Assembly (NCBI GenBank): GCA_026418295.1
Contig: JAOABP010000001.1
Coordinates: 372,001 to 436,000, forward strand
Origin: Caldifarciminota bacterium
Lineage (GTDB): Bacteria; Hydrothermota; Tepidihabitantia; Tepidihabitantales; Tepidihabitantaceae
DNA: 64,000 nucleotides
Reading direction: 5' to 3'
Below are positions 1 through 64,000 of this stretch, piece after piece. Position 1 is the first letter of the stretch; every line of letters starts with the position of its first letter. A program made the position numbers and the translations under genes. Below the pieces are notes generated by a model. The model was not told the origin of the DNA, made no database searches, and saw only the letters and a program-made list of their open reading frames with translations.

Positions 1-551
1 TGCTTTTTCTGAAGGAAAGAATTCTACCCCTACAAACACTGGGCATTGTTATGATTTTAACTGCACTCCTGCTTATTTCCAGTTCCCGGACCTCGAAACA
101 AATCAGTCGCCGAAATCTTTTAACCGGTATCACACTCGGCATTTTTTCCACCGCCTGCACAGCAGTAGGGGTTATTATAATTAAACCGCTGCTGGCTCAA
201 ACCCCGCTGCTCTGGGCAGCAGCGCTGAGGCTGCTGATCGGCATGGCTGGTGTTGCAATCGTTATTCTGGTGTTACCTGAACGGAGAAAGATCATCGCCT
301 CGATATTCAAACTGCAGGGATTGGGTTATTCGACTGCCGGTACAGTCCTCGGTACTTATCTTGCCCTAACTGTGTGGCTGGGCGGCATGAAGTTCACTCA
401 GGTTTCTGTCGCTGCCCCACTCAATCAGCTGAGTAATATCTTTATTTTTATTTTTTCTGCCCTATTTCTCAGAGAACCGGTAACTCGCACCCGTCTGCTG
501 GCAATTATTACCGCCGGCATCGGCGCAACACTTGTTTTCATAAAGCAGTAA
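1..551 (+). CDS. EamA/DMT-family transporter, 3' part only
   Basis: The reading frame is open to the left window edge, so the gene is cut at its 5' end; the ATG at 51 lies inside it. The visible part has the end of one EamA half (LFLKERILPLQTLGIVMI) and a complete second half with about five hydrophobic segments, ending LFLREPVTRTRLLAIITAGIGA, the usual closing helix of this family. Such proteins are inner-membrane drug/metabolite exporters; the substrate cannot be told. The stop is one base from the stop of convergent cstA. Confidence 0.85.
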   Translation, partial: LFLKERILPLQTLGIVMILTALLLISSSRTSKQISRRNLLTGITLGIFSTACTAVGVIIIKPLLAQTPLLWAAALRLLIGMAGVAIVILVLPERRKIIASIFKLQGLGYSTAGTVLGTYLALTVWLGGMKFTQVSVAAPLNQLSNIFIFIFSALFLREPVTRTRLLAIITAGIGATLVFIKQ

Positions 552-552
552 T

Positions 553-2268
553 TCAATCGAGCATCGGAGGATTCTTTCTAAATCTAACTAGTACCGTCAC
601 CGCCTCAAAAACCAACCAGCACATCAGCAGAAATACCACCGACCCCACTCCTACCAGCAACCAGTTATGAGTCCGGTAATACTGCTGGACATTCATTACC
701 ATCGCCCAACCGGTCATAACCACCAGAAACCCGGTCGGGATTGCCGCCACCCACGGTTTTGCCCGTTTGAAAGTCAGATAAATGGTCACCACCACTAACG
801 TCAGGCCTGCCAGCAGCTGGTTAATAGTACCAAAAAGGGGCCAGAGAATAAGAGCGCCCTGACCACCCGGTTTGACCATTGCCAATCCGAAGGCTGAACC
901 AACTGCCACCAAGGTAGCAATATGCTTGCCGGTGAGAAAACGCCAGCCTACGCTCCTGCCGAACTCTTGAACAATGTACCGCTGAGTTCTGGCTGCAGTA
1001 TCAATTGTCGTGCCGGCAAAAGACACGATAAACACACCCATGATCGTCATCATCAACTCCCGGATGTATCTGCTGTTACCGAAGATATAGCTCATCATAT
1101 TACTGGCACCGGTCACGAAAGCCTTGATATTGGCTGCCATACCGCTGGCCGAAGACCAGTCGGCATAATGTTCCGACCAGGCAGCGATACCGTCAGCCAG
1201 CCCTTTACCATTGGCACCAAATCCTGCTGCCACTGCAAGTACGACCAGCGCAGCCAGAACCCCTTCGGCGATCATCCCGCCATACCCTACCAGTTTCGCA
1301 TCGCCTTCCCGGTCAATCTGCTTGGATGCAGTCCCGGAGGCAACCAGCGAATGAAATCCGGAAATAGCGCCACAGGCAATAGTAACAAAAAGAAAAGGCC
1401 AGACGGGTGGCGCCCCGCGGGCAGAAAAGTTAAAAGCCGGTGCTACAAACCCAAGATGCCCAGGGTCACGGATAAATGCCGCCACCGCACCGGCAAAAAT
1501 CATCAGTGCCGCAACCAGCAGCTCGTGGGAATTAATATAATCACGCGGCTGCAGTAATGTCTCGACCGGCAGAGTGGATGCAATATAGGCATAAATCATT
1601 AGTATAATAATCCAGATAATCACCGCATTCGGCCCCGGAATCCCGATCGGAACCAAAACCCCAATTGCAACAGTGGCATACATTGCGACCAAAGCAATCC
1701 AGGACCAAAGCTCGAGACTTTTACCCTTCCTGAATACCATATAGGATAGGGTGATCGCAATCGGAATTTCCATCCAGATAGGAAACACCGAAGTGGGATA
1801 CATTTTGAACAACACTCCCATAATCATCGCAAAAATGGCGATCACAACCCAAAGCTCCAGAAAGATGATTGACATAAAAAGATATTTAGCCCGTTTCCCG
1901 ATGACTTTGGTAGTAATTTCACCGATTGACAGCCCTTTATTCCGGATTGAAATAACTAGCGAAGCAAAATCGTGGACACCTCCGAAAAACACCGTTCCCA
2001 GTGTTATCCAGAGCAGTGCCGGCACCCAGCCCCAGATGACCCCAATTGCCGGACCGACAATCGGACCCAGCCCGGCGATTGAGGTAAAGTTGTGCCCCCA
2101 TACCACCCAGCGGTTGCTGGGCACATAGTCGGTATTGTCGCAGAAAATGTGTGCCGGTGTTTTACGAGAGTCGTCAAGTTTAAACACCCGGCGGCTGAGG
2201 AAACTGCCATATGCTCTGTACATCAGGAAAAACCAGACCAGACAGATTATAAATACAATAAACGCCAT
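553..2268 (-). CDS. cstA: Carbon starvation protein CstA family transporter
   Basis: 571-residue polytopic membrane protein with CstA signatures: RVVWGHNFTSIAGLGPIVGPAIGVIWG-type region near residues 55-80, GGVHDFASL, and SGFHSLVASGTASKQI. CstA proteins import pyruvate or peptides during carbon limitation; residue-level substrate choice is not readable. It is the last gene of the citrate lyase operon, 59 bases after citF, with AGGAGAG just before the ATG. This context suggests movement of pyruvate or a related small acid, which is inference. Confidence 0.93.
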   Translation of the reverse strand: MAFIVFIICLVWFFLMYRAYGSFLSRRVFKLDDSRKTPAHIFCDNTDYVPSNRWVVWGHNFTSIAGLGPIVGPAIGVIWGWVPALLWITLGTVFFGGVHDFASLVISIRNKGLSIGEITTKVIGKRAKYLFMSIIFLELWVVIAIFAMIMGVLFKMYPTSVFPIWMEIPIAITLSYMVFRKGKSLELWSWIALVAMYATVAIGVLVPIGIPGPNAVIIWIIILMIYAYIASTLPVETLLQPRDYINSHELLVAALMIFAGAVAAFIRDPGHLGFVAPAFNFSARGAPPVWPFLFVTIACGAISGFHSLVASGTASKQIDREGDAKLVGYGGMIAEGVLAALVVLAVAAGFGANGKGLADGIAAWSEHYADWSSASGMAANIKAFVTGASNMMSYIFGNSRYIRELMMTIMGVFIVSFAGTTIDTAARTQRYIVQEFGRSVGWRFLTGKHIATLVAVGSAFGLAMVKPGGQGALILWPLFGTINQLLAGLTLVVVTIYLTFKRAKPWVAAIPTGFLVVMTGWAMVMNVQQYYRTHNWLLVGVGSVVFLLMCWLVFEAVTVLVRFRKNPPMLD

Positions 2269-2327
2269 ACCGTCTCTCCTGGTTTAAAATTTGAAGTTTA
2301 ACCGGAACAATCCAACAGTCACAGATC

Positions 2328-3887
2328 CTACTGTTTTTCCGGAATCTGGAAAACCGAATCCAGCACTGTACCGTCAACCCATTTAACCGCTGCCACCACA
2401 CGGCTTGTCCGCTCCGGCCTTTTCGGCTTTCCACCGAGACGCTCGACCTCCGCCTTCATCTCCTCCAGACTCTTGAGCGGCAGACTTTTACCTTTGACTG
2501 CCTCAATCAGGTCCTGCCGTCGCGGGTTGATCGCAATTCCAAGCTCAGTAACTACAACGTCGATCATTTCGCCCGGACCGCACAGCGTAGTCACTTCATC
2601 CACAATTACCGGGATCCGGTCACGTACTGCCGGCATTGCCAGAATCACACATTTTGCATAGAGACAATTCTGCCAGCCACCAATACCATGCAGCAGGCGC
2701 CCGTCAGAATGAGTAACTACATTGGCGTTAAAGTTCAGATCCACTTCAGTTGCACCGAGTACAACTACATCCATCAGGTTGATGAAATTTCCTTTGGAAT
2801 GATGGTTGTAACTAATCAGGGGGGCGGTGCCGATATGACTGCGGTTCACCGCAATCGACCGCACTGCATCCAGATCAAATGCTTGCCCGTCCACTAACGC
2901 ATCCGTCAACCCCTCCTCCAGCATCCGCACCAGAAACTTCGTCGTCCCGCCATGAACCCATCCTGCTTTGACGCCGGCCTCCTTCATCATCTGAGCAAGA
3001 TAAACTGCAAAAGCAAGGGAAATACCTCCTGCCCCGGCCTGAAAACTGAATCCATTACGCATTATTCCAGCATCCCGGATGAACCGGGCGACTAATTCCG
3101 CAATATAGAGCCGGTCTGGTGAACGGGTAATCTCGGTGGTGCCGGAAACAATCTTCTTGGGATCACCAATTGAATCCTGAACCACCACATAGTCCACATA
3201 GCTACCGGAGATTTCAATCGGAATACAGGGAAAGGGCACAAGATTATTGGTTACAACAATTACCCGGTCAGCATACATCGCATCAGCCAGCGCATAACCG
3301 AGCACACCACAGGCTGCATTGCCGTTAACGGCATTGGCATTGCCGAAACAATCAGCACTTGGTGCTGCCAGCACTGCAATATCAATATGGACCTCACCAT
3401 CCTGAACCGCCATTGCCCGGGCGCCATGCGAACGCAGCACACCCAATCCCCGCATCCTGCCGCTCGTACAGTAATCTCCCAAGGGACCGTTGAGACTGCC
3501 TTCAATATGATGGATAACCCCGCTGTCAAGGTGTTTGATCAACGGTGCATGACATGGAAAAGCTGCCGAAGGAAACCAGACCAGGTCTCTGAGCCCCATC
3601 TCAGCGCAAATGTCAAAAAGCTGCAAAGCCAGTGTATCACCGTCCCGGAAATGGTGATGTGTAGAAATTGTCATACCGTTACGGACACCGGCCAACTCCA
3701 GTGCGGTTTTCAAATCCTTTACCACCTTGTTACCGTCACGGGGGTAATCAAGAACAGTGGGAATTCTGGGTGCGGCTTTGCACCCTGAAGGCCGGAAACG
3801 ATCAACTCCCGGGAATGGGACCGCTGGCCGGCCATTGATCTCAGTAGGCACCATTCTGCCCAGAGCATTGGTTACAAGATTCATCAC
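2328..3887 (-). CDS. citF: Citrate lyase alpha subunit (citrate CoA-transferase)
   Basis: 519 residues, the normal CitF length, with family blocks such as THHHFRDGD, GPLGDYCTSGRMRG and TLCGPGEMIDVVVTELGIAINPRR. CitF moves the acyl carrier thioester from acetyl to citrate so that CitE can cleave it to oxaloacetate. The ATG overlaps the stop of the CitD-CitE gene by four bases (ATGA), which indicates translational coupling. The homologous citramalate lyase alpha subunit is an alternative; the neighbouring aconitase and isocitrate dehydrogenase genes favour citrate. Confidence 0.9.
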   Translation of the reverse strand: MMNLVTNALGRMVPTEINGRPAVPFPGVDRFRPSGCKAAPRIPTVLDYPRDGNKVVKDLKTALELAGVRNGMTISTHHHFRDGDTLALQLFDICAEMGLRDLVWFPSAAFPCHAPLIKHLDSGVIHHIEGSLNGPLGDYCTSGRMRGLGVLRSHGARAMAVQDGEVHIDIAVLAAPSADCFGNANAVNGNAACGVLGYALADAMYADRVIVVTNNLVPFPCIPIEISGSYVDYVVVQDSIGDPKKIVSGTTEITRSPDRLYIAELVARFIRDAGIMRNGFSFQAGAGGISLAFAVYLAQMMKEAGVKAGWVHGGTTKFLVRMLEEGLTDALVDGQAFDLDAVRSIAVNRSHIGTAPLISYNHHSKGNFINLMDVVVLGATEVDLNFNANVVTHSDGRLLHGIGGWQNCLYAKCVILAMPAVRDRIPVIVDEVTTLCGPGEMIDVVVTELGIAINPRRQDLIEAVKGKSLPLKSLEEMKAEVERLGGKPKRPERTSRVVAAVKWVDGTVLDSVFQIPEKQ

Positions 3888-5107
3888 CCCTCCTTATTCC
3901 AGTCCGGACTTAATCTACCCAGCGCCACTGCCAGTTCCAGTGTCCGCCGGGCACGGCGAACAACCGGTGGATCAATCATTTTGGATCCGATCACCGCCAC
4001 ACTTTTGCCCTTTGCCCGTGCCGCCATATCAGCCTTCACGATCTCCATTGCATGAGCAATCTCCTCATCATCAGGAGTAAAAGCTTCGTTCACCACCCGA
4101 ACCTGACGGGGATGAATGCATCCCTTGCCTTCAAAACCGAGTGCCTTTGCCTGCAGGCAGCTGAATTTCAACCCCTCGAGATCAGCCACATCGGCATATA
4201 CCGTATCAATCGGCTGGACCCCGGCAGACCGTGCAGCATTAACCACTACGGAACGAAGCCAGAGTGCTTCCCAGCCATCACGGGTTTTCTGTGCACCGAT
4301 ATCGGCAATATAATCCTCCAACCCGTAAGTCAGTGCGGCGATCCGTTCTGATGACCGCGCAATCTCGTAAGCACGAAAGACGCCAGCAGCTGTCTCAATA
4401 ATCGGCATCAACCAGACTTGATGCCGAACACCGACCCTCTTTTCGATCGCAACCACTTCTGCTGCCAGTTTCTTGATCTCTGCATCGTCTTCGCACTTGG
4501 GAACAACTACTACATTGACCCCGGCACGGATCAATGGCTCAAGTTCCTCTCTACCCCTCGGCAGGGGATTAATCCGCACCATCCGTTCACAAGCGGCGAA
4601 ATCTACTGCAATCAGGGCATTACGCACTAACACGAGTGCCGCATCCTTATCCTCAGGAGGAACTGAATCCTCGAGATCAAGTATCACACCATCCGGCTCA
4701 TGAATCCGGGCATTAAGCATAAATTTGGGTTCATTGCCCGGAAGATAAAGCCTAGACCGCCGCCACCGTTCGCGAACACTGGGAAGAGCAAAAGAAGGTC
4801 CGGGTTCAGGCAGCCATTCGGCAACATCTTTATAATCTTTACCCAGCGCCCTCCGGACTGCAGTTTCAAGTCGGGCCATCAACACAAACGGCATCGCCCC
4901 TGAATCCTCAACTTCAACCCATGCATTCTGAATGCCGAAAAAGCTCAACCCTGCAAACACCAGCGCCCGGATTGAATCACCATATATGAAATCTACTCGA
5001 CTTTTCACCGCCAGTTCAATTCCCCCCCCATCTCTTAACTCGACCGCAATGTATGCGTCTGAGCGAATACCTTCACCTCGTCTCCCGGCAACTCCTCTTC
5101 TATTCAT
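3884..5107 (-). CDS. citE: Citrate lyase: CitD (acyl carrier) fused to CitE (beta subunit)
   Basis: 407 residues in two parts. Residues about 12-90 match the CitD acyl carrier: RSDAYIAVEL, then VDFIYGDSIRALV and a MARLETAVRRAL helix. Ser16 followed by Asp17 lines up with the CitD serine that carries the phosphoribosyl-dephospho-CoA group. Residues about 115-407 are a full CitE (RRSRLYLPGNEPKFML, DGVILDLEDSV, GLEDYIADIGA, GKGCIHPRQV). CitE cleaves citryl-carrier to acetyl-carrier and oxaloacetate. In well-studied operons citD and citE are separate. No citC, citX or citG is in the window, so carrier activation genes must lie elsewhere. The fusion is seen directly; activity is inferred. Confidence 0.88.
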   Translation of the reverse strand: MNRRGVAGRRGEGIRSDAYIAVELRDGGGIELAVKSRVDFIYGDSIRALVFAGLSFFGIQNAWVEVEDSGAMPFVLMARLETAVRRALGKDYKDVAEWLPEPGPSFALPSVRERWRRSRLYLPGNEPKFMLNARIHEPDGVILDLEDSVPPEDKDAALVLVRNALIAVDFAACERMVRINPLPRGREELEPLIRAGVNVVVVPKCEDDAEIKKLAAEVVAIEKRVGVRHQVWLMPIIETAAGVFRAYEIARSSERIAALTYGLEDYIADIGAQKTRDGWEALWLRSVVVNAARSAGVQPIDTVYADVADLEGLKFSCLQAKALGFEGKGCIHPRQVRVVNEAFTPDDEEIAHAMEIVKADMAARAKGKSVAVIGSKMIDPPVVRRARRTLELAVALGRLSPDWNKEG

Positions 5108-5598
5108 TTCCTGCCTGTCCTTTCTTTTAATTTTCGGCGAGTATACTCCAAAAGTCCCCCCGCCTCGACAATACCCAGAATTTCTGGAGGAGGTTTAGGA
5201 AACCGAAATTCTTGTCCGCCAATTCTGATCCGACCTACATCCGGGTTCAATTCTACATCCATTCCAGGCTGATAATAATCAACTGCCTCGGGTGCTTCAA
5301 TCAGCAATAAACCCTGATTAATTGCCGCGCGGTAGAAAATCCGCGCAAAACTCTTGGCAATTACCGCCTGAATTCCTACCGCCTTGAGCCCTACTACCGG
5401 CTGCTCCCTAGAAGAACCACACCCGAAATTTCTGCCGGCAATGATGATATCTCCAGCCTGTACACTTTTAGCAAACTCCGGATCCAAGTCCTCAAGCAGG
5501 TGAGGTTTGATCTCATCCGGCTTGGAGCAGGTATAGGTGTACTTCCCCGGGAAAAGCATATCGGTATTAATATCATCGCCGTAACACCAGATTCTCAT
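5104..5598 (-). CDS. Aconitase-superfamily small subunit (LeuD type)
   Basis: 164 residues, the usual LeuD/small swivelling-domain length, with GDDINTDMLFPGKY at the N-terminus and AGRNFGCGSSREQPVVGLKAVGIQAVIAKSFARIF-type core (GCGSSREQ). It pairs with the large subunit one base upstream and overlaps citDE by four bases. Proteins of this shape act as isopropylmalate, citramalate/mesaconate, homoaconitate or aconitate hydratases. Between isocitrate-type and citrate lyase genes, a citrate/isocitrate or citramalate/mesaconate role is more likely than leucine synthesis, but sequence alone does not decide. Confidence 0.88.
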   Translation of the reverse strand: MRIWCYGDDINTDMLFPGKYTYTCSKPDEIKPHLLEDLDPEFAKSVQAGDIIIAGRNFGCGSSREQPVVGLKAVGIQAVIAKSFARIFYRAAINQGLLLIEAPEAVDYYQPGMDVELNPDVGRIRIGGQEFRFPKPPPEILGIVEAGGLLEYTRRKLKERTGRK

Positions 5599-5599
5599 G

Positions 5600-6862
5600 T
5601 TATAACACCTCCCTTGGATCGGTTATTTTTCCGGTCAGTGCGCTCGCTGCCACTGTTGCAGGGCTGGCAAGATAAATCTCTGCCTCCCGGCACCCCATCC
5701 GACCCCTGAAGTTCCGATTGGCAGTGGAAATACAGCGCTCACCCGGTGCCAACACCCCCTGATGAGCACCAAGACACGGCCCACAGCCTGGTGGCAACAG
5801 CACACCCCCCGCTTCAATCAGCGTCTGAATATCACCGGCATCCAGTGCCTTCTCCAGTTCACTGCGCGATGCCGGTAACAGCAGCAGCCGGGTACCGGGT
5901 GCGACTTTGCGTCGGCCGATGACTTGGGCTGCCAAAGCAAAATCACTGGCGCGACCATTGGTGCAGGTCCCAAGCAGACACTGCTGCACCTCAACACCCT
6001 TAAACTCATTGACCGGCTTCACATTGTCAACCTTGTGGGGAGCTGCTACCATTGGAACAATTCTGTCAAGTTCAAAGACCAGTTCCTGTTGATATTGCGC
6101 ATCCGGATCTGCCCACACCTCCTGCCACTGCGACCTTTCTACCCCGATTCCAGTCAGAAAGCCCTTGACAATCTCATCAGCAGGGAAGACCGCATTCTTC
6201 GCTCCCATCTCTACGCCCATATTAGCAATCGTAAAGCGGTCATCGATGGTCAGATAGCTGATATCACCCCAGAATTCAACCGAACAATAGTCGGCACCAT
6301 CGGCACCGATCTGACCGATAATCGTCAACACTAGATCCTTGGCGGTCACTAATTCTGGCAGCCGTTTACGAAGGTGGATACGGATTGACTGTGGCACCTT
6401 GAACCAGGTCTCACCAGTCAGAAGGAGTGCCGCTGCTTCGGTACGGTCGATGCCGGTGGCGAACGCATTCACTGCTCCGTAAGAACAGGTATGAGAATCC
6501 GAACCTACCGCCAGCATTCCTGGCAACACCAGCCCCTTCTCCACCATCACCTGATGGCACACTCCAGTACCTACATCATAGAAATGTCTGATCCCATATC
6601 TTTGGACAAACTCCCGGATTTTCTTATGGCCGGCAGCCGTCTTCTCATCTACTGCGGGTACAGTATGATCGAGGACGATCACTACCTGATCCGGGTTGGC
6701 AACGCCAAACTCAATCAACTCCTTGGCGACCTTATCAGTAATTGCAGCAGCATTATCGTGCATCAGCAGCCGATCCGGCTTGCAAAAAACAATCTCGCCG
6801 GCCCGAACCTCTGATTTACCCGCCTTGCGGGCAAAAATCTTTTCGGCAAAGGTCATTCCCAT
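5600..6862 (-). CDS. Aconitase-superfamily large subunit (LeuC type)
   Basis: 420 residues, standard for archaeal-type LeuC/homoaconitase large subunits. Iron-sulfur ligands are visible: LLGTCTNGR and PPGCGPCLGAHQG. Also present are VGSDSHTCSYGAVNAFATGI and STANRNFRGRMG. It is the first gene of the leuC-leuD-citDE-citF-cstA operon, from a TTGATT-N17-TATAAT promoter, with an AGGTG ribosome site. Substrate is open: a second aconitase, or a mesaconase/citramalate hydratase feeding a citramalate lyase, are the main options. Confidence 0.88.
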   Translation of the reverse strand: MGMTFAEKIFARKAGKSEVRAGEIVFCKPDRLLMHDNAAAITDKVAKELIEFGVANPDQVVIVLDHTVPAVDEKTAAGHKKIREFVQRYGIRHFYDVGTGVCHQVMVEKGLVLPGMLAVGSDSHTCSYGAVNAFATGIDRTEAAALLLTGETWFKVPQSIRIHLRKRLPELVTAKDLVLTIIGQIGADGADYCSVEFWGDISYLTIDDRFTIANMGVEMGAKNAVFPADEIVKGFLTGIGVERSQWQEVWADPDAQYQQELVFELDRIVPMVAAPHKVDNVKPVNEFKGVEVQQCLLGTCTNGRASDFALAAQVIGRRKVAPGTRLLLLPASRSELEKALDAGDIQTLIEAGGVLLPPGCGPCLGAHQGVLAPGERCISTANRNFRGRMGCREAEIYLASPATVAASALTGKITDPREVL

Positions 6863-6882
6863 ATTTCACCTCACTTTCTCCG

Positions 6883-6911
6883 ATTATAAAAAATATTTAC
6901 ATTGAAATCAA
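6883..6911 (-). promoter_or_regulatory. Promoter of the LeuCD-citDEF-cstA operon
   Basis: On the minus strand, TTGATT (6906-6911), 17 bases, TATAAT (6883-6888). The leader to the ATG at 6862 is about 15 bases and holds an AGGTG ribosome site. Confidence 0.7.
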
Positions 6912-6940
6912 TTGACAACCTGTGCTTCCGGATGTATCGT
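6912..6940 (+). promoter_or_regulatory. Promoter of the PLDc_N gene pair
   Basis: TTGACA (6912-6917), 17 bases, TATCGT (6935-6940). Its -35 abuts the -35 of the opposite promoter with no base between. The ATG at 6949 lies 8 bases after the -10, so the mRNA would start at or just before it. Confidence 0.6.
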
Positions 6941-6948
6941 TTATCCAT

Positions 6949-7206
6949 ATGAAAGAACTTGTCGGGTTGTTTGCACTCAGTTCGCTGGGCTGGCTCTGGT
7001 TACCCATGATTCTAATATGCATCACCGTTGTAATTGCAGCCAAGGTTCTTTGGATCTGGATGCTGATTGATGCCCTGATTCACGAAACCGACGAATGTAA
7101 TATGCGTCTACTCTGGACACTGGTCATCATTTTCACTCACTGGCTGGGTGCACTCATCTATCTACTTGTCCGGCGACCCGAACGCATCCGCAAACTGGGC
7201 AAATAG
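6949..7206 (+). CDS. Small PLDc_N-domain membrane protein 1
   Basis: 85 residues from the ATG at 6949; a GTG at 6922 is also in frame but lies inside the promoter, so it is not the start. Two hydrophobic segments flank WIWMLIDALIHE and end in LIYLLVRRPERIRKLGK, the layout of the phospholipase D N-terminal (PLDc_N) domain found in cardiolipin synthases, here with no catalytic domain. No Shine-Dalgarno is visible. It is followed after one base by a paralogue. Likely an integral membrane protein of unknown role. Confidence 0.8.
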   Translation: MKELVGLFALSSLGWLWLPMILICITVVIAAKVLWIWMLIDALIHETDECNMRLLWTLVIIFTHWLGALIYLLVRRPERIRKLGK

Positions 7207-7207
7207 C

Positions 7208-7465
7208 ATGAATTGTACCCCGTACCCTTGGTGCACCTTTGGTCCTTTGCACAATTTTCGGTGGGGTACACCCCTCGGCTGGCTCATATCCATCAGTTTA
7301 TTCGTCTTCTGGGGATGGACGCTGATTGACATCCTGACCAAAGAAACAGATGAAAAAGGACAGCGGGTTCTCTGGGCAATCGCAGTCTTGCTCACTTATG
7401 TTATCGGTGCCGTACTTTATCATGTCGTCCGCCGAACCGAACGAATAAAGACACTGGGACATTAA
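7208..7465 (+). CDS. Small PLDc_N-domain membrane protein 2
   Basis: 85 residues from the ATG at 7208, the same length as the preceding gene and clearly its paralogue (WTLIDILTKETDE, then AVLYHVVRRTERIKTLGH). It starts one base after the upstream stop, so it is probably translationally coupled. The longer frame from 7148 overlaps gene 1 by 59 bases and is unlikely. The protein has two membrane segments and no enzyme domain. The stop overlaps the stop of the convergent aconitase gene by four bases. Confidence 0.8.
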   Translation: MNCTPYPWCTFGPLHNFRWGTPLGWLISISLFVFWGWTLIDILTKETDEKGQRVLWAIAVLLTYVIGAVLYHVVRRTERIKTLGH

Positions 7466-9264
7466 CTCAATAATCCGCCCCTCTGGTAGATTTCCAGTTG
7501 CACTTGGGAAAATGGTTTGCCCTGAAGGCGGATTTTTTTCTCCAGCAGAATAATTTCTCCGGTTTTCAGGTTTACCTGAATTTGATCTCCGTTCTGAACA
7601 TAATCAATCAAATCCGCCGTCATTACTGCCAGTCCGGCATTAACTGCGTTTCGAAAATAGATTGCACCGAATGATCGGGCAATGATGAGCGCAATCCCCA
7701 GGCTTTTAAAACAGTCCACTGCCTGCTGTCGGGAAGAACCGGCACCAAAGTTAGCGCCGGTAACGATAATATCACCCGGCTGTGCCTTTTGGGGAAAATC
7801 TTCCCAGCCGGGCAGGTTGCCAAAGGCGAACTGTCCCATCTCCCGGATGTCGGTTACGGTGAGATGCCGGTTATGGTAAATCTGATCCGTATCGACATTG
7901 TCCTTTCTGACTACCCAGACCCGCCCCGTGATCACAAGCGGCGGTACAGATACCCTTTGTGTCGGTACAGCAGTAATTATCTTCGCCGGTTCACTACTCT
8001 CAAATGTAACCGGCACTGGGGGGATACGGTCACTGGTGGTAATGATGCCGGCAACCGCTGAAGCCGCGGCCGTTGCCGGCGATGCCAGATAAACCTCGCC
8101 CTTGCCCTGCTTGCCGGTAAAATTACGGTTGCCAGTAGAAACCGTCACCTCCCCCGGACCGTTCTGACCAATCTGTCCGGCAGCACATCCGGCACAGCCG
8201 GCATTACCGACGAGCGCTCCTGCCTGTTTAAAAATCTCCATTAAACCGGTTCGAAGACACTGCTGCCAGATAGCATCAGTTGCCGGAACAATTTTGAGCA
8301 CAACTCCAGGTGCTACCTTTCTGCCTTTCAATACCTCTGCCGCCGCTCGGAGGTCCTCCATTCGGCCATTGGTACAGGAACCGATAAAAACCGAATCGAC
8401 CTTTCTCCCGGCGACACTGGTTACCGTTACTACATCCTCCGGATGTCCGGGCCGGGAAATGAGCGGTTCAACCCCGGCAAGATCAACACGCTCAACTCGC
8501 AGATAACTTGCATCCGGATCGGCATAAACCGGTTCCACCGGTCTACCACTCCGCTGCCGGCAGTATTCAAGCACCTCAGCACTGGGAGGAAATAGAATAA
8601 TGATCGCCCCCATTTCGGTTCCCAGGGAGGCAACTGTTATCCGGCCATCAAGGCTCAACTGGTGCGCATATTCACCATACACCTCCGCCGCACAACCTAA
8701 AAGTCCGTTTGCACCGAAGTAACGTAAAAGTGCCAGACCGACATCCTTTGGGGTTACTAATGGCGATGGCGTGCCGGTCAGCTCAATCCGCACAGTCGGG
8801 GGCACTTCAAACCAGACTTTTCCCTTAGCCCAGGCGTAGGCGATATCCTTGTCGCCCATCCCCTGTCCGAAGGCACCGATTGCGCCAAGTATGTTTGCAT
8901 GCGAATCAGTAGAAACCAAAGTATCGCCCGGACCTGCCAGACCTTCATCAATTGCAAGATGGGTGCCGATACCCGCATTGATGTCAAAGATTCTGATGCC
9001 CCATTTCCGGGCAAACTGCCGGCAGAGCTGCTGATTCGCTGCATACTTCTGATCGGAACCGGTAGGGTTGCAATCAAATGTAAAAAAAGTCCGTCTCGGG
9101 TCGTCAACGCCAAGACCGTGTTCCTCAATCTCCTTGATTACATTTGCACCGCCAAAATCGCGTGCCAAGCGGACATCGATCTCCATTTCCACAATATCGC
9201 CCGGCTGGACCTGTGTTCGCCCGGAGTGTCGGGCGATAATCTTCTCAATAATGGTCATACTCAT
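7462..9264 (-). CDS. Aconitate hydratase-like protein, large and small domains fused
   Basis: 600 residues: large domain about 1-430 with GSCTNGR and GCAGCAAGQIG cluster cysteines and STDSHANILGAIGAFGQG, then a small swivelling domain (DNVDTDQIY, TGANFGAGSSRQQAVD) at about 450-600. It is shorter than classical AcnA or AcnB (about 850-900) and resembles the compact aconitase/homoaconitase group. The likely reaction is citrate-isocitrate interconversion, since an isocitrate-type dehydrogenase is two genes upstream. It overlaps the HD gene by four bases. The GSSRQQ core differs from GSSREQ or GSSREH of many relatives, a point for substrate work. Confidence 0.87.
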   Translation of the reverse strand: MSMTIIEKIIARHSGRTQVQPGDIVEMEIDVRLARDFGGANVIKEIEEHGLGVDDPRRTFFTFDCNPTGSDQKYAANQQLCRQFARKWGIRIFDINAGIGTHLAIDEGLAGPGDTLVSTDSHANILGAIGAFGQGMGDKDIAYAWAKGKVWFEVPPTVRIELTGTPSPLVTPKDVGLALLRYFGANGLLGCAAEVYGEYAHQLSLDGRITVASLGTEMGAIIILFPPSAEVLEYCRQRSGRPVEPVYADPDASYLRVERVDLAGVEPLISRPGHPEDVVTVTSVAGRKVDSVFIGSCTNGRMEDLRAAAEVLKGRKVAPGVVLKIVPATDAIWQQCLRTGLMEIFKQAGALVGNAGCAGCAAGQIGQNGPGEVTVSTGNRNFTGKQGKGEVYLASPATAAASAVAGIITTSDRIPPVPVTFESSEPAKIITAVPTQRVSVPPLVITGRVWVVRKDNVDTDQIYHNRHLTVTDIREMGQFAFGNLPGWEDFPQKAQPGDIIVTGANFGAGSSRQQAVDCFKSLGIALIIARSFGAIYFRNAVNAGLAVMTADLIDYVQNGDQIQVNLKTGEIILLEKKIRLQGKPFSQVQLEIYQRGGLLS

Positions 9265-9848
9265 AAAATCAGCTGTCCTTTCTGCATCATGACGAGGGGG
9301 TCAAAAGTGGCAAAATCGGCCTGATGAATCAGCACCGTCTCCAGCACTTTGGGTGCACCCTCTCCCTCCTTTGCATGACAGGCAATTGTATTGATTACAT
9401 CATCGGACAACCCGACCTTGGCAGCGATGATCGCTCCGGAAATCGGATGACGGGCTAATTCACCTGCCCGACTTTTCTTGTAACCACCTTTGCCATCAGG
9501 CTGCACCTCCACAAGCTTTCCCACATCATGTAACAGCCCACCTGCAATCAACCGGTCAAAATTCACCGGATAAGGCATCTGAGGGTAGGCGCGCAGCTGT
9601 GCCTCTGCTAAGCCCAGCGCCCCTTCGGTTACCGCGATCGTATGCTCAATAATACTGATCCCCTTTGTATCAGTCAGAATTGTAAATGGCAGGCGCTGCA
9701 GATCCTCAATCGATCTCCAGCCTCCGAGCGCTGCTGCCGTCACCCACACCTGCACTACCTGCTCCCGCAGTTTTTCATCCTTTATTTTCTCCAGCTGATG
9801 CTGAAACAGCCTTCTGATTTCATCTGCAGTAATCATCAGCCACCTCAC
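9261..9848 (-). CDS. HD-domain metal-dependent phosphohydrolase-like protein
   Basis: 195 residues. HD motifs are HTIAVTEGAL, AGGLLHDVGKLVE (metal-binding HD pair), RHPISGAIIA and a late IHQADFATFD. HD proteins hydrolyse phosphate esters, often nucleotides, in the cytoplasm; the substrate here is unknown. It overlaps the genes on both sides by four bases, so it is firmly in the isocitrate dehydrogenase-aconitase operon, an unusual companion. The start is the GTG at 9848 (GTGA overlap) or the ATG at 9836, which has AGGTGG only three bases away. Confidence 0.82.
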   Translation of the reverse strand: MRWLMITADEIRRLFQHQLEKIKDEKLREQVVQVWVTAAALGGWRSIEDLQRLPFTILTDTKGISIIEHTIAVTEGALGLAEAQLRAYPQMPYPVNFDRLIAGGLLHDVGKLVEVQPDGKGGYKKSRAGELARHPISGAIIAAKVGLSDDVINTIACHAKEGEGAPKVLETVLIHQADFATFDPLVMMQKGQLIL

Positions 9849-11026
9849 AGTGCTGCAATAATTGCATCGGTCATTTCCTGGGTCGATACCGCACCATGCC
9901 GGAATACATCCGGACCGCCGGGCAGGCGGAGCATGTCATAAGTCCGAACTTTCCCCTCAGCAACCACCTTTGCCACTGCCCTTTCGATCCGATCCGCCTT
10001 TTCCTTCTCTCCGATGTAATCGAGCATCATCGCTGCTGCCATGATCATTGCAATTGGATTGACAATTGACGGCGAAAGCCGCTCATACTTAGGCGCTGAA
10101 CCGTGAGTCGGCTCAAAAACTGCCACTTCCGGTCCGATGTTTGCTGAATAGGCGAACCCCAGCCCGCCCACCAGTCCGGCAAAGCCGTCAGATACGATAT
10201 CGCCAAACATATTTCCGGAAACAATCACCCCGTAATCCTCGGGATTCTTGGTCATCCACATCATCATCGCATCAATATTGACCGACCAGAGTTGAATATC
10301 AGGATACTCGGCGGCGATCTTCTTAGCCTCCAGTTCCATCATCCCGCTGGTCTCACGCACAACATTCGGTTTCTCACAGATAGTAACCGACTTGTAGCCA
10401 TGCTGTCGGGCGTAATCAAATGCGGCGCGGATGATCCGCTGACATGCCGGACGGGTAAAAATCCTCAGGGAAATTGCCATATCCTCAGAAGGCACATGGG
10501 CGAATGCCTTCATCTTCTTGTGCGTCTCCAGTGCCCTGCGGACTTCAGCCGGTGGATTGGTCCACTCCACGCCGGCATAAAGACACTCAGTATTTTGACG
10601 GAAAATTACCACATCCACTTTGGGCTCCTCAAATCCATCGCCCTTGCGCCGGATAAAGTTCAGCGGATTACCTGGAAACGACCGGCAGGGTCGGATACAG
10701 ATATCAAGATTGAAATGCTGGCGCATAGTCACAATCGGCGAATAATACACATACCCCTTCCCTTTAAGCGCCGGGTCCAGTTCTGCCTCCGCCTTGTCCT
10801 TGGGCTTTGAGGTAATGGCACCAAACAGACCGATCTTGTGTTCCTCAAGCAATTTTATCGTCCGTTCCGGCAGAGCATTCCCCTCATTACACCAGAACTC
10901 CCAGCCAACATCACCATGCACGAACTCCGCATCAAACCCGACCGCCCGCAGCACGCGTAGCGCCTCGGGCAGGACAATCCTGCCAATTCCGTCCCCGGGC
11001 ATGGTTACAATTGTTCTCTTCGCCAC
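9845..11026 (-). CDS. icd: Isocitrate/isopropylmalate dehydrogenase family, probably NADP isocitrate dehydrogenase
   Basis: 393 residues with the beta-decarboxylating dehydrogenase fold: MPGDGIGRIVLPE, MRQHFNLDICIRPCRSFPG, VVIFRQNTECLYAGVEW, GNMFGDIVSDGFAGLVGGLG and EPTHGSAPKYE. The Lys-Tyr after SAP is where NADP-dependent isocitrate dehydrogenases have Lys-Tyr and NAD enzymes or LeuB have Asp-Ile, so NADP and isocitrate are favoured. The substrate loop (SPIVTMRQ) keeps the serine but has Ile where enterobacterial enzymes have Asn, so other 2-hydroxyacids stay possible. GTG start with AAGGAGG six bases upstream. Confidence 0.85.
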   Translation of the reverse strand: MAKRTIVTMPGDGIGRIVLPEALRVLRAVGFDAEFVHGDVGWEFWCNEGNALPERTIKLLEEHKIGLFGAITSKPKDKAEAELDPALKGKGYVYYSPIVTMRQHFNLDICIRPCRSFPGNPLNFIRRKGDGFEEPKVDVVIFRQNTECLYAGVEWTNPPAEVRRALETHKKMKAFAHVPSEDMAISLRIFTRPACQRIIRAAFDYARQHGYKSVTICEKPNVVRETSGMMELEAKKIAAEYPDIQLWSVNIDAMMMWMTKNPEDYGVIVSGNMFGDIVSDGFAGLVGGLGFAYSANIGPEVAVFEPTHGSAPKYERLSPSIVNPIAMIMAAAMMLDYIGEKEKADRIERAVAKVVAEGKVRTYDMLRLPGGPDVFRHGAVSTQEMTDAIIAAL

Positions 11027-11075
11027 GATATCCTCCTTTTATCTATTTTTTCAACGGATTGACGATAATAACATT

Positions 11076-11103
11076 ATTATAAAAATGCTTGAATTTAGGT
11101 CAA
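11076..11103 (-). promoter_or_regulatory. Promoter of the icd-HD-aconitase operon
   Basis: Minus strand TTGACC (11098-11103), 16 bases, TATAAT (11076-11081). The leader of about 43 bases ends in AAGGAGG before the GTG. Confidence 0.75.
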
Positions 11104-11119
11104 GCCGGAAATCTTATCC

Positions 11120-11147
11120 TTGACATCATCCTTCTATAGTTTAGTTT
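11120..11147 (+). promoter_or_regulatory. Possible promoter for the 11168 gene
   Basis: TTGACA (11120-11125), 16 bases, TAGTTT (11142-11147). The -10 is weak; the surrounding stretch is very AT-rich and other -10 choices exist. Confidence 0.4.
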
Positions 11148-11167
11148 TAATATAAATAGGAGGTATC

Positions 11168-11926
11168 ATGAAAAAAACACTCGGACTTTTGCTGTTTCTT
11201 TTAACCCTTGCCTGGGCCCGGACCACAGCTGGCGGCTACGGCGCTTTTGGTCCCACCTTGGCACTGCTGAATTACGATGACATCAACACTACATTTCAGC
11301 GCTATGGTTTTACAAAACTAAATTCACGACACTGGCTGTTTGGGGGCGGCGGTTATGCACTGGCAAACCGGGTACTTATTGGTGGAGCCGGCTGGGGAGG
11401 AACGCAATCTGTTACATCAGAATCCCTGAATCTCTTCTGCCGGGTAAATTACGGTGGCGGAGAGTTCCGTGCCGGTTATACCATCTTAGATTTCAAACAT
11501 CTGCTGGTGATTGCCGGTCTGGGTATCGGTGGTGGCGGTTATTCCATCAGTCTAAGTCCGGAAAACCGCACTGTCCCCAGTTTTGACTCCTTGCTGGTAC
11601 ATCCGGGCAGAACGTCAACTCTGAACTTCTCGGGCTTCAACCTCAACCCGCAGATCGCACTGATTCTACCAGTATCCTTTGTCGGTCTGGAACTGCGCGG
11701 AGGATATAATTTTGGCCCCTTGGGTGCAAACTGGGGACTGACGGACGGAGGCACACTCCTGCGGGGCCCGCAGATGCCGGGCAGCAATCTCTGGTTCAGT
11801 CTAAATGTGATCTTCGGTGGATTCAGCCACGAAAAAACAAAACTGAAAAGCAGAATAGAGATTGAAGGCGGCAATACTCCTGAAGAACCGCCCCAAAGGG
11901 ATGAAACACCAGCGGAACAGAAGTAA
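11168..11926 (+). CDS. Secreted, glycine-rich outer-membrane-like protein
   Basis: 252 residues with a clear signal peptide (MKKTLGLLLFLLTLAWA, then polar residues). The rest alternates short amphipathic strands with many Gly pairs (GGGGYALANRVLIGGAGWGG, GLGIGGGGYS), as in small beta-barrel or beta-rich envelope proteins. A charged tail (TPEEPPQRDETPAEQK) ends the protein. AGGAGG lies four bases before the ATG. I recognise no named family. It lies 68 bases before the C25 protease gene and may be cotranscribed. Confidence 0.75.
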   Translation: MKKTLGLLLFLLTLAWARTTAGGYGAFGPTLALLNYDDINTTFQRYGFTKLNSRHWLFGGGGYALANRVLIGGAGWGGTQSVTSESLNLFCRVNYGGGEFRAGYTILDFKHLLVIAGLGIGGGGYSISLSPENRTVPSFDSLLVHPGRTSTLNFSGFNLNPQIALILPVSFVGLELRGGYNFGPLGANWGLTDGGTLLRGPQMPGSNLWFSLNVIFGGFSHEKTKLKSRIEIEGGNTPEEPPQRDETPAEQK

Positions 11927-11994
11927 AAACCGGTTTTTATTGCCTGACAGAAATTAGCAGTTAGAATAATCTGAATTAAAAAACAGGAGGAAAA

Positions 11995-14900
11995 TTGCAC
12001 CTAGCATTGCTGTTTTTTTGCATTATTGCCGGTGCCCGATTGGGCGATACCGTCAATCATACACTAAGAATTGCATCGGAAAAACTTAAGATCAACAGTT
12101 ATCAGGGCTTTGACCGGGTTACCCTGGATGGTGGCTTTTTTATCCCCGAACCGGGCAGACCGCTGCTGCCCGTAATCAGCGCCACTCTGGCAATACCGGC
12201 CGATGCCCGGCTCCATCGGGTCGAGGCAACTCCGCAGGCTACTGAGCAGATTGAAGGCAAATTCATTGTCCTGCCCGGTCAGTTTCCGGTACCGGTCTCC
12301 AAATCTCAACTTCCTGAATTGTGCCCACCCGACACTGCGATTTACCTCTCGGATCAACCATGGCCAGCTCAGTCTCTAATCAATTATTCAGTTCATCATA
12401 CCGGTGGATTTCAACTGGTTAATCTTCTCCTCTGTCCGTTCACTTATTTTCCCCTTTCTGGCTGTTTACTGCTTCACACTGAAATCAGCATTACTGTTAC
12501 CTTTGAGTCCGGGGCAAATCCCGTCACTCCCATCACTGTATCGCAGCGGAACCAGCACCTTCAGAGCCTGAAACCACTGGTCGTTAATCCAGATGACCTA
12601 ACCACATTCGCCCCTCCAGTATCCGGGAATGACCAGCTGTCAATTGACTATCTCATTATCACGAGCAGCGAACTGAAAGAAAGTTTCCAACCCTATCTTG
12701 AATACCGGTGCCAGCGCGGCATGCGCACCGAAATCCGAACTACCGGCTGGATTGAAGCCAACTATCCGGGGCGGGACCTTCAGGAAAAAATAAGAAATCA
12801 CATCATTGACTATTATCATAACCGGGGTGTAGTCTATGTTTTACTTGCCGGTGATAACCGGCAAATACCGTCCCGTCAGATCAGTGTTACTGTTGGCAAT
12901 GAACAGGGATTGATTCCCACTGATCTGTATTATGGAGACCTGGACTTCTCCTGGGACTCAAACCATAACAACCTGTTTGGCGAAATGGACGACTCGGTGG
13001 ATCTGTATGCTGATGTTTTTGTCGGACGGGTATCTGTAGAGACACCGGAACAGGTACGGAACTTCATCAGCAAAGTCCTCGCCTTTGAAAACACACCCGC
13101 TGCTGATTATATTCAGCGTTCCCTTTTGCCCTCAGGCTGGCTCTGGCGCTCGCTTAATTATCATGGCAAATTTGTGAATGACTCAATCGCCGAACTGACA
13201 CCAGCCGGCTGGACCGACCGCGAATTGGAGAATCCACCCGGCGCCGGTGTTGTTGCTGATTCCTTTAACAACGGCTTTTTGATCTTTGATCCGGCTGGTC
13301 ATGGCAACGAGACCGGTGTTTACGACGAAAATGGAACCCCAATTTATACCACCACCTATGCCGGCTACCAGACTAACCACAACCGGTATTCAATCATTAC
13401 CTCCCTTGCCTGCAATCCGGGAAATTTTGAAGCCGAGGACTGCCTGGCAGAAGTGGCACTCAACTGTCGTGATGGCGGCGCAATCGGGGTGATGATGAAC
13501 TCCCGCTACGGCTGGGGCACACCGCCGGTAATGGGACCTTCGGAAAAACTATGCGTCCGGTTCTATGACTACCTGCTCTCCCGTTCCGAATACCTGCTGG
13601 GTCCAGCTCATAACCGCTCCCGCGAAGAGTACGCAGGCTCTGCCATTTATTCATCACTCTGGCGCTGGTGTCTGACTGAATTTAATCTATTGGGTGACCC
13701 GACATTGGACATCTGGACTGCTCCGCCCCGTAATATGACCATTACCGCACCGGATACGATCACAACTGGCAGCCAGACCCTGTCGGTGAACGTTTACGAG
13801 AACACAAACCCTGCATCTGGTGTTAAGGTTACTGCCTGGAAAGATAATGAAGTGTTGGCTACCGGAATTACAGGCGGCAATGGTCAAGTCAGCATCAACA
13901 TCCATCCGTTCACTCCGGGTGAACTCCAGCTCACTGCGACCCGGCACAACAACCTTCCTGCCACCAAGGTGGTAACTGTGCTTCAGGGAGCAGCCGAACC
14001 GTATCTTGTTTATCGCAGTTGTGAAATTGATGATACTCTGCAGTCCAATCCTAACCGTATCCTGGAACCGGGAGAAACTGCACGATTAAAAATCACGATT
14101 AAAAACACCGGCACTGCACCAGCAACTTCGGTGCGCATGAAGATAACAGAAACCAGCCCTTATATTGACATCATTGATACAACTGCAATCCTGGGCACTA
14201 TCCTGCCCGCCGAATCCGCAACTGCAGAGAACATCACGATCACCGCAGTGTGTTCAGCTCCTCCAGGGTCCGAACCGGAATTCACCCTTTACATCCACTC
14301 GGACCAGAACAGCTGGCAGACCATGTTCTCGATTACTTTGGGGTATTCGGGCAGAACTTGGGCAGATATCTCCGCTGGCAACTGTGCTCTGACTGTAACC
14401 GCCCGGGGCAGTATTGGCTATGACACTGACGAGAGTCGGCGGGGCAGAGGATTCCGCTATCCCCTCAACGATACATCAAGCCTTTATCTTGCCAGCTTTG
14501 CCGTGGGCAATAGCCCGGATTACTTAGTTGATCGATTTTACCGTCAGCATGAAATTGATCAAGACTGGCAGCTGAATGACAGCATCCGTACCCGCCTGCC
14601 TGTCTGGAACGCCGCACAGCTTCTGCAGGCAAGCTTTACTGACCTGAATCACCCTCGGGTTAAATCAGTGATCGTTGACCAGCGGGCGCTTGTGCCGGCG
14701 CCACCCGGACCGCAGAATACAGTAATACTCGTTTATGACCTGTGGAATGCGGGAACTGTAGAACTCAACGACCTCTATGCTGGCATCCTCGCCGATTTTG
14801 ATGTAATTGCTACTGACCGGCTGCACGACCTTGCTTGGACCTTCCCTGAACAACGGACAGCAGTGATGCGGAATGTACACAACCCTAACCGATTCCTCGG

Positions 14901-15492
14901 TATCAAACAGCTCTATCCCACCACACCGGCTCATCTCACCTGTATTGACCATGCAATTTATGTTTATCCGGATTCAGCAATGACCGAAGATATGAAATAT
15001 CGCGCCATTACCGGCAACTTGGGGGTAAGACAAAGTGACCGCCCATTTAACTGGTCAGTTTCAGTCAGCACCGGACCATTTGAACTGATGCCAGGTGCAG
15101 GGAAAAGACGCATGGCATTCGCCTTTATTGGCGCACCGGACTCAATCTCATTCCTCAATACCTGCCAGATGGTTCAGGAGTGGTATGATCAGAATGTCGG
15201 TGTGCAGGAATCTCAAACCCTGATTAAACCGGACTTGATCAATTTTAGTATTGAACCCAGCATTTTTAACCGGACAACAACCGTCCACCTGCACCTTCCC
15301 ATACATTCCCGGGTGCGCCTCACCATACATGACATTGCGGGGAGAACCGTTACCCAGCTGTTCAATGGCAGCCTTGATGCTGGCAATCATCAGTTCGCTG
15401 TTAACAGTGAAAAACTGGCGCCTGGAGTTTACTTTGTCCGACTGGAATCTCAAGCAGGTCGACAGACGCTACGCATTCTCCGATTAAAATAA
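11995..15492 (+). CDS. Gingipain-like C25 family cysteine protease with type IX-style C-terminal tail
   Basis: 1165 residues from a TTG start with AGGAGG four bases upstream; residues 1-17 form a signal peptide. Order: C25 propeptide-like domain (about 25-190), catalytic C25 domain (about 215-580), Ig-like and CARDB-like beta domains (about 580-800), an uncharacterised stretch, and a C-terminal sorting tail (RVRLTIHDIAGRTV, then LAPGVYFVRL). His436 in PAGHGNE and Cys473 in TSLACNPGNFE match the gingipain His-Cys pair. It should be exported by a type IX system and act outside the cell, probably on protein substrates. No PorX/Spor genes are in the window. Confidence 0.9.
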   Translation: MHLALLFFCIIAGARLGDTVNHTLRIASEKLKINSYQGFDRVTLDGGFFIPEPGRPLLPVISATLAIPADARLHRVEATPQATEQIEGKFIVLPGQFPVPVSKSQLPELCPPDTAIYLSDQPWPAQSLINYSVHHTGGFQLVNLLLCPFTYFPLSGCLLLHTEISITVTFESGANPVTPITVSQRNQHLQSLKPLVVNPDDLTTFAPPVSGNDQLSIDYLIITSSELKESFQPYLEYRCQRGMRTEIRTTGWIEANYPGRDLQEKIRNHIIDYYHNRGVVYVLLAGDNRQIPSRQISVTVGNEQGLIPTDLYYGDLDFSWDSNHNNLFGEMDDSVDLYADVFVGRVSVETPEQVRNFISKVLAFENTPAADYIQRSLLPSGWLWRSLNYHGKFVNDSIAELTPAGWTDRELENPPGAGVVADSFNNGFLIFDPAGHGNETGVYDENGTPIYTTTYAGYQTNHNRYSIITSLACNPGNFEAEDCLAEVALNCRDGGAIGVMMNSRYGWGTPPVMGPSEKLCVRFYDYLLSRSEYLLGPAHNRSREEYAGSAIYSSLWRWCLTEFNLLGDPTLDIWTAPPRNMTITAPDTITTGSQTLSVNVYENTNPASGVKVTAWKDNEVLATGITGGNGQVSINIHPFTPGELQLTATRHNNLPATKVVTVLQGAAEPYLVYRSCEIDDTLQSNPNRILEPGETARLKITIKNTGTAPATSVRMKITETSPYIDIIDTTAILGTILPAESATAENITITAVCSAPPGSEPEFTLYIHSDQNSWQTMFSITLGYSGRTWADISAGNCALTVTARGSIGYDTDESRRGRGFRYPLNDTSSLYLASFAVGNSPDYLVDRFYRQHEIDQDWQLNDSIRTRLPVWNAAQLLQASFTDLNHPRVKSVIVDQRALVPAPPGPQNTVILVYDLWNAGTVELNDLYAGILADFDVIATDRLHDLAWTFPEQRTAVMRNVHNPNRFLGIKQLYPTTPAHLTCIDHAIYVYPDSAMTEDMKYRAITGNLGVRQSDRPFNWSVSVSTGPFELMPGAGKRRMAFAFIGAPDSISFLNTCQMVQEWYDQNVGVQESQTLIKPDLINFSIEPSIFNRTTTVHLHLPIHSRVRLTIHDIAGRTVTQLFNGSLDAGNHQFAVNSEKLAPGVYFVRLESQAGRQTLRILRLK

Positions 15493-15514
15493 CAGCCCTT
15501 AAACTGAAACTGTT

Positions 15515-15548
15515 CGGGGCTGACCGGTATTAATACCGGTCAGCCCCG
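15515..15548. terminator. Perfect 34-base palindrome between convergent genes
   Basis: Every base of 15515-15531 pairs with 15532-15548; the left arm starts CGGGGCTGACCGG and the centre is TATTAATA. It lies just after the C25 gene and before the end of the oppositely oriented 15618 gene, so a bidirectional terminator is the simplest reading. No T-run follows on either strand, which is unusual for an intrinsic terminator; a protein-binding site is the alternative. Confidence 0.65.
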
Positions 15549-15617
15549 GTGGAGGCGCGGTCTGGCTCGGTTTACATAACCCCGCTGATCATCTCCCTCA
15601 CCTTTCAACTCCGAAAT

Positions 15618-15833
15618 TCAATTTTCGCCAAACAGGCGAACGCCAGCAATTCCCGATTTGTAGTAACACCAACCCTTACCTCTTACTGGATCAACCGCGA
15701 CCACAGAATTGGAAATCGGAGCGAATTGCGGCTCCGATTCGCTGATGCGCATCCTGGCGATAAAAACTCCAGTCAACAGTAACCCAATTCCTACTCCTGC
15801 CTCCACCCATTTTCTCATTGCTACTCCCATCAT
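15618..15833 (-). CDS. Small single-pass membrane protein B (sigma-54 module)
   Basis: 71 residues; GGGAGGC lies four bases before the ATG. One N-terminal membrane segment (about 11-26, GVGIGLLLTGVFIA) is followed by ARMRISES and a short polar tail with one cysteine. The N-terminal half resembles the neighbouring gene: VEAG...GVFIARMRISE against VERV...GLMVARLRSVE, so they are paralogues. No known family recognised; a pilin-like or small regulatory membrane peptide are guesses. It is the second gene after a sigma-54 promoter and 20 bases from the first. Confidence 0.75.
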   Translation of the reverse strand: MMGVAMRKWVEAGVGIGLLLTGVFIARMRISESEPQFAPISNSVVAVDPVRGKGWCYYKSGIAGVRLFGEN

Positions 15834-15853
15834 TTCTGCCTCCCTAGAGGTTT

Positions 15854-16054
15854 TTATCGATATATATTATCAACCAGCATCCGCTCAGTGGCGATCTTCT
15901 TGATCTGATAATCCCGCATCGATTCATGGAGATTAACCTTCGATTCAAGAGCCCCTCGCTCTACAGACCTCAGCCTTGCAACCATCAACCCAGCTACCCC
16001 AACCACACCAACCAGAAGTATCTGCATTACTCTTTCTACACCTCTATTAAACAT
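15854..16054 (-). CDS. Small single-pass membrane protein A (sigma-54 module)
   Basis: 66 residues with AAGGAG at good distance before the ATG. A membrane segment at about 10-26 (MQILLVGVVGVAGLMVA) follows a short basic start, then ARLRSVERG and a charged, probably helical tail (ESMRDYQIKKIATERM). It is the first gene behind the sigma-54 promoter at 16114-16129, with a leader of about 50 bases. Function unknown. Being driven by the adjacent enhancer-binding protein is inferred from the operator and promoter layout. Confidence 0.78.
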   Translation of the reverse strand: MFNRGVERVMQILLVGVVGVAGLMVARLRSVERGALESKVNLHESMRDYQIKKIATERMLVDNIYR

Positions 16055-16113
16055 TTTTACTCCTTTCTTTTAATCTCCTCTGCTGTCTTCTGTTTGCCAT
16101 CGCATTAAAGAAA

Positions 16114-16129
16114 TGCAAAAATAGTGCCA
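16114..16129 (-). promoter_or_regulatory. Sigma-54 (-24/-12) promoter
   Basis: The minus strand reads TGGCACTATTTTTGCA, which matches the RpoN consensus TGGCAC-N5-TTGCW. The -24 GG is at 16127-16128 and the -12 GC at 16115-16116. Transcription should start near 16102, toward the two small membrane genes. Confidence 0.85.
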
Positions 16130-16215
16130 GATTAAATTTTATTATTATAACTATGCTAATTACAATATATTAGGACGAAAAAGAGCCGGCTGATTTTACA
16201 AAATGTCGCATCTAC

Positions 16216-16267
16216 GGAGACAGTGAGTTTAAATGTCTCAAATTATGAGACAACCTGTCTCAAATTT
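16216..16267. promoter_or_regulatory. Probable enhancer (upstream activator) site: TGTCTCA half-site cluster
   Basis: Half-sites GGAGACA (16216-16222), TGTCTCA (16234-16240), TGAGACA (16246-16252) and TGTCTCA (16256-16262). They form TGTCTCA-N5-TGAGACA and TGAGACA-N3-TGTCTCA inverted repeats. TGTCTCAAATT also repeats directly 22 bases apart, about two helical turns. The cluster is about 115-165 bases upstream of the predicted sigma-54 start, the normal place for an enhancer-binding protein, and lies just past the activator gene. Confidence 0.72.
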
Positions 16268-16297
16268 ATTTTCTGGTTCAGTTTATTAAAAAAGGGG

Positions 16298-19006
16298 TTA
16301 ATTCCTAGTGCTATCTCTAAATTTTATATTGTGCTTTTTTATTAAACGATAGAACTGTGCCCGGCTGTAACCTGAAAGTTCAGCTGCCTTTTTGACATTT
16401 CCGTTAGCTCTCTCAAGACAATCCATGACCATCGCTCGTTCCAGCTCTGCGCTCGCCTTTTCTTGGACAATTTTTTTGGCTGATTTCAGTGGCGACTGGA
16501 TATCAGCCTGCTGAAAACTGCTCAAATGGCGCAACTCTGGCGGCAGATCTTCAATCTCAATCTCCTCCCCCTTTGCCAGTACCACCGCCCGCTGAATCAC
16601 ATTCCGCAGCTGCCGGATATTACCGGGCCAGCTATAAGCAAGAAACAGACGCAACACCGCCGGACTAACACCACGGACCTCCCGTTTTGCCTCCTGATTT
16701 GCCTTAGCAATGAAAAACCGAACCAGCTCAGGAATATCTTCTGCCCGTTCCCTTAAAGGCGGCAGGTAGATCTCAATACCGTTCAGACGGTAATAAAGAT
16801 CCTCCCGGAACCTTCCTTCCTGAATAAGTTTCTCCAGATTTTGATTAGTAGCAGCAACCACCCGGACATCAACCCGCACCGGTCTAGTGCTGCCTACCCG
16901 CTCAAAAGTCTTGTCCTGCAGAACCCGCAACAACTTTGCCTGCAACCCGGGGCTCATATCACCGATCTCATCCAAAAAAACTGTTCCCCCGTCAGCCAGT
17001 TCAAACTTTCCCTTACGCGCACTCACCCCGGTAGCCGCACCTTTTTCTACACCGAAGAACTCTGCTTCAAGCAGGGTTTCCGGCACCGCAGCGCAGTTAA
17101 TCGGTACGAATGGCTTTCCACTTCGGCTACTGGTAAAATGTATCGCCCGCGCTACCAGCTCTTTGCCGGTTCCACTCTCACCCCGGATGAGAACAGGAAG
17201 ACTTGAGTCCGCACAGCGAACAAGGATTTCTAGATTCTTTCTCATCACTGCCGACCTGCCGATCACACCGTCAAACCGCAGACCGGGAATTTCCATTGTT
17301 GGCGCTGGCAGTTCCTCAGCTAAACTGTAGAACTTCTCAACTGCTGGTGCTAAAAGCGAAGCCACCGTCTCCAGCACGCTGGTGCGAATATCTAATTTCC
17401 CTGATGCTGTCCGCGCCAGATAAATATAACCTCTCACATCGCCTCGGACACATACCGGCATCAGCACTTCGTGCTCCTTAACAGTCGGAGCCCCCTGTTC
17501 CCAATCTTCCCCTGCAACATTAACGTCACCATAGATAATCCTGGGAATCTGGTTGATTATTAGTGCCGCCCCATCAAATCCGAATGCTTCACAAATCATC
17601 TTGAGGGCGCCTTCAATGAACTTACCCGATTCAAGTCCGGCAAGCGCCAGCCCGGCAATTCCAGCAACCAGAGCAATTTCCCGGTCGGCATTAAGTTCCA
17701 GACGGAACAGAATCCGGTTCACCTCATCAGTTTCTGCCACAAGTCCCAGTTTCCGGAAAACCCGGCTGGCAAACTTCAGTTCCTCCGCTGCCCGTTCCTT
17801 CTGATTCTGTTCCAAGAGAAACTGCCCAAATTGCAGCCGCAACCGGGCTGATTCATAACTCTCAGGTTCATCATCAAGCAACTCTCGTGCCCGTTCGTAA
17901 AAGCTGCGCGCCGCACCAGCCATACCCTGCTCCTGCTCCAGTAGCGCCCGGACCCGGAATACTTCTGCCTCGACATTGCGGGCACCCAGCTCCTCTGCCA
18001 GCTGTTGCGCCTGCTGACAGAGCCCGGCGCACCGATCGTAATTTCCCTGTGCCAGCTCCAGTTCCGCCATCCGCCACAAGAGCATACTGCTATTCAGCCG
18101 GTCCTGATTCACCGCGCACAAATCGATTGCCTCCCCAAACGCCCGGCTTGCTGCCGCATAATTGCGCCGCCGGAACTCGGCTTCGCCCAGATTGGTCAGA
18201 CTGTCCCTTAGCAGTTCAGCTGCAGTCAATCCCTTTCTCCCGGCCTCGACAACCGTGGTAAAAACCTCCACTGCTCGTTCCAAGCGGTCACGCTTAAGAA
18301 ACAGTTCACCCAGCAGGTTCAACGCATTGTAACGGATAAAATCATATCCGTGCTGTTCAGCCAGTGCCACCGCCCGATAAAGATTTTCCTCTGCATCGTC
18401 CCACTCACCAAGCTGAAGATAGACCCAACCCAGATTGCAGTAATTAGTTGCCCGGACAAAGTCATCAAACTCGGAATGTTCCAGCAACTGCCGGCACTGC
18501 TGATAATAATCTCTTGCCTCATGATAACGCCCGGTGAGTCCTGCAACATTTCCCAGACCATTAAGTGCAGCATAAATTCCGCGCACTACCCCGGCCTTCT
18601 GCCACTCTGTCAGTGCCCGCTGGTAGCAATCGATCGCTGCTTCATAGTTGCACCTTGCCTGCTCCACCTGTCCAGTGAGATACCAGCCTGATCCGATGAA
18701 CCGCGGCTCCCCAATCTCAGTACCGATTTTCCTGACCCGCTGGGCATAAAGATCAGCTTCTTCATTTGCCCCGCAGTGCCGGCAGATATCAGATAGCCGG
18801 CGTGCCAGCCGCACTTCAATCAAACGCCTGCCCTGCTCCTGAGCTGCCAAGAGCTCATGTTCAAATAAAGGCTTGAGCAGTGGTGCAGCATTTACTACAA
18901 AACTATCTGCCAGTCCAACTAGTAACTCTGCACGCTCCTCAAGAGAAGAACAGTGAGCAAGCTGGGTTTCCAGTTCCCTTACCCGCTGCAGAAAATCATC
19001 CATCAT
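16298..19006 (-). CDS. Sigma-54-dependent transcriptional activator, TPR-GAF-AAA+-Fis
   Basis: 902 residues. Residues about 60-430 are TPR-like helical repeats (GNVAGLTGRYHEARDYYQQC, LGWVYLQLGEWDDAEENLYR), about 440-565 a GAF domain, about 580-825 the AAA+ domain, and 855-896 a Fis-type helix-turn-helix. Walker A GESGTGKE is at 609-616, Walker B TVFLDE at 675-680, arginine finger region FREDLYYRL at 733-741. The sigma-54 contact loop, normally GAFTGA, is GAATGV at 656-661. There is no receiver domain, so the signal is probably a protein partner (TPR) or a small ligand (GAF). Its likely target is the promoter just downstream of its own gene. A TTGACA-N17-TATGCT promoter ends about 11 bases before the ATG. 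Confidence 0.92.
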   Translation of the reverse strand: MMDDFLQRVRELETQLAHCSSLEERAELLVGLADSFVVNAAPLLKPLFEHELLAAQEQGRRLIEVRLARRLSDICRHCGANEEADLYAQRVRKIGTEIGEPRFIGSGWYLTGQVEQARCNYEAAIDCYQRALTEWQKAGVVRGIYAALNGLGNVAGLTGRYHEARDYYQQCRQLLEHSEFDDFVRATNYCNLGWVYLQLGEWDDAEENLYRAVALAEQHGYDFIRYNALNLLGELFLKRDRLERAVEVFTTVVEAGRKGLTAAELLRDSLTNLGEAEFRRRNYAAASRAFGEAIDLCAVNQDRLNSSMLLWRMAELELAQGNYDRCAGLCQQAQQLAEELGARNVEAEVFRVRALLEQEQGMAGAARSFYERARELLDDEPESYESARLRLQFGQFLLEQNQKERAAEELKFASRVFRKLGLVAETDEVNRILFRLELNADREIALVAGIAGLALAGLESGKFIEGALKMICEAFGFDGAALIINQIPRIIYGDVNVAGEDWEQGAPTVKEHEVLMPVCVRGDVRGYIYLARTASGKLDIRTSVLETVASLLAPAVEKFYSLAEELPAPTMEIPGLRFDGVIGRSAVMRKNLEILVRCADSSLPVLIRGESGTGKELVARAIHFTSSRSGKPFVPINCAAVPETLLEAEFFGVEKGAATGVSARKGKFELADGGTVFLDEIGDMSPGLQAKLLRVLQDKTFERVGSTRPVRVDVRVVAATNQNLEKLIQEGRFREDLYYRLNGIEIYLPPLRERAEDIPELVRFFIAKANQEAKREVRGVSPAVLRLFLAYSWPGNIRQLRNVIQRAVVLAKGEEIEIEDLPPELRHLSSFQQADIQSPLKSAKKIVQEKASAELERAMVMDCLERANGNVKKAAELSGYSRAQFYRLIKKHNIKFRDSTRN

Positions 19007-19017
19007 CTTGTAAATTA

Positions 19018-19046
19018 AGCATATACAACCAGTTCCTTACTGTCAA
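19018..19046 (-). promoter_or_regulatory. Promoter of the sigma-54 activator gene
   Basis: Minus strand TTGACA (19041-19046), 17 bases, TATGCT (19018-19023). The predicted start is about five bases from the ATG at 19006. It is back-to-back with the 19060 promoter, 13 bases between the two -35 boxes. Confidence 0.65.
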
Positions 19047-19059
19047 TACTCGAACTCAT

Positions 19060-19088
19060 TTGACAGAACGGTATAAGTATGATATATT
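19060..19088 (+). promoter_or_regulatory. Promoter of the zinc-ribbon gene
   Basis: TTGACA (19060-19065), 17 bases, TATATT (19083-19088), close to consensus. The leader to 19167 is about 70 bases and contains the hairpin at 19103-19132. Confidence 0.72.
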
Positions 19089-19102
19089 TTATCTTGAGGA
19101 CG

Positions 19103-19132
19103 GCAGGATGTCGTTATATCATCCTGCTTTTT
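19103..19132 (+). terminator. Attenuator-like hairpin with T5 in the leader of the zinc-ribbon gene
   Basis: GCAGGATG (19103-19110) pairs with CATCCTGC (19120-19127) around a nine-base loop, followed by TTTTT. It lies 8-15 bases after the predicted transcription start and before the 19167 gene, so it can act as an attenuator or make a short RNA. No alternative antiterminator stem was found by eye. Confidence 0.55.
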
Positions 19133-19166
19133 ACAAACAAAGAATAAAACCAGTAAAGGAGCAGCG

Positions 19167-19421
19167 ATGAACAAAGCAATGCCCCCAAATCAGCAACGGG
19201 CAATCTGCCCCCAGTGCGGCATCGCGGAAAATACATTCGCCCTTTATGAACATCCCGGATGTCCAAGTGCGCCCACAGGTGTAACTACTTGGAAAACGGA
19301 AGCCTGGCTTGGCCCGGATGGCAGACCGATTAACCTCCCATGTCCCGACTGTCAGGATGGAGTTGCGCTCCCTCCTTCATACCTGTTCTGCGAACAGTGC
19401 AAACATCAATGGGTCCTATAA
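19167..19421 (+). CDS. Small zinc-ribbon-like protein, unknown function
   Basis: 84 residues with AAAGGAG seven bases before the ATG. Cysteines fall in pairs: CPQC (residues 14-17), a lone Cys near 32, CPDC near 59-62 and CEQC near 75-78, typical of zinc-binding knuckles. There is no signal peptide or membrane segment, so it should be cytoplasmic. I recognise no family. It diverges from the sigma-54 activator gene and converges on fabG, with an attenuator-like hairpin in its leader. Confidence 0.72.
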   Translation: MNKAMPPNQQRAICPQCGIAENTFALYEHPGCPSAPTGVTTWKTEAWLGPDGRPINLPCPDCQDGVALPPSYLFCEQCKHQWVL

Positions 19422-19441
19422 ATTAAATAAAAAGGTGGGGG

Positions 19442-20188
19442 TTACATCAACATACCACCATCAACTCTGATCACCTGACCGGTAATATAACCCGCCTCAT
19501 CTGAGGCAAGAAAAAGACAAAGGCTGGCAACATCTTCAGGTGTACCAGCCCTCTTTAGTGGAATTGCCGCAATATATGACTGGCGCACTGCCGGGTCCAG
19601 CTTTTCAGTCATAGCAGTGGCAATAAAACCCGGAGCAATAGCATTCACAGTGATATTTCTGGCGGCAAGCTCCTTGGCTACCGACTTGGTAAATCCGATC
19701 AGCCCGGCTTTGGCTGCCGCATAGTTTGACTGACCGGCATTTCCCATCTGCCCGATAACCGAACTGATATTGATAATCCGACCCCAGTGCAGCCTCATCA
19801 TCGAACGGCAGCAGGCCTTCGTAAGATTAAATGCGCCTTTAAGATTAACCGCCAGCACCCGGTCAAAATCATCCTCACTCATCCGGATCAGCAGACTATC
19901 ACGGGTAATGCCCGCGTTATTCACCAGAATCTGCACACCGCCCAGTTCTGACTCAATCTGTTTAACCACCTGCTCCACCTGACCGTTATCAGCGACATCA
20001 AGTGCATAACCATAAGCCCTGCCACCGGCCTGTTCAATCTCCTGCACCACCTGCCCGGCAGATTCGCCAATCAGATCACACACAGCTACTATCGCACCCG
20101 ACTCTGCCAGCCGCTTGGCGATCGCCCGACCGATCCCAGCACCACCACCAGTTACCAGAGCAATTTTGCTATTTAAATTACAAACCAT
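19442..20188 (-). CDS. fabG: 3-oxoacyl-ACP reductase (FabG-type short-chain dehydrogenase)
   Basis: 248 residues from the ATG at 20188. A GTG at 20197 is in frame but sits one base after AGGAGGA, so the ATG ten bases from AGGAGG is preferred. SDR motifs: TGGGAGIGRAIA (cofactor), NNAGITRDSLL, and catalytic Ser...YAAAK; the end GYITGQVIRVDGGMLM is typical of FabG. It reduces 3-oxoacyl-ACP with NADPH in fatty acid elongation, though related SDRs reduce other ketones. It is 32 bases after the M6 protease gene. Confidence 0.92.
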   Translation of the reverse strand: MVCNLNSKIALVTGGGAGIGRAIAKRLAESGAIVAVCDLIGESAGQVVQEIEQAGGRAYGYALDVADNGQVEQVVKQIESELGGVQILVNNAGITRDSLLIRMSEDDFDRVLAVNLKGAFNLTKACCRSMMRLHWGRIINISSVIGQMGNAGQSNYAAAKAGLIGFTKSVAKELAARNITVNAIAPGFIATAMTEKLDPAVRQSYIAAIPLKRAGTPEDVASLCLFLASDEAGYITGQVIRVDGGMLM

Positions 20189-20220
20189 CTCCTTCACTCC
20201 TCCTTTGGTTTCTGTTGAAA

Positions 20221-21879
20221 CTATCTGACCACAGTCAATCGCCCCACATTCTGTTCTATTATTCCGTCCTCCTCAATCTCGACAATGTAAAAATACATCC
20301 CACTTGTAACCGGCTTACCCTGTTCATTCCTCAGATTCCAGAAACCCGCCCGGTAGTGCGGGGCAATTTCAGTCCCGGGCTCATCCAGCAACCGGACCGG
20401 CTCACCAGCGATGTTGAAAATTCTGATTTTGAAAATCGGGAACTGCCCTGCAAGCCGGACCGAATCGGTCGGCATGTAGGCAATCGTGGCCTGTGGCTGA
20501 TTGTCCCGCACTACTACCGGATTGGGAAATGAGTAAACCCGGCCCAGAAACATCGGTGCAATCTTCAGAGTTGCAGTCATTATTGAATCGGATCCTGAAA
20601 TCTGCTCAATGACCACACCGCTCTGAATCCCGTTATAAAATGCGGTCGAAGGCGTAGTAAAATTACGCACGCCCGTATCACTTGCCTTCCACAAGTGAAC
20701 ATCGCTGCCTCTGTTCCCGGCATCAAGGGCAAAAATTGGTGAATGGTCAGCACGCAGAATACCGACCAGCGGGTGGCGCTCATCGCTGTTGTCCGTTCGG
20801 GACTCATCAATATGCAGAATCAAAAGGCCGGTTCCCGGCAGACCCCGGTCAAATCCGTAGTGCTGACGATTCTCGACCAGAAAATATTCACCATTGCCGG
20901 TCTGGCTGAACGACCAGTCAACGCCACCGGGATTTTCCAGAATCCTGTACCCGGCGGGCGCAGTTGCGGCAGCAGCCAGTAAAGCTGAAGAGAGAGAATC
21001 CCGATATCCAGGCTGAACCGAATCGGGCACAACCCAGCCCAGAAGATACTTGCACCAGATTGACGGGTGGGTCGGAGAACTGCCATAGGACCTGCCAGTA
21101 TCTGCCCGGGCCCAACCGCCGGCTGCCATCAGACAGAACATACCCAGTCCGGAACTGGAATAGTCAGTATCATAGAGATCAGGCAATCCCAGCAGATGGC
21201 CAAACTCATGACAGAAAACCCCGATCGAAATTATATTACCGTCAAGAAAGCGCTCCGGTTGAATTGAATACTCATCCACACTCACTCCGTCACCGGTCTG
21301 CACCGGTCCGGGGGAGCCGAATACATCATCAGACAACTGCCACTTGTGAGACCAGATGTCCTCTGGTTCCCCCGTCTCTTCGGCACCTGGTCCGGCATGG
21401 ACGATGAGCAGACCGTCAACAAATCCATCGCCATCCCAGTCATAGCGGGAAAAATCAACCGTTCCATCAATCGCGGACACCAGGTCCCGCACCAGACCCT
21501 GGCTGTTATGAGGAAAACTTCCATAAATACCGAATGAATCTCCGAGATAATATGAATAGGGATTGCTAAGGCGTATCCAGCCTGCCACATCACCGCTGAG
21601 CAACAAACTGCCAAAACTCACCTCCCGGAAATAATCGCGCATTGAACCGGTTCCACTACCGAAAATCAGCTGCTGAAACTCTGATCCGGGAAAAAGATGG
21701 GTATTATCATTGAAATCAACGAGAATTACCAGCAGTCTGCCCGTCCGGTCTGTTGCCGGACGCACTGCGGAAGGTCGCTCCAGCTTGCCGGGAAGAAGTA
21801 TTCTGCGGCTGTTACCCGGCATCGGCGGCATCGCTGCCCCCAAACTGGCAGCAAGCAGAACGAACCCGAACTGCCTCAT
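20221..21879 (-). CDS. Secreted M6-family metalloprotease with sorting tail
   Basis: 552 residues with a short signal peptide (MRQFGFVLLAASLGAA). The zinc site HEFGHLLGLPDLYD is at residues 224-237 (HExxHxxGxxD) and a later GLGMFCLMAAGGW block fits the M6 immune-inhibitor-A group. The C-terminus (FKIRIFNIAGEPVRLL, then GMYFYIVEIEEDG) looks like a type IX or FlgD-like sorting domain. It should digest proteins outside the cell. The ATG overlaps the bactofilin stop by four bases. Confidence 0.9.
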   Translation of the reverse strand: MRQFGFVLLAASLGAAMPPMPGNSRRILLPGKLERPSAVRPATDRTGRLLVILVDFNDNTHLFPGSEFQQLIFGSGTGSMRDYFREVSFGSLLLSGDVAGWIRLSNPYSYYLGDSFGIYGSFPHNSQGLVRDLVSAIDGTVDFSRYDWDGDGFVDGLLIVHAGPGAEETGEPEDIWSHKWQLSDDVFGSPGPVQTGDGVSVDEYSIQPERFLDGNIISIGVFCHEFGHLLGLPDLYDTDYSSSGLGMFCLMAAGGWARADTGRSYGSSPTHPSIWCKYLLGWVVPDSVQPGYRDSLSSALLAAAATAPAGYRILENPGGVDWSFSQTGNGEYFLVENRQHYGFDRGLPGTGLLILHIDESRTDNSDERHPLVGILRADHSPIFALDAGNRGSDVHLWKASDTGVRNFTTPSTAFYNGIQSGVVIEQISGSDSIMTATLKIAPMFLGRVYSFPNPVVVRDNQPQATIAYMPTDSVRLAGQFPIFKIRIFNIAGEPVRLLDEPGTEIAPHYRAGFWNLRNEQGKPVTSGMYFYIVEIEEDGIIEQNVGRLTVVR

Positions 21880-22235
21880 TGTTCAGCTCTGTTCTCCTCC
21901 TTGAGCATCGTGCATTTACCTTCAAAGAAACACCCCGGCTGGATCACAAGCTCCCGGCAGATGACATTGCCAAATACCTGAGCACCAGTCTGCAGCTCAA
22001 CTAGCTCCTGCGCCCGGATATCGCCCTCAATCCTGCCGGCAATCACTGCGCTCCGGCACTGAACCTCCCCTTTCAGAAACGAACGCGGACCGGCAAGAAA
22101 CACATCCGCCACATCCATTCGGCCCTCAAGTTTACCATCAAACCGCACACCGCCGTTTACCCGCAGATCACCCCTCATCACCGCCTCACTCCCAATTACC
22201 GTATCAATTCTGCCACCATTCTTTTCTCGGGACAT
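21876..22235 (-). CDS. Bactofilin-family cytoskeletal protein
   Basis: 119 residues with the bactofilin beta-helix repeats: TVIGSEAVMRGDLRVNGGVRFDG, then short turns ending GNVICRELVIQPGCFFEGKC. Bactofilins polymerise on the inner membrane without nucleotide and scaffold envelope enzymes. AAAGGAG lies five bases before the ATG; promoter TTGACA-N16-TATACT. First gene of a bactofilin-M6 protease-fabG operon. Confidence 0.92.
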   Translation of the reverse strand: MSREKNGGRIDTVIGSEAVMRGDLRVNGGVRFDGKLEGRMDVADVFLAGPRSFLKGEVQCRSAVIAGRIEGDIRAQELVELQTGAQVFGNVICRELVIQPGCFFEGKCTMLKEENRAEQ

Positions 22236-22252
22236 TGTACTCCTTTATCAGA

Positions 22253-22280
22253 AGTATATTTACCTGATCCCGGTTGTCAA
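22253..22280 (-). promoter_or_regulatory. Promoter of the bactofilin operon
   Basis: Minus strand TTGACA (22275-22280), 16 bases, TATACT (22253-22258). Confidence 0.72.
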
Positions 22281-22320
22281 AACAAATTATGGTACCGGCT
22301 GCTACATTTAATTCTGTCGC

Positions 22321-22348
22321 TTGACGCTGCTCAATAACCTGCTAAAAT
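22321..22348 (+). promoter_or_regulatory. Promoter of tRNA-Thr
   Basis: TTGACG (22321-22326), 16 bases, TAAAAT (22343-22348), 13 bases before the tRNA 5' end. It may also serve the PAS gene downstream. Confidence 0.7.
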
Positions 22349-22361
22349 TCTGGATACGACT

Positions 22362-22434
22362 GCCGGCGTAGCTCAGCAGGCAGAGCAGCGGTTTCGTAAA
22401 CCGCAGGTCACCCGTTCGAACCGGGTCGCCGGCT
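22362..22434 (+). tRNA. tRNA-Thr (anticodon CGT)
   Basis: Full cloverleaf: acceptor GCCGGCG/CGCCGGC, D arm GCTC/GAGC, anticodon stem GCGGT/ACCGC with loop TTCGTAA (anticodon at 22395-22397, reads ACG), T arm ACCCG-TTCGAAC-CGGGT, discriminator T. CCA is not encoded. Confidence 0.95.
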
Positions 22435-22452
22435 TGCTACTCTGAAAGGAAA

Positions 22453-24258
22453 ATGATCTTCCCGAAAGCACCGGATCCGAAAAAACTGCTGGAAGAACAG
22501 GAGGCGTTTCAGGAGGCAGAACGCCGCCGCGCAGAAGCACGGGCACAGGCGATCTTTGACAGCCTGATTGACTTCAGTCCGGTGGCAATCGAAATCTTTG
22601 ACCCTCAGGGAAACCTGCTCAAAAGTAACCGGGCGGCTGAACGGTTGCTGGGCAAGATACCGCCTCCCGGTATCAGTTTAAATGACCCCAAGACACTCAA
22701 GCGCACCGGCCTGCTTGAACCTCAGCTCCGGCGCCTGCTTGCCGGTGCCCGGATTGAAACTCCACCCTACTGGTATGACCCCGCAGAGATCGGTCTTCCA
22801 CCCACCCCTTATGGCAAGATCTGTCTGCGGGTAACTGCCCTGCCTCTCCTCGATTATGAAGGCAGGGTTAAGATGCTGGCGCTCATCTATGAAGACCTCA
22901 CTGAACTGAAAAAGGCCGAAGCCTCAATTCAGGAACTAAAAAGTGCAACTGCGACCTCTCCTGTTTATCCAGATTCAATCAATTCAGCAGATGCCCGGGA
23001 TATTGAATTTGCGCGGCGGAAAATTGAACAGGCATGGCGGGAAAGTGAAGAGCGCTATCGTACCCTGATCGATTCGGCTCAGGAGCTCTGCATCATCCGC
23101 CGTGCTGAAGACGGCAGAATCCTTGCGATCAGTCCCAGTGTCCGCGAACTGTTCGGGGTATCAAGAGAAACGGTGCTGACCGATAATATGGCGCTCTACG
23201 CTCAGGTTCATCCCGAAGATCAGGAACGGGTGAAAAGTGCAGAACTCCAGGCCCGCCAGACCGGCGAATATCCGCCCGGTCTTGAATTCCGGATAATCAA
23301 GGAACCGGAGAAGGATACGGTCTGGCTCAGAATGACAGCTCGCACCTGCACCTTTGCCAGTCGCCGGACCTTTGAAATTATCGTCCTGAACATCACCCGG
23401 GAGAAACAGCTGGAAGAACTCCTGAGAAAAAAGGAGCAGAATATCGCTGCCATGCTGGAAACTCAGGTCGCGGGTGTTTTTCTGATTAACCACGACTGGG
23501 TAATCACCGCCTGGAGCAAAGGCGCGGAAAAGGAAACCCGGGTAAATAGTGAAGAAGCGGTGGGAAGAAAACTCTGGGAGGTCTATCCGGAAGCTGAAGC
23601 CAGCGGCCTTGCGGCAATCGTGCGGAAAGCATTGCTTGACCAACAGCCCCAGAATGGTGAATTCTTTTATCAGGACGGCCGGGAACGGTACGCCGGATGG
23701 TTTCAACTGACCCTATTTCCACTGGATACAGGTATTTTGGGCTTGATCACCAACATTACTGCCCGGCGCAAGATTGAACAATCCTGGCAGGAACTGGATC
23801 GCCGGTTCCAGACCATCTGGCAGAACGAACGAATCCTGCTCGCCATCAAGGACGCAAATCTGAGGTATATCCAGGCGAACCCGGTGGCATCAGCAACCTA
23901 TGGCGGCGGTTCGAGCATTCTTGGAAAATCGGATGCCGAGCTGTTTCCCGCTACAGTGACCGCAATGCTGAACTCCCAAGACCGTCAGGTCCTGCAGACC
24001 GGCAGACCGGTAAGTTTGGAACTTTGTCTCGGCGATCCCAAATCAGCTGCCAGCACCTGGGTTGCGCTGTCCAAACTGCCGCTCCCGGGAGCAAATGGCG
24101 AGACCGTCGGTGTGATTGACATCGGCTTCGATATCACCCGGCTGGTTCAAATCCAGACTGAACTCCGGCGCCGGCGTGAACAACTGGAAAAAATTGTCGC
24201 TGAGCAGACCGAACTTCTGCGCCGTGCCCAGGAAGAGCTGGGACGCTGGTCCGGTTAA
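22453..24258 (+). CDS. Multi-PAS sensor protein with no visible output domain
   Basis: 601 residues, soluble. Four PAS-like units at about 30-150, 195-315, 325-440 and 447-575 (IFDSLIDFSPVAIEIFDPQGN, RYRTLIDSAQELCIIRRAEDG, AMLETQVAGVFLINHDW, FQTIWQNERILLAIKD). The end is a coiled coil (QIQTELRRRREQLEKIVAEQ). There is no HisKA/HATPase, GGDEF, EAL or HTH, so it must signal by binding a partner, or it lost a kinase. The frame ends normally three bases before the next gene. AAAGGA precedes the ATG, 18 bases after tRNA-Thr. Confidence 0.85.
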   Translation: MIFPKAPDPKKLLEEQEAFQEAERRRAEARAQAIFDSLIDFSPVAIEIFDPQGNLLKSNRAAERLLGKIPPPGISLNDPKTLKRTGLLEPQLRRLLAGARIETPPYWYDPAEIGLPPTPYGKICLRVTALPLLDYEGRVKMLALIYEDLTELKKAEASIQELKSATATSPVYPDSINSADARDIEFARRKIEQAWRESEERYRTLIDSAQELCIIRRAEDGRILAISPSVRELFGVSRETVLTDNMALYAQVHPEDQERVKSAELQARQTGEYPPGLEFRIIKEPEKDTVWLRMTARTCTFASRRTFEIIVLNITREKQLEELLRKKEQNIAAMLETQVAGVFLINHDWVITAWSKGAEKETRVNSEEAVGRKLWEVYPEAEASGLAAIVRKALLDQQPQNGEFFYQDGRERYAGWFQLTLFPLDTGILGLITNITARRKIEQSWQELDRRFQTIWQNERILLAIKDANLRYIQANPVASATYGGGSSILGKSDAELFPATVTAMLNSQDRQVLQTGRPVSLELCLGDPKSAASTWVALSKLPLPGANGETVGVIDIGFDITRLVQIQTELRRRREQLEKIVAEQTELLRRAQEELGRWSG

Positions 24259-24261
24259 ATA

Positions 24262-25998
24262 ATGAAGAAAAACCGGCAATACGCTCCCAAACTCAACAGC
24301 AGACAGAATCAAATTCTCCGATTCCAAACACGCTATTTCTGGTTCATACTCGGGATAATTATCATCGCCGGCTTCGGCCTGCGGGCTGCCGACCTCCGGG
24401 CAGATCCTCCACCCGACCTTTCTTGGAGTTTCGCCCCCTACACCGATGAAAGCCTGAACACCTATTCCGCCCGCAACTTTGCCCTTTATGGCAGATGGAA
24501 AATGGACGATTTCCTGCCGTTTGTCATTTACCCGCTGGTAAATATGGTCGTGGCTCTGATCTACAAAATTTTAGGTATCGGCTTTGTTCAGGTAAAACTG
24601 CTGTCCCTGATCTCGGGAGTACTCAGCATTGTGATACTCACTCTCATTTTCCGCACAGAAAAAAACACCGCTCCAGCTCTGCTCAGTGCGCTTCTCCTTG
24701 CCACCTGCTATCCACTGGTTATGTACAGCCGGCTGGGACTGGTGGAAACACTGGAAATCCTGTTCCTGCTGCTCACCGGTCTTTTCTGGCTCCAAGGACT
24801 CAGGTGTCCCGCGCTGATGACTGCTGCCGGATTCTGTGCTGCTGCCACCGTGCTGCTGGTAAAGCTGTCTGCGGTTTTTCTGGTACCGGTAATGCTCATC
24901 CTGATTGCCATCGAACTGCCAGCATTTCCGAACCGAAAACGGATGACAACCGTCCTGCTTTACTTCCTTACCGGTGTCATCATCGCTTCTCTTTGCTGGC
25001 TCCTGCTCGTCTATCTGCCTTACCGTAATGAATATCTCCGGTATGTTGTACGCCATTCCAGTGAATCACCAGCAGGCCATCCCCGCACTCTTTCTGCCTA
25101 CTTGTTTAACACCTTCACCTTTGGTCTGCGCTCGCGCCTCATACCCCGAATGATCTGGACTGCCCTCCTCGGCTATCTGACCCTGCCCTGGTTAGGACGG
25201 TCACAATCCCGATTACTCCGCTACACGCTGTTCTGGTTCATCTTCGGACTGCTGATGCTTGGTTATATGAACTACCGGCCGCCCCGGTATGAAATCATAC
25301 TTTTGCCCTGCCTCCTGATCGCTGCGGCCGCCGCCCTCTGCCGGATACTGGAAAACGGCATCATCATTCCCCAGACCCGCCCCACCATTAAAAAAACCCT
25401 GCTCTACGGCATCTGGCTCAGCCCGGCGGTTCTGCAGTTAATGCTGTACAGCTCCGGATTCCGCAATTATCCTCAGCCCGGCCGAGAATCTGGAATCATT
25501 TTACTCTCCCTGACCATCGGTCTCGTCATCGCATTTGCCGGCTACGGTCTGCTCCGGTTCCGGGAAAAAAGCTGGGCAATCAAATCCGGCTGGCTCCGGG
25601 GTGCACTGGTCGGACTGATTCTCATTCTCAGCCTGCGACTTGATATTGGACAATGGAGCGCATGGTTCAGCAACCGCACCTATGATCTGGTCACATATTC
25701 AAAAGCGGTTGACCAGCTGCTGCCGGAAAATGCCGTTGTCGCCGGACCATGGGCACCACCGGTAATGATTGAATCCCGAAAACGGGCGATTGCGGTCACC
25801 GACTGGGCGAATCTTGATGACCTGTTCAGCCGGTTCGCCGTCACTCATCTTATTCTCGGCGAAGGCGAAACCGACCGTCTGCTCTGGGAACGGGTCAGCC
25901 CGGAAGTTAAAGAAAAGGCAAAAACACTACTCCAATTCCGCATCCGGGGACAGCTGATCAGCGTACTGGCTCTGAACGGTTCACTTTCAGAACACTGA
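24262..25998 (+). CDS. GT39/ArnT-like membrane glycosyltransferase
   Basis: 578 residues with about ten membrane helices. The first periplasmic loop holds APYTDESLNTYSARNFALYGRW, the acidic DE motif of lipid-linked mannosyl/aminoarabinosyl transferases (GT39, PMT_2). A later loop has MNYRPPRYEIILLP, also typical. It should move a sugar from a polyprenyl-phosphate donor to a protein or lipid outside the inner membrane. It starts three bases after the PAS gene. Its last 41 bases overlap the convergent ABC substrate-binding gene. Confidence 0.82.
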   Translation: MKKNRQYAPKLNSRQNQILRFQTRYFWFILGIIIIAGFGLRAADLRADPPPDLSWSFAPYTDESLNTYSARNFALYGRWKMDDFLPFVIYPLVNMVVALIYKILGIGFVQVKLLSLISGVLSIVILTLIFRTEKNTAPALLSALLLATCYPLVMYSRLGLVETLEILFLLLTGLFWLQGLRCPALMTAAGFCAAATVLLVKLSAVFLVPVMLILIAIELPAFPNRKRMTTVLLYFLTGVIIASLCWLLLVYLPYRNEYLRYVVRHSSESPAGHPRTLSAYLFNTFTFGLRSRLIPRMIWTALLGYLTLPWLGRSQSRLLRYTLFWFIFGLLMLGYMNYRPPRYEIILLPCLLIAAAAALCRILENGIIIPQTRPTIKKTLLYGIWLSPAVLQLMLYSSGFRNYPQPGRESGIILLSLTIGLVIAFAGYGLLRFREKSWAIKSGWLRGALVGLILILSLRLDIGQWSAWFSNRTYDLVTYSKAVDQLLPENAVVAGPWAPPVMIESRKRAIAVTDWANLDDLFSRFAVTHLILGEGETDRLLWERVSPEVKEKAKTLLQFRIRGQLISVLALNGSLSEH

Positions 25999-26875
25999 CC
26001 AGCGTCCGGACATTATAATCCAGAAGCTTAAGATAGGTATCGGTTCCCGGCAGAACACCGTTGAACTGGCTCAGGGTTACCACCTGCGCACCGGTTTCCC
26101 TTGCGAGCACCCGGGCAAGATCCGGATTGTGCTGCGGTTCGATCACGATGACCCGCACCGAATCCTGGCGCATCAGCCTGATCAGTTCGGCTAAACTCCT
26201 CGCGGAAGGCTCCTGGCCTGGGAGCGGTTCAACCGCCGCAGCCATCTCCAGCCCGAATGCCCGGCAGAAATAGGGCCAGGAGTTGTGCAGGGCAATAAAC
26301 CGGCGATTGTTCAGCTCCGCCACCAGTCCCCTGAAAACAGCACTGACACTGTCCAGGTGTCCACAGTACTCCTCTGCCCGTCGCTGATACTCAGGACGAT
26401 GCGCCGGATCAATTGTACCAAGTAGCGTGGCGATTCTCATTACACCGGACTTTGCCACCTCCGGGTCCAGCCAGATGTGGGGGTTGCCCGCCTCATGAAC
26501 ACCGTGGACGTGATGCTCCCCCTTATCCTCAACCGGTTCAATCCCCTCTGCCAGTGTCAGCGCCTTCAACTTCGGATTGCCGGCGTTGGCAATCAACCCG
26601 TCCAGCCAGGCATCAAATCCGAGCCCGACCCGGACCACCAGCTGTGCCCGTGCCAGTATCTCCACCGCTTGCGGGCCCGGCTCATAACTGTGCGGGTCTT
26701 CCTGTCCTTTCAAGAGCGAAACCACCTTTACCCGTTCACCGCCCACCTGATGCACCCAGTCAGCAGTCACCGGTATGGTCGTAACAACATTAATTTCAGT
26801 ACGGTCCTGCCGCCGACAGCTGCCGGCAAGCAGAATTATTAATCCCGAGAGCAGGACTATACTTCCCGTCCGCAT
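25958..26875 (-). CDS. znuA: Zinc/manganese ABC transporter substrate-binding lipoprotein
   Basis: 305 residues. Lipobox LLAGSC near residue 20 anchors it to a membrane. Cluster A-I motifs: VVTTIPVTADWVHQVGG, DPHSYEPGP, HIWLDPEVAK, ALHNSWPYF, IEPQHNPDLA. A His-rich stretch GEHHVHGVHEAGNPH at about 118-132 favours zinc over manganese, by analogy with ZnuA. The ATG overlaps the permease stop region by 19 bases. The 3' end overlaps the convergent glycosyltransferase gene. Confidence 0.88.
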   Translation of the reverse strand: MRTGSIVLLSGLIILLAGSCRRQDRTEINVVTTIPVTADWVHQVGGERVKVVSLLKGQEDPHSYEPGPQAVEILARAQLVVRVGLGFDAWLDGLIANAGNPKLKALTLAEGIEPVEDKGEHHVHGVHEAGNPHIWLDPEVAKSGVMRIATLLGTIDPAHRPEYQRRAEEYCGHLDSVSAVFRGLVAELNNRRFIALHNSWPYFCRAFGLEMAAAVEPLPGQEPSARSLAELIRLMRQDSVRVIVIEPQHNPDLARVLARETGAQVVTLSQFNGVLPGTDTYLKLLDYNVRTLVSVLKVNRSEPVR

Positions 26876-27687
26876 ACTCTACAGCGCTTCCTTTTGGGAG
26901 AAAAAACTGCCGCCAAGACAAACAGAAACACTGCTACCATCACAATGGTCGCACCCGAAGGCAGGTTGAAAAAATAGGAAAGGACTAGCCCGGTACTGCT
27001 TGCCACTGTCGCACCCACCCAGGAAAGAACAAACATCATTTTATAGCTGGTGGTCAGCTGATATGCGGTTGCCGCCGGAATCACCAGCAGTGCCTCCACG
27101 AGGATAATTCCCGCCGCCTTGAGCGCAATAACCACCGTGAGTGCAATGAGACCGAAAAGCAGCAGGTTCAGAATTCCGACCGGCAGACCGGAAGCCTGCG
27201 CCATCTCTTCGTCAAAAACGAGGAACTGAAACTCTTTAAAGAAAATCCCGATCAGCAGTAGCACGATCACTGTAAGCACAATCATCAGCACGAGGTTCTG
27301 CGAAGTTATTCCCAGCACATTGCCAAACAGATAACCGTATACCCGGGCATCGTAGCGCCGCATTAACCCGATGAAAAGTACACCCAGCGCCATCGCCCAA
27401 GAAAAGAAGATGCCGATCGTCGTATCCTGACGGAGCGCAGTCCGGGCACTGGTGAAACTGACGAGCCCCGCGGTTACCAGACAGAAGACAACCGCACTCA
27501 GGAGCGGATCAACCCCCAGAAAAAACCCGAGCGCCACACCGCCAAACGCCGCATGAGCAATTCCCGCACCAGCAAATGCCAGCCCACGCAACACCACCAG
27601 AACTCCAATCACCGAACAAACGGTAGAGACAAGCAGGGCACCAATCAACGCATTACGGACAAACCCGAAGGAGAACAACTCAGCCAT
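26857..27687 (-). CDS. znuB: ABC-3 family metal transporter permease
   Basis: 276 residues from the ATG at 27687 (a GTG at 27696 is also possible), overlapping the ATPase stop by eight bases. About eight membrane segments, with ABC-3 motifs GLAFAGAGIAHAAFGGVALG and AAGIILVEALLVIPAATAYQL. It carries the metal through the inner membrane. The C-terminal tail KRKRCRVCGREV has a CxxC pair that is uncommon in the family and could bind metal. Confidence 0.88.
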   Translation of the reverse strand: MAELFSFGFVRNALIGALLVSTVCSVIGVLVVLRGLAFAGAGIAHAAFGGVALGFFLGVDPLLSAVVFCLVTAGLVSFTSARTALRQDTTIGIFFSWAMALGVLFIGLMRRYDARVYGYLFGNVLGITSQNLVLMIVLTVIVLLLIGIFFKEFQFLVFDEEMAQASGLPVGILNLLLFGLIALTVVIALKAAGIILVEALLVIPAATAYQLTTSYKMMFVLSWVGATVASSTGLVLSYFFNLPSGATIVMVAVFLFVLAAVFSPKRKRCRVCGREV

Positions 27688-28459
27688 GATGATCACCGGT
27701 AATCACATACCGCTGTCCATCCTGCTCAACAATCTGCACCCCGGTCTGATAAAGCCGGCTCATGTTCTCAGTGTTAACGACCTCGCCACACGGACCGAAA
27801 CCAAACACTTTCCGGTTGAGCAGTATAATCCGGTCCGAACAGCTCATCACCTCATTAAGATCATGGGTTACATAAATTGTGGTCAATTTCCATTCCTGAT
27901 GCACCCTCCGGATCAGCTCGACCATCTGCCTTCGGGTCACCACATCCACACCGGCAGTCGGCTCATCCAGCAGCAGCAGTTCCGGGTTAGAGACGAGGGC
28001 CCGGGCCAGAAACAGCCGCTGCTGCTGACCTCCGGAAAGATGACCCGCAACATGACCGGCATTTTTTTCCAGTCCGACCGCAGTCAGTGCTGCCCAGGCC
28101 CGTTCCCGTTCTTTCTTTCCCGGTAACCTGAATAACCCCAGTCCGGCATAGGTACCCATCAGCACCGCCTCCAGTGCACTCACCGGCATATTGGGATCGA
28201 TCGGCTTACGCTGGGGCACATAGCCAATCCGCTGCCGCACCCGGCTGATACTGGCCCATTCCACTCCCAGCACCCGCACTTTGCCGGCGGCAGGCTTAAA
28301 CAGGCCGAGCACGGTCTTGAGCAGTGTCGTCTTACCCGAACCGTTGGGCCCGATAACTCCGAGAAATTCACCCCTTTCCAGCCGGAAGGAAATATCTTCC
28401 AGCGCAATCTGACGGGGAAATGAAACCGTTACCCGTTCAAATTCAACTGCCGGTACCAT
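27680..28459 (-). CDS. znuC: ABC transporter ATPase, zinc/manganese type
   Basis: 259 residues from the ATG at 28459, which sits in TAATG with the pepA stop; the longer frame to 28522 would overlap pepA by 64 bases. Walker A GPNGSGKTTLL, Q-loop YVPQRKPIDPNMP, signature LSGGQQQRLFLARAL, Walker B LLLLDEPTAGVD, H-loop YVTHD are all intact. It drives import of the metal bound by the lipoprotein two genes on. Confidence 0.93.
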   Translation of the reverse strand: MVPAVEFERVTVSFPRQIALEDISFRLERGEFLGVIGPNGSGKTTLLKTVLGLFKPAAGKVRVLGVEWASISRVRQRIGYVPQRKPIDPNMPVSALEAVLMGTYAGLGLFRLPGKKERERAWAALTAVGLEKNAGHVAGHLSGGQQQRLFLARALVSNPELLLLDEPTAGVDVVTRRQMVELIRRVHQEWKLTTIYVTHDLNEVMSCSDRIILLNRKVFGFGPCGEVVNTENMSRLYQTGVQIVEQDGQRYVITGDHHG

Positions 28460-29928
28460 TACCGGTTCACCAGCAGAGCGATTAGTGTCCGTGCCGGCAC
28501 ACCGGTCGCACCTGCCGGACAATAGTCCCGGGCCTCGGTCGTAAAGGCAACACCGGCAATGTCAATATGCACCCAGTTGCTGTTCTTGGGCACGAATTCG
28601 GAAAGAAACAGCCCGCCGATAATCGTGCCTGCATTCATCGGCTTGCCAATATTCTTCAGATCTGCCACCGTGCTCTTCATATGTGACCGGTAGTTTTCTA
28701 TCAGCGGGAGCTGCCAGAAAAGCTCTCCCTGTTCCTTCCCTAGCGCAATCAGCCGGTTGATCGTCTGCTGGTCCGTTCCCAGAACTCCGGCGCACTCATT
28801 GCCCAGCGCCACAACACAGGCACCGGTCAGGGTGGCGATGTCAATCATCAGCTCCGGCTTGAAGGTAGCGCCGTATGCCAGCGCATCGGCGAGCAGCAAC
28901 CTTCCTTCAGCATCAGTATTCGCCACCTCCACCGTCTTGCCGTTATAATGGCGGATGACATCGCCAACCTTCTGGGCACCGCCACCGGGCATATTTTCTG
29001 CCAGCGGTGTCAGACCGACAACTGTCCAGGGCAGTTCGGTTTCCCGCAGATAATGAAACAGCCCGAATACAGTTGCGGCACCGGCCATATCATCCTTCAT
29101 ATTCTCCATATACTGCGGTGTCTTCAGCGACAGTCCGCCGGAATCAAAAGTTATCCCCTTGCCGACAAATACGAGCGTGCCCCTGGATTTTACCCTTGGG
29201 GTATAGGTCAGCTGCACCAGACAGGGCGGGTTGTGCGACCCCTTGCCGACCGCAAGTATCCCGTTCATTCCCAGCCGCTCCAGCTCTGTGCGGTCCATCA
29301 CCTTGACCGCAATTCTGCCCTCGACCGTCAGCTCCTCTGCCCGCTCTGCGAGTTTCATCGGCCATTTGTTTGCTGAAGGCTCGTTCACCAGATCACGCAC
29401 ATAGCACACCGCAGCGCAGCGCCGTTCCGCTTCCCTGATCGCCGGCTCCGCCTTTTTCACTTCCGCTTCCGAACTGAAAACCAGTATCAGCCGCTTCAAC
29501 CCCGCAATCTCATCCGGCTTGGGCTGACGGTAACGATCATACCGGTAACTGCTCAGAATCCCGCCCTCAACTGCCGCCATCAACCACCGCTCCAGCCCTC
29601 CTTTCACCTCTCCGGCACGAGGCATAATCACTCCCAGCTCCTCTGCCTTCAACTCTTGCGCCCGGCTTAACGCCCGTGCAACCGCCACCCGCACCCGATC
29701 CGGCTCAAACTCCGCCTTTTTCCCCAGTCCGGATAGAATCAGCCGTTTCCTGCCGGCATCAATGCCAACCGCGGTCTCCCGGAACTGTCCATTAAACCGC
29801 TCATGGAGCAGAACCACACGGCTGAAACCACCCGGCTCCACCCCTGCCGGACTTTTCTCGCCTTCAAACATCAAAGCGGCGCTCAATCTGCCATTCCACT
29901 TTGCTCGGCTTGTCAACTCAATTTTCAT
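28459..29928 (-). CDS. pepA: Leucyl aminopeptidase (M17)
   Basis: 489 residues. The C-terminal catalytic domain has VGKGITFDSGGLSLK, DDMAGAATV, and NTDAEGRLLLADAL, the two-metal signature. It removes N-terminal residues from peptides in the cytoplasm and needs Zn or Mn. AAAGGAG precedes the ATG. It leads directly into the metal ABC transporter genes, so enzyme and metal supply are co-transcribed. Confidence 0.95.
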   Translation of the reverse strand: MKIELTSRAKWNGRLSAALMFEGEKSPAGVEPGGFSRVVLLHERFNGQFRETAVGIDAGRKRLILSGLGKKAEFEPDRVRVAVARALSRAQELKAEELGVIMPRAGEVKGGLERWLMAAVEGGILSSYRYDRYRQPKPDEIAGLKRLILVFSSEAEVKKAEPAIREAERRCAAVCYVRDLVNEPSANKWPMKLAERAEELTVEGRIAVKVMDRTELERLGMNGILAVGKGSHNPPCLVQLTYTPRVKSRGTLVFVGKGITFDSGGLSLKTPQYMENMKDDMAGAATVFGLFHYLRETELPWTVVGLTPLAENMPGGGAQKVGDVIRHYNGKTVEVANTDAEGRLLLADALAYGATFKPELMIDIATLTGACVVALGNECAGVLGTDQQTINRLIALGKEQGELFWQLPLIENYRSHMKSTVADLKNIGKPMNAGTIIGGLFLSEFVPKNSNWVHIDIAGVAFTTEARDYCPAGATGVPARTLIALLVNR

Positions 29929-29961
29929 TTTCGCTCCTTTCTTTTTATAAGTCTTATAATC

Positions 29962-30912
29962 TTATCCCTTCAATCCTGCACCTGTCAACACCGGGGCATC
30001 CTTCAAAATCCGGTTCAGCACCCAGGTCACCAGCACTGCCAGCACAACTCTGGGGACTACGATCCAGAACAGATTTGCTCCCAGCACCAGGAAGATAGCG
30101 GTGTCCTCAAACAGCCCGTGGCACAGTGCCAGAAATGTTGCCACCAGCGTCACCTGCTTAGGGGTAAGTCTGCTCTCCTTTACCGATTCCACGATCAGTC
30201 CTGCCCCGAAAACGATACCGAACACATTCCCGGCAAGCCAGGGCATTCCCGCCTCCCGGCTATAGCCCATAAACCGCAGAACCCGCTGCAGCCCGGCAAG
30301 CATCCGCTCCAGCACCCCGTAGCGCCGTGCCAGCTCCAGCATCAGAAAGATACCGACCAGCACCGCCAGCATCTTACCACCTGTATTGACGATTCCGAGC
30401 GCCCAGGACCGCAGCGCCGGCACCGGCACAAACCGCTGCTGCAGGGTGGAAAAATCCACCGCATTACTGCCGTAACCTGCTCCTGCCGGAACAATCAGCG
30501 CTGCCAGCCCGAACCCGGCGGCAAATGAAAGCAGCAACCGGATCAGCCACAGAAGCCACCACTGTGCCCGGATCTGAAAGAAAACCGCGGTCTCAAGAAT
30601 CTGTGAATGGGACAAAAGAATCATCAGGCTCAAAACCGTCAGCTGGGCACCGGAAATTTTCAGGGCGGTGATCGCTCCCAATGAGGCATAGATATTGATA
30701 AAATTCCCCAGAATCACCGCCATTGCCGCCTCACCCGGCAGCCGGAAGAACTTCATGAACGGCGCCATCAGCCGGGCAAAGGCGGCAAGCACCGGTGTGT
30801 ACTTAAGCAGAGTTACAAAGGTATAGACCGGTGCTACGATACTCATCAGCTTCAGAAATGCCCGCACCCCTCGGAAGGCACCCAGCCCGGCAGTCCGGAG
30901 CAAATCTTTCAT
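29962..30912 (-). CDS. Nucleoside recognition (Gate) domain membrane protein
   Basis: 316 residues, about eight membrane helices, two Gate-like halves: residues about 20-130 (GEAAMAVILGNFINIYASLGA) and about 180-300 (AGMPWLAGNVFGIVFGAGLIVESVKES, LCHGLFEDTAIFLVLGAN). Related proteins (SpmA/SpmB, YjiH) are linked to small-molecule transport, but function is poorly known. It overlaps lpxH by four bases and is 33 bases before pepA. Confidence 0.82.
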   Translation of the reverse strand: MKDLLRTAGLGAFRGVRAFLKLMSIVAPVYTFVTLLKYTPVLAAFARLMAPFMKFFRLPGEAAMAVILGNFINIYASLGAITALKISGAQLTVLSLMILLSHSQILETAVFFQIRAQWWLLWLIRLLLSFAAGFGLAALIVPAGAGYGSNAVDFSTLQQRFVPVPALRSWALGIVNTGGKMLAVLVGIFLMLELARRYGVLERMLAGLQRVLRFMGYSREAGMPWLAGNVFGIVFGAGLIVESVKESRLTPKQVTLVATFLALCHGLFEDTAIFLVLGANLFWIVVPRVVLAVLVTWVLNRILKDAPVLTGAGLKG

Positions 30913-31607
30913 AAACGCTCCAGCCGCACCGTCCCGTTTTCCAACAGGCCATAGGTGAAATTTCTGAGCCAGTCCCCGACATTCAGATAGACTCCGCCCG
31001 GATATTCAACCCGCTCCGGAATATGGGAATGACCCATGATCACCACCTGATAACCATCAGCAATCTTGCACCGGGCAAACTCCCGCAGCGCGGTCACCAG
31101 CGCCGGTTTTGCCCCCTGCTCCCGGCTCCGACGGGCGATATAGCGGGCAAGCCCGATCCCGATATCCGGATGGAGAAGCGAAAACAGGGCACCGTTAATC
31201 CGGCTGCGCATCAGGCACCGGAAAACCCGCGGAATGAAATTCCGGTCCAGCACATCACCATGGGTTACAAACACCCGCCTGCCCTCAATCTCAATGCTCA
31301 TTTCATCCCGGAAACCCTCCAGCCCCAGCTCCTGCTGAAGAAATCCGCGAAACCAGACATCGTGATTGCCCCGTAGCAGAAAAACTCTTGTGCCTGAACT
31401 CCGCAGTTCCGCCAGCAGTGCAAGCACCCTGAGCCCAGACTTGGGAATCACCCGCTGATACTCAAACCAGAACTCAAAAAGATCCCCGAGGATATACAGC
31501 CCAGCTGCCCGGCCTCTGAGACTGGCCAGAAACTCAGCCAGCCGGCGTTCGGCTTCGGGCTGACGCGAACCCACATGGGCGTCCGAGATGAAGTAATGGC
31601 CGCTCAA
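30909..31607 (-). CDS. lpxH: UDP-2,3-diacylglucosamine diphosphatase (LpxH)
   Basis: 232 residues with the calcineurin-like metal motifs ISDAHVG, YILGDLFEFW, LRGNHD, THGD and MGHSHIPE. LpxH makes lipid X in lipid A synthesis, so an outer membrane with lipid A is implied. The start is TTG at 31607; no ATG lies before the first motif. The -10 (31616-31621) ends eight bases before that TTG, so the mRNA may be leaderless with TTG, which is rare. First gene of lpxH-Gate-pepA-ABC. Confidence 0.9.
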   Translation of the reverse strand: MSGHYFISDAHVGSRQPEAERRLAEFLASLRGRAAGLYILGDLFEFWFEYQRVIPKSGLRVLALLAELRSSGTRVFLLRGNHDVWFRGFLQQELGLEGFRDEMSIEIEGRRVFVTHGDVLDRNFIPRVFRCLMRSRINGALFSLLHPDIGIGLARYIARRSREQGAKPALVTALREFARCKIADGYQVVIMGHSHIPERVEYPGGVYLNVGDWLRNFTYGLLENGTVRLERL

Positions 31608-31615
31608 GAAAAAAC

Positions 31616-31643
31616 ATTATAGACAAATTCTCCGGCTTATCAA
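31616..31643 (-). promoter_or_regulatory. Promoter of the lpxH operon
   Basis: Minus strand TTGATA (31638-31643), 16 bases, TATAAT (31616-31621). Confidence 0.72.
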
Positions 31644-31698
31644 CAGAAAGGCGTATTAATTCAAACCGGGCTTGGTATCGGGACCGCTGATTAACCTG

Positions 31699-32196
31699 CT
31701 ATAGCTTAAAATGCCCCCGCAACCCGGCCAGAACCTTGTCTGCCAGTCGTTCCGCTTCAGCGGAATTCAACCGGTAGAACGGCGTCTTGACCCCAAGTTC
31801 GATCATGATCGCCAGCTCCATTAACACTGCCGGTTCGACACCGGCATAACCAGTAACTTTCGCCTTCAGATTGCGATTAACCCCGCCACATACCGCAATC
31901 AGTCCATACTGCTTCCGCTGCTCACCGATGTATTTCAAATAGGACCGCAGTGGAGTGGCAATATGCCCCATCCAGACCGGTGCAAACAGCAGGATGAAAT
32001 CATAACCTGCCAGCACATCTGGTTCCGGAGAAACCCTAGGAGTGCGGTTGAAAATGATATCCACGAGTGTATTAAGGGCACGCCTTTTCCTGCCTTCCTT
32101 AAGCTGAATATGTTCAATCCCGAGCCCGGCCGCAACCTTCTGCGCCACCATCTGATTGTTACCACTCAGTGAATAGGAAACTACTGCCATCTTCAC
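31699..32196 (-). CDS. Flavodoxin-family protein
   Basis: 165 residues. It opens with VVSYSLSGNNQMVAQKVAAGL, the FMN phosphate loop, and has LLFAPVWMGHIATPLRSYL, as in flavodoxin-like oxidoreductases. It should bind FMN and carry electrons or reduce small molecules. GTG start at 32196 with AAGGAGG five bases upstream; an ATG at 32190 is the alternative. It follows the kinase/AAA gene by 24 bases. Confidence 0.85.
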   Translation of the reverse strand: MKMAVVSYSLSGNNQMVAQKVAAGLGIEHIQLKEGRKRRALNTLVDIIFNRTPRVSPEPDVLAGYDFILLFAPVWMGHIATPLRSYLKYIGEQRKQYGLIAVCGGVNRNLKAKVTGYAGVEPAVLMELAIMIELGVKTPFYRLNSAEAERLADKVLAGLRGHFKL

Positions 32197-32220
32197 AACA
32201 ACCTCCTTTTTAATTAAATA

Positions 32221-33807
32221 TCAAATCCGGAGCCGGCGCTCAATCTGCTCAAGGGACCGGCGCACCGGCTGCCGGCTGTCAATCCTCAGAAGCCCCGGAC
32301 CGGAGCGGGGTGTTTTGAACCGCTCCTTCATAATCCGGTAAATCTCCAGATTGGCATCAGAAAATCCGGTCTGGTTTGCCCGACGTCGCAGCCGGGAAAT
32401 TACCGTCCGCTCCGGACAGTCAACGAGCACCATCAGAAGCTTAACCCCGAGCCGGTCTGCCAGTTCCCGGCAGCGCTGCCGGCTATCTTCGCCGGTAAAG
32501 GTGGCATCCAGCACCACACTGATTCCCCCAGCAAGAAATGCCTCAGCCCGGCGGAAGAGCTCATCATAGGTTCGCTGGCTCACCTCGGGCGCATATATCC
32601 CCCTGCCGTAGCCGTCAAACCGGCGTGCGCTGACCGGAATACCGCAAAGCTGCTTGCGGATTGAATCGGAAAGCAGATGCATCGCCAGGGTCCGGGCGGC
32701 AAAGTGCCGGGCGAGAAAACTTTTGCCGACTCCTGGCAGGCCGGCAAAAACAACCAGAAACGGTTTTGTTTCCAGCAGCCGGGCATAGCGTAGCGCCAGG
32801 TCAAAATAGCGCCGGGCGGTTAATTGCGCCTGCCGCCGGATATCAGCCGGCACACCCGGGTCATTCAGCTGAAAACCCGTAACCTTACCCCGGACATAGG
32901 CACGATAACACTGATAAAATCGGAGCAGACTGAGCATGCCCTGATCCCCGGTGAGCGCCCAGTAGCGCTCAATAAAGAAATTTGCCAAGTCATGCCGCTG
33001 ATGAAAGTCCAAGTCCATCGCCATGAAGGCAATTTCAGACGCAACATCCGAACAGGAAAACCGGGGATTAAACTCAATACAGTCAAAGATATATGGCCGG
33101 TCTGCAAGAAAGATGTTCTTTGAGTGCAGATCACCATGGCACCGGCGCACAAACCCCTGGTGCCGCCGCTGCCGGAAAACCTCCCGCTGCCGGTTGATGA
33201 ACCGCTCCACCCGGCTTCTGATTTCGTCAAAAGCCTGCCGGCTGATCGTTTTGCTGATAAAATCCAGTGTCTGGGCAAAGTTCTCATCCCAGTTCAGTCT
33301 TATGATCTCGCTCGAACCGTAACGGCTGATCTCCTCGCCCCGTTCCGCCTGTTGATGAAACCGGGCAACCAGCCGGGCAATTTCGTCAATCTGTTCAAAG
33401 GTCACCTGACCATTTTTCAGCCTTTCAGTCATGATTGCCGACTGGGGCAGCGCCCGCATCTTGACACAGTAATCAACGATCCGTCCCGAACCGCCCAGTT
33501 TCAGCTTTCCCCCCGCTTCGGTGATCGGCAGGACATCAAGGTAAAGATCAGGCGCCAGCTGCCGGTTCAACCGCAGCTCCTCGTAGCAGAAAAATTTCCG
33601 TGCTGAAAGGGTAGTGTAGTCCAGAAACCCGAAGTTTACCGGCTTCTTCACCTTGTAGGCAAAATCGCCGGCGATGAAAACCCAGGAGGTGTGGGTCTGA
33701 ATCAGTTTTACCCGCCGGACCCCGGAACCGTAAAACCGGGGCTGGAGTAACTCCTGCACCCGACTCTGAATCGTCGGATCGGCAACCAGTTCCAATGCTT
33801 TCACCAT
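32221..33807 (-). CDS. Bifunctional phosphotransferase-like / AAA kinase protein
   Basis: 528 residues from the ATG at 33807. Residues about 20-310 are an aminoglycoside-phosphotransferase-like kinase fold (CHGDLHSKNIFL catalytic loop, IFDCIEFNPRF metal site). Residues about 345-528 are a P-loop kinase (FAGLPGVGKSFLAR Walker A, VVLDATFTGEDSR). This two-domain family is widespread, with unknown substrate. A TTG at 33840 is in frame, but TTGCCT-N16-TATATT ends five bases before the ATG, so the ATG is preferred and probably leaderless. Confidence 0.85.
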   Translation of the reverse strand: MVKALELVADPTIQSRVQELLQPRFYGSGVRRVKLIQTHTSWVFIAGDFAYKVKKPVNFGFLDYTTLSARKFFCYEELRLNRQLAPDLYLDVLPITEAGGKLKLGGSGRIVDYCVKMRALPQSAIMTERLKNGQVTFEQIDEIARLVARFHQQAERGEEISRYGSSEIIRLNWDENFAQTLDFISKTISRQAFDEIRSRVERFINRQREVFRQRRHQGFVRRCHGDLHSKNIFLADRPYIFDCIEFNPRFSCSDVASEIAFMAMDLDFHQRHDLANFFIERYWALTGDQGMLSLLRFYQCYRAYVRGKVTGFQLNDPGVPADIRRQAQLTARRYFDLALRYARLLETKPFLVVFAGLPGVGKSFLARHFAARTLAMHLLSDSIRKQLCGIPVSARRFDGYGRGIYAPEVSQRTYDELFRRAEAFLAGGISVVLDATFTGEDSRQRCRELADRLGVKLLMVLVDCPERTVISRLRRRANQTGFSDANLEIYRIMKERFKTPRSGPGLLRIDSRQPVRRSLEQIERRLRI

Positions 33808-33812
33808 CTGGG

Positions 33813-33840
33813 AATATAATGAACCGCTGTCAGAAGGCAA
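33813..33840 (-). promoter_or_regulatory. Promoter of the kinase/AAA-flavodoxin pair
   Basis: Minus strand TTGCCT (33835-33840), 16 bases, TATATT (33813-33818). Confidence 0.55.
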
Positions 33841-33862
33841 TCAAAATCACCGGCTGACCGGT

Positions 33863-34624
33863 TCACCGTATCAGCTCAATTTTCCCCCGTGCCACTCCAT
33901 TGTCATAAAAGTAGATTCCCGGCACAACCGGCTGACCCTCTGAATCAATTCCGTCCCAGAAAAGGAACTCCTGCTCCGCCGTCAATGTCCTGATCACCCT
34001 GCCCGCCGCATCCCGGATAATCACCGGATAACCCTTGGCTGCCGGAATAAAAACCCGGCGCAATGCCGGCACCGGCAGTGCAGTTGTGCCCATCTTACCC
34101 CGTAATTCATACCCGCTGATACCCGCACCGGTCCACCCGTAAACGAGACAGGTGCTGTTCATGGTGTCCCCGTAGCTGATAACGACTTCAGCCCTCCGAT
34201 CCCCGTCAATATCAGAAAGCAGTGGATAGGGAAACTCATAACTTGTGAACTCCGGACTCTCAAATTCAACTGTTTGAGTGGCACAGTCGTAGATCCGGAA
34301 CCTCAGGGAGTAACTGGGATAGGAGTAACTGAAGCCGTAAACCAGCAGTTCCTTAGCAGCATCACCATCCATGTTCACCGCGCCAATTACCTCCCAGTTG
34401 TTCCAGTCCGAATAAGGGTTGGAGATGGTCCAGAAACGCTGGCGGGTGACACCGCTGATAAAGACCAGCGAATCCCGGTGCGCGTTGCCATACCGGACCA
34501 CCAGCTCGGACAGACTGTCGCCGTTGACATCCGGTCCTGAACTCACCCAGCCGTTCCGGACCGGAAACTGCCATTCCACCCCATAGCCGTTAAAAAGTAT
34601 TAACAGCGCCATCAGAATCATCAC
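33863..34624 (-). CDS. Secreted FG-GAP-like repeat protein with short sorting tail
   Basis: 253 residues; signal peptide MMILMALLILFNGYG. Calcium-loop-like repeats DVNGDSLSELVV, NMDGDAAKELLVY, DIDGDRRAEVVIS mark FG-GAP/VCBS beta-propeller blades. The C-terminus (VIIRDAAGRVIRTL, GIDSEGQPVVPGIYFY) resembles the FlgD-like/type IX tail. It is small for a full propeller, so it may be a fragment of a larger fold. AAAGGAGG lies eight bases before the ATG. Confidence 0.8.
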   Translation of the reverse strand: MMILMALLILFNGYGVEWQFPVRNGWVSSGPDVNGDSLSELVVRYGNAHRDSLVFISGVTRQRFWTISNPYSDWNNWEVIGAVNMDGDAAKELLVYGFSYSYPSYSLRFRIYDCATQTVEFESPEFTSYEFPYPLLSDIDGDRRAEVVISYGDTMNSTCLVYGWTGAGISGYELRGKMGTTALPVPALRRVFIPAAKGYPVIIRDAAGRVIRTLTAEQEFLFWDGIDSEGQPVVPGIYFYDNGVARGKIELIR

Positions 34625-34645
34625 TCTCGCCTCCTTTTCTCCTCA

Positions 34646-34674
34646 ATCTTAAATCCTTTTCACCAGCAAGTCAA
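34646..34674 (-). promoter_or_regulatory. Promoter of the FG-GAP protein gene
   Basis: Minus strand TTGACT (34669-34674), 17 bases, TAAGAT (34646-34651). I see nothing else in the 216-base gap 34625-34840. Confidence 0.65.
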
Positions 34675-34840
34675 ACGATTAATAATCAGATCCCGTAAAT
34701 GCACCATTTTTCACATCGGGAGCGCTGAATTTTCCGGCGCTTCTCCGTCAACCTCTGAAATGGCAAATAGTTAGCGAACTGAAAAACCAGATCTGGTTTT
34801 GATTTCAGTGGTATACCCCGGGTAATCCCCAGTTCCGTTT

Positions 34841-36247
34841 TCAGGCTGGTTGTCGATTTTGAACCTTGAATCCGGATGCTGAGGATGCAGAATAACGCTG
34901 GCGCAGCCTGGCCGCTTTTCTCACCTTCCGCCTTTCCTCCACATCCCCCAGCCGTTCCAGCACCAGTTCCTCCGGCTCCACCTTCCGGTCAGAATAGGTG
35001 AAACACTGTGCCAGTGCCGCTCCGATCTTCTCCGCCAACTGCAGGGAGCTAGCATGCACCACTGCTACCGTCTCCCCCTTCTTCACCGGTTCGCCAACCT
35101 TCTTGAGAAAGATAAAACCCGCTCCGGGGTCGATGACATCATCAAGTTTCTTCCGGCCGAGACCGATCTCCAGCCCCAGCAGTCCGACCTCGAGGGCATC
35201 GATTGACTTGACATAACCGGAACCGGTGGCATATACCGACTGCTGATATCGGGCACTGGGCAGCAGGTCTGGGTTGTCCACCACCGCCGGATCACCCCCC
35301 TGCGTCGCTATCACCGCCCGGAATTTTTCCAGCGCCCTGCCCTGATGCAGCGCCCGCAGCAGGAGTCGTCGCGCCTGCTGCGGTTTCTGAGCCAGACCCG
35401 CCAAGAGCAGCATCTCACTGCCGAGCGCCAGCGTCACCTCCAGCAGGTCTTCCGGACCATCGCCCCGGAGCGTGGCAATCGCCTCCCGGACTTCAAGCGC
35501 ATTGCCTACCGACCGCCCCAGAGGCTGAGACATGCTGGTCAGGAGTGCCCGCACCCGGCAGCCCAGTGCACTGCCGATCTCAATCATCAGCCGGGCAAGC
35601 TTGCGCGCCTGGCGCCGGGCTGGCATGAACGCCCCCCGGCCCGTCTTCACATCCAGCACAAGTCCGTCAATCCCTTCTGCCAGCTTCTTGGAGATGATGC
35701 TGGCAGCGATCAGCGGTATTGAATCCACCGTGCCGGTAACATCCCGCAGGGCGTAAAGCTTGCGGTCCGCCGGGCAGAGCTCATCAGTTTGCCCGGCCAG
35801 CGCCACTCCGTTTTTCTCCAGCGCCGCCCGGAATTCCGCCACCGTAAGATTGGTTCGAAATCCGGGAATTGACTCCAGCTTATCCAGGGTACCACCGGTG
35901 TGCCCGAGGCTTCTCCCCGAAATCATCGGCACCACTACCCCGCAGGCGGCAGCCAGCGGTGCCAGCACGAGTGAAACCTTGTCTCCGACCCCGCCGGTGG
36001 AGTGCTTGTCAATCTTCGGACCGGGAATGTCGTTTAGATCCAGAACCAGACCCGAGCTGATGATCGCCCGGGTCAGGGCAACCGTTTCCGACTTGTCCAG
36101 TCCACGCAGATAGACTGCCATCAGCCATGCGGCCATCTGGTAGTCCGGAATTTCTCCTTTAACATAGCTGTCCACCAGCCAGGCGATCTCGTCCGCCCGC
36201 AGTCTACCCCGTGCCTGTTTGCGCCGGAGCAGACTCAGAAAGTCCAC
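34841..36247 (-). CDS. pdp: Pyrimidine-nucleoside/thymidine phosphorylase
   Basis: 468 residues with the family signature DKHSTGGVGDKVSLVLAPL, SGRSLGHTGGTLDKLESIPG, and KLYALRDVTGTVDSIPLI. It splits pyrimidine nucleosides with phosphate to base and pentose-1-phosphate in salvage. The last about 25 residues (RQRYSASSASGFKVQNRQPA) are unlike the family and may be an extension by read-through of an older stop. It is 15 bases after secY, where adk or map usually sits. Confidence 0.92.
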   Translation of the reverse strand: MDFLSLLRRKQARGRLRADEIAWLVDSYVKGEIPDYQMAAWLMAVYLRGLDKSETVALTRAIISSGLVLDLNDIPGPKIDKHSTGGVGDKVSLVLAPLAAACGVVVPMISGRSLGHTGGTLDKLESIPGFRTNLTVAEFRAALEKNGVALAGQTDELCPADRKLYALRDVTGTVDSIPLIAASIISKKLAEGIDGLVLDVKTGRGAFMPARRQARKLARLMIEIGSALGCRVRALLTSMSQPLGRSVGNALEVREAIATLRGDGPEDLLEVTLALGSEMLLLAGLAQKPQQARRLLLRALHQGRALEKFRAVIATQGGDPAVVDNPDLLPSARYQQSVYATGSGYVKSIDALEVGLLGLEIGLGRKKLDDVIDPGAGFIFLKKVGEPVKKGETVAVVHASSLQLAEKIGAALAQCFTYSDRKVEPEELVLERLGDVEERRKVRKAARLRQRYSASSASGFKVQNRQPA

Positions 36248-36262
36248 TTTGGAAAAGGGGAA

Positions 36263-37567
36263 TTAACCGAAGCGCCGGCCCAGAAACTTGCCACCCTTGA
36301 CCAGCCCTTCGTAGTGCCGCATCACCAGATGGGCTTCGATCTGCTGGAGGGTATCAAGCGCCACACCGACGATGATCAAAAGCGTAGTGCCGCCGAAGTA
36401 GAACGGCACCCGGAAGGCACTCATCAGCAGCCAGGGCATCAGGGCAATCACCACCAGAAACAGCGCCCCGGGCAGAGTCAGAAGCGAGAGGCTGCGGTCA
36501 ATGTAGGCGGCGGTCTTCTCGCCGGGCCGGATTCCGGGAATGAAACCGCCATAGCGCTGCATGTTGTCTGCAAGGTCCCGCGGATTGAAGACGATCGAGG
36601 TGTAAAAGTAGGTGAAGAAAATAATCAGCACCGCATACAGCAGGTTGTAGAGCCAGCCGCCCGGTGAAAGATAACGCTGCAGCCACTCAAGGAAGGGCAG
36701 TTTCAGAAATGTGGCAAAGGTTGAGGGGAAGACAATCAGACTCTGGGCAAAGATGATCGGAATCACGCCCGCGGTGATCAGCCGCAGCGGGATGTGGGTA
36801 CTCTGGCCACCGTACATCCGCCGGCCGACAATCCGCTTCGGATACTGAACCGGAATCTTGCGGATCGCCATCGTCATCAGCACAACCGCCGCATAAACCA
36901 CAAACACCAGTGCCGCAACAATCAGCAACCAGAGCCAGGAGCTGATGCGCGCCTGCTGGAAGGTCCGGGCAAAATCCTGGGGTGTGCTGTCAAGACAGCC
37001 GATGAGAATGATGAAGGAGATGCCGTTGCCGATACCCCGGTCGGTAATCTGCTCGCCGAGCCACATCACAAAGATCGTCCCCGCGGTCAGGGTAAAGATC
37101 GTCATCAGCCGGAAGAACAACCCGGGCTGAAGCACAATCGGCCCGAACTCGGTCGGCGGCTGGGACTCAAGATAGACCGCAATGCTGGCCGCCTGAATGA
37201 TCGCCAGACCGACCGTGGCATAGCGGGTATACTGATTGAGTTTCTTTCTTCCTTCTTCATCCCGCTGCAGCTTCTCCAGAAACGGGAAGACCGAACCGAG
37301 GAGCTGAAATACGATTGACGCCGAAATGTAGGGCATTACCCCGAGGGCAAACACTGATGCCCGGGACAAAGCACCACCAACAAAGATATCGTAAAGTCCG
37401 AAGACTGTGCCCTGAAGCTGGGACAGAACCCAGCCGAGCGCCTGGGCGTTAATTCCGGGAACCGGAATATGGGTACCCAGACGGTATACCACCACCATTG
37501 CCAGCGTAAAGAGAATCTTTTTCCGCAGATCGGGAATTTTGAAGACGCCAGTTACACCGCCGGTCAA
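36263..37567 (-). CDS. secY: Protein translocase subunit SecY
   Basis: 434 residues, ten membrane helices, SecY motifs GTHIPVPGIN near the start, GGALSRASVFALGVMPYISASI (plug and helix 2) and GGFIPGIRPGEKTA. It is the channel of the general secretion system. Starts one base after rplO. Confidence 0.97.
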   Translation of the reverse strand: MTGGVTGVFKIPDLRKKILFTLAMVVVYRLGTHIPVPGINAQALGWVLSQLQGTVFGLYDIFVGGALSRASVFALGVMPYISASIVFQLLGSVFPFLEKLQRDEEGRKKLNQYTRYATVGLAIIQAASIAVYLESQPPTEFGPIVLQPGLFFRLMTIFTLTAGTIFVMWLGEQITDRGIGNGISFIILIGCLDSTPQDFARTFQQARISSWLWLLIVAALVFVVYAAVVLMTMAIRKIPVQYPKRIVGRRMYGGQSTHIPLRLITAGVIPIIFAQSLIVFPSTFATFLKLPFLEWLQRYLSPGGWLYNLLYAVLIIFFTYFYTSIVFNPRDLADNMQRYGGFIPGIRPGEKTAAYIDRSLSLLTLPGALFLVVIALMPWLLMSAFRVPFYFGGTTLLIIVGVALDTLQQIEAHLVMRHYEGLVKGGKFLGRRFG

Positions 37568-37568
37568 T

Positions 37569-38030
37569 TTACTTTCCTTCCCCGGTCCATTCCGGTTGCA
37601 ACAGAACTGCCTTGCCGCCGGCAGCCTCTATCTTCTGCCTGGCTGATTCTGAAAAGGCGTGGGCGGTTACCGTAATCGGACGGCTGATTTCACCCCTGCC
37701 GAGTACCTTTACCGGCATGCCGCGCCGTACCAGTTTCCGCTCCTGAAGCAGTTCAATGGTAACGTTATCCGTACCAAGTTCAGCCAGATCATCAAGATTC
37801 ACCACGCTGTATTCCACCCGGGTCGGATTTTTGAAACCGCGCTTCGGAATTCGACGGTAGAAGGGCATCTGTCCGCCTTCAAACCGGGCATCAAACTCCG
37901 GGGCTGAATGCTGGCCTGCGCCCTTATGCCCACGACAGGAGGTCTTGCCATGACCCGAGGCCGGACCGCAACCTACCCGTTTCTTGCGCCTTTTTGCCCC
38001 TGGTGCCGGTTTCAATTCGCTTAACTTCAC
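37569..38030 (-). CDS. rplO: Ribosomal protein L15 (uL15)
   Basis: 153 residues: MKLSELKPAPGAKRRKKRVG, then GHGKTSCRGHKGAGQ, the standard L15 glycine/basic N-terminus, and GRGEISRPITVTAHAFS. Large-subunit protein; overlaps rpmD by four bases. Confidence 0.97.
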   Translation of the reverse strand: MKLSELKPAPGAKRRKKRVGCGPASGHGKTSCRGHKGAGQHSAPEFDARFEGGQMPFYRRIPKRGFKNPTRVEYSVVNLDDLAELGTDNVTIELLQERKLVRRGMPVKVLGRGEISRPITVTAHAFSESARQKIEAAGGKAVLLQPEWTGEGK

Positions 38031-38206
38031 AGCTCCTCCACTTCCACCAGATGCCTGATCTGGAATATCATCCCACGGATCACCGGAGTATCAGCATGTT
38101 CCCGTTCCGCCCCGACCCGGCGCAGACCGAGCGCACGGGCGGTACGCTTGTGTTCTTCCTTCTCGTCAATCAGGCTCTTAACCAGCCGGACTTTCAACCT
38201 TTTCAT
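38027..38206 (-). CDS. rpmD: Ribosomal protein L30 (uL30)
   Basis: 59 residues from the ATG at 38206 ([16 protein letters not shown]), ending DTPVIRGMIFQIRHLVEVEE, typical of L30. The longer frame to 38224 adds six residues not seen in the family. The start lies 29 bases inside rpsE. Confidence 0.92.
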   Translation of the reverse strand: MKRLKVRLVKSLIDEKEEHKRTARALGLRRVGAEREHADTPVIRGMIFQIRHLVEVEEL

Positions 38207-38735
38207 TCTGCCTTCTTTCCACAAAATGACGGATTGGCTTGTTGCGTGCCTGAGCGGTCATGTCGATCGTCCGCAGTTTCTGCAGTGCCAGAATGGTCGC
38301 CTTGGCGGTATTGTAGTGGTTCCGGGAGCCGAATGCTTTACTCAGGGCATCGCTTAAACCTGCCGCCTCAAGCACCGCCCGAACCTGTGGACAGGCGATC
38401 AAGCCGGTCCCCGGCGCTGCCGGCTTCACCAGCACCTTGCTGGCACCGAACTTGCCCCAGGTTTCATGCGGAATCGTATGTCCCCGGAAGGCGATTTTCA
38501 CCATCTGCTTCTGCGCCTGCACCGCCGCCTTACGCACCGCCGCCGCTACCTCAACCGCCTTGCCATGGCCGACACCGACCTGCCCCTTGCCGTCACCCAC
38601 GACTACGGTTGCCGATATCCGCATCCGTTTACCGCCCTTCATCACCTTGGAAATACGCTTGATATTGATTACCCGCTCAATAAGCTCCGGTTCAGGTTGA
38701 ACCGTTTCGGTATCAACAGTGGTAATGTCTCTCAA
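38178..38735 (-). CDS. rpsE: Ribosomal protein S5 (uS5)
   Basis: 185 residues: [22 protein letters not shown], then [19 protein letters not shown] and [13 protein letters not shown]. Small-subunit protein involved in decoding fidelity. Its end overlaps rpmD and its start overlaps rplR by four bases. Confidence 0.97.
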
Positions 38736-39079
38736 AATTCCAGCCCTCCTTGCCGGGCACCTTCTGCCAGCGCCTTTACCCGGCCGTGATAGCGATAACC
38801 GGCACGGTCAAACACCACCTTCTTCACCCCGAGCGCCTGTGCCTTCTGAGCAAGCAGCTTGCCCACTTCGGCAGAAACCTCAACCGGTTTGAGCTTCTTA
38901 TCTTTCAGCTCGGGTGCAAGGGTGGAGGCTGCCGTCAGCACACGGCTGGTTGTGTCATCAATCAGTTGAGCGTAAATGTGCTTGTTACTGCGGAACACAC
39001 ACAGCCGCGGCCGCTCCGGAGTTCCGCTGATCCGGTGCCGGATACTCAGATGCCGTCTTAATCTGCGATCACGAATCAT
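38732..39079 (-). CDS. rplR: Ribosomal protein L18 (uL18)
   Basis: 115 residues from the ATG at 39079 ([19 protein letters not shown]), ending [26 protein letters not shown], the L18 5S-rRNA-binding tail. A TTG at 39088 is in frame but falls in the -10. Normally rplF and rpsH lie upstream; here the gene has its own promoter and follows ddl. Confidence 0.95.
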
Positions 39080-39087
39080 AGCTTTCA

Positions 39088-39115
39088 ATACTATTCACTA
39101 TTTTTCCCATGTCAA
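39088..39115 (-). promoter_or_regulatory. Promoter of the rplR-rpsE-rpmD-rplO-secY operon
   Basis: Minus strand TTGACA (39110-39115), 16 bases, TAGTAT (39088-39093). The ATG at 39079 is eight bases past the -10, so the leader is 0-2 bases. Confidence 0.68.
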
Positions 39116-39132
39116 GAAAACGCATAACTGCA

Positions 39133-40080
39133 TCAAACCAGTGCATCGGCCAGAATCCTGAAGATCAGCTCATCATAGGAAATTCCGGCATGCTCAGCCT
39201 GAGCCGGCAGATCAGAAAGGTCAGTCAGCCCGGGAATTGTGTTAATCTCAAGAAAATAGGGATAACGGCTATCCTTGATAATCAAGTCCAGCCGGGAAAA
39301 CCCCTTGCAACCCAGACTGTTATGCGCCTTGAGCGCCAGCTCCTTGACCCTCTTTTCGGTTCGGCTGTCCAGCCGTGCCGGAATGATGAACTCGGTCTCC
39401 CCCCGGGTATATTTGGCTTCATAGCTGTAATACTCATGACTCTTGGGCACCAGCTCCAGAATCGGCAGCACCTCCTGCCCGAGAATTCCCACTGTTGCAA
39501 TAATCCCCGGGACAAAAGGCTCAATCAGCAGATCACCAAACCCGCGCCAGACCCGTTCGCAGTGATCCAGTGCGCCCCTCCGGCCCGCAAGCAGCTCTAT
39601 TCCAACGCTTGACCCCTCGCACCGCGGTTTGACAATCATCGGGTAACCAAACCGCTTCTCCGCTTCAGCAAGCCCCTCAGCCACATCATCATCTGCGCCA
39701 ACCGCCACAAAATCCGGAGTCGGGATTCCGGTTTGCCGGAAGATCATCTTGGTGAACACCTTGTCGATTGCAATCGCCGATGCGGTCACGCCGGAACCGG
39801 TATACGGTATCCCCATCAGTTCCAGAAATCCCTGCATTGTCCCATCCTCACCCGGTTTGCCGTGCAGGGCGATAAATGCCATATCGATCTTTGCCTGACG
39901 GATCTGATCAACAAAACTGCGATTGATATCAATTCCGACCGCCTGATACCCCTGTCGCCGCAGCGACTCCAGCACCCGCTGGCCCGAAAGGAGCGAAACC
40001 TCCCGTTCGCTCGACCAGCCGCCCATCAGTACACCGATCCTGCGTTTGCGCAGGCGGCGGACGATATCACTTCTGCTCAT
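39133..40080 (-). CDS. ddl: D-alanine--D-alanine ligase
   Basis: 315 residues from the ATG at 40080, which has AAAGGAG eight bases upstream; the frame to 40107 would overlap the NfnB gene. Motifs: GGWSSEREVSLLSG, ALHGKPGEDGTMQG, GIPYTGSGVTASAIAIDK, EINTIPGLTDLSDLPAQA. It joins two D-alanines for peptidoglycan precursors with ATP. Last gene of the nfnA-nfnB-ddl operon. Confidence 0.95.
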   Translation of the reverse strand: MSRSDIVRRLRKRRIGVLMGGWSSEREVSLLSGQRVLESLRRQGYQAVGIDINRSFVDQIRQAKIDMAFIALHGKPGEDGTMQGFLELMGIPYTGSGVTASAIAIDKVFTKMIFRQTGIPTPDFVAVGADDDVAEGLAEAEKRFGYPMIVKPRCEGSSVGIELLAGRRGALDHCERVWRGFGDLLIEPFVPGIIATVGILGQEVLPILELVPKSHEYYSYEAKYTRGETEFIIPARLDSRTEKRVKELALKAHNSLGCKGFSRLDLIIKDSRYPYFLEINTIPGLTDLSDLPAQAEHAGISYDELIFRILADALV

Positions 40081-40100
40081 TCTCAGGCTCCTTTCCCGGC

Positions 40101-41498
40101 TCACCACCGGCCGGTCCGCAGATACTCATCCATGGAACGGGCGGCAATTCTGCCCGCACCCATCGCCAGAATTACTGTTGCTGCACCGGTTACAATGTCG
40201 CCACCGGCAAATACACCCTTTTTGGAAGTTCTGCCTGTGTCAGGATCCACTACCACTGTCCCCCGTTTTGACACCTCCAGCCCGGGTGTGGTCTGGGGAA
40301 TCAGCGGATTCGGGCTGTTGCCGATTGCAATCACCACAGTATCCACCGGGATGCGAAATTCACTTCCCGGCACCGGCACTGGGCGGCGTCTGCCTGAAGC
40401 ATCCGGCTCCCCAAGTTCCATCCGGATACATTCAACCTCCCTGACCCAGCCATTTTCATCCGCAATATAGCGCACCGGATTGGTCAGAAGCTGAAACTCC
40501 ACACCCTCTTCCTCTGCATGGTGGATTTCTGCTGCCCGCGCCGGCATTTCATCGCGGGAACGCCGGTAAATCAAAATTGAACGCTCAGCCCCCAAACGGA
40601 GCGCGGTCCGGGCGGCATCCATCGCCACATTACCACCACCAATTACCGCTACATTCTTACCTTTAACAATCGGTGTATCGTATTTCGGAAACAGATATGC
40701 CTTCATCAGATTGGACCTAGTAAGATACTCATTTGCCGAATAAACCCCGAGATAGTTTTCCCCGGGGATATTCATAAACAGCGGCAGTCCGGCACCGGTA
40801 CCAATAAATACGGCATCAAACTCTTCGAGCAGCTCATCCACGGTCTTCAGTTTACCGACAACATAATTGAGCTCCAGCTTCACCCCCATTGAACGGACAA
40901 AGTTTACCTCCCGTTCAACGATTGCCTTGGGCAAACGGAACTCCGGAATTCCATACATCAGCACTCCGCCGGGCTTGTGCAGTGCCTCAAAAATAGTTAC
41001 TTCATGCCCTAATTTCCGCATGTCTCCGGCAAGAGTTAGTCCGGCCGGCCCGGAACCGATTACCGCCACCTTCTTGCCGGTTGCCGGCTGAATTTCACAC
41101 ATCACGCACTCCGGCTGTGTTGCCTCCCAGTCCGCAATGAACCGTTCCAGATTACCAATCGCCACCGGCTCCATCTTTCGCCCCAGAACACATGCACCCT
41201 CACATTGAGTTTCCTGTGGACAGACTCGACCACAGATCGCCGGTAGAACGTTAGTCCGCTTCATCACCTTCATTGCTTCCAGGAAGTTACCTTCGGCAAT
41301 GTGCCGGATAAAGCCGGGGATATCGACCTGCACCGGACAGCCCTCAACACAGCCCGGTTTCTTGCACTGAAGGCACCGCTGTGCCTCTGCTCTTGCCTCT
41401 TCCGGAGTATATCCGAAGGGAACCTCATCAAAATTGTGCCGGCGCACTTCAGGCGCCTGTTCCTTCATTGGCGTGCGCTTGGGACTGACTTTTGCCAT
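40101..41498 (-). CDS. NfnB/GltA-type NADPH-ferredoxin flavoprotein (large subunit)
   Basis: 465 residues. N-terminal cysteines CLQCKKPGCVEGCPVQVDIPGF and CGRVCPQETQCEGAC hold two [4Fe-4S] clusters; then two Rossmann motifs, VIGSGPAGLTLAGDM and VIGGGNVAMDAARTALRLGA. This is the homotetrameric glutamate-synthase-like chain, which with the next subunit forms NADH-dependent reduced ferredoxin:NADP oxidoreductase (Nfn) or sulfide dehydrogenase. It supplies NADPH by electron bifurcation in anaerobes. Starts right after the small-subunit stop (TAAATG). Confidence 0.9.
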   Translation of the reverse strand: MAKVSPKRTPMKEQAPEVRRHNFDEVPFGYTPEEARAEAQRCLQCKKPGCVEGCPVQVDIPGFIRHIAEGNFLEAMKVMKRTNVLPAICGRVCPQETQCEGACVLGRKMEPVAIGNLERFIADWEATQPECVMCEIQPATGKKVAVIGSGPAGLTLAGDMRKLGHEVTIFEALHKPGGVLMYGIPEFRLPKAIVEREVNFVRSMGVKLELNYVVGKLKTVDELLEEFDAVFIGTGAGLPLFMNIPGENYLGVYSANEYLTRSNLMKAYLFPKYDTPIVKGKNVAVIGGGNVAMDAARTALRLGAERSILIYRRSRDEMPARAAEIHHAEEEGVEFQLLTNPVRYIADENGWVREVECIRMELGEPDASGRRRPVPVPGSEFRIPVDTVVIAIGNSPNPLIPQTTPGLEVSKRGTVVVDPDTGRTSKKGVFAGGDIVTGAATVILAMGAGRIAARSMDEYLRTGRW

Positions 41499-42356
41499 TT
41501 ATGCCTCCCTTCGTCCACAACCGCAGCCGGTCTGTGCCTGCCGGAACAGCTCCACCGCCTGTCGCTCCTCATTCACATAGGTTTTCAGCCGTGCCATCAG
41601 GAGATCAAAGTTCACCTTGTGACCATCAAATTCCGGACCATCCACACAGGCAAACTTGGTTTCACCGTCCACCTCCACCCGGCACACACCGCACATCCCG
41701 GTCGCATCAAGCATAATCGGATTCAGACTGACAATCGTCGGAATATTATGCTTTTTTGTCAACAGAGAAACCATCTTCATCATAATTACCGGGCCCACCG
41801 CAAAACACCGGTCAATCTTCTCCCCCCGGTCAATTACTCGCTGCAGCATATCAGTTACCAGCCCCTTGTTGCCATTCGAGCCGTCATCGGTGCAGACAAT
41901 GAGCTCATCCACCGCCCGTCGCATCTCATCCTCCATCAGAATCAGCTCCCGGTTCCGGAAACCGATGATTCCGATCACCCTGTTGCCTGCCTGACGCAAC
42001 GCCCGGGCAACAGGATAAATTTCTGGTGTGCCGACACCACCGGCAACACACACCACCGTCCCGAACCGCTCAATTTCCGTCGGCTTGCCCAGCGGACCGA
42101 TCAAATCCATTATACTGTCCCCTTCATTCAGTGTGCCCAGGAGCATGGTTGATTTACCCACCTCCTGAAATACAATTACCAGCACCCCTTCGTCAGGCCG
42201 GGCATCAGCAATCGTCAGCGGAATCCGCTCCCCCTCCTCATGAATCCGCAAAACCACAAACTGCCCGGGCCGGGCTTTACGGGCAATTTCGGGCGCCTCA
42301 AGCTCCAGGCGTTTAACACCATGTGCAAGTAGCTTCTTTCCCAATATCTTAACCAT
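41499..42356 (-). CDS. NfnA/SudB-type FAD and [2Fe-2S] subunit
   Basis: 285 residues of the dihydroorotate dehydrogenase electron-transfer type: an FAD domain (RPGQFVVLRIHEEGERIPLTI), an NAD domain (VAGGVGTPEIYPVAR), and a cysteine group GMCGVCRVEVDGETKFACVDGPEF for a [2Fe-2S] cluster. The tail CGCGRREA adds two cysteines. Partner of the downstream large chain. GGAGG lies four bases before the ATG. Confidence 0.9.
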   Translation of the reverse strand: MVKILGKKLLAHGVKRLELEAPEIARKARPGQFVVLRIHEEGERIPLTIADARPDEGVLVIVFQEVGKSTMLLGTLNEGDSIMDLIGPLGKPTEIERFGTVVCVAGGVGTPEIYPVARALRQAGNRVIGIIGFRNRELILMEDEMRRAVDELIVCTDDGSNGNKGLVTDMLQRVIDRGEKIDRCFAVGPVIMMKMVSLLTKKHNIPTIVSLNPIMLDATGMCGVCRVEVDGETKFACVDGPEFDGHKVNFDLLMARLKTYVNEERQAVELFRQAQTGCGCGRREA

Positions 42357-42435
42357 TCTGCCTCCATTTTACTTGATAAAAACAAACAATACAGTTTTAG
42401 CTGTTGCTACTCGGACCTGTTAAATACAATCTTGA

Positions 42436-42463
42436 ATTATACCATACTTTTGAAAAAAGTCAA
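42436..42463 (-). promoter_or_regulatory. Promoter of the nfnAB-ddl operon
   Basis: Minus strand TTGACT (42458-42463), 16 bases, TATAAT (42436-42441). The leader is about 73 bases; only a four-pair ACAG/CTGT stem was seen in it. Confidence 0.75.
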
Positions 42464-42489
42464 CCCTTCAGAATCACTGCACACAGATA

Positions 42490-42517
42490 TTGACAGCCGG
42501 CAGAACATTGGTAAGAT
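42490..42517 (+). promoter_or_regulatory. Promoter of the initiator tRNA
   Basis: TTGACA (42490-42495), 16 bases, TAAGAT (42512-42517), 14 bases before the tRNA. Confidence 0.72.
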
Positions 42518-42531
42518 ATTATGTTATTAAC

Positions 42532-42605
42532 TGCGGGGTGGAGCAGCCTGGTAGCTCGTGAGGCTCATAACCTCAAGGTCGCTGGTTCGAATCCAGCCCC
42601 CGCTA
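42532..42605 (+). tRNA. Initiator tRNA-fMet (anticodon CAT)
   Basis: Cloverleaf with CTCATAA anticodon loop and the initiator body GGAGCAGCCTGGTAGCTCGT, including A11. Base 1 is T and base 72 is T, so the end pair is mismatched, as initiators require, but it is U-U and not C-A. The anticodon stem is TGAGG/CCTCA, so only two of the usual three G-C pairs are kept. CCA is not encoded. Confidence 0.93.
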
Positions 42606-42633
42606 CTTTCTTTTTGTATTCAGAGGAGGTTTG

Positions 42634-42846
42634 ATGCCGGAAGAAAACATCGAACAGAAAACCAACTGCGGGAATGGAGGTAAAATGAAAATAGTCCACA
42701 AATGGCGCGGTCCGGACATTATGGGACCGGTATGGTTTATTGGGTGGCTGTTCACTATCGGCTATCTCCACCTGCCATTTTTCTGGAAGGGTGTACTTGC
42801 CCTTCTTATCTGGCCCTATTATCTCGGCCGGTCGCTGGGGCAGTAA
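42634..42846 (+). CDS. Small membrane protein with two possible starts
   Basis: 70 residues from the ATG at 42634, with AGGAGG four bases upstream. A second ATG at 42685 (53 residues, MKIVHKWRGPDIMG) also has TGGAGG four bases upstream. The body has one or two hydrophobic segments (PVWFIGWLFTIGYLHLPFFWKGVLALLIWPYY). Function unknown. It lies 28 bases after the initiator tRNA and is probably read from the same promoter. Confidence 0.7.
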   Translation: MPEENIEQKTNCGNGGKMKIVHKWRGPDIMGPVWFIGWLFTIGYLHLPFFWKGVLALLIWPYYLGRSLGQ

Positions 42847-42868
42847 AAAAACAGCCTATTACCGAATT

Positions 42869-44476
42869 TTACTTCCGGACGAACAGCAGTTTTCGTACCA
42901 CACTTCTGCTGCCCGGCAACCGGATAAAGTATATTCCGGGTTCAAGGCTTTGCAGATCAACATCAACCTCCCCTGCTGATGACTGACGCAGTAACTGTTC
43001 AAGCCGGAGGCGCCCGGTTGCATCATAAAGAAGAAGATTGCCTGCCTCCGCATTCCGCACCCGTACCCGCTCACTGACGACCTGCGGGAATACCGCCAGC
43101 CCGGTATTATCTCCCCAATTCCGGTCTTCTGCCACCCCCTGACCGCTGACGATAAAATAACCAGTGCGGACATCGTTCTGGGAATTGATATCGTAGCGGG
43201 AGTAAAGGGAACACCTGGTAGTCCAGATGCCGGTGCGGTTGTTTACATAAAAGCTGTCAAAATCCACGATTATCGCGCCCCCTCCAGCAGGGAAAAATAC
43301 CTCATCCGAATCAGCATAAACCCGGGCACTATCTGGAGTGTAAATATAAAACCAGACCCTCACCCTGCCGCCGCTGCCAAAACCTGCCAGCTCCGCCCTC
43401 GGCAGCACAAAGATATTGGTATCAACTATGCCGGCAGGAGAAATGATCCGGCGCCAGCCGAAATCGCTCTGGAGTGGAGTGAGTAGAAGTTTGCCGTAGA
43501 AGGCCGGGTCCTGCCAGCCGGCGGTGTCATCAACCATCATCGGCCACCAGCCGTGAAACTCTCGTGCATCTTTCTGGAAGAAAAACAGCCTGCAGGTATC
43601 GGCATCAGGATGGAGGTTCAACTGCCAGCGTTCACTGCCGAACGGAATCCGGCATTCAAACTGCAGGTTTCCGGAACTGACCGAGGAGGCGGCAAGGGCA
43701 CCGGGAACCGGCAGCGGCACTGATGAGGGGCCCGATGATGTCCATGGATAGTAATACACCCGGTCCACACCACCGCTGTCAATAACTATCTGATAATTAC
43801 CCTCTGAAGAGTCCGGTTCCCACCGGCTGTTGTTATTCTCGTCAATGAACAGACAGATTTCGCCGGCAGGTGAACGGGTGGTGATCTCAGGCAGAGAAAA
43901 TGCCGCATAGAGGAAACTGTCACTGCCCATATACCAGGCATAGGACTGATGCTGAATTGAGGAGTTACCGCGGCGGGCGAAGTTTGCTGAACTCATAAAC
44001 CCCGCCCAAGACCATTCTTCCGGTTCAATATTGCCATCTATTACCGGAACTCCCAGCTCCGAAAAAAACGCCCGGACCGTATCACTGGTAAACAGCACCC
44101 TCATCTCCAAGGTGTCATTGCCGGGAAACGAATCACCATGATGCCGGGTGTAAACTCTCAGCGTATAGCCGGACCACAATACCGGTTGCGGCACCCAGAC
44201 TCTCGGTGACGATACCGTCCTTTCTCCGCCCGGTGGCAGTGAATCCGGAGTTGCTGTCTCCTCATAAATCATCTGCCCGCTGGAATCAACCTGAAAGACC
44301 ACTGCATACCCGCCAACCGGCTGAGAGCCGAAATTCCTGACAATTGCCGCCAAGACTGTTTCTTGTCCGGGTTGAACTCTGGGCTCTGCCGGTCCGGTGA
44401 TTGCCACCACCCCGACATCGGCAGCCAAAACATAACCGCAGAAAAATATCAAACCCCAGAAAAGGATGCGGTTCAT
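42869..44476 (-). CDS. Secreted CARDB/DOMON-like protein with type IX-style tail
   Basis: 535 residues; signal peptide MNRILFWGLIFFCGYVLA. Residues about 20-130 look like a CARDB-type beta domain (ETVLAAIVRNFGSQPVGGYAV), about 140-340 a carbohydrate-binding-like domain seen as DGNIEPEEWSWAG, and the end (GNLLLYDATGRLRLEQL, LEPGIYFIRLPG) is a sorting tail. Likely an exported surface or binding protein; ligand unknown. AGGAGGA precedes the ATG. Confidence 0.82.
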   Translation of the reverse strand: MNRILFWGLIFFCGYVLAADVGVVAITGPAEPRVQPGQETVLAAIVRNFGSQPVGGYAVVFQVDSSGQMIYEETATPDSLPPGGERTVSSPRVWVPQPVLWSGYTLRVYTRHHGDSFPGNDTLEMRVLFTSDTVRAFFSELGVPVIDGNIEPEEWSWAGFMSSANFARRGNSSIQHQSYAWYMGSDSFLYAAFSLPEITTRSPAGEICLFIDENNNSRWEPDSSEGNYQIVIDSGGVDRVYYYPWTSSGPSSVPLPVPGALAASSVSSGNLQFECRIPFGSERWQLNLHPDADTCRLFFFQKDAREFHGWWPMMVDDTAGWQDPAFYGKLLLTPLQSDFGWRRIISPAGIVDTNIFVLPRAELAGFGSGGRVRVWFYIYTPDSARVYADSDEVFFPAGGGAIIVDFDSFYVNNRTGIWTTRCSLYSRYDINSQNDVRTGYFIVSGQGVAEDRNWGDNTGLAVFPQVVSERVRVRNAEAGNLLLYDATGRLRLEQLLRQSSAGEVDVDLQSLEPGIYFIRLPGSRSVVRKLLFVRK

Positions 44477-44499
44477 GGCTTCCTCCTGTTGACACTAAC

Positions 44500-44528
44500 A
44501 GTATAAGGGTGATTTAAGAATCTGTCAA
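44500..44528 (-). promoter_or_regulatory. Promoter of the CARDB/DOMON gene
   Basis: Minus strand TTGACA (44523-44528), 17 bases, TATACT (44500-44505). Confidence 0.7.
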
Positions 44529-44542
44529 CCGGCGGGAACTGC

Positions 44543-44578
44543 TTGAAATTACCCGAAAATTAGGGCACTATTTAAAAT
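44543..44578 (+). promoter_or_regulatory. Possible promoter of the nucleotidase-ComEA gene
   Basis: TTGAAA (44543-44548) and the AT box TATTTAAAAT (44569-44578), directly before the ATG at 44580. Spacing is loose, so this is only suggestive. Confidence 0.35.
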
Positions 44579-44579
44579 C

Positions 44580-46250
44580 ATGCCCCTGTTCTGGCTTTTA
44601 CTGCTTGCCCCATCTGCGGGCAAATCCGATTTTACCGTCGTGCGGGTGATCTGGACCTCAGACCTGCATGCCCAGCTGCTGCCGACCGCAGACTTTGCCT
44701 CACCCGGCAGCCCCCGCCGTCAGCTGGGCGGCATCACCGGACTGATCCGCCTGATTCAGGAGCAGAAAACACCCGCAACCCTGCTGCTGGATAACGGCGA
44801 CTTTGCCTTCGGCTCACCGGAAGGTGACAGTTCGCAGGGCAGGGTAATGACCTTCTTCATGAACCGGCTCGGCTATGATGCGGCGGTACTCGGTGCCCGC
44901 GACTTCAGGGACGGACTGGTGAGCATTGAACTGCTTGCCCGTTCTGCCGGTTTCCCGATTCTTGCCGACCCCATGCTCAACATTTTACTCAACCGGCAGA
45001 CACCCCTCTTCCGACCCTATCTGGTCAAGGATGTCCGCGGGATCAAAGTGGGTATTATCGGTCTGTCTGATCCGGAAATCACACTGCTTAACGCTCCGGA
45101 AAGAATTCCGGGGATGGTCATTGATGAACCGCTCTATCAGGCACGGCGTCTGCTTCCAGCAGTAAAGGCTGAATCGGCGGAAATCGTGATCGTCCTCGGT
45201 CATATTACAGCTGAACAGGGACGGATCATCGCCGAAAGTCTGCCGGGAATTGATCTGGTAATCTGCCGGGGAGAACAGCAGCTGGAAAGCCAGCTACCCC
45301 GTTCCGGCAGGACGGCTGTTGTCAGCGGTGGCGTCTACGGCCAGCGGCTCGGAATTGCCGATATTCTCTTTCACAAGACGGAGCGCCGGGTGTATGCAAT
45401 TGAAGCCCAGCTTCTCAATGTTCAGCCCGGAACCGAAACCGTTCCCCAGCTCAAACAGTTTATCCTTAACCGCTATGATATCACCGCCGCCTATTCCACC
45501 AACGAGTTCTTTCCGAATGAATCCGGACGCCGGCAGCTCGCGCTTGCCATTGCCGAAGCTCTGCGTCAGAAATATAATGCGGATCTGGTCATTCTGCCGC
45601 TCTCGGCAACTGAAGCCGGACTTCCTTCCGCTCCGCTCACCCGCCGGGATTTATTCAATGCAGTCCCTTATCAGGAAAAACTGAAAATGCTCACCCTGCC
45701 GGAGAGTCTGCTCAATCAGATCCTCAAACCCGCCGGTATCAATGAAAATCTACCTGCTCCTGCAGTTGCCGGTGCCGATCTCTTTGTCCTTGGGGACACC
45801 AGCCAGCTCCGCATCCTTGCCGATGTCGCCGGCATCAGGCTCAGAGACAGAAAAAGAGGAGATTACAAGCTGATCACGACCGAAACCTGGCTGAAGCTGT
45901 CCGGACTGACGGAAAAAGGGAAAACTCTGCCCGAGAATCTGACCGATTTCTGGCTCAGATATGTGTCAGAAAAAGGCACAATCACCACCTGCCCGCTGCC
46001 CCGCCTTTACCCGGCATCCGTCATTCAGGCACAGCAGACACAAAAGTCCCAGACCGGCTTAATCAACATCAACACCGCTGATCTGGAACTGCTTTGTCAA
46101 CTGCCGGGCATCGGACCTAAGACCGCCCAGCGCATCATTGAATACCGCCAGACTCAGGGGAAATTCAAATCAATTGAAGAGATCATGAATGTCCGGGGCA
46201 TCGGACCCAAGAAGTTTGAGCAGATCAGGAACCTGATTACCGTGCGGTAG
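44580..46250 (+). CDS. 5'-nucleotidase/UshA-like protein fused to a ComEA-type HhH domain
   Basis: 556 residues with a short signal peptide. Residues about 20-290 follow the UshA metallophosphatase fold (WTSDLHAQL at 25-33, DNGD at 71-74), about 300-480 the C-terminal nucleotidase domain, and about 495-556 a ComEA helix-hairpin-helix pair (NINTADLELLCQLPGIG, NVRGIGPKKFEQI). Two metal motifs are broken: GNHE/D is GARD, and the late GHxH is CRGEQ, so hydrolysis is doubtful. ComEA domains bind double-stranded DNA outside the cell in competence. A role in binding external DNA or nucleotides is inferred. Confidence 0.82.
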   Translation: MPLFWLLLLAPSAGKSDFTVVRVIWTSDLHAQLLPTADFASPGSPRRQLGGITGLIRLIQEQKTPATLLLDNGDFAFGSPEGDSSQGRVMTFFMNRLGYDAAVLGARDFRDGLVSIELLARSAGFPILADPMLNILLNRQTPLFRPYLVKDVRGIKVGIIGLSDPEITLLNAPERIPGMVIDEPLYQARRLLPAVKAESAEIVIVLGHITAEQGRIIAESLPGIDLVICRGEQQLESQLPRSGRTAVVSGGVYGQRLGIADILFHKTERRVYAIEAQLLNVQPGTETVPQLKQFILNRYDITAAYSTNEFFPNESGRRQLALAIAEALRQKYNADLVILPLSATEAGLPSAPLTRRDLFNAVPYQEKLKMLTLPESLLNQILKPAGINENLPAPAVAGADLFVLGDTSQLRILADVAGIRLRDRKRGDYKLITTETWLKLSGLTEKGKTLPENLTDFWLRYVSEKGTITTCPLPRLYPASVIQAQQTQKSQTGLININTADLELLCQLPGIGPKTAQRIIEYRQTQGKFKSIEEIMNVRGIGPKKFEQIRNLITVR

Positions 46251-46258
46251 CGATTGGC

Positions 46259-47698
46259 TTAGTAAGTTCGGGCGTAGTAAATCAGAGTTTTGGTCTCCTT
46301 GCCGCAGATGATGCATTTCCCTACGCTGTCCTGCTCATTCAACGGCATATTCCGGGGCGTGGTCTTGGTTTCATCAATCAGCCGGTTTTCACACTCCTGG
46401 GCACCGCACCAGTGAACCTTGACAAATCCCGGCTTCTCAGCAAGGTTGCGTTTAAACTCCTCAATCGTCTCCGCACTGGTGGTAACACTCATCACCCACT
46501 GCCGTGCCCGTTCCAGCATGTTACGCTGAATCTGGTCCAGCAGTTTTCCGGTCTCGTCAACCAACTGTTCCAGACTGACCGCCAGTTTACCACTGCCATC
46601 CCGGGGCACGAGTACCACCTGACCGTTCTTCACATCGCGGGGACCGACCTCAATCCGCAGCGGCACTCCGCGCATCTCATATTCGTTGAACTTCCAGCCG
46701 GCGGTATACTGAAGCCGATCGTCAAGTTTTACCCGGAATAGCGAAAGCATTTCCCGAACCTTCCGGCACTGGCTTAAGACCGCCTCATCCTCCTTGCCAT
46801 AGAGGATCGGCACGATTACCACCTGGACCGGTGCCACTCGGGGCGGCAGAAAGAGCCCCTTGTCATCACCATGGGTCATGATCACCGCTCCGATCAGCCG
46901 GCTGGAAACACCCCAGGATGTCCCCCAGGGGTACTTCTCGGTGTTATCCTCATCCAGATAACGGATATCAAAAGCCCGGGTGAAGTTCTGTCCGAGATTA
47001 TGCGAGGTTCCAGCTTGCAGCGCCTGACCGTCCGGCATCAGCGCCTCGATCGAATAGGTCGCCAGCGCACCCGGAAACTTCTCACTTTCCGGCTTCTGCC
47101 CGGCAATTACCGGCACCCCGAGGTCATTCTCAACAAAGTCCACATAAATGTTCAGAATCCGCAGTGTCTCCTCCTGCGCCTCCTCCTGAGTCCGGTGCAG
47201 CGTGTGCCCCTCCTGCCAGAGAAACTCCAGCGTCCGCAGAAACAGCCGGGTGGTCTTTTCCCAGCGGAAGATGTTGCACCACTGGTTGATCAGCACCGGC
47301 AAGTCCCGGTAACTTCTGACCCAGCGTGCATACATGTAGTTGATAATCGCCTCACTCGTGGGCCGGAGCGCCAGCGGTTCGGTCAGATCCGCGTCCCCCC
47401 CTCTCGTTACCCAGGCAACCTGGGGCGAAAACCCCTTCACATGCTCCGCCTCTTTCTTGAGAAAACTTTCCGGAATCAGGGTCGGGAAATAGGCGTTGAC
47501 ATGGCCGGTGGCTTTAAACCGGGCATCAAGCCGTGCCTGCATGTTCTCCCACAGCGCGTAGCCATAGGGCCGGATCACCATACAGCCCCGCACCGGTGCG
47601 TAATCGGCAAGTTCCGCCTTCAGCACCACTGCGGTATACCACTCAGAAAAATTACCGCTCTTTGCCGGAATCTCTTTTACCAGACCTTCATCCTTCAT
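46259..47698 (-). CDS. proS: Prolyl-tRNA synthetase, archaeal/eukaryote type
   Basis: 479 residues, class II synthetase of the shorter ProS group without the bacterial editing insert. Motifs: FPTLIPESFL, RPTSEAIIN, FRWEKTTRLFLRTLEFLWQEGH-type motif 2, TSWGVSSRLIGAVIMTHGDDKG motif 3. The C-terminal domain has WCGAQECE and CIICGKE, a zinc site, and ends in YY-type residues as in this group. Leaderless: TTGACT-N16-TAATAT ends six bases before the ATG, and an AGGAGGTGAT sequence lies untranscribed in the spacer. Confidence 0.95.
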   Translation of the reverse strand: MKDEGLVKEIPAKSGNFSEWYTAVVLKAELADYAPVRGCMVIRPYGYALWENMQARLDARFKATGHVNAYFPTLIPESFLKKEAEHVKGFSPQVAWVTRGGDADLTEPLALRPTSEAIINYMYARWVRSYRDLPVLINQWCNIFRWEKTTRLFLRTLEFLWQEGHTLHRTQEEAQEETLRILNIYVDFVENDLGVPVIAGQKPESEKFPGALATYSIEALMPDGQALQAGTSHNLGQNFTRAFDIRYLDEDNTEKYPWGTSWGVSSRLIGAVIMTHGDDKGLFLPPRVAPVQVVIVPILYGKEDEAVLSQCRKVREMLSLFRVKLDDRLQYTAGWKFNEYEMRGVPLRIEVGPRDVKNGQVVLVPRDGSGKLAVSLEQLVDETGKLLDQIQRNMLERARQWVMSVTTSAETIEEFKRNLAEKPGFVKVHWCGAQECENRLIDETKTTPRNMPLNEQDSVGKCIICGKETKTLIYYARTY

Positions 47699-47704
47699 AC
47701 GGCA

Positions 47705-47732
47705 ATATTAATCACCTCCTGAAATCAGTCAA
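47705..47732 (-). promoter_or_regulatory. Promoter of proS
   Basis: Minus strand TTGACT (47727-47732), 16 bases, TAATAT (47705-47710). Confidence 0.75.
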
Positions 47733-47779
47733 GTATGACTGGAAGGACGGACAGAAATCACCTGAAACCGGCATCTTGC

Positions 47780-47807
47780 TTGACATATCCGGTCGGCAAT
47801 TTAAAAT
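47780..47807 (+). promoter_or_regulatory. Promoter of the SPT-like/GNAT pair
   Basis: TTGACA (47780-47785), 16 bases, TAAAAT (47802-47807). The ATG at 47815 is seven bases later. Confidence 0.78.
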
Positions 47808-47814
47808 CAACCCG

Positions 47815-49002
47815 ATGGATTTATTTGCCAAATGCAATGAATATTATCCGATCGTTGACCGGGCAAAACGGGCAGGATACTATCCTTACTTTATTCCCCT
47901 GAATTCCGAGCCGGACCGCCGGGTAACCATCAACGGCAAGGAACTGATCATGCTCGGTTCCAACAATTATCTCGGACTGACCACCGATCCGCGGGTCAAG
48001 CAGGCAGCGATTGATGCAATCAAGAAATACGGCACCGGCTGTACCGGCTCCCGGTTCCTCAATGGCACATTGGATCTGCATGTCCAGCTGGAGTCGGAAC
48101 TCGCCAGTTTCTACAAAAAAGAAGACTGCATTGTCTTTTCCACCGGTTATCAGACCAACCTGGGTGTGGTCTCCGCACTGGTCCGGCGCGGCGACATTGC
48201 GATCACCGACAAACTGGACCATGCATCAATTGTTGACGGTTGTCAGATGTCCTATGGTCAGGTCAAGCGGTTTACTCATAACGACCCGGATTCGCTCGAA
48301 GCGGTGATCAAAAGCCTGCCCAAGGATACAGGCAAGCTGGTGATTGTCGACGGTGTATTTTCAATGGAAGGGGACATCGCACCGCTTGACCGGATTGTGC
48401 CGCTGATGCAGAAATACCACTGCCGGCTGATGGTGGATGACGCCCATGCGGTCGGTGTCCTGGGCCGGCACGGCCGGGGCACCGCTGAACATTTCGGGGT
48501 GGAGGATAAGGTTGACCTGATCATGGGCACATTTTCCAAGTCATTCGCTACGATCGGCGGTTATGTAGTTGGTGAGCACAAAGTGATTACCTTTATCCGC
48601 CATCAGGCACGGCCACTGATCTTCTCGGCGGCCATACCGCCCACCGCAGTTGCCACCGTGCTCGCCGCCCTGAAGATTATCAAATCCGAGCCGGAACGGC
48701 GCACTCAGCTCTGGCGTAATGCCCGCAGAATGATGGAGGGTCTGCGTTCCATGGGCTACAACATCGGCACCACCGCAACCCCGATCATCCCGATCCATAT
48801 CGGCGATGATATGAAAACCCTGCTCTTCTGGCGCAAACTGTTCGACGCCGGCATCTTTGCCAACCCGGTCCTGCCGCCCGCAGTCCCGCCCAACCGCTCG
48901 CTCATCCGGACCAGTTATATGGCAACCCATACCGACGAAGACATCACTCAGGCACTGGAAATCTTTGAAAAGGTCGGGAAAAAAGAAGGGCTGATTCCTT
49001 GA
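47815..49002 (+). CDS. Alpha-oxoamine synthase, serine palmitoyltransferase-like
   Basis: 395 residues from the ATG at 47815; the long open frame upstream runs through the promoter and opposite proS. PLP fold: DHAS (135-138), DDAHAVGVLG, and lysine 242 in GTFSKSFATIGGYV. GTGCTGSRFLNGTLDLHVQLE at 73-93, the SFATIGGYV block and IFANPVLPPAVPPN are closer, from memory, to Bacteroides serine palmitoyltransferase than to Kbl or BioF. SPT joins serine and an acyl-CoA as the first step of sphingolipid synthesis. Kbl (glycine C-acetyltransferase) is the main alternative. Confidence 0.82.
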   Translation: MDLFAKCNEYYPIVDRAKRAGYYPYFIPLNSEPDRRVTINGKELIMLGSNNYLGLTTDPRVKQAAIDAIKKYGTGCTGSRFLNGTLDLHVQLESELASFYKKEDCIVFSTGYQTNLGVVSALVRRGDIAITDKLDHASIVDGCQMSYGQVKRFTHNDPDSLEAVIKSLPKDTGKLVIVDGVFSMEGDIAPLDRIVPLMQKYHCRLMVDDAHAVGVLGRHGRGTAEHFGVEDKVDLIMGTFSKSFATIGGYVVGEHKVITFIRHQARPLIFSAAIPPTAVATVLAALKIIKSEPERRTQLWRNARRMMEGLRSMGYNIGTTATPIIPIHIGDDMKTLLFWRKLFDAGIFANPVLPPAVPPNRSLIRTSYMATHTDEDITQALEIFEKVGKKEGLIP

Positions 49003-50117
49003 GCGGACTGACCGTCCGTCCGGTAACAACCGCAGCTGAACTTGACCGTTTTGTGCGCCTGCCATTTGCGCTTTACCGTAACGACCCCTACTGGGTCCCG
49101 CCTCTGCTCAGTGATGTCAAGCGCACCCTGACACCGGGACAGAACCCTTTCTGGTCTCATGCCGAGCGCCGGCTGTTTCTTGCCGAACGCAACGGCCAGC
49201 CCGCCGGCAGAATCTGCGCCACGGTTGATCGTAATTACAACCAGTATCACCAGACTGCGATCGGCTTTTTCGGATTCTTTGAATGTGAAAACAGCCTTGA
49301 AACCGCCCGGGCACTTTTCCAGGCGGTACGGGAGTATCTGCGTCAGGCAGGAATGAAACTGATCTATGGTCCGGCAAACCCGAGTCTGAACGATGAAGCC
49401 GGTCTGCTGGTCCAGCCGTTTGAAGGCATGCCCTACATCAAGATGAGCTATAACCCCGCCTATTATTCTGCCCTCATTGAAGCCTGCGGCTTTACCAAGG
49501 TGAAGGATCTGTATGCCTATGCGGTCCCGCTCGACCAGCCGATCCCGGAAAAACTTCAGCGTGTCCTCAATGCGCTGAAAAACAAGCCGGGCCTGACGGT
49601 CCGTCCGGTGAATCTGCAGGACCTGAAGACCGATCTGAAATACATCAAGGAGATTTACAACGACTCCTGGTCCCGGAACTGGGACTTTGCACCGATGACC
49701 GATGAGGAGATTGACGACCTTGCCCGGCAGCTGAAACCCATCATCCAGCCTGCCATCTGTCCGCTTGTCTTCTATCAGGGGGAACCGGCGGGCATGTGCA
49801 TCGCCCTGCCTGATTACAACCAGGTGCTCAAACGGCTCAATGGCAGACTCTTTCCCTTAGGCTGGCTGAAATTCCTGCTCTACAAAAACCGCATCACCCG
49901 TGCCCGGCTCTGGGCGCTGGGGGTAAAGCGGAAATTCCACAATCTCGGATTTGACTCCCTGCTCTACTATGAGTCATTCATGGGAGCAAAACGGCTCGGC
50001 TATACCGAAGGGGAGGTCTCCTGGATTCTGGAAGACAACTACTCCATCATCCGCCCGATCCTGATGTGGGGCGGCAGGCTGTATCGCACCTACCGCGTCT
50101 ACCAGAGTCAACTCTGA
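48999..50117 (+). CDS. GNAT-fold (YghO-like) acyltransferase-type protein
   Basis: 372 residues from a TTG that overlaps the previous stop by four bases. Layout: VRPVTTAAELDRFVRLPFALYRNDPYWVPPL at the start, then GYGP-like IYGPANPSLNDEAGLLVQPFEG, and a second GNAT half near 200-350. I place it in the YghO-like GNAT group. Tight coupling to an SPT-like gene suggests N-acylation of the amino lipid product, a ceramide synthase-like step, but this is inference; no catalytic residue is identified. Confidence 0.75.
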   Translation: MSGLTVRPVTTAAELDRFVRLPFALYRNDPYWVPPLLSDVKRTLTPGQNPFWSHAERRLFLAERNGQPAGRICATVDRNYNQYHQTAIGFFGFFECENSLETARALFQAVREYLRQAGMKLIYGPANPSLNDEAGLLVQPFEGMPYIKMSYNPAYYSALIEACGFTKVKDLYAYAVPLDQPIPEKLQRVLNALKNKPGLTVRPVNLQDLKTDLKYIKEIYNDSWSRNWDFAPMTDEEIDDLARQLKPIIQPAICPLVFYQGEPAGMCIALPDYNQVLKRLNGRLFPLGWLKFLLYKNRITRARLWALGVKRKFHNLGFDSLLYYESFMGAKRLGYTEGEVSWILEDNYSIIRPILMWGGRLYRTYRVYQSQL

Positions 50118-50118
50118 C

Positions 50119-51096
50119 TCATCGGGGCAGAAAAGTCCTGATAACCGCCTCCACCTGAAACAGACTGCTTACCTTCTTCTCCCCCGGATTGAACACCATC
50201 CCGTCGAGCAGAAAAAACCGCTCCTGATAATTGAACGCATAGAGCACAAAGGGTCCGCCAATTACCTGTTTCTGATTCTGCCACACCCCCCGAATCCGGA
50301 GGCAGGGAACACCCAGAAATTCAATACTCTCAGCCCGCACCGCATTCCGGTCCACATAATCACCATCGTAGAACTTTGCGGTCAGCCGGTCCCGCAGCTG
50401 AAGAACAGAATCGGCCACCAGCGGGAAAACGGTATCCTGCCACCAGACAAACACACTCCGGTCCGGGAAATGGCTGTGGATGTAAACAAACCGCTCCGCG
50501 CTGTCCTTATCCTGAATCAGCCACTCCTTCGGCACATCCAGACTGAAACCGAAGTCTGCCAGTCGCCGGCTTGCCGCATCATCCCTCCCCCGGAAAAAGG
50601 TGGCTGCGGTCATCTGCTCCAGAACCATCTCAGTAACCGTGCGATAGAGCCGTGCTCCGTAAATCCGCAGTCCCTCAATCAGCCGTTCTGTGTCACGGGC
50701 AACAAACAGAAGCACCTGCTGATTATCTACCCAGGCATTCGGAAACTTGAACAGCCCGAAGCCTTCCTCACCGAGCGAATCGACGCGGAAACCCAGGACA
50801 CCTCGGATGATTGAATCCCTTACGGTACCGATCAGAAAAACGATCCGCATCCGGGAATAGCTCGAAAACCGGTCAAACCCGCCGACCCGCAGCAGAAACT
50901 CCGGCTCGGGCTGAGGGGTAAAGACAGGCCGTTCCAGAATTGCCGTCACCTCACTACTCACCAGGTTCCAGTAGTCGGTAATAATTGTCACCTCCTGCAG
51001 TCTGCCGATCGACTTGGGCAGGGAACCGGTGCACAGACAAAGGACAAGGACCGCCAGCCCCACCCCGCCGTGCTGAAACCTGCGCAGAAATTTCAT
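50119..51096 (-). CDS. DUF4837-family exported protein
   Basis: 325 residues with an N-terminal hydrophobic signal; a Cys near residue 22 (LCLCTGS) could be a lipid anchor. It fits DUF4837, known mostly from Bacteroidetes: a first half ending near the NAWVDNQQVLLFVARD block and a second half ending GGPFVLYAFNY...FFLLDGMVFNPGE. Function unknown. It starts ten bases after recG, so it is in the ligA-recG operon. Confidence 0.8.
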   Translation of the reverse strand: MKFLRRFQHGGVGLAVLVLCLCTGSLPKSIGRLQEVTIITDYWNLVSSEVTAILERPVFTPQPEPEFLLRVGGFDRFSSYSRMRIVFLIGTVRDSIIRGVLGFRVDSLGEEGFGLFKFPNAWVDNQQVLLFVARDTERLIEGLRIYGARLYRTVTEMVLEQMTAATFFRGRDDAASRRLADFGFSLDVPKEWLIQDKDSAERFVYIHSHFPDRSVFVWWQDTVFPLVADSVLQLRDRLTAKFYDGDYVDRNAVRAESIEFLGVPCLRIRGVWQNQKQVIGGPFVLYAFNYQERFFLLDGMVFNPGEKKVSSLFQVEAVIRTFLPR

Positions 51097-51105
51097 CGCT
51101 ACCTC

Positions 51106-53181
51106 CTAACCCACCCGTAGCAGCCCGGCGCGATCACCGAACCGTTCCACGAGTGTAGCTTTTAACCGCTTATGCTCTGGCGCCTCAAGTTCCGGATCAA
51201 TCTCCACCAGCCGGAATGCATCTCTTCTTGCCCGGAGCAGAATCTCCCGGTCCCGGAAGATATCTGCCACCCGCAGATCCGGCAGTCCGTGCTGGCGGGT
51301 GCCGAAAATCTCTCCCGGACCCCGCAACTCCAGATCCTTTTCCGCCAGTTTGAACCCGTCGGTGGTGGCAACAAAATAACGCAACCGCTCACTTGCCTCT
51401 GCCAGCTCCTCATCACCGGCAATGAGAATGCAGAACGCCTGCCGGTCACTCCGGCCGATTCTGCCCCGGAGCTGATGCAGTTGCGCCAGCCCGAACCGTT
51501 CCGGGTGCTCAATAAGCATCACCGTTGCATTCGGAATATCAACCCCGACCTCAATCACCGGTGTCGCCACCAGAATGTCCAGCTCACCCTGCCGGAACTG
51601 CTCCATCAGCCGCCGGCGCTCCTCGGTCCGGAGCCGGCCATGAACGAGACCGACCCGGAAATCAGTAAAAACCTGGCGCATCCGCTCATAGGTCTCAACC
51701 GCAGAAGTCAGCTCCAGCCGTTCACTCTCCTCAATCACCGGACAGACAACAAACACCTGCTCGCCGAGCGCCAGCCGGCGCCTCAACCCCTCATAAACCC
51801 GTTCCCGCTGCCGTTCGGTTACCAGCCGGGTAATGACCGGTACTCTTCCCGGAGGCTTCTCATCAAGAACTGACAGGTCAAGATCGCCGTAGACGGTCAG
51901 GGTCAGTGTCCGGGGAATCGGGGTTGCGGTCATCACCAGAAAATCGGGATTAAGCCCCTTGTTCAGCAGTGCTGCCCGCTGCATCACGCCGAACCGGTGC
52001 TGTTCATCCACTACCACCAGACCGAGCCGCTCAAACCGCACCCCTTCCTCAATCAGCGCATGGGTGCCAAACACAATCTGCACCGTGCCCTGCTCCAGTC
52101 CGGAAAGAATTTCTGTCCGTTCGCTGCTGCGGGTGGAACCGGTGAGCAGGGCGCACCTGACCCCCAGCTCCTGCAGTATCCGCGAGTAGTTATGATAATG
52201 CTGTTCGGCAAGAATTTCGGTCGGTGCCATCAGCGCCCCCTGAAGCCCGTTCTCACAGGCAATCAGCAGTGCATAAAGGGCAATCACCGTTTTCCCGGAA
52301 CCGACATCCCCCTGCAGCAGCCGGTTCATGCACCGCTTCTGTGCCAGATCCTGGCGGATCTCCTCAATCACCCGCTCCTGTGCCCGGGTGAGCCGGAAAT
52401 TCAGGCTGGCAAGAAAACGGCGCGTCAGACTCCCCTTCTCAATCATCGGCACCGGTTTCTCCACCCCTTTTGCTGCCCGGCGCCGGAGTGCCAAAAGCAG
52501 CTGGAAGAAGAAAAGCTCATCATAAATCAGCCGTTCCCGTGCCCGCTGTGCCACCACCAGGCTCTTCGGAAAGTGTACTGCCTCCAGTGCCGGCTTCAGC
52601 TCCATGAACCGGTAATGACGGATGATCTCCGGTGACAGCGTCTCCTCAAGCTGATCACCATAACTGTCCAGGGCGGTGCGCAGCGCCCTGCGGATGACCC
52701 AGGGTGAAAGTCCGGCGGTCAGCGGATAGACCGGAATGATCGCCTGAGTAAAGGAAAAACCTCCCCCCTCGCTGAGCTCAAAACTGGGATTGACAAACTG
52801 CTTGTGCCGGAACCGGGTCACCCGGCCTGAGATCAGAATCTCCTGTCCGGGCTTGAACCGGTTTTTCAGATCCGGCCGGTTGAACCACAGCACCTCAATC
52901 ACATCACTTTGGTCCCGGACGAGACAGCTGACCAGCTCCCGTCCATTCTTTGTCTTCCGGGCGGAAACCGCCAGCACCCGTGCCAGCACCGTCGCCTCGT
53001 CCCCGACCCGCAGTTCACTGATCGGGAGCACCTGCGAACGGTCCAGATACCGCCGCGGCACCAGAAACAGCAGGTCGCGCACGGTAACAACCCCGAGCCG
53101 TTCCAGCAGTGCTGCCCGCTTCGGTCCGATGCCCTTGAGATACTGAATGGGTGTTGAGAGCCCCTTTTCCGGTCGGGTCAA
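51106..53181 (-). CDS. recG: ATP-dependent DNA helicase RecG
   Basis: 691 residues: wedge/OB region early ([23 protein letters not shown]), then helicase motifs [58 protein letters not shown], and the RecG end [22 protein letters not shown]. It remodels stalled forks and Holliday junctions. Starts directly after the ligA stop. Confidence 0.97.
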
Positions 53182-55216
<2,035 letters not shown>

Positions 55217-55234
55217 CCTTACAGCCGGCAACCG

Positions 55235-55262
55235 TTGATTCTCCGCGCACCGCCCTTATCAT
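55235..55262 (+). promoter_or_regulatory. Promoter of the DegT/PtsN pair
   Basis: TTGATT (55235-55240), 16 bases, TATCAT (55257-55262); the GTG start at 55271 is eight bases later. Confidence 0.62.
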
Positions 55263-55270
55263 AGATAACC

Positions 55271-56284
55271 GTGACACCGGCGGTCGCCTTCTACCAGCCT
55301 GCCCTGGAGAATCAGGAGTTCAGTCCGAAGTTTCATCAGGTGCTGGAGCGGATCCTCGTCTCCGGAAGATTCGTCTGCGGCGAAGAACTCCGGGCGTTTG
55401 AATCTGAACTTACCGACTACCTCGGTGTTCCGCAGGTCTTCTGCCTCAAGAGCGGCACCGACGCCCTCTACTACGGACTGAAGGCGCTGGGCATCGGTCC
55501 GGGTGATGAGGTGCTCACCAGCCCCTTCACCTTCTCCGCAACCGTGGAGGCGATTGTCCGCACCGGTGCCCGGCCGGTCTTTGCCGACATCGAACCGGTC
55601 ACCCTCTGCCTTGACCCCGAGCGGTGTGCCCAGCAGCTCACCTCCCGGACCCGGGCGATTGTGCTTGTGCATCTGTTCGGCAACTGCGGCGATCTTGACC
55701 GGTTTGTCCGGCTCTGCCGGTCAAACAACCTGCTTCTGATTGAGGATGCGGCACAGGCGCTCGGCACCGAATTTCAGGGGCGGAAACTGGGCAGTTTCGG
55801 TGATGCCGCCATCTTCAGCTTCTATCCGACCAAGAACCTCGGTGCGCTCGGTAACGGCGGTGCCCTGGTCATCAACCGCCCGCCGGAGATTCCCAACTCC
55901 GCCCGGCTCGATGAACTTCAGGCAGGGTTTCTCCGGCTCAAACTGCCCCAGCTTGACGACTGGAACGCCCGGCGCCGGGAGCTTGCCGAGCGCTACCGCC
56001 TGGCGCTTCACCCCTGGGTCCGGTTCGCCACCTCCCATCCCGACTCCCTGCCCAACTGCCACCAGTTTGCGATTCTTACCCCCTACCGGGACCGGCTGCG
56101 CCAGTTTCTGAGCGAAAACGGCATCCAGACCATGATCTACTACCCCGAACCCCTCCATCCCCTGCCGGTCGCCTCCCGGGTCGCCAGCGAAATCCTCTGC
56201 CTGCCAGTCCGGCACAGCTTGACATTTGAAGAGCAGGGGCTCATTATTAATAAGATACTGGAGTTCTTCCGGACGGTATTATGA
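55271..56284 (+). CDS. DegT/DnrJ/EryC1/StrS-family aminotransferase
   Basis: 337 residues from a GTG with no Shine-Dalgarno. FVCGEELRAFESELTDYLG, SGTDALYYGLKALGIGPGDEVLTSPFTF, IEDAAQALG and the PLP lysine in SFYPTKNLGALGNGGAL are all present. These enzymes put an amino group on nucleotide-linked keto-sugars for lipopolysaccharide or glycans. No sugar partner genes are beside it. Overlaps the EIIA gene by four bases. Confidence 0.93.
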   Translation: MTPAVAFYQPALENQEFSPKFHQVLERILVSGRFVCGEELRAFESELTDYLGVPQVFCLKSGTDALYYGLKALGIGPGDEVLTSPFTFSATVEAIVRTGARPVFADIEPVTLCLDPERCAQQLTSRTRAIVLVHLFGNCGDLDRFVRLCRSNNLLLIEDAAQALGTEFQGRKLGSFGDAAIFSFYPTKNLGALGNGGALVINRPPEIPNSARLDELQAGFLRLKLPQLDDWNARRRELAERYRLALHPWVRFATSHPDSLPNCHQFAILTPYRDRLRQFLSENGIQTMIYYPEPLHPLPVASRVASEILCLPVRHSLTFEEQGLIINKILEFFRTVL

Positions 56285-56778
56285 ACCTCAGGGACATTGT
56301 CCTGCCCGAGCTTGCCTTTGATGCCCCGCCGGTCGGCACGCAGGAGCAGCTGTTTGACCTGATCGCCGACCGCCTGCTGACTGCGGGCATCACTACCGAC
56401 CATGACTCGCTGATTGAGGGCTTCCGCAAGCGGGAGGAGCTGTGCTCAACCGGTGTCGGCCATGGTGTTGCCCTGCCCCACTCCGCCACCGATGCGGTTG
56501 ACCGGATTATCGTTGTCGTCACCCGGGTCAATCCGGCGCTCGACTGGCATGCCCGGGACAACGAGCCGGTCAGCCTCGTGGTCGCCCTGATCTCACCGCC
56601 CTCACTTTATTCGGTCTACCTGCAGGTGCTTGCCGCCCTTGCCCGCGCCCTGCATCTGGAACCGGTCCGGCGCCTGGCGCTCAATGCGCCGACCGCTGCC
56701 GATGCGGCAAAAATCATCGCCACCATCGCCCAGAAGCAGGAGGAGGGCACCGAAGGGCTGATTGAGCCGGTCTGCTGA
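56281..56778 (+). CDS. ptsN: PTS EIIA (PtsN/fructose type) domain protein
   Basis: 165 residues with the EIIA fold: REELCSTGVGHGVALPHS, where His67 (ALPH) is the phosphorylation site. No EIIB, EIIC or HPr gene is nearby, so a PtsN-like regulatory role is more likely than sugar import. It overlaps the aminotransferase gene by four bases. Confidence 0.87.
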   Translation: MNLRDIVLPELAFDAPPVGTQEQLFDLIADRLLTAGITTDHDSLIEGFRKREELCSTGVGHGVALPHSATDAVDRIIVVVTRVNPALDWHARDNEPVSLVVALISPPSLYSVYLQVLAALARALHLEPVRRLALNAPTAADAAKIIATIAQKQEEGTEGLIEPVC

Positions 56779-56797
56779 AAAAGGTCACAAAAACCGC

Positions 56798-56824
56798 TTG
56801 ACAGAAGAGAGAGTTTATTATAAT
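56798..56824 (+). promoter_or_regulatory. Promoter of the 56878 gene
   Basis: TTGACA (56798-56803), 15 bases, TATAAT (56819-56824): both boxes perfect, spacer short. Leader about 45 bases with AAAGGAG. Confidence 0.65.
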
Positions 56825-56877
56825 CTGCCTGCAGTCAGCAGAGGCAGTGGTCTGACTGTGAAAGGAGCAGAGAAAAG

Positions 56878-57495
56878 ATGTCCAAAATTCAAAGGATGGC
56901 TGCCATTACTGCAATGATCATGTGCTCCGTGGACTCAATACCGGCAAATTACCTCTACATCTCCTCCAATCGTCAACCTGACTCTATCCAGCCGGTTGTC
57001 CTGCTGGAAACGGAACTGCCATTAACACCTCCACCCGCCGGTTTTTCGTTAGCAAGCAAAGACACAGTCCATAATCTTAAACTTCTAACCCCGACTGAAG
57101 CAATGCTGCGTACCGAATATCTGAGCAACAGCACCAGTTCTCTGTTCGGTTCATTTATTCATGCCTATACCGGCGAGTGTAGGGATACCGCCTACGGGAC
57201 AGGACCGCTGTGTAAAATTGTTATTGCCGGAGGCTGGACAAGGAGCAGAAGCGCACCGGCAGACACAGCCGTCGGAATACGGGGTAAAACCGTCCGGAAC
57301 GGGATTATAATCCCGCCCGAGTGGACTCCATGGTCAATCTTAAAAGTCAGCGGACCACTGGAAGAAATCAGATATGCGCGATGCTGGTGTTATCTGACAA
57401 GTCAAACCTATGTGTGGGAGCAGTTTTCTGAACCCAGTTGGTGGTGGCAGGAGGGCTCAGACAGCACTTACAGTGGTGTTCAAAGGAGATATTAA
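56878..57495 (+). CDS. Secreted protein of unknown function
   Basis: 205 residues with a likely signal sequence (MAAITAMIMCSVDSIPA). The body is polar with proline-rich and Trp-rich parts (WEQFSEPSWWWQEG); no repeat or catalytic motif is seen. I do not recognise it. AAAGGAG is present, the promoter is near-perfect, and the stop is four bases before the LVIVD protein start, so both are probably co-expressed. Confidence 0.6.
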   Translation: MSKIQRMAAITAMIMCSVDSIPANYLYISSNRQPDSIQPVVLLETELPLTPPPAGFSLASKDTVHNLKLLTPTEAMLRTEYLSNSTSSLFGSFIHAYTGECRDTAYGTGPLCKIVIAGGWTRSRSAPADTAVGIRGKTVRNGIIIPPEWTPWSILKVSGPLEEIRYARCWCYLTSQTYVWEQFSEPSWWWQEGSDSTYSGVQRRY

Positions 57496-57499
57496 AAAC

Positions 57500-59629
57500 A
57501 TGGCCGGCCTGGTTCTGGGGATCATTAACCTCATCATTTTCGCCAGCTATCCACTTCACCCTCTGCCAATCGCCGGCAATTACAAATTCCCTCTGCCCCG
57601 GGATTCACTGAATGCCCGGTTTGCCGGCAACTGGCCCTTCGGTTATCCCGGGAAAGTCGCTTTTGATACCATCCGGAACCTTGCCTTTGTCGGCACGGGC
57701 GGAGGTGTTTATATCCTTGACTTCACCGACCCCGGTGCACCGGTAAAGCTGGGAGAAATCAGATGCCGGGGTCTTGTTGGCAGAATCCGGCATCTGGACC
57801 ACATTCTCTATCTGGCCAATGGCTGGGAACCGGGTGTTCAGCTCTGGGATGTTTCCCAGCCGGCACAGCCCGCACCGCTGACCTGGCTGCCGGTCGGTCC
57901 GGTCACGGATTTTGCCATTGAAAATCGCCGGCTTTACATTGTCCGGAATGAAACTCTGCTGATTTTTGACATCAGCAATCCGGGCCAGCCGGTGTTGCGC
58001 GGTGCCTATGATCATCACGACCGGATCGCCGGTATTTTTGTCCGGGACACACTGGCATTTCTGATTGAAGACCTGTTTACAGGTAATACCGGCTTCACAA
58101 TCATCAACATCGCTGACCCTTCAACACCTTATCCTCTGGGCGTCTGGCGCGGGCAGGTGGTTAACGGCATTGCTGTTGTCTCCGGCATCGCCTACTGCAC
58201 GACCGACAGCGGACTTCAGATCATTGATATTTCCACGCCGGCAAATCCACGCCGCATCGGCTCCTGTGCACCACTGGAAGTCCCCACCCTGATCACAGTG
58301 CGGGACTCTTTCGCCTTTGTTGCCGATTACGGACTGACGGTTATTAATGTCCGCAACCCAAAAGCGCCATTTCGCATCGCCAGCATCAGACCGGCATACT
58401 ACAGTGGATTTGAAGATATGTGCCCTGCCGACTCATTTATCCTCTTGACCCAGTGGGGGAAAATGAGCATCTGGCTGGTTAACATCAGCAATCCGTCAGC
58501 ACCGTCAGAACTTGGCTGGTATCAGCTGCCGGGCTGGACCGGGGCACTGGCGGTGAGCGGTAATTATGCCTATCTTGCCGACTGGGACTACGGTGTGAGG
58601 ATACTGGATATTTCCGATCCCGAATATCCGGTGGAAATAGCCGATGTTGCCAGTCAATGGGGAGCGAGCGGGATTTTCATCCTGGATACCTTTGCCTATC
58701 TTGCGGAGTCCGGATGCGGGCTGGGGATAATAAGTATTGCCAATCCTGCTCAGCCCTCAAGAATCGGCTTCTGCCGCACTCCTGGTGCTGCCTGCTACTG
58801 TGCAGTTAAGGAAGGCTACGCCTATATGGCGGACGGACTGTCCGGTTTACGGATAATCAGCGTTGCCGATCCGGCTAATCCGCATGAGGTCGGCTTCTGG
58901 GACACACCGGGCTATGCCTGGTCGGTCGGCCTTCAGGACTCCCTTGCCTATGTGGCGGACGAGGATGGCGGGTTGAGGATCTTGAATATACAACACCCTG
59001 AACAGCCCTACGAGATCGGAAGTATTAATCTGGCAAATAAACCGGTGGTTCTGACACTGAGAGACTCCATTGTGTATCTCGGGGGATTTGAAGGCGATAT
59101 GGTAATTGTGAACGCCGCCAACCCGGCACACCCGTATCTCCAGGGGTGTTACCGGACTACAGGACCCTGCTGGGGCATAAGTATTGCCTACCCCTATGCC
59201 TATGTAGCAGACTGGTTTCCGGGTCTGTTTCACATTGTTGACATCAGCGATCCATCCAACCCGGTTCAGGCAGGTTATTACTATACCCCCAACGCTCCTT
59301 ACACCGTTGCATATCGGCAACCCTATGTTTATGTTGCCAGCGGCTTGTGCGGTCTGCAGATATATGAGAGTCTGCTCAGCGGCACCGGCGAAGGAGGAAA
59401 TTATGTGCAACCGCCTGAACTCACCCTCCTCCCCAATCCCGTGCGCCCCGGTGCGGTCCTTGCCCTGCCGGCAGGAACCGCTGCGGTCCGGCTCTTTGAC
59501 AGCTCGGGCAGGCTCCTCCAGACCCGGACCGTTACCAACAACCAGCACCAGCTTGCCGGCATCAGACCCGGCGTCTACTTTATCCAGCTTGAACCTCAGG
59601 CGCTGCGGGCGAAGCTGATCGTCCGCTAA
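57500..59629 (+). CDS. LVIVD-repeat beta-propeller secreted protein with type IX-style tail
   Basis: 709 residues from the ATG at 57500, which has AAAGGAG at good distance; the frame open to 57410 overlaps the previous gene. About ten repeats of the type VYILDFTDPGAPVKLGE, LLIFDISNPGQPVLRG, VRILDISDPEYPVEIAD mark LVIVD/propeller blades. A signal-like start (MAGLVLGIINLIIFASY) and a tail (AVRLFDSSGRLLQTRTV, GVYFIQLEP) mark export. Likely a surface adhesin or binding protein. Confidence 0.87.
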   Translation: MAGLVLGIINLIIFASYPLHPLPIAGNYKFPLPRDSLNARFAGNWPFGYPGKVAFDTIRNLAFVGTGGGVYILDFTDPGAPVKLGEIRCRGLVGRIRHLDHILYLANGWEPGVQLWDVSQPAQPAPLTWLPVGPVTDFAIENRRLYIVRNETLLIFDISNPGQPVLRGAYDHHDRIAGIFVRDTLAFLIEDLFTGNTGFTIINIADPSTPYPLGVWRGQVVNGIAVVSGIAYCTTDSGLQIIDISTPANPRRIGSCAPLEVPTLITVRDSFAFVADYGLTVINVRNPKAPFRIASIRPAYYSGFEDMCPADSFILLTQWGKMSIWLVNISNPSAPSELGWYQLPGWTGALAVSGNYAYLADWDYGVRILDISDPEYPVEIADVASQWGASGIFILDTFAYLAESGCGLGIISIANPAQPSRIGFCRTPGAACYCAVKEGYAYMADGLSGLRIISVADPANPHEVGFWDTPGYAWSVGLQDSLAYVADEDGGLRILNIQHPEQPYEIGSINLANKPVVLTLRDSIVYLGGFEGDMVIVNAANPAHPYLQGCYRTTGPCWGISIAYPYAYVADWFPGLFHIVDISDPSNPVQAGYYYTPNAPYTVAYRQPYVYVASGLCGLQIYESLLSGTGEGGNYVQPPELTLLPNPVRPGAVLALPAGTAAVRLFDSSGRLLQTRTVTNNQHQLAGIRPGVYFIQLEPQALRAKLIVR

Positions 59630-59880
59630 CCGGTCCGCTTTCCCGCCTGCCGGCGCCGCTCCTCGACCGCCTGCGCCATCCGGTCAAAGAGCTGGCGGGT
59701 CTCCTCTGCCGCCTGCCGGTCCAGAATCTGAATCGCAAACCCGGCATGGACGATGACATAGTCACCGACCTTCGCCTCCGGGGTCATAATAAGCGAAACC
59801 TCCCGCTCCACCCCGTTCACCTCGCCGATTGCGGTCTCGCCCTCAATCCGGACAATCCGGACCGGAATCGCCAGACACAT
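59626..59880 (-). CDS. hypC: Hydrogenase maturation chaperone HypC/HupF
   Basis: 84 residues from the ATG at 59880, with GGAGG five bases upstream; this puts the essential cysteine at position 2 (MCLAIPVRIVRI), as in all HypC. HypC brings the Fe(CN)2CO group to the [NiFe] hydrogenase large subunit. No other hyp or hydrogenase gene is in the window. It follows the DUF89 gene directly. Confidence 0.93.
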   Translation of the reverse strand: MCLAIPVRIVRIEGETAIGEVNGVEREVSLIMTPEAKVGDYVIVHAGFAIQILDRQAAEETRQLFDRMAQAVEERRRQAGKRTG

Positions 59881-59882
59881 CA

Positions 59883-60731
59883 CTACCTCCCGGCTCCGGG
59901 TGAATAGCAGCAGACCGACTGGCCGAGCCCGACCCCGAGCCGGTCTGCGACCAGCTCACACTTGGCGGTCAGGAGATAGAATCCGTCCCGCGGTCCGTCC
60001 ACCAGCGCCTCAAAGTTGGCATGACCCTTGGCGAGCACCAGCTCTGCCTGCTCATAGGCGGAACGGAACTCGGAACTGACGGTCTGAAAGTCAATCCCCA
60101 GATAGGGTGAGCCGGTGCCGATTATCCTGCCGAAGGCACCAAGCCCGAGCGATTCCGCCTCCTCAACCGTGACATCGTTGAGAATCGGCGTGGAGCGGGC
60201 AACAATCGTCAGCTCAACCGGTGGCAGCCGGCTGAGCACCAGCCGGTCAAACATCACCTCACCGCAGTTGTCCAGAATATACATCACCCGGCGGACCCGC
60301 CTCAACCGCTCAATCAGCTGTTCCGAGTCGTCACGGGCAAACCGGAGCGAGGCCAGCAGGCTTCTGAGCTCAAACCTCCGGCCGGGTCCGACATCAAGCA
60401 CATTGCCGGCAGCGGCAACTATCATTGCCCGCCTCAGCCCCTCTTCATCCCGGCTCAGCTGCTCATCCAGCGCCTCAGCCAGCTCGGCCGCCTGCCGGTT
60501 CTGCTCCTGCTTTATCTGCCGGAACGGATCGGCTGTGCCGAGCAGTTCCATCGTCCGGACGAGCAGCTTTGCGGTCATGGTGCCGGGCGGTTCGCTTAAG
60601 TCCAGTTTCTTCATCAGCCGTTTGAGCTCCTGCTCCACCCGGTCCCAGCCGTCCTCATCACCCCGGACCAGCCGGTAGATCCGGCGGCACTGCTCCAGTC
60701 CGCATTCCAGACACTTGGGTGCGGAGTGCAT
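59883..60731 (-). CDS. DUF89/ARMT1-like metal-dependent phosphatase
   Basis: 282 residues. N-terminal CLECGLEQCRRI, then VLDVGPGRRFELR, MYILDNCGEVMFDRLVL (metal-binding DN) and LVLAKGHANFEAL, the AF1104-like DUF89 pattern. Related proteins are damage-control phosphatases acting on sugar or nucleotide phosphates. It starts two bases after the gene upstream and ends at hypC, a pairing that suggests a link to hydrogenase maturation, by inference. Confidence 0.85.
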   Translation of the reverse strand: MHSAPKCLECGLEQCRRIYRLVRGDEDGWDRVEQELKRLMKKLDLSEPPGTMTAKLLVRTMELLGTADPFRQIKQEQNRQAAELAEALDEQLSRDEEGLRRAMIVAAAGNVLDVGPGRRFELRSLLASLRFARDDSEQLIERLRRVRRVMYILDNCGEVMFDRLVLSRLPPVELTIVARSTPILNDVTVEEAESLGLGAFGRIIGTGSPYLGIDFQTVSSEFRSAYEQAELVLAKGHANFEALVDGPRDGFYLLTAKCELVADRLGVGLGQSVCCYSPGAGR

Positions 60732-60733
60732 CC

Positions 60734-61990
60734 TCAGGTCTTGAGCGGTTTTTTCTCCGCTGCCGGGAAAAGGACATTGTTGAGAATCAGCCGGTAGCCG
60801 GGCGAGTTCTTGTGCAGGTTGAGGTCGGTCGGCGGATCGCCGATCCGGTGGGCATAGTCCTCAGGGTCATGTCCGCCAAGAAAGGTGAATGTCCCCTTGC
60901 CGAACTGGCCATGGATGTATTTCACCTCCTCGGTGTTCTCCACCTCACCGAGAATCAGCACATCCTTTTTCAGCAGCTCGCGCCGGAAACCGCAGTTCTG
61001 GCCCAGAAACTCCCTGACCAGCCCGACATGGTTCTGAACGAGCATCGTCGGCACCGGGTCATACTTGGCGGAGAAGTCAAACAGGGAAAAATAGACATCC
61101 GGACCCCGGCCTGATGCCTCCAGATAGGTATCAATATTGGAGTGCTCATAAAGATACGGGTCGGTGATCACCTGGAAGTTCTCAAAGGCAAAACAGCCCT
61201 CATAGTCCAGCTTGCTCTGACAGTGCGGGTCAACCGGATCACCGTCAAACACCTCGGCACAGATGTCGGTGTTCCTTGCCGCCCAGGCGATGTCCGGGGT
61301 ATCGGTTGCCGAGCACATCCCAAACAGCATCCCGCCTTCTGCCACATACTGCCGGATCTTCTCCAGCACCGCCAGCTTGAGCCGGCTCACCTTGGCAAAC
61401 CCCAGTTTTTTTGCGGTCTGGATGTTGAGCGCCACCTCCTCCTGATACCATTTCTCCTGCCGGTAGGAGGCATAAAACTTGCCGAACTGACCGGTAAAGT
61501 CCTCATGGTGGAGATGGAGCCAGTCATACTGGGAAAGCCTGCCCGCAAGCACATCCGGGTCCCAGACCACATCATAGGGAATACCCGCATAGTCCAGTGC
61601 CAGCCGGACCGCATCATCCCAGGGGTCCGCGGTCGGCGGGGCATAGACCGCAATCCGGGTCGGCCTTTCAAGCATCACCGATGCCATGTTGTTTGCCTCA
61701 ATTGTCTGCCGGATCTCGACCAGCTTTGCCGGAGACACCGGCTCATAATAGACCCCGTGGAGCCGGCACTCCCGCAGCGCCTGATTTTCCGCCGGAAAGA
61801 GAAATGAGCCGCCCCGGTAGTTGAGCAGCCACTCCACCTTTGTCCCGCGCTGGAGCAGGCGGTAGGCGATGCCGTATGCCTTCAGATGGTCGGTCTGGGT
61901 CAGATCCATCGGAATCAGAATCTGCTCCTGGGCACCAAGCACCGCAACGATCAGCAGTGCCAATGCAATCAGCCGGCTCCCAAAGCTCAT
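60734..61990 (-). CDS. Exported class I amidotransferase-like protein
   Basis: 418 residues with a signal peptide (LIALALLIVAVLGAQE). The fold hints are YDWLHLHHEDFTGQFG, a nucleophile-like GMCSATDT and FLGGHDPEDYAH, resembling class I glutamine amidotransferase/ThuA-like domains. From memory, close relatives in Bacteroidetes carry the label asparagine synthetase B, but no ATP-using synthetase domain is here. Function unknown. It overlaps arcC by four bases. Confidence 0.7.
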   Translation of the reverse strand: MSFGSRLIALALLIVAVLGAQEQILIPMDLTQTDHLKAYGIAYRLLQRGTKVEWLLNYRGGSFLFPAENQALRECRLHGVYYEPVSPAKLVEIRQTIEANNMASVMLERPTRIAVYAPPTADPWDDAVRLALDYAGIPYDVVWDPDVLAGRLSQYDWLHLHHEDFTGQFGKFYASYRQEKWYQEEVALNIQTAKKLGFAKVSRLKLAVLEKIRQYVAEGGMLFGMCSATDTPDIAWAARNTDICAEVFDGDPVDPHCQSKLDYEGCFAFENFQVITDPYLYEHSNIDTYLEASGRGPDVYFSLFDFSAKYDPVPTMLVQNHVGLVREFLGQNCGFRRELLKKDVLILGEVENTEEVKYIHGQFGKGTFTFLGGHDPEDYAHRIGDPPTDLNLHKNSPGYRLILNNVLFPAAEKKPLKT

Positions 61991-62919
61991 TCTGTAATCC
62001 TTGTTCCCGCCCTGCCCTCAAGCGCTGCCAGCAGATGTTCCGGATCGGTGATCAGCACCTCCCGGCCGCCACCGGCAAGAAACCTGATCGCCGCCTCAAT
62101 CTTCGGTCCCATGCTCCCTTCAGGAAAATGTCCCTGCGCCTGATACTCTCTGAGCTCACCGGCACTTATCTGCTCAAGCGGCCGGGCATCCTGCCTGCCG
62201 TAATTGAGATAGACCCGGTCCACCGCGGTGGTGATAATCATCCGCTCCGCACCGAGGAGGTTTGCCAGCAAGGCGGAAGCCAGGTCCTTGTCAATTACCG
62301 CAGCCACCCCCTTCAGCTCCCCGTTTTCCCTGATCACCGGAATTCCGCCGCCACCGCAGGCGATGACCACCGCACCGGTATTAACCAGACTCCGGACCTC
62401 CTCAAGCTCGATTACCGCCTGTGGCAGAGGGGAAGCCACCATCCGGCGATAGCCCCGGCCTGAATCCTCCTTTACGGTCCAGCCCAGCTCCTGCTCCAGC
62501 TTCACCGCCTCAGCCCGGGTATAGAACGGACCGACCGGCTTTGAAGGCTGGGAAAATGCCGGGTCATTTTTGTCCACCAGCACCCGGGTTACGACCGTCA
62601 CCACCGGCTGACTGATCCCCGCCTGAAGGAAAAGGTTGCCGAGTACCTGCTGAATCATATAGCCGATCTCCGCCTGGGTCTGGGCGTTTGCCGCATCAAG
62701 CGGAATCTCAGGCAGACGGTTGCGCGCCAGATAGGAGCGCAAAAGGATGAACCCGACCTGCGGACCGTTGCCATGGGTAATAACTACCCGCTCGCCCTGC
62801 CGGACAAGCGCCACCAGCGGTTCACAGCTTGCCTTCAGGGTCGCCAGCTGGTCAGCAAAGGAGATCCGCTCCTTGGAGCGAATCAGTGAGTTGCCACCGA
62901 TCGCCACCACTGTTGTCAT
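61987..62919 (-). CDS. arcC: Carbamate kinase
   Basis: 310 residues from the ATG at 62919 (MTTVVAIGGNSLI); the in-frame ATG at 62937 lies in the promoter. Motifs: ITHGNGPQVGFILLRS, KPVGPFYT, ACGGGGIPVI, GSMGPKIEAAIRFLAGGG. It interconverts carbamoyl phosphate plus ADP with carbamate plus ATP. First gene of arcC-amidotransferase-like-DUF89-hypC. Carbamoyl phosphate is the source of the hydrogenase cyanide ligands, which may explain the grouping. Probably leaderless. Confidence 0.95.
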   Translation of the reverse strand: MTTVVAIGGNSLIRSKERISFADQLATLKASCEPLVALVRQGERVVITHGNGPQVGFILLRSYLARNRLPEIPLDAANAQTQAEIGYMIQQVLGNLFLQAGISQPVVTVVTRVLVDKNDPAFSQPSKPVGPFYTRAEAVKLEQELGWTVKEDSGRGYRRMVASPLPQAVIELEEVRSLVNTGAVVIACGGGGIPVIRENGELKGVAAVIDKDLASALLANLLGAERMIITTAVDRVYLNYGRQDARPLEQISAGELREYQAQGHFPEGSMGPKIEAAIRFLAGGGREVLITDPEHLLAALEGRAGTRITE

Positions 62920-62926
62920 AGAATTA

Positions 62927-62954
62927 ATAGTAATCATTTCCGCTTACCAATCAA
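62927..62954 (-). promoter_or_regulatory. Promoter of the arcC-hypC operon
   Basis: Minus strand TTGATT (62949-62954), 16 bases, TACTAT (62927-62932), seven bases before the ATG. Confidence 0.6.
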
Positions 62955-62968
62955 GCCGGCACCCATTG

Positions 62969-62997
62969 TTGCATTCTCCTTCCCCAGCAGTTAAAAT
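62969..62997 (+). promoter_or_regulatory. Promoter of the DUF2703-methyltransferase pair
   Basis: TTGCAT (62969-62974, weak), 17 bases, TAAAAT (62992-62997), six bases before the ATG at 63004. Confidence 0.5.
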
Positions 62998-63003
62998 TAA
63001 ATC

Positions 63004-63396
63004 ATGAATAAAAAAATCACCATCATCTGGGAACGGCTGGTTGAGGACAACCGCACCTGTCCCCGCTGCAGCTCAACCGGCGAGGAACTGGAGCAGGCGG
63101 TTGCCCTGCTGAAACCGGTGCTCAGTCAGGCAGGTGTGGAACTGAGCGTTGAACAGCGGGCGCTGACGCTGGAGGAATTCAGACAGGACCCGCTGCGCTC
63201 CAACCGGATTCTGATCAACAGCAAACCGCTGGAATCCTGGCTTGCTGCCCGAACCGGTGCCAGCCCGTGCTGTGATGTGTGCGGTCCTGCCCGGTGCCGC
63301 ACCGTGGAGCTGGAGAACCGGACTTATGAGGCGGTGCCCGCCGAACTGATCGTGCAGGCGGTGCTGAACGCCCTTCAGGAGCTCCGGCAGCAGTAA
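63004..63396 (+). CDS. DUF2703-family cysteine-rich protein
   Basis: 130 residues matching DUF2703: WERLVEDNRTCPRCSSTGEELE at the start, SNRILINSKPLESWL, and SPCCDVCGPARCRTVELENRTYEAVP. The CPRC and CCDVCGPARC groups could bind metal or run redox chemistry; the thioredoxin-like alternation suggests the latter. Function is not established. No Shine-Dalgarno; probably leaderless. One base before the methyltransferase gene. Confidence 0.85.
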   Translation: MNKKITIIWERLVEDNRTCPRCSSTGEELEQAVALLKPVLSQAGVELSVEQRALTLEEFRQDPLRSNRILINSKPLESWLAARTGASPCCDVCGPARCRTVELENRTYEAVPAELIVQAVLNALQELRQQ

Positions 63397-63397
63397 G

Positions 63398-64000
63398 ATG
63401 CCCCACCGCTTCAATCCGGCAAGGCGGCACAACCTGCTTGCTCCGGAGCGCAGAAAAAGACTGCCTGCCGCAAGAATTGTCCGGCAACTGGAGATCGCTC
63501 CTGATCATACGGTTCTGGACATCGGCGCCGGGGTCGGCTACTTCGCCCGTGCCCTGCTCCGGCAGCTCGGTTCTGGCGGCAGACTGATCGCTGTTGACAT
63601 CTCACCGGTGATGCTGGAGGAGCTGGAGAAAAACCTGCCCCGCTCGCCGGCAGAGGTCCGGACCCTGATTGCGGATGCGGTGCAGATACCCCTGCCGGAC
63701 AGAAGCGCGGACCGGATCCTGATGGCACTGATACTCCACGAAATCGCTGAACCGAAAGCAGCACTCAGGGAAGCCCGGCGCCTGCTCAAGCCCGATGGCA
63801 GACTGCTGATTGTGGAGTGGCACAAGATAAAACCGCCCCCCGGACCACCGGAGAAGGAACGGCTTGACCCGGGTGAACTCTTCAAACTGGCGCGCCAGAC
63901 CGGATTTGACATCGCCGACCATGATGATATCAACCGGTTTCACTATCTCACCCTCCTGCAACCGGTTGCCAGAAAAAGGCGTCATGATATAATTGAGTGA
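63398..64000 (+). CDS. Class I SAM-dependent methyltransferase
   Basis: 200 residues, complete; its stop is the last codon of the window. The SAM site VLDIGAGVGYFARALLRQLG, acidic loop AVDISPVML and post-motifs LLKPDGRLLIVEWH are typical of the Methyltransf_11/25 group. Substrate unknown. It starts one base after the DUF2703 gene and is likely coupled to it. Confidence 0.88.
   Translation: MPHRFNPARRHNLLAPERRKRLPAARIVRQLEIAPDHTVLDIGAGVGYFARALLRQLGSGGRLIAVDISPVMLEELEKNLPRSPAEVRTLIADAVQIPLPDRSADRILMALILHEIAEPKAALREARRLLKPDGRLLIVEWHKIKPPPGPPEKERLDPGELFKLARQTGFDIADHDDINRFHYLTLLQPVARKRRHDIIE

Follow-up and report, generated by a model that had tools for sequence, protein, structure and literature searches.

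The TGTCTCA motif repeated in the window (the whole stretch of 64,000 nucleotides that was analysed) is, judged from its sequence surroundings, very probably the landing site of the regulator encoded beside it, and lies upstream of a sigma-54 promoter. The array that the motif forms is likely to be an enhancer of this minus-strand promoter, where the adjacent regulator would bind and thereby activate an operon of tiny ORFs. Since the same layout of dyad and promoter recurs, as read from the assemblies, at some twenty tiny-ORF promoters in related uncultured WOR-3 bacteria, the array is taken as the enhancer element of a small regulon in which sigma-54 promoters serve tiny orphan proteins. This reading is built from sequence features, namely the site, the promoter, ORF1, the near-constant spacing, the recurrence, the restriction to one family and a unique recognition helix; from these we infer binding, activation, the signal and the role of the tiny membrane proteins. 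What began as an isolated repeat is thereby placed in a proposed regulon that comprises an operator, a promoter, an activator and its targets. The elements concerned, from regulator to peptidase, are as follows.

16298..19006, minus strand: regulator of TPR-GAF-AAA+(sigma54_activat)-Fis HTH type, with the GAF part predicted, 902 aa, putative ligand of O1 and O2
16256..16262, minus strand: additional TGAGACA half-site in TTTGAGACA, 22 bp upstream of its counterpart in O1
16234..16252, minus strand: putative operator O1, TGTCTCATAATTTGAGACA, a perfect dyad of 19 bp centred 114 bp above -24
16204..16222, minus strand: putative operator O2, TGTCTCCGTAGATGCGACA, a dyad with 2 mismatches centred 84 bp above -24
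16114..16129, minus strand: sigma-54 -24/-12 promoter TGGCACTATTTTTGCA, 0 mismatches to the consensus used
15854..16054, minus strand: ORF1, 66 aa, one hydrophobic segment at residues 9-27, tiny-protein family
15618..15833, minus strand: ORF2, 71 aa, putative second small ORF of the operon
15554..15568, minus strand: GAGCCAGACCGCGCC, just upstream of the closing hairpin
15517..15548, no strand: hairpin GGGGCTGACCGGTATTAATACCGGTCAGCCCC, z -4.85, where the operon and the C25 peptidase gene converge
11995-15492, plus strand: C25 peptidase gene, convergent with the operon

The array lies in the 805-bp gap between the 3' end of the regulator gene and the convergent peptidase gene. The initial annotation had placed four half-sites here, and a motif search of the window bears out their positions: TGTCTCA occurs exactly on the plus strand at 16234-16240 and 16256-16262 and on the minus strand at 16246-16252, and the fourth half-site, GGAGACA at 16216-16222, matches at 6 of 7 positions. 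The offset of 22 bp between the copies of TGTCTCAAATT that start at 16234 and 16256 is equally real, and is kept in the sister species (G004), but it is not the functional geometry it had been taken for. What recurs across the family is the inverted repeat with the N5 spacer, a 19-bp dyad TGTCTCA-N5-TGAGACA that represents the true unit and that stands about 84 bp above the -24 element and in many cases about 165 bp above it as well; the two-turn direct repeat was rejected as a general geometry, having been seen in G004 and the window's own genome (G000) only. The inverted repeat with the N3 spacer, also proposed at the outset, proved incidental. In G004 it is broken, with TGAGACAATTTTTATCA at its place, and in the 1.8-Mb genome TGAGACA-N3-TGTCTCA occurs exactly once and, at no more than 2 mismatches, 2 times per strand against 4 per strand for its reversed control, so that it was discarded as an operator and reads as a by-product of the half-site lying beside O1.

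The halves of O2 are GGAGACA and TGTCGCA (16204-16210), the latter overlooked earlier, and the dyad that they form occupies, at 84 bp above -24, the position found family-wide. In the sister genome the quality of the two dyads is swapped: the counterpart of O2, TGTCTCGATAGATGAGACA, stands at the same place with 1 mismatch and O1 is kept with 2 mismatches, and the extra half-site is conserved as well. The centres of O1 and O2 fall at about -138 and -108 from the expected start, in rough agreement with the 100-150 bp or so upstream of the promoter at which one account places the upstream activating sequence that a bEBP binds (PMC7057263).

How much of this order could chance supply? The initial annotation saw more order than chance gives, and the clustering is indeed unusual: of 2000 dinucleotide shuffles of the gap, 36 contained some 7-mer three times within 60 bp, as did 24 of 2000 shuffles of its AT-rich part. 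By itself, though, TGTCTCA shows no excess in the window, with 5 copies where 6.8 are expected. The window as a whole holds 7 clusters of three like 7-mers against 1.0 per shuffle (20 shuffles), the remaining six consisting of other 7-mers elsewhere. With seven such clusters in the window, clustering alone is weak evidence, and it is the comparative evidence that counts.

That evidence comes from the promoters. Sites were scored as sigma-54 type on a -24/-12 element of the form TGGCAC-N5-TTGCA with invariant GG and GC; the counterpart of the window's element in the sister genome is TGGCACATTTTTTGCA, and a stretch resembling a ribosome site, AAAGGAG, can be seen by eye between the window's element and ORF1. 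At eight loci, the window included, the region 3' of the orthologous regulator gene holds more or less exact dyads, a sigma-54-type site and a tiny ORF. The wider set comprises 20 tiny-ORF promoters of the WOR-3 family, 10 treated as regulator-linked and 10 lying elsewhere in the genomes. Among the linked is that of G016, counted so on thin evidence, because an HTH-like end (RLMRKHNISG) reads into the upstream region of its tiny ORF. Their -24/-12 elements carry 0-3 mismatches in 19 cases and 5 in one, which was hand-corrected to a site further upstream. With the -24 site chosen automatically, a dyad with at most 3 of 14 mismatches is centred 79-88 bp above -24, a range fixed after the 20 promoters had been inspected, at 17/20 promoters (8/10 linked, 9/10 unlinked), and at 18/20 after one hand-corrected -24 site (G006); dinucleotide shuffles give a mean of 0.01 and at most 1. 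A second dyad follows at 162-177 bp in 10 of the 20 (0.007 in shuffles). Under the automatic choices 31 dyads were placed in all, 17 at 79-86 bp, 10 at 162-177 bp, two at 114 bp, both from the window's genus, and one each at 193 and 213 bp, the last from the miscalled G006 promoter. In three of four further operons, two of them partly seen beforehand, the dyad stands at 83, 84 and 84 bp; the fourth (G006:C7:29561) has a tiny-ORF match and neither dyad nor promoter.

The genome-wide motif search that had been suggested for both spacers failed to set N3 above its control, as described. With the N5 spacer, the 1.8-Mb genome holds one exact dyad and a second that has 1 mismatch, at C8:345274-345292 of G000. 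This second site, too, precedes a sigma-54-like promoter, TGGCATGTGAGTTGCT, at a distance of 84 bp, and behind the promoter comes a 52-aa ORF with WVAFITGSVWDGCEWLGC; the arrangement is the same in G004. Across the 18 family genomes the dyad at no more than 1 mismatch gives 13 sites against 0 for the reversed control. Ten of the 13 stand upstream of tiny-ORF operons, in keeping with the expected tie to sigma-54 promoters; two (G016:C68 and G006:C45) overlap ORFs, and one (G013:C282), immediately ahead of a 445-aa ORF, is unexplained. Random scatter with no sigma-54 link, which the initial annotation had set against an operator, was looked for in the family and did not appear. A composite search returned 19 matches in the family against 2 for the control. 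Of the 19, 11 belong to tiny-ORF operons, 2 directly follow g6 paralogues on the 3' side and 6 are presumed to be chance; the window's own O2 does not fit the exact composite pattern. Outside the family the tallies for 129 genomes are 51 against 20, so that the composite is not specific there, and for the dyad 63 against 33, scattered sites that must be mostly noise.

These outside dyads, together with the six other clusters of the window and the triple 7-mers of about 2% of shuffled gaps, are what could be cited if the dyads belonged to a different DNA-binding protein or had no function, the cluster being a chance repeat. The comparative data already contradict such a view, which appears highly improbable: the sister species conserves the dyads, and 17-18 of the 20 promoters, from different genera, have one at near-constant distance where shuffles give 0.01. 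At one locus of a different family (L127, G085:C76:5235-5353), a weaker sigma-54-like site and a 29-codon ORF are preceded by three TGTCTCA-N5-TGAGACA dyads, all of them almost perfect.

The sigma factor itself is encoded in G000 (rpoN, PF04552 at 3.1e-48) and was found in 17 of the 18 family genomes. In the remaining one, G009, no rpoN was detected, and the module is present with a poor -24/-12 element (3 mismatches). In G005, of the same genus as the window, searches gave no full-length regulator match (partial only), no dyad, no composite site and no clear tiny-ORF match; this genome retains rpoN and a relative of the C25 peptidase (61% identical) with another gene beside it.

The regulator has the domains of a sigma-54 activator, with the sigma-54 interaction AAA+ domain (PF00158, 4.1e-67) followed by a Fis-type HTH (PF02954, 4.8e-10). 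N-terminal to these come about eleven TPRs, counted as helix pairs and supported by both Pfam matches and an AlphaFold model (pLDDT 88.7), and then what appears to be a GAF-like domain, assigned from a predicted alpha-beta fold and not from a Pfam match. Its recognition region reads GYSRAQFYRLI, and the SRAQFYR helix is found in this regulator alone among five strong Sigma54_activat proteins of G000 (three weaker matches left out). The helix is common to regulators beside TGTCTC dyads, and paralogues with RRHFFR, RRHFYR or RTNFYR adjoin dyads that differ by eye. Five loci (L048, L049, L050, L059 and L060) have SRAQFYR without a dyad just 3', so that helix and site are not strictly paired. A Sigma54_activat domain also occurs at G000:C8:48346-49464, within an open frame of 1756 aa that has TPR-like repeats; its loop reads GAFTGA and its helix is a different one. 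Paralogous TPR regulators at L168 and L169 (G010:C72, G011:C8) are followed 3' by TGTCTCA dyads and a sigma-54-like site, which precede a protein of about 180 aa; that of G010 has no Pfam match.

One feature of the regulator fits poorly with activation. Loop 1, which contacts sigma-54, reads GAATGV instead of GAFTGA and is one residue shorter by alignment to NifA. The phenylalanine is absent from all 25 TPR-clade loops read (G[ATV]ATG[VIA]; locus L065 unread), and the four other strong proteins of G000 have GAFTGA in three cases and GAFTDA in one. GAFTGA mutants mostly fail to activate (PMC7175178), and enhancer-binding proteins devoid of the motif (NtrC of Caulobacter and Rhodobacter, VspR) are described as working at sigma-70 promoters (PMC10274813). 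The regulator might therefore bind the dyads and, lacking GAFTGA, repress or tune the promoter rather than activate sigma-54, with activation left to another enhancer-binding protein. This is unlikely. The promoters are of sigma-54 type, with dyads about 84 bp above -24 rather than over the promoter, the four other strong activators of the genome lack the recognition helix, and the Thr-Gly of the loop is kept in 25/25 of those read. It is the presence of sigma-54 promoters at near-constant enhancer distance that makes activation the likelier role. The variant clade, with its candidate target promoters, then amounts to a natural test of how far sigma-54 activation needs the GAFTGA phenylalanine.

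The proposed activation would proceed as follows. The TPR solenoid and GAF-like domain presumably take a signal, and the regulator would dock as a Fis-type dimer on each of the 19-bp dyads, O2 and O1. Once bound, it would assemble, loop to the RNA polymerase-sigma54 complex at 16129..16114 and open it, so that the promoter would fire along the minus strand, in the direction that leads away from the regulator gene, with transcription of the ORF1/ORF2 operon. The same regulator may also drive the second operon at G000:C8:345 kb, that of the 52-aa WVAFITGSVWDGCEWLGC protein. The hairpin at 15517..15548 is a probable shared 3' end of the operon and the C25 peptidase gene. Just before it, GAGCCAGACCGCGCC has no Rfam match, and its 11-base core is found at a like place near the operon end in G004, G007, G008 and G009 (L042-L045). 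An RNA element at 15400-16400 was considered and dropped, the 7 Rfam matches (E 0.18-4.5) all lying below gathering scores; Rfam likewise gave no gathering-level match on L041, L043 and L170-L172.

What, then, are the targets? ORF1 has 20 homologues in alignment A5, 65-73 aa long, each with a single hydrophobic peak that starts at residue 6-18 and lies mostly near 9-27; Tyr49 is invariant (20/20) and Thr56 is kept in at least 90%. Substitutions fall at third codon positions in 13/19 cases between G000 and G004 and 16/28 between G007 and G008, a bias from which ORF1 is judged very probably coding. Little or no bias is seen in ORF2 (11/28 and 13/26), the coding status of which is uncertain, or in the 52-aa ORF (5/13). 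The latter is supported by conservation between genera, and relatives of its protein stand behind an ORF1-type gene in G007, G008 and G009. Both ORF1 and the 52-aa protein represent families with no library match: eight ORF1 members scanned in Pfam gave no match below E 0.096, and NCBIfam gave none for ORF1 (residues 2-66), for ORF2 or for the 52-aa protein, the last scanned in NCBIfam only. The tiny-ORF profile matches in 12/18 family genomes and 0/129 other genomes of the phylum. Profile A5 yields matches in 15/18, but those of G005 (0.008), G011 (2.2e-5) and G015 (0.009) extend over no more than about the first 36 of its 70 positions, for which reason they were not counted; matches of a WDGCEWL profile in G061 (0.004, 0.008) resemble chance. 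Five loci were found in the named collection, three in candidate division WOR-3 MAGs, one in an uncultured bacterium and one as a weak Poribacteria match. That the tiny membrane proteins form an envelope output is a guess, prompted by the proposal that sigma-54 controls mainly the bacterial exterior (PMC3162934).

ORF1 is tiny, has its hydrophobic segment near the N-terminus and comes immediately 3' of a TPR regulator that presumably controls it, an anatomy that also brings to mind a pheromone switch, in which the regulator would sense a fragment of ORF1 and induce its own signal with sigma-54 as output. Among the 50 listed of 416 fold matches (E <= 0.001), the TPR model (pLDDT 88.7) is most like the TPR domains of LGN, which have often been solved together with a bound partner; the 50 are LGN, OGT, CTPR, APC/C and similar. 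However, no RRNPP protein is among the 50, and no bacterial sensor relative of the TPR region could be singled out from them. Typical pheromones change fast, unlike the C-terminal half of ORF1 with its Y49 (20/20) and T56 (at least 90%), and unlinked extra copies as well as non-homologous small ORFs have the same promoter type. Peptide sensing is thus a possible circuit drawn purely from anatomy, and one that seems quite improbable. The more ambitious synthesis, in which a TPR-sensing clade without the loop phenylalanine acts on sigma-54 promoters through enhancers that are often paired and set at near-rigid distances, with tiny membrane peptides encoded next door as output and possibly as signal source of a peptide-sensing, self-amplifying switch, is to be regarded with considerable doubt. 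The preferred reading remains the simpler one of an enhancer through which the adjacent regulator activates the tiny-ORF operon.

How does this arrangement compare with known systems? Its parts are of known kind, a sigma-54 promoter, an enhancer and an adjacent activator; new are the TPR sensor, the altered loop, the often paired enhancers at near-constant distance and the tiny orphan membrane proteins as output. The system was not found in the open-access literature searched, and a term search of a genome survey of the phylum (PMC12542636) shows no mention of sigma factors or enhancers. The RRNPP(A) regulators of Bacillota likewise combine a TPR sensor with a tiny, presumably co-regulated ORF directly 3', but here the output is sigma-54, the DNA-binding domain is a Fis HTH, the C-terminal half of the peptide is partly conserved, and export and peptide binding are only putative. 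In another WOR-3 family, activators that we label PilR-like (L170-L172; G103, G105, G108) stand with TGTATCA...TGAGACA motifs, a sigma-54 promoter and a target in a similar order of parts. The activator of L171, however, starts with a receiver-type sequence and has GAFTGA, the spacing differs, and the target is a type IV pilin-like gene, unlike the window's tiny ORF; a leader of about 200 bp, alike in all three and without Rfam match, precedes this gene.

In the Psp system, small membrane Psp proteins are under sigma-54 control beside the gene for the activator PspF, as proposed here for the tiny proteins. The differences are that ORF1 matches nothing in Pfam or NCBIfam and that the window's regulator has a large cis-regulatory domain. 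PspF has none (PMC7057263). More generally, the -24/-12 promoter, the upstream dyad enhancers and the adjacent AAA+ activator with its Fis HTH are those of sigma-54/bEBP systems of the NtrC, NifA and PspF type, whereas the present system departs from them in the TPR and predicted GAF-like N-terminus, in a loop 1 that reads GAATGV, in targets that are orphan, tiny and single-TM, and in the two enhancers set about 81 bp apart at about half of its promoters.
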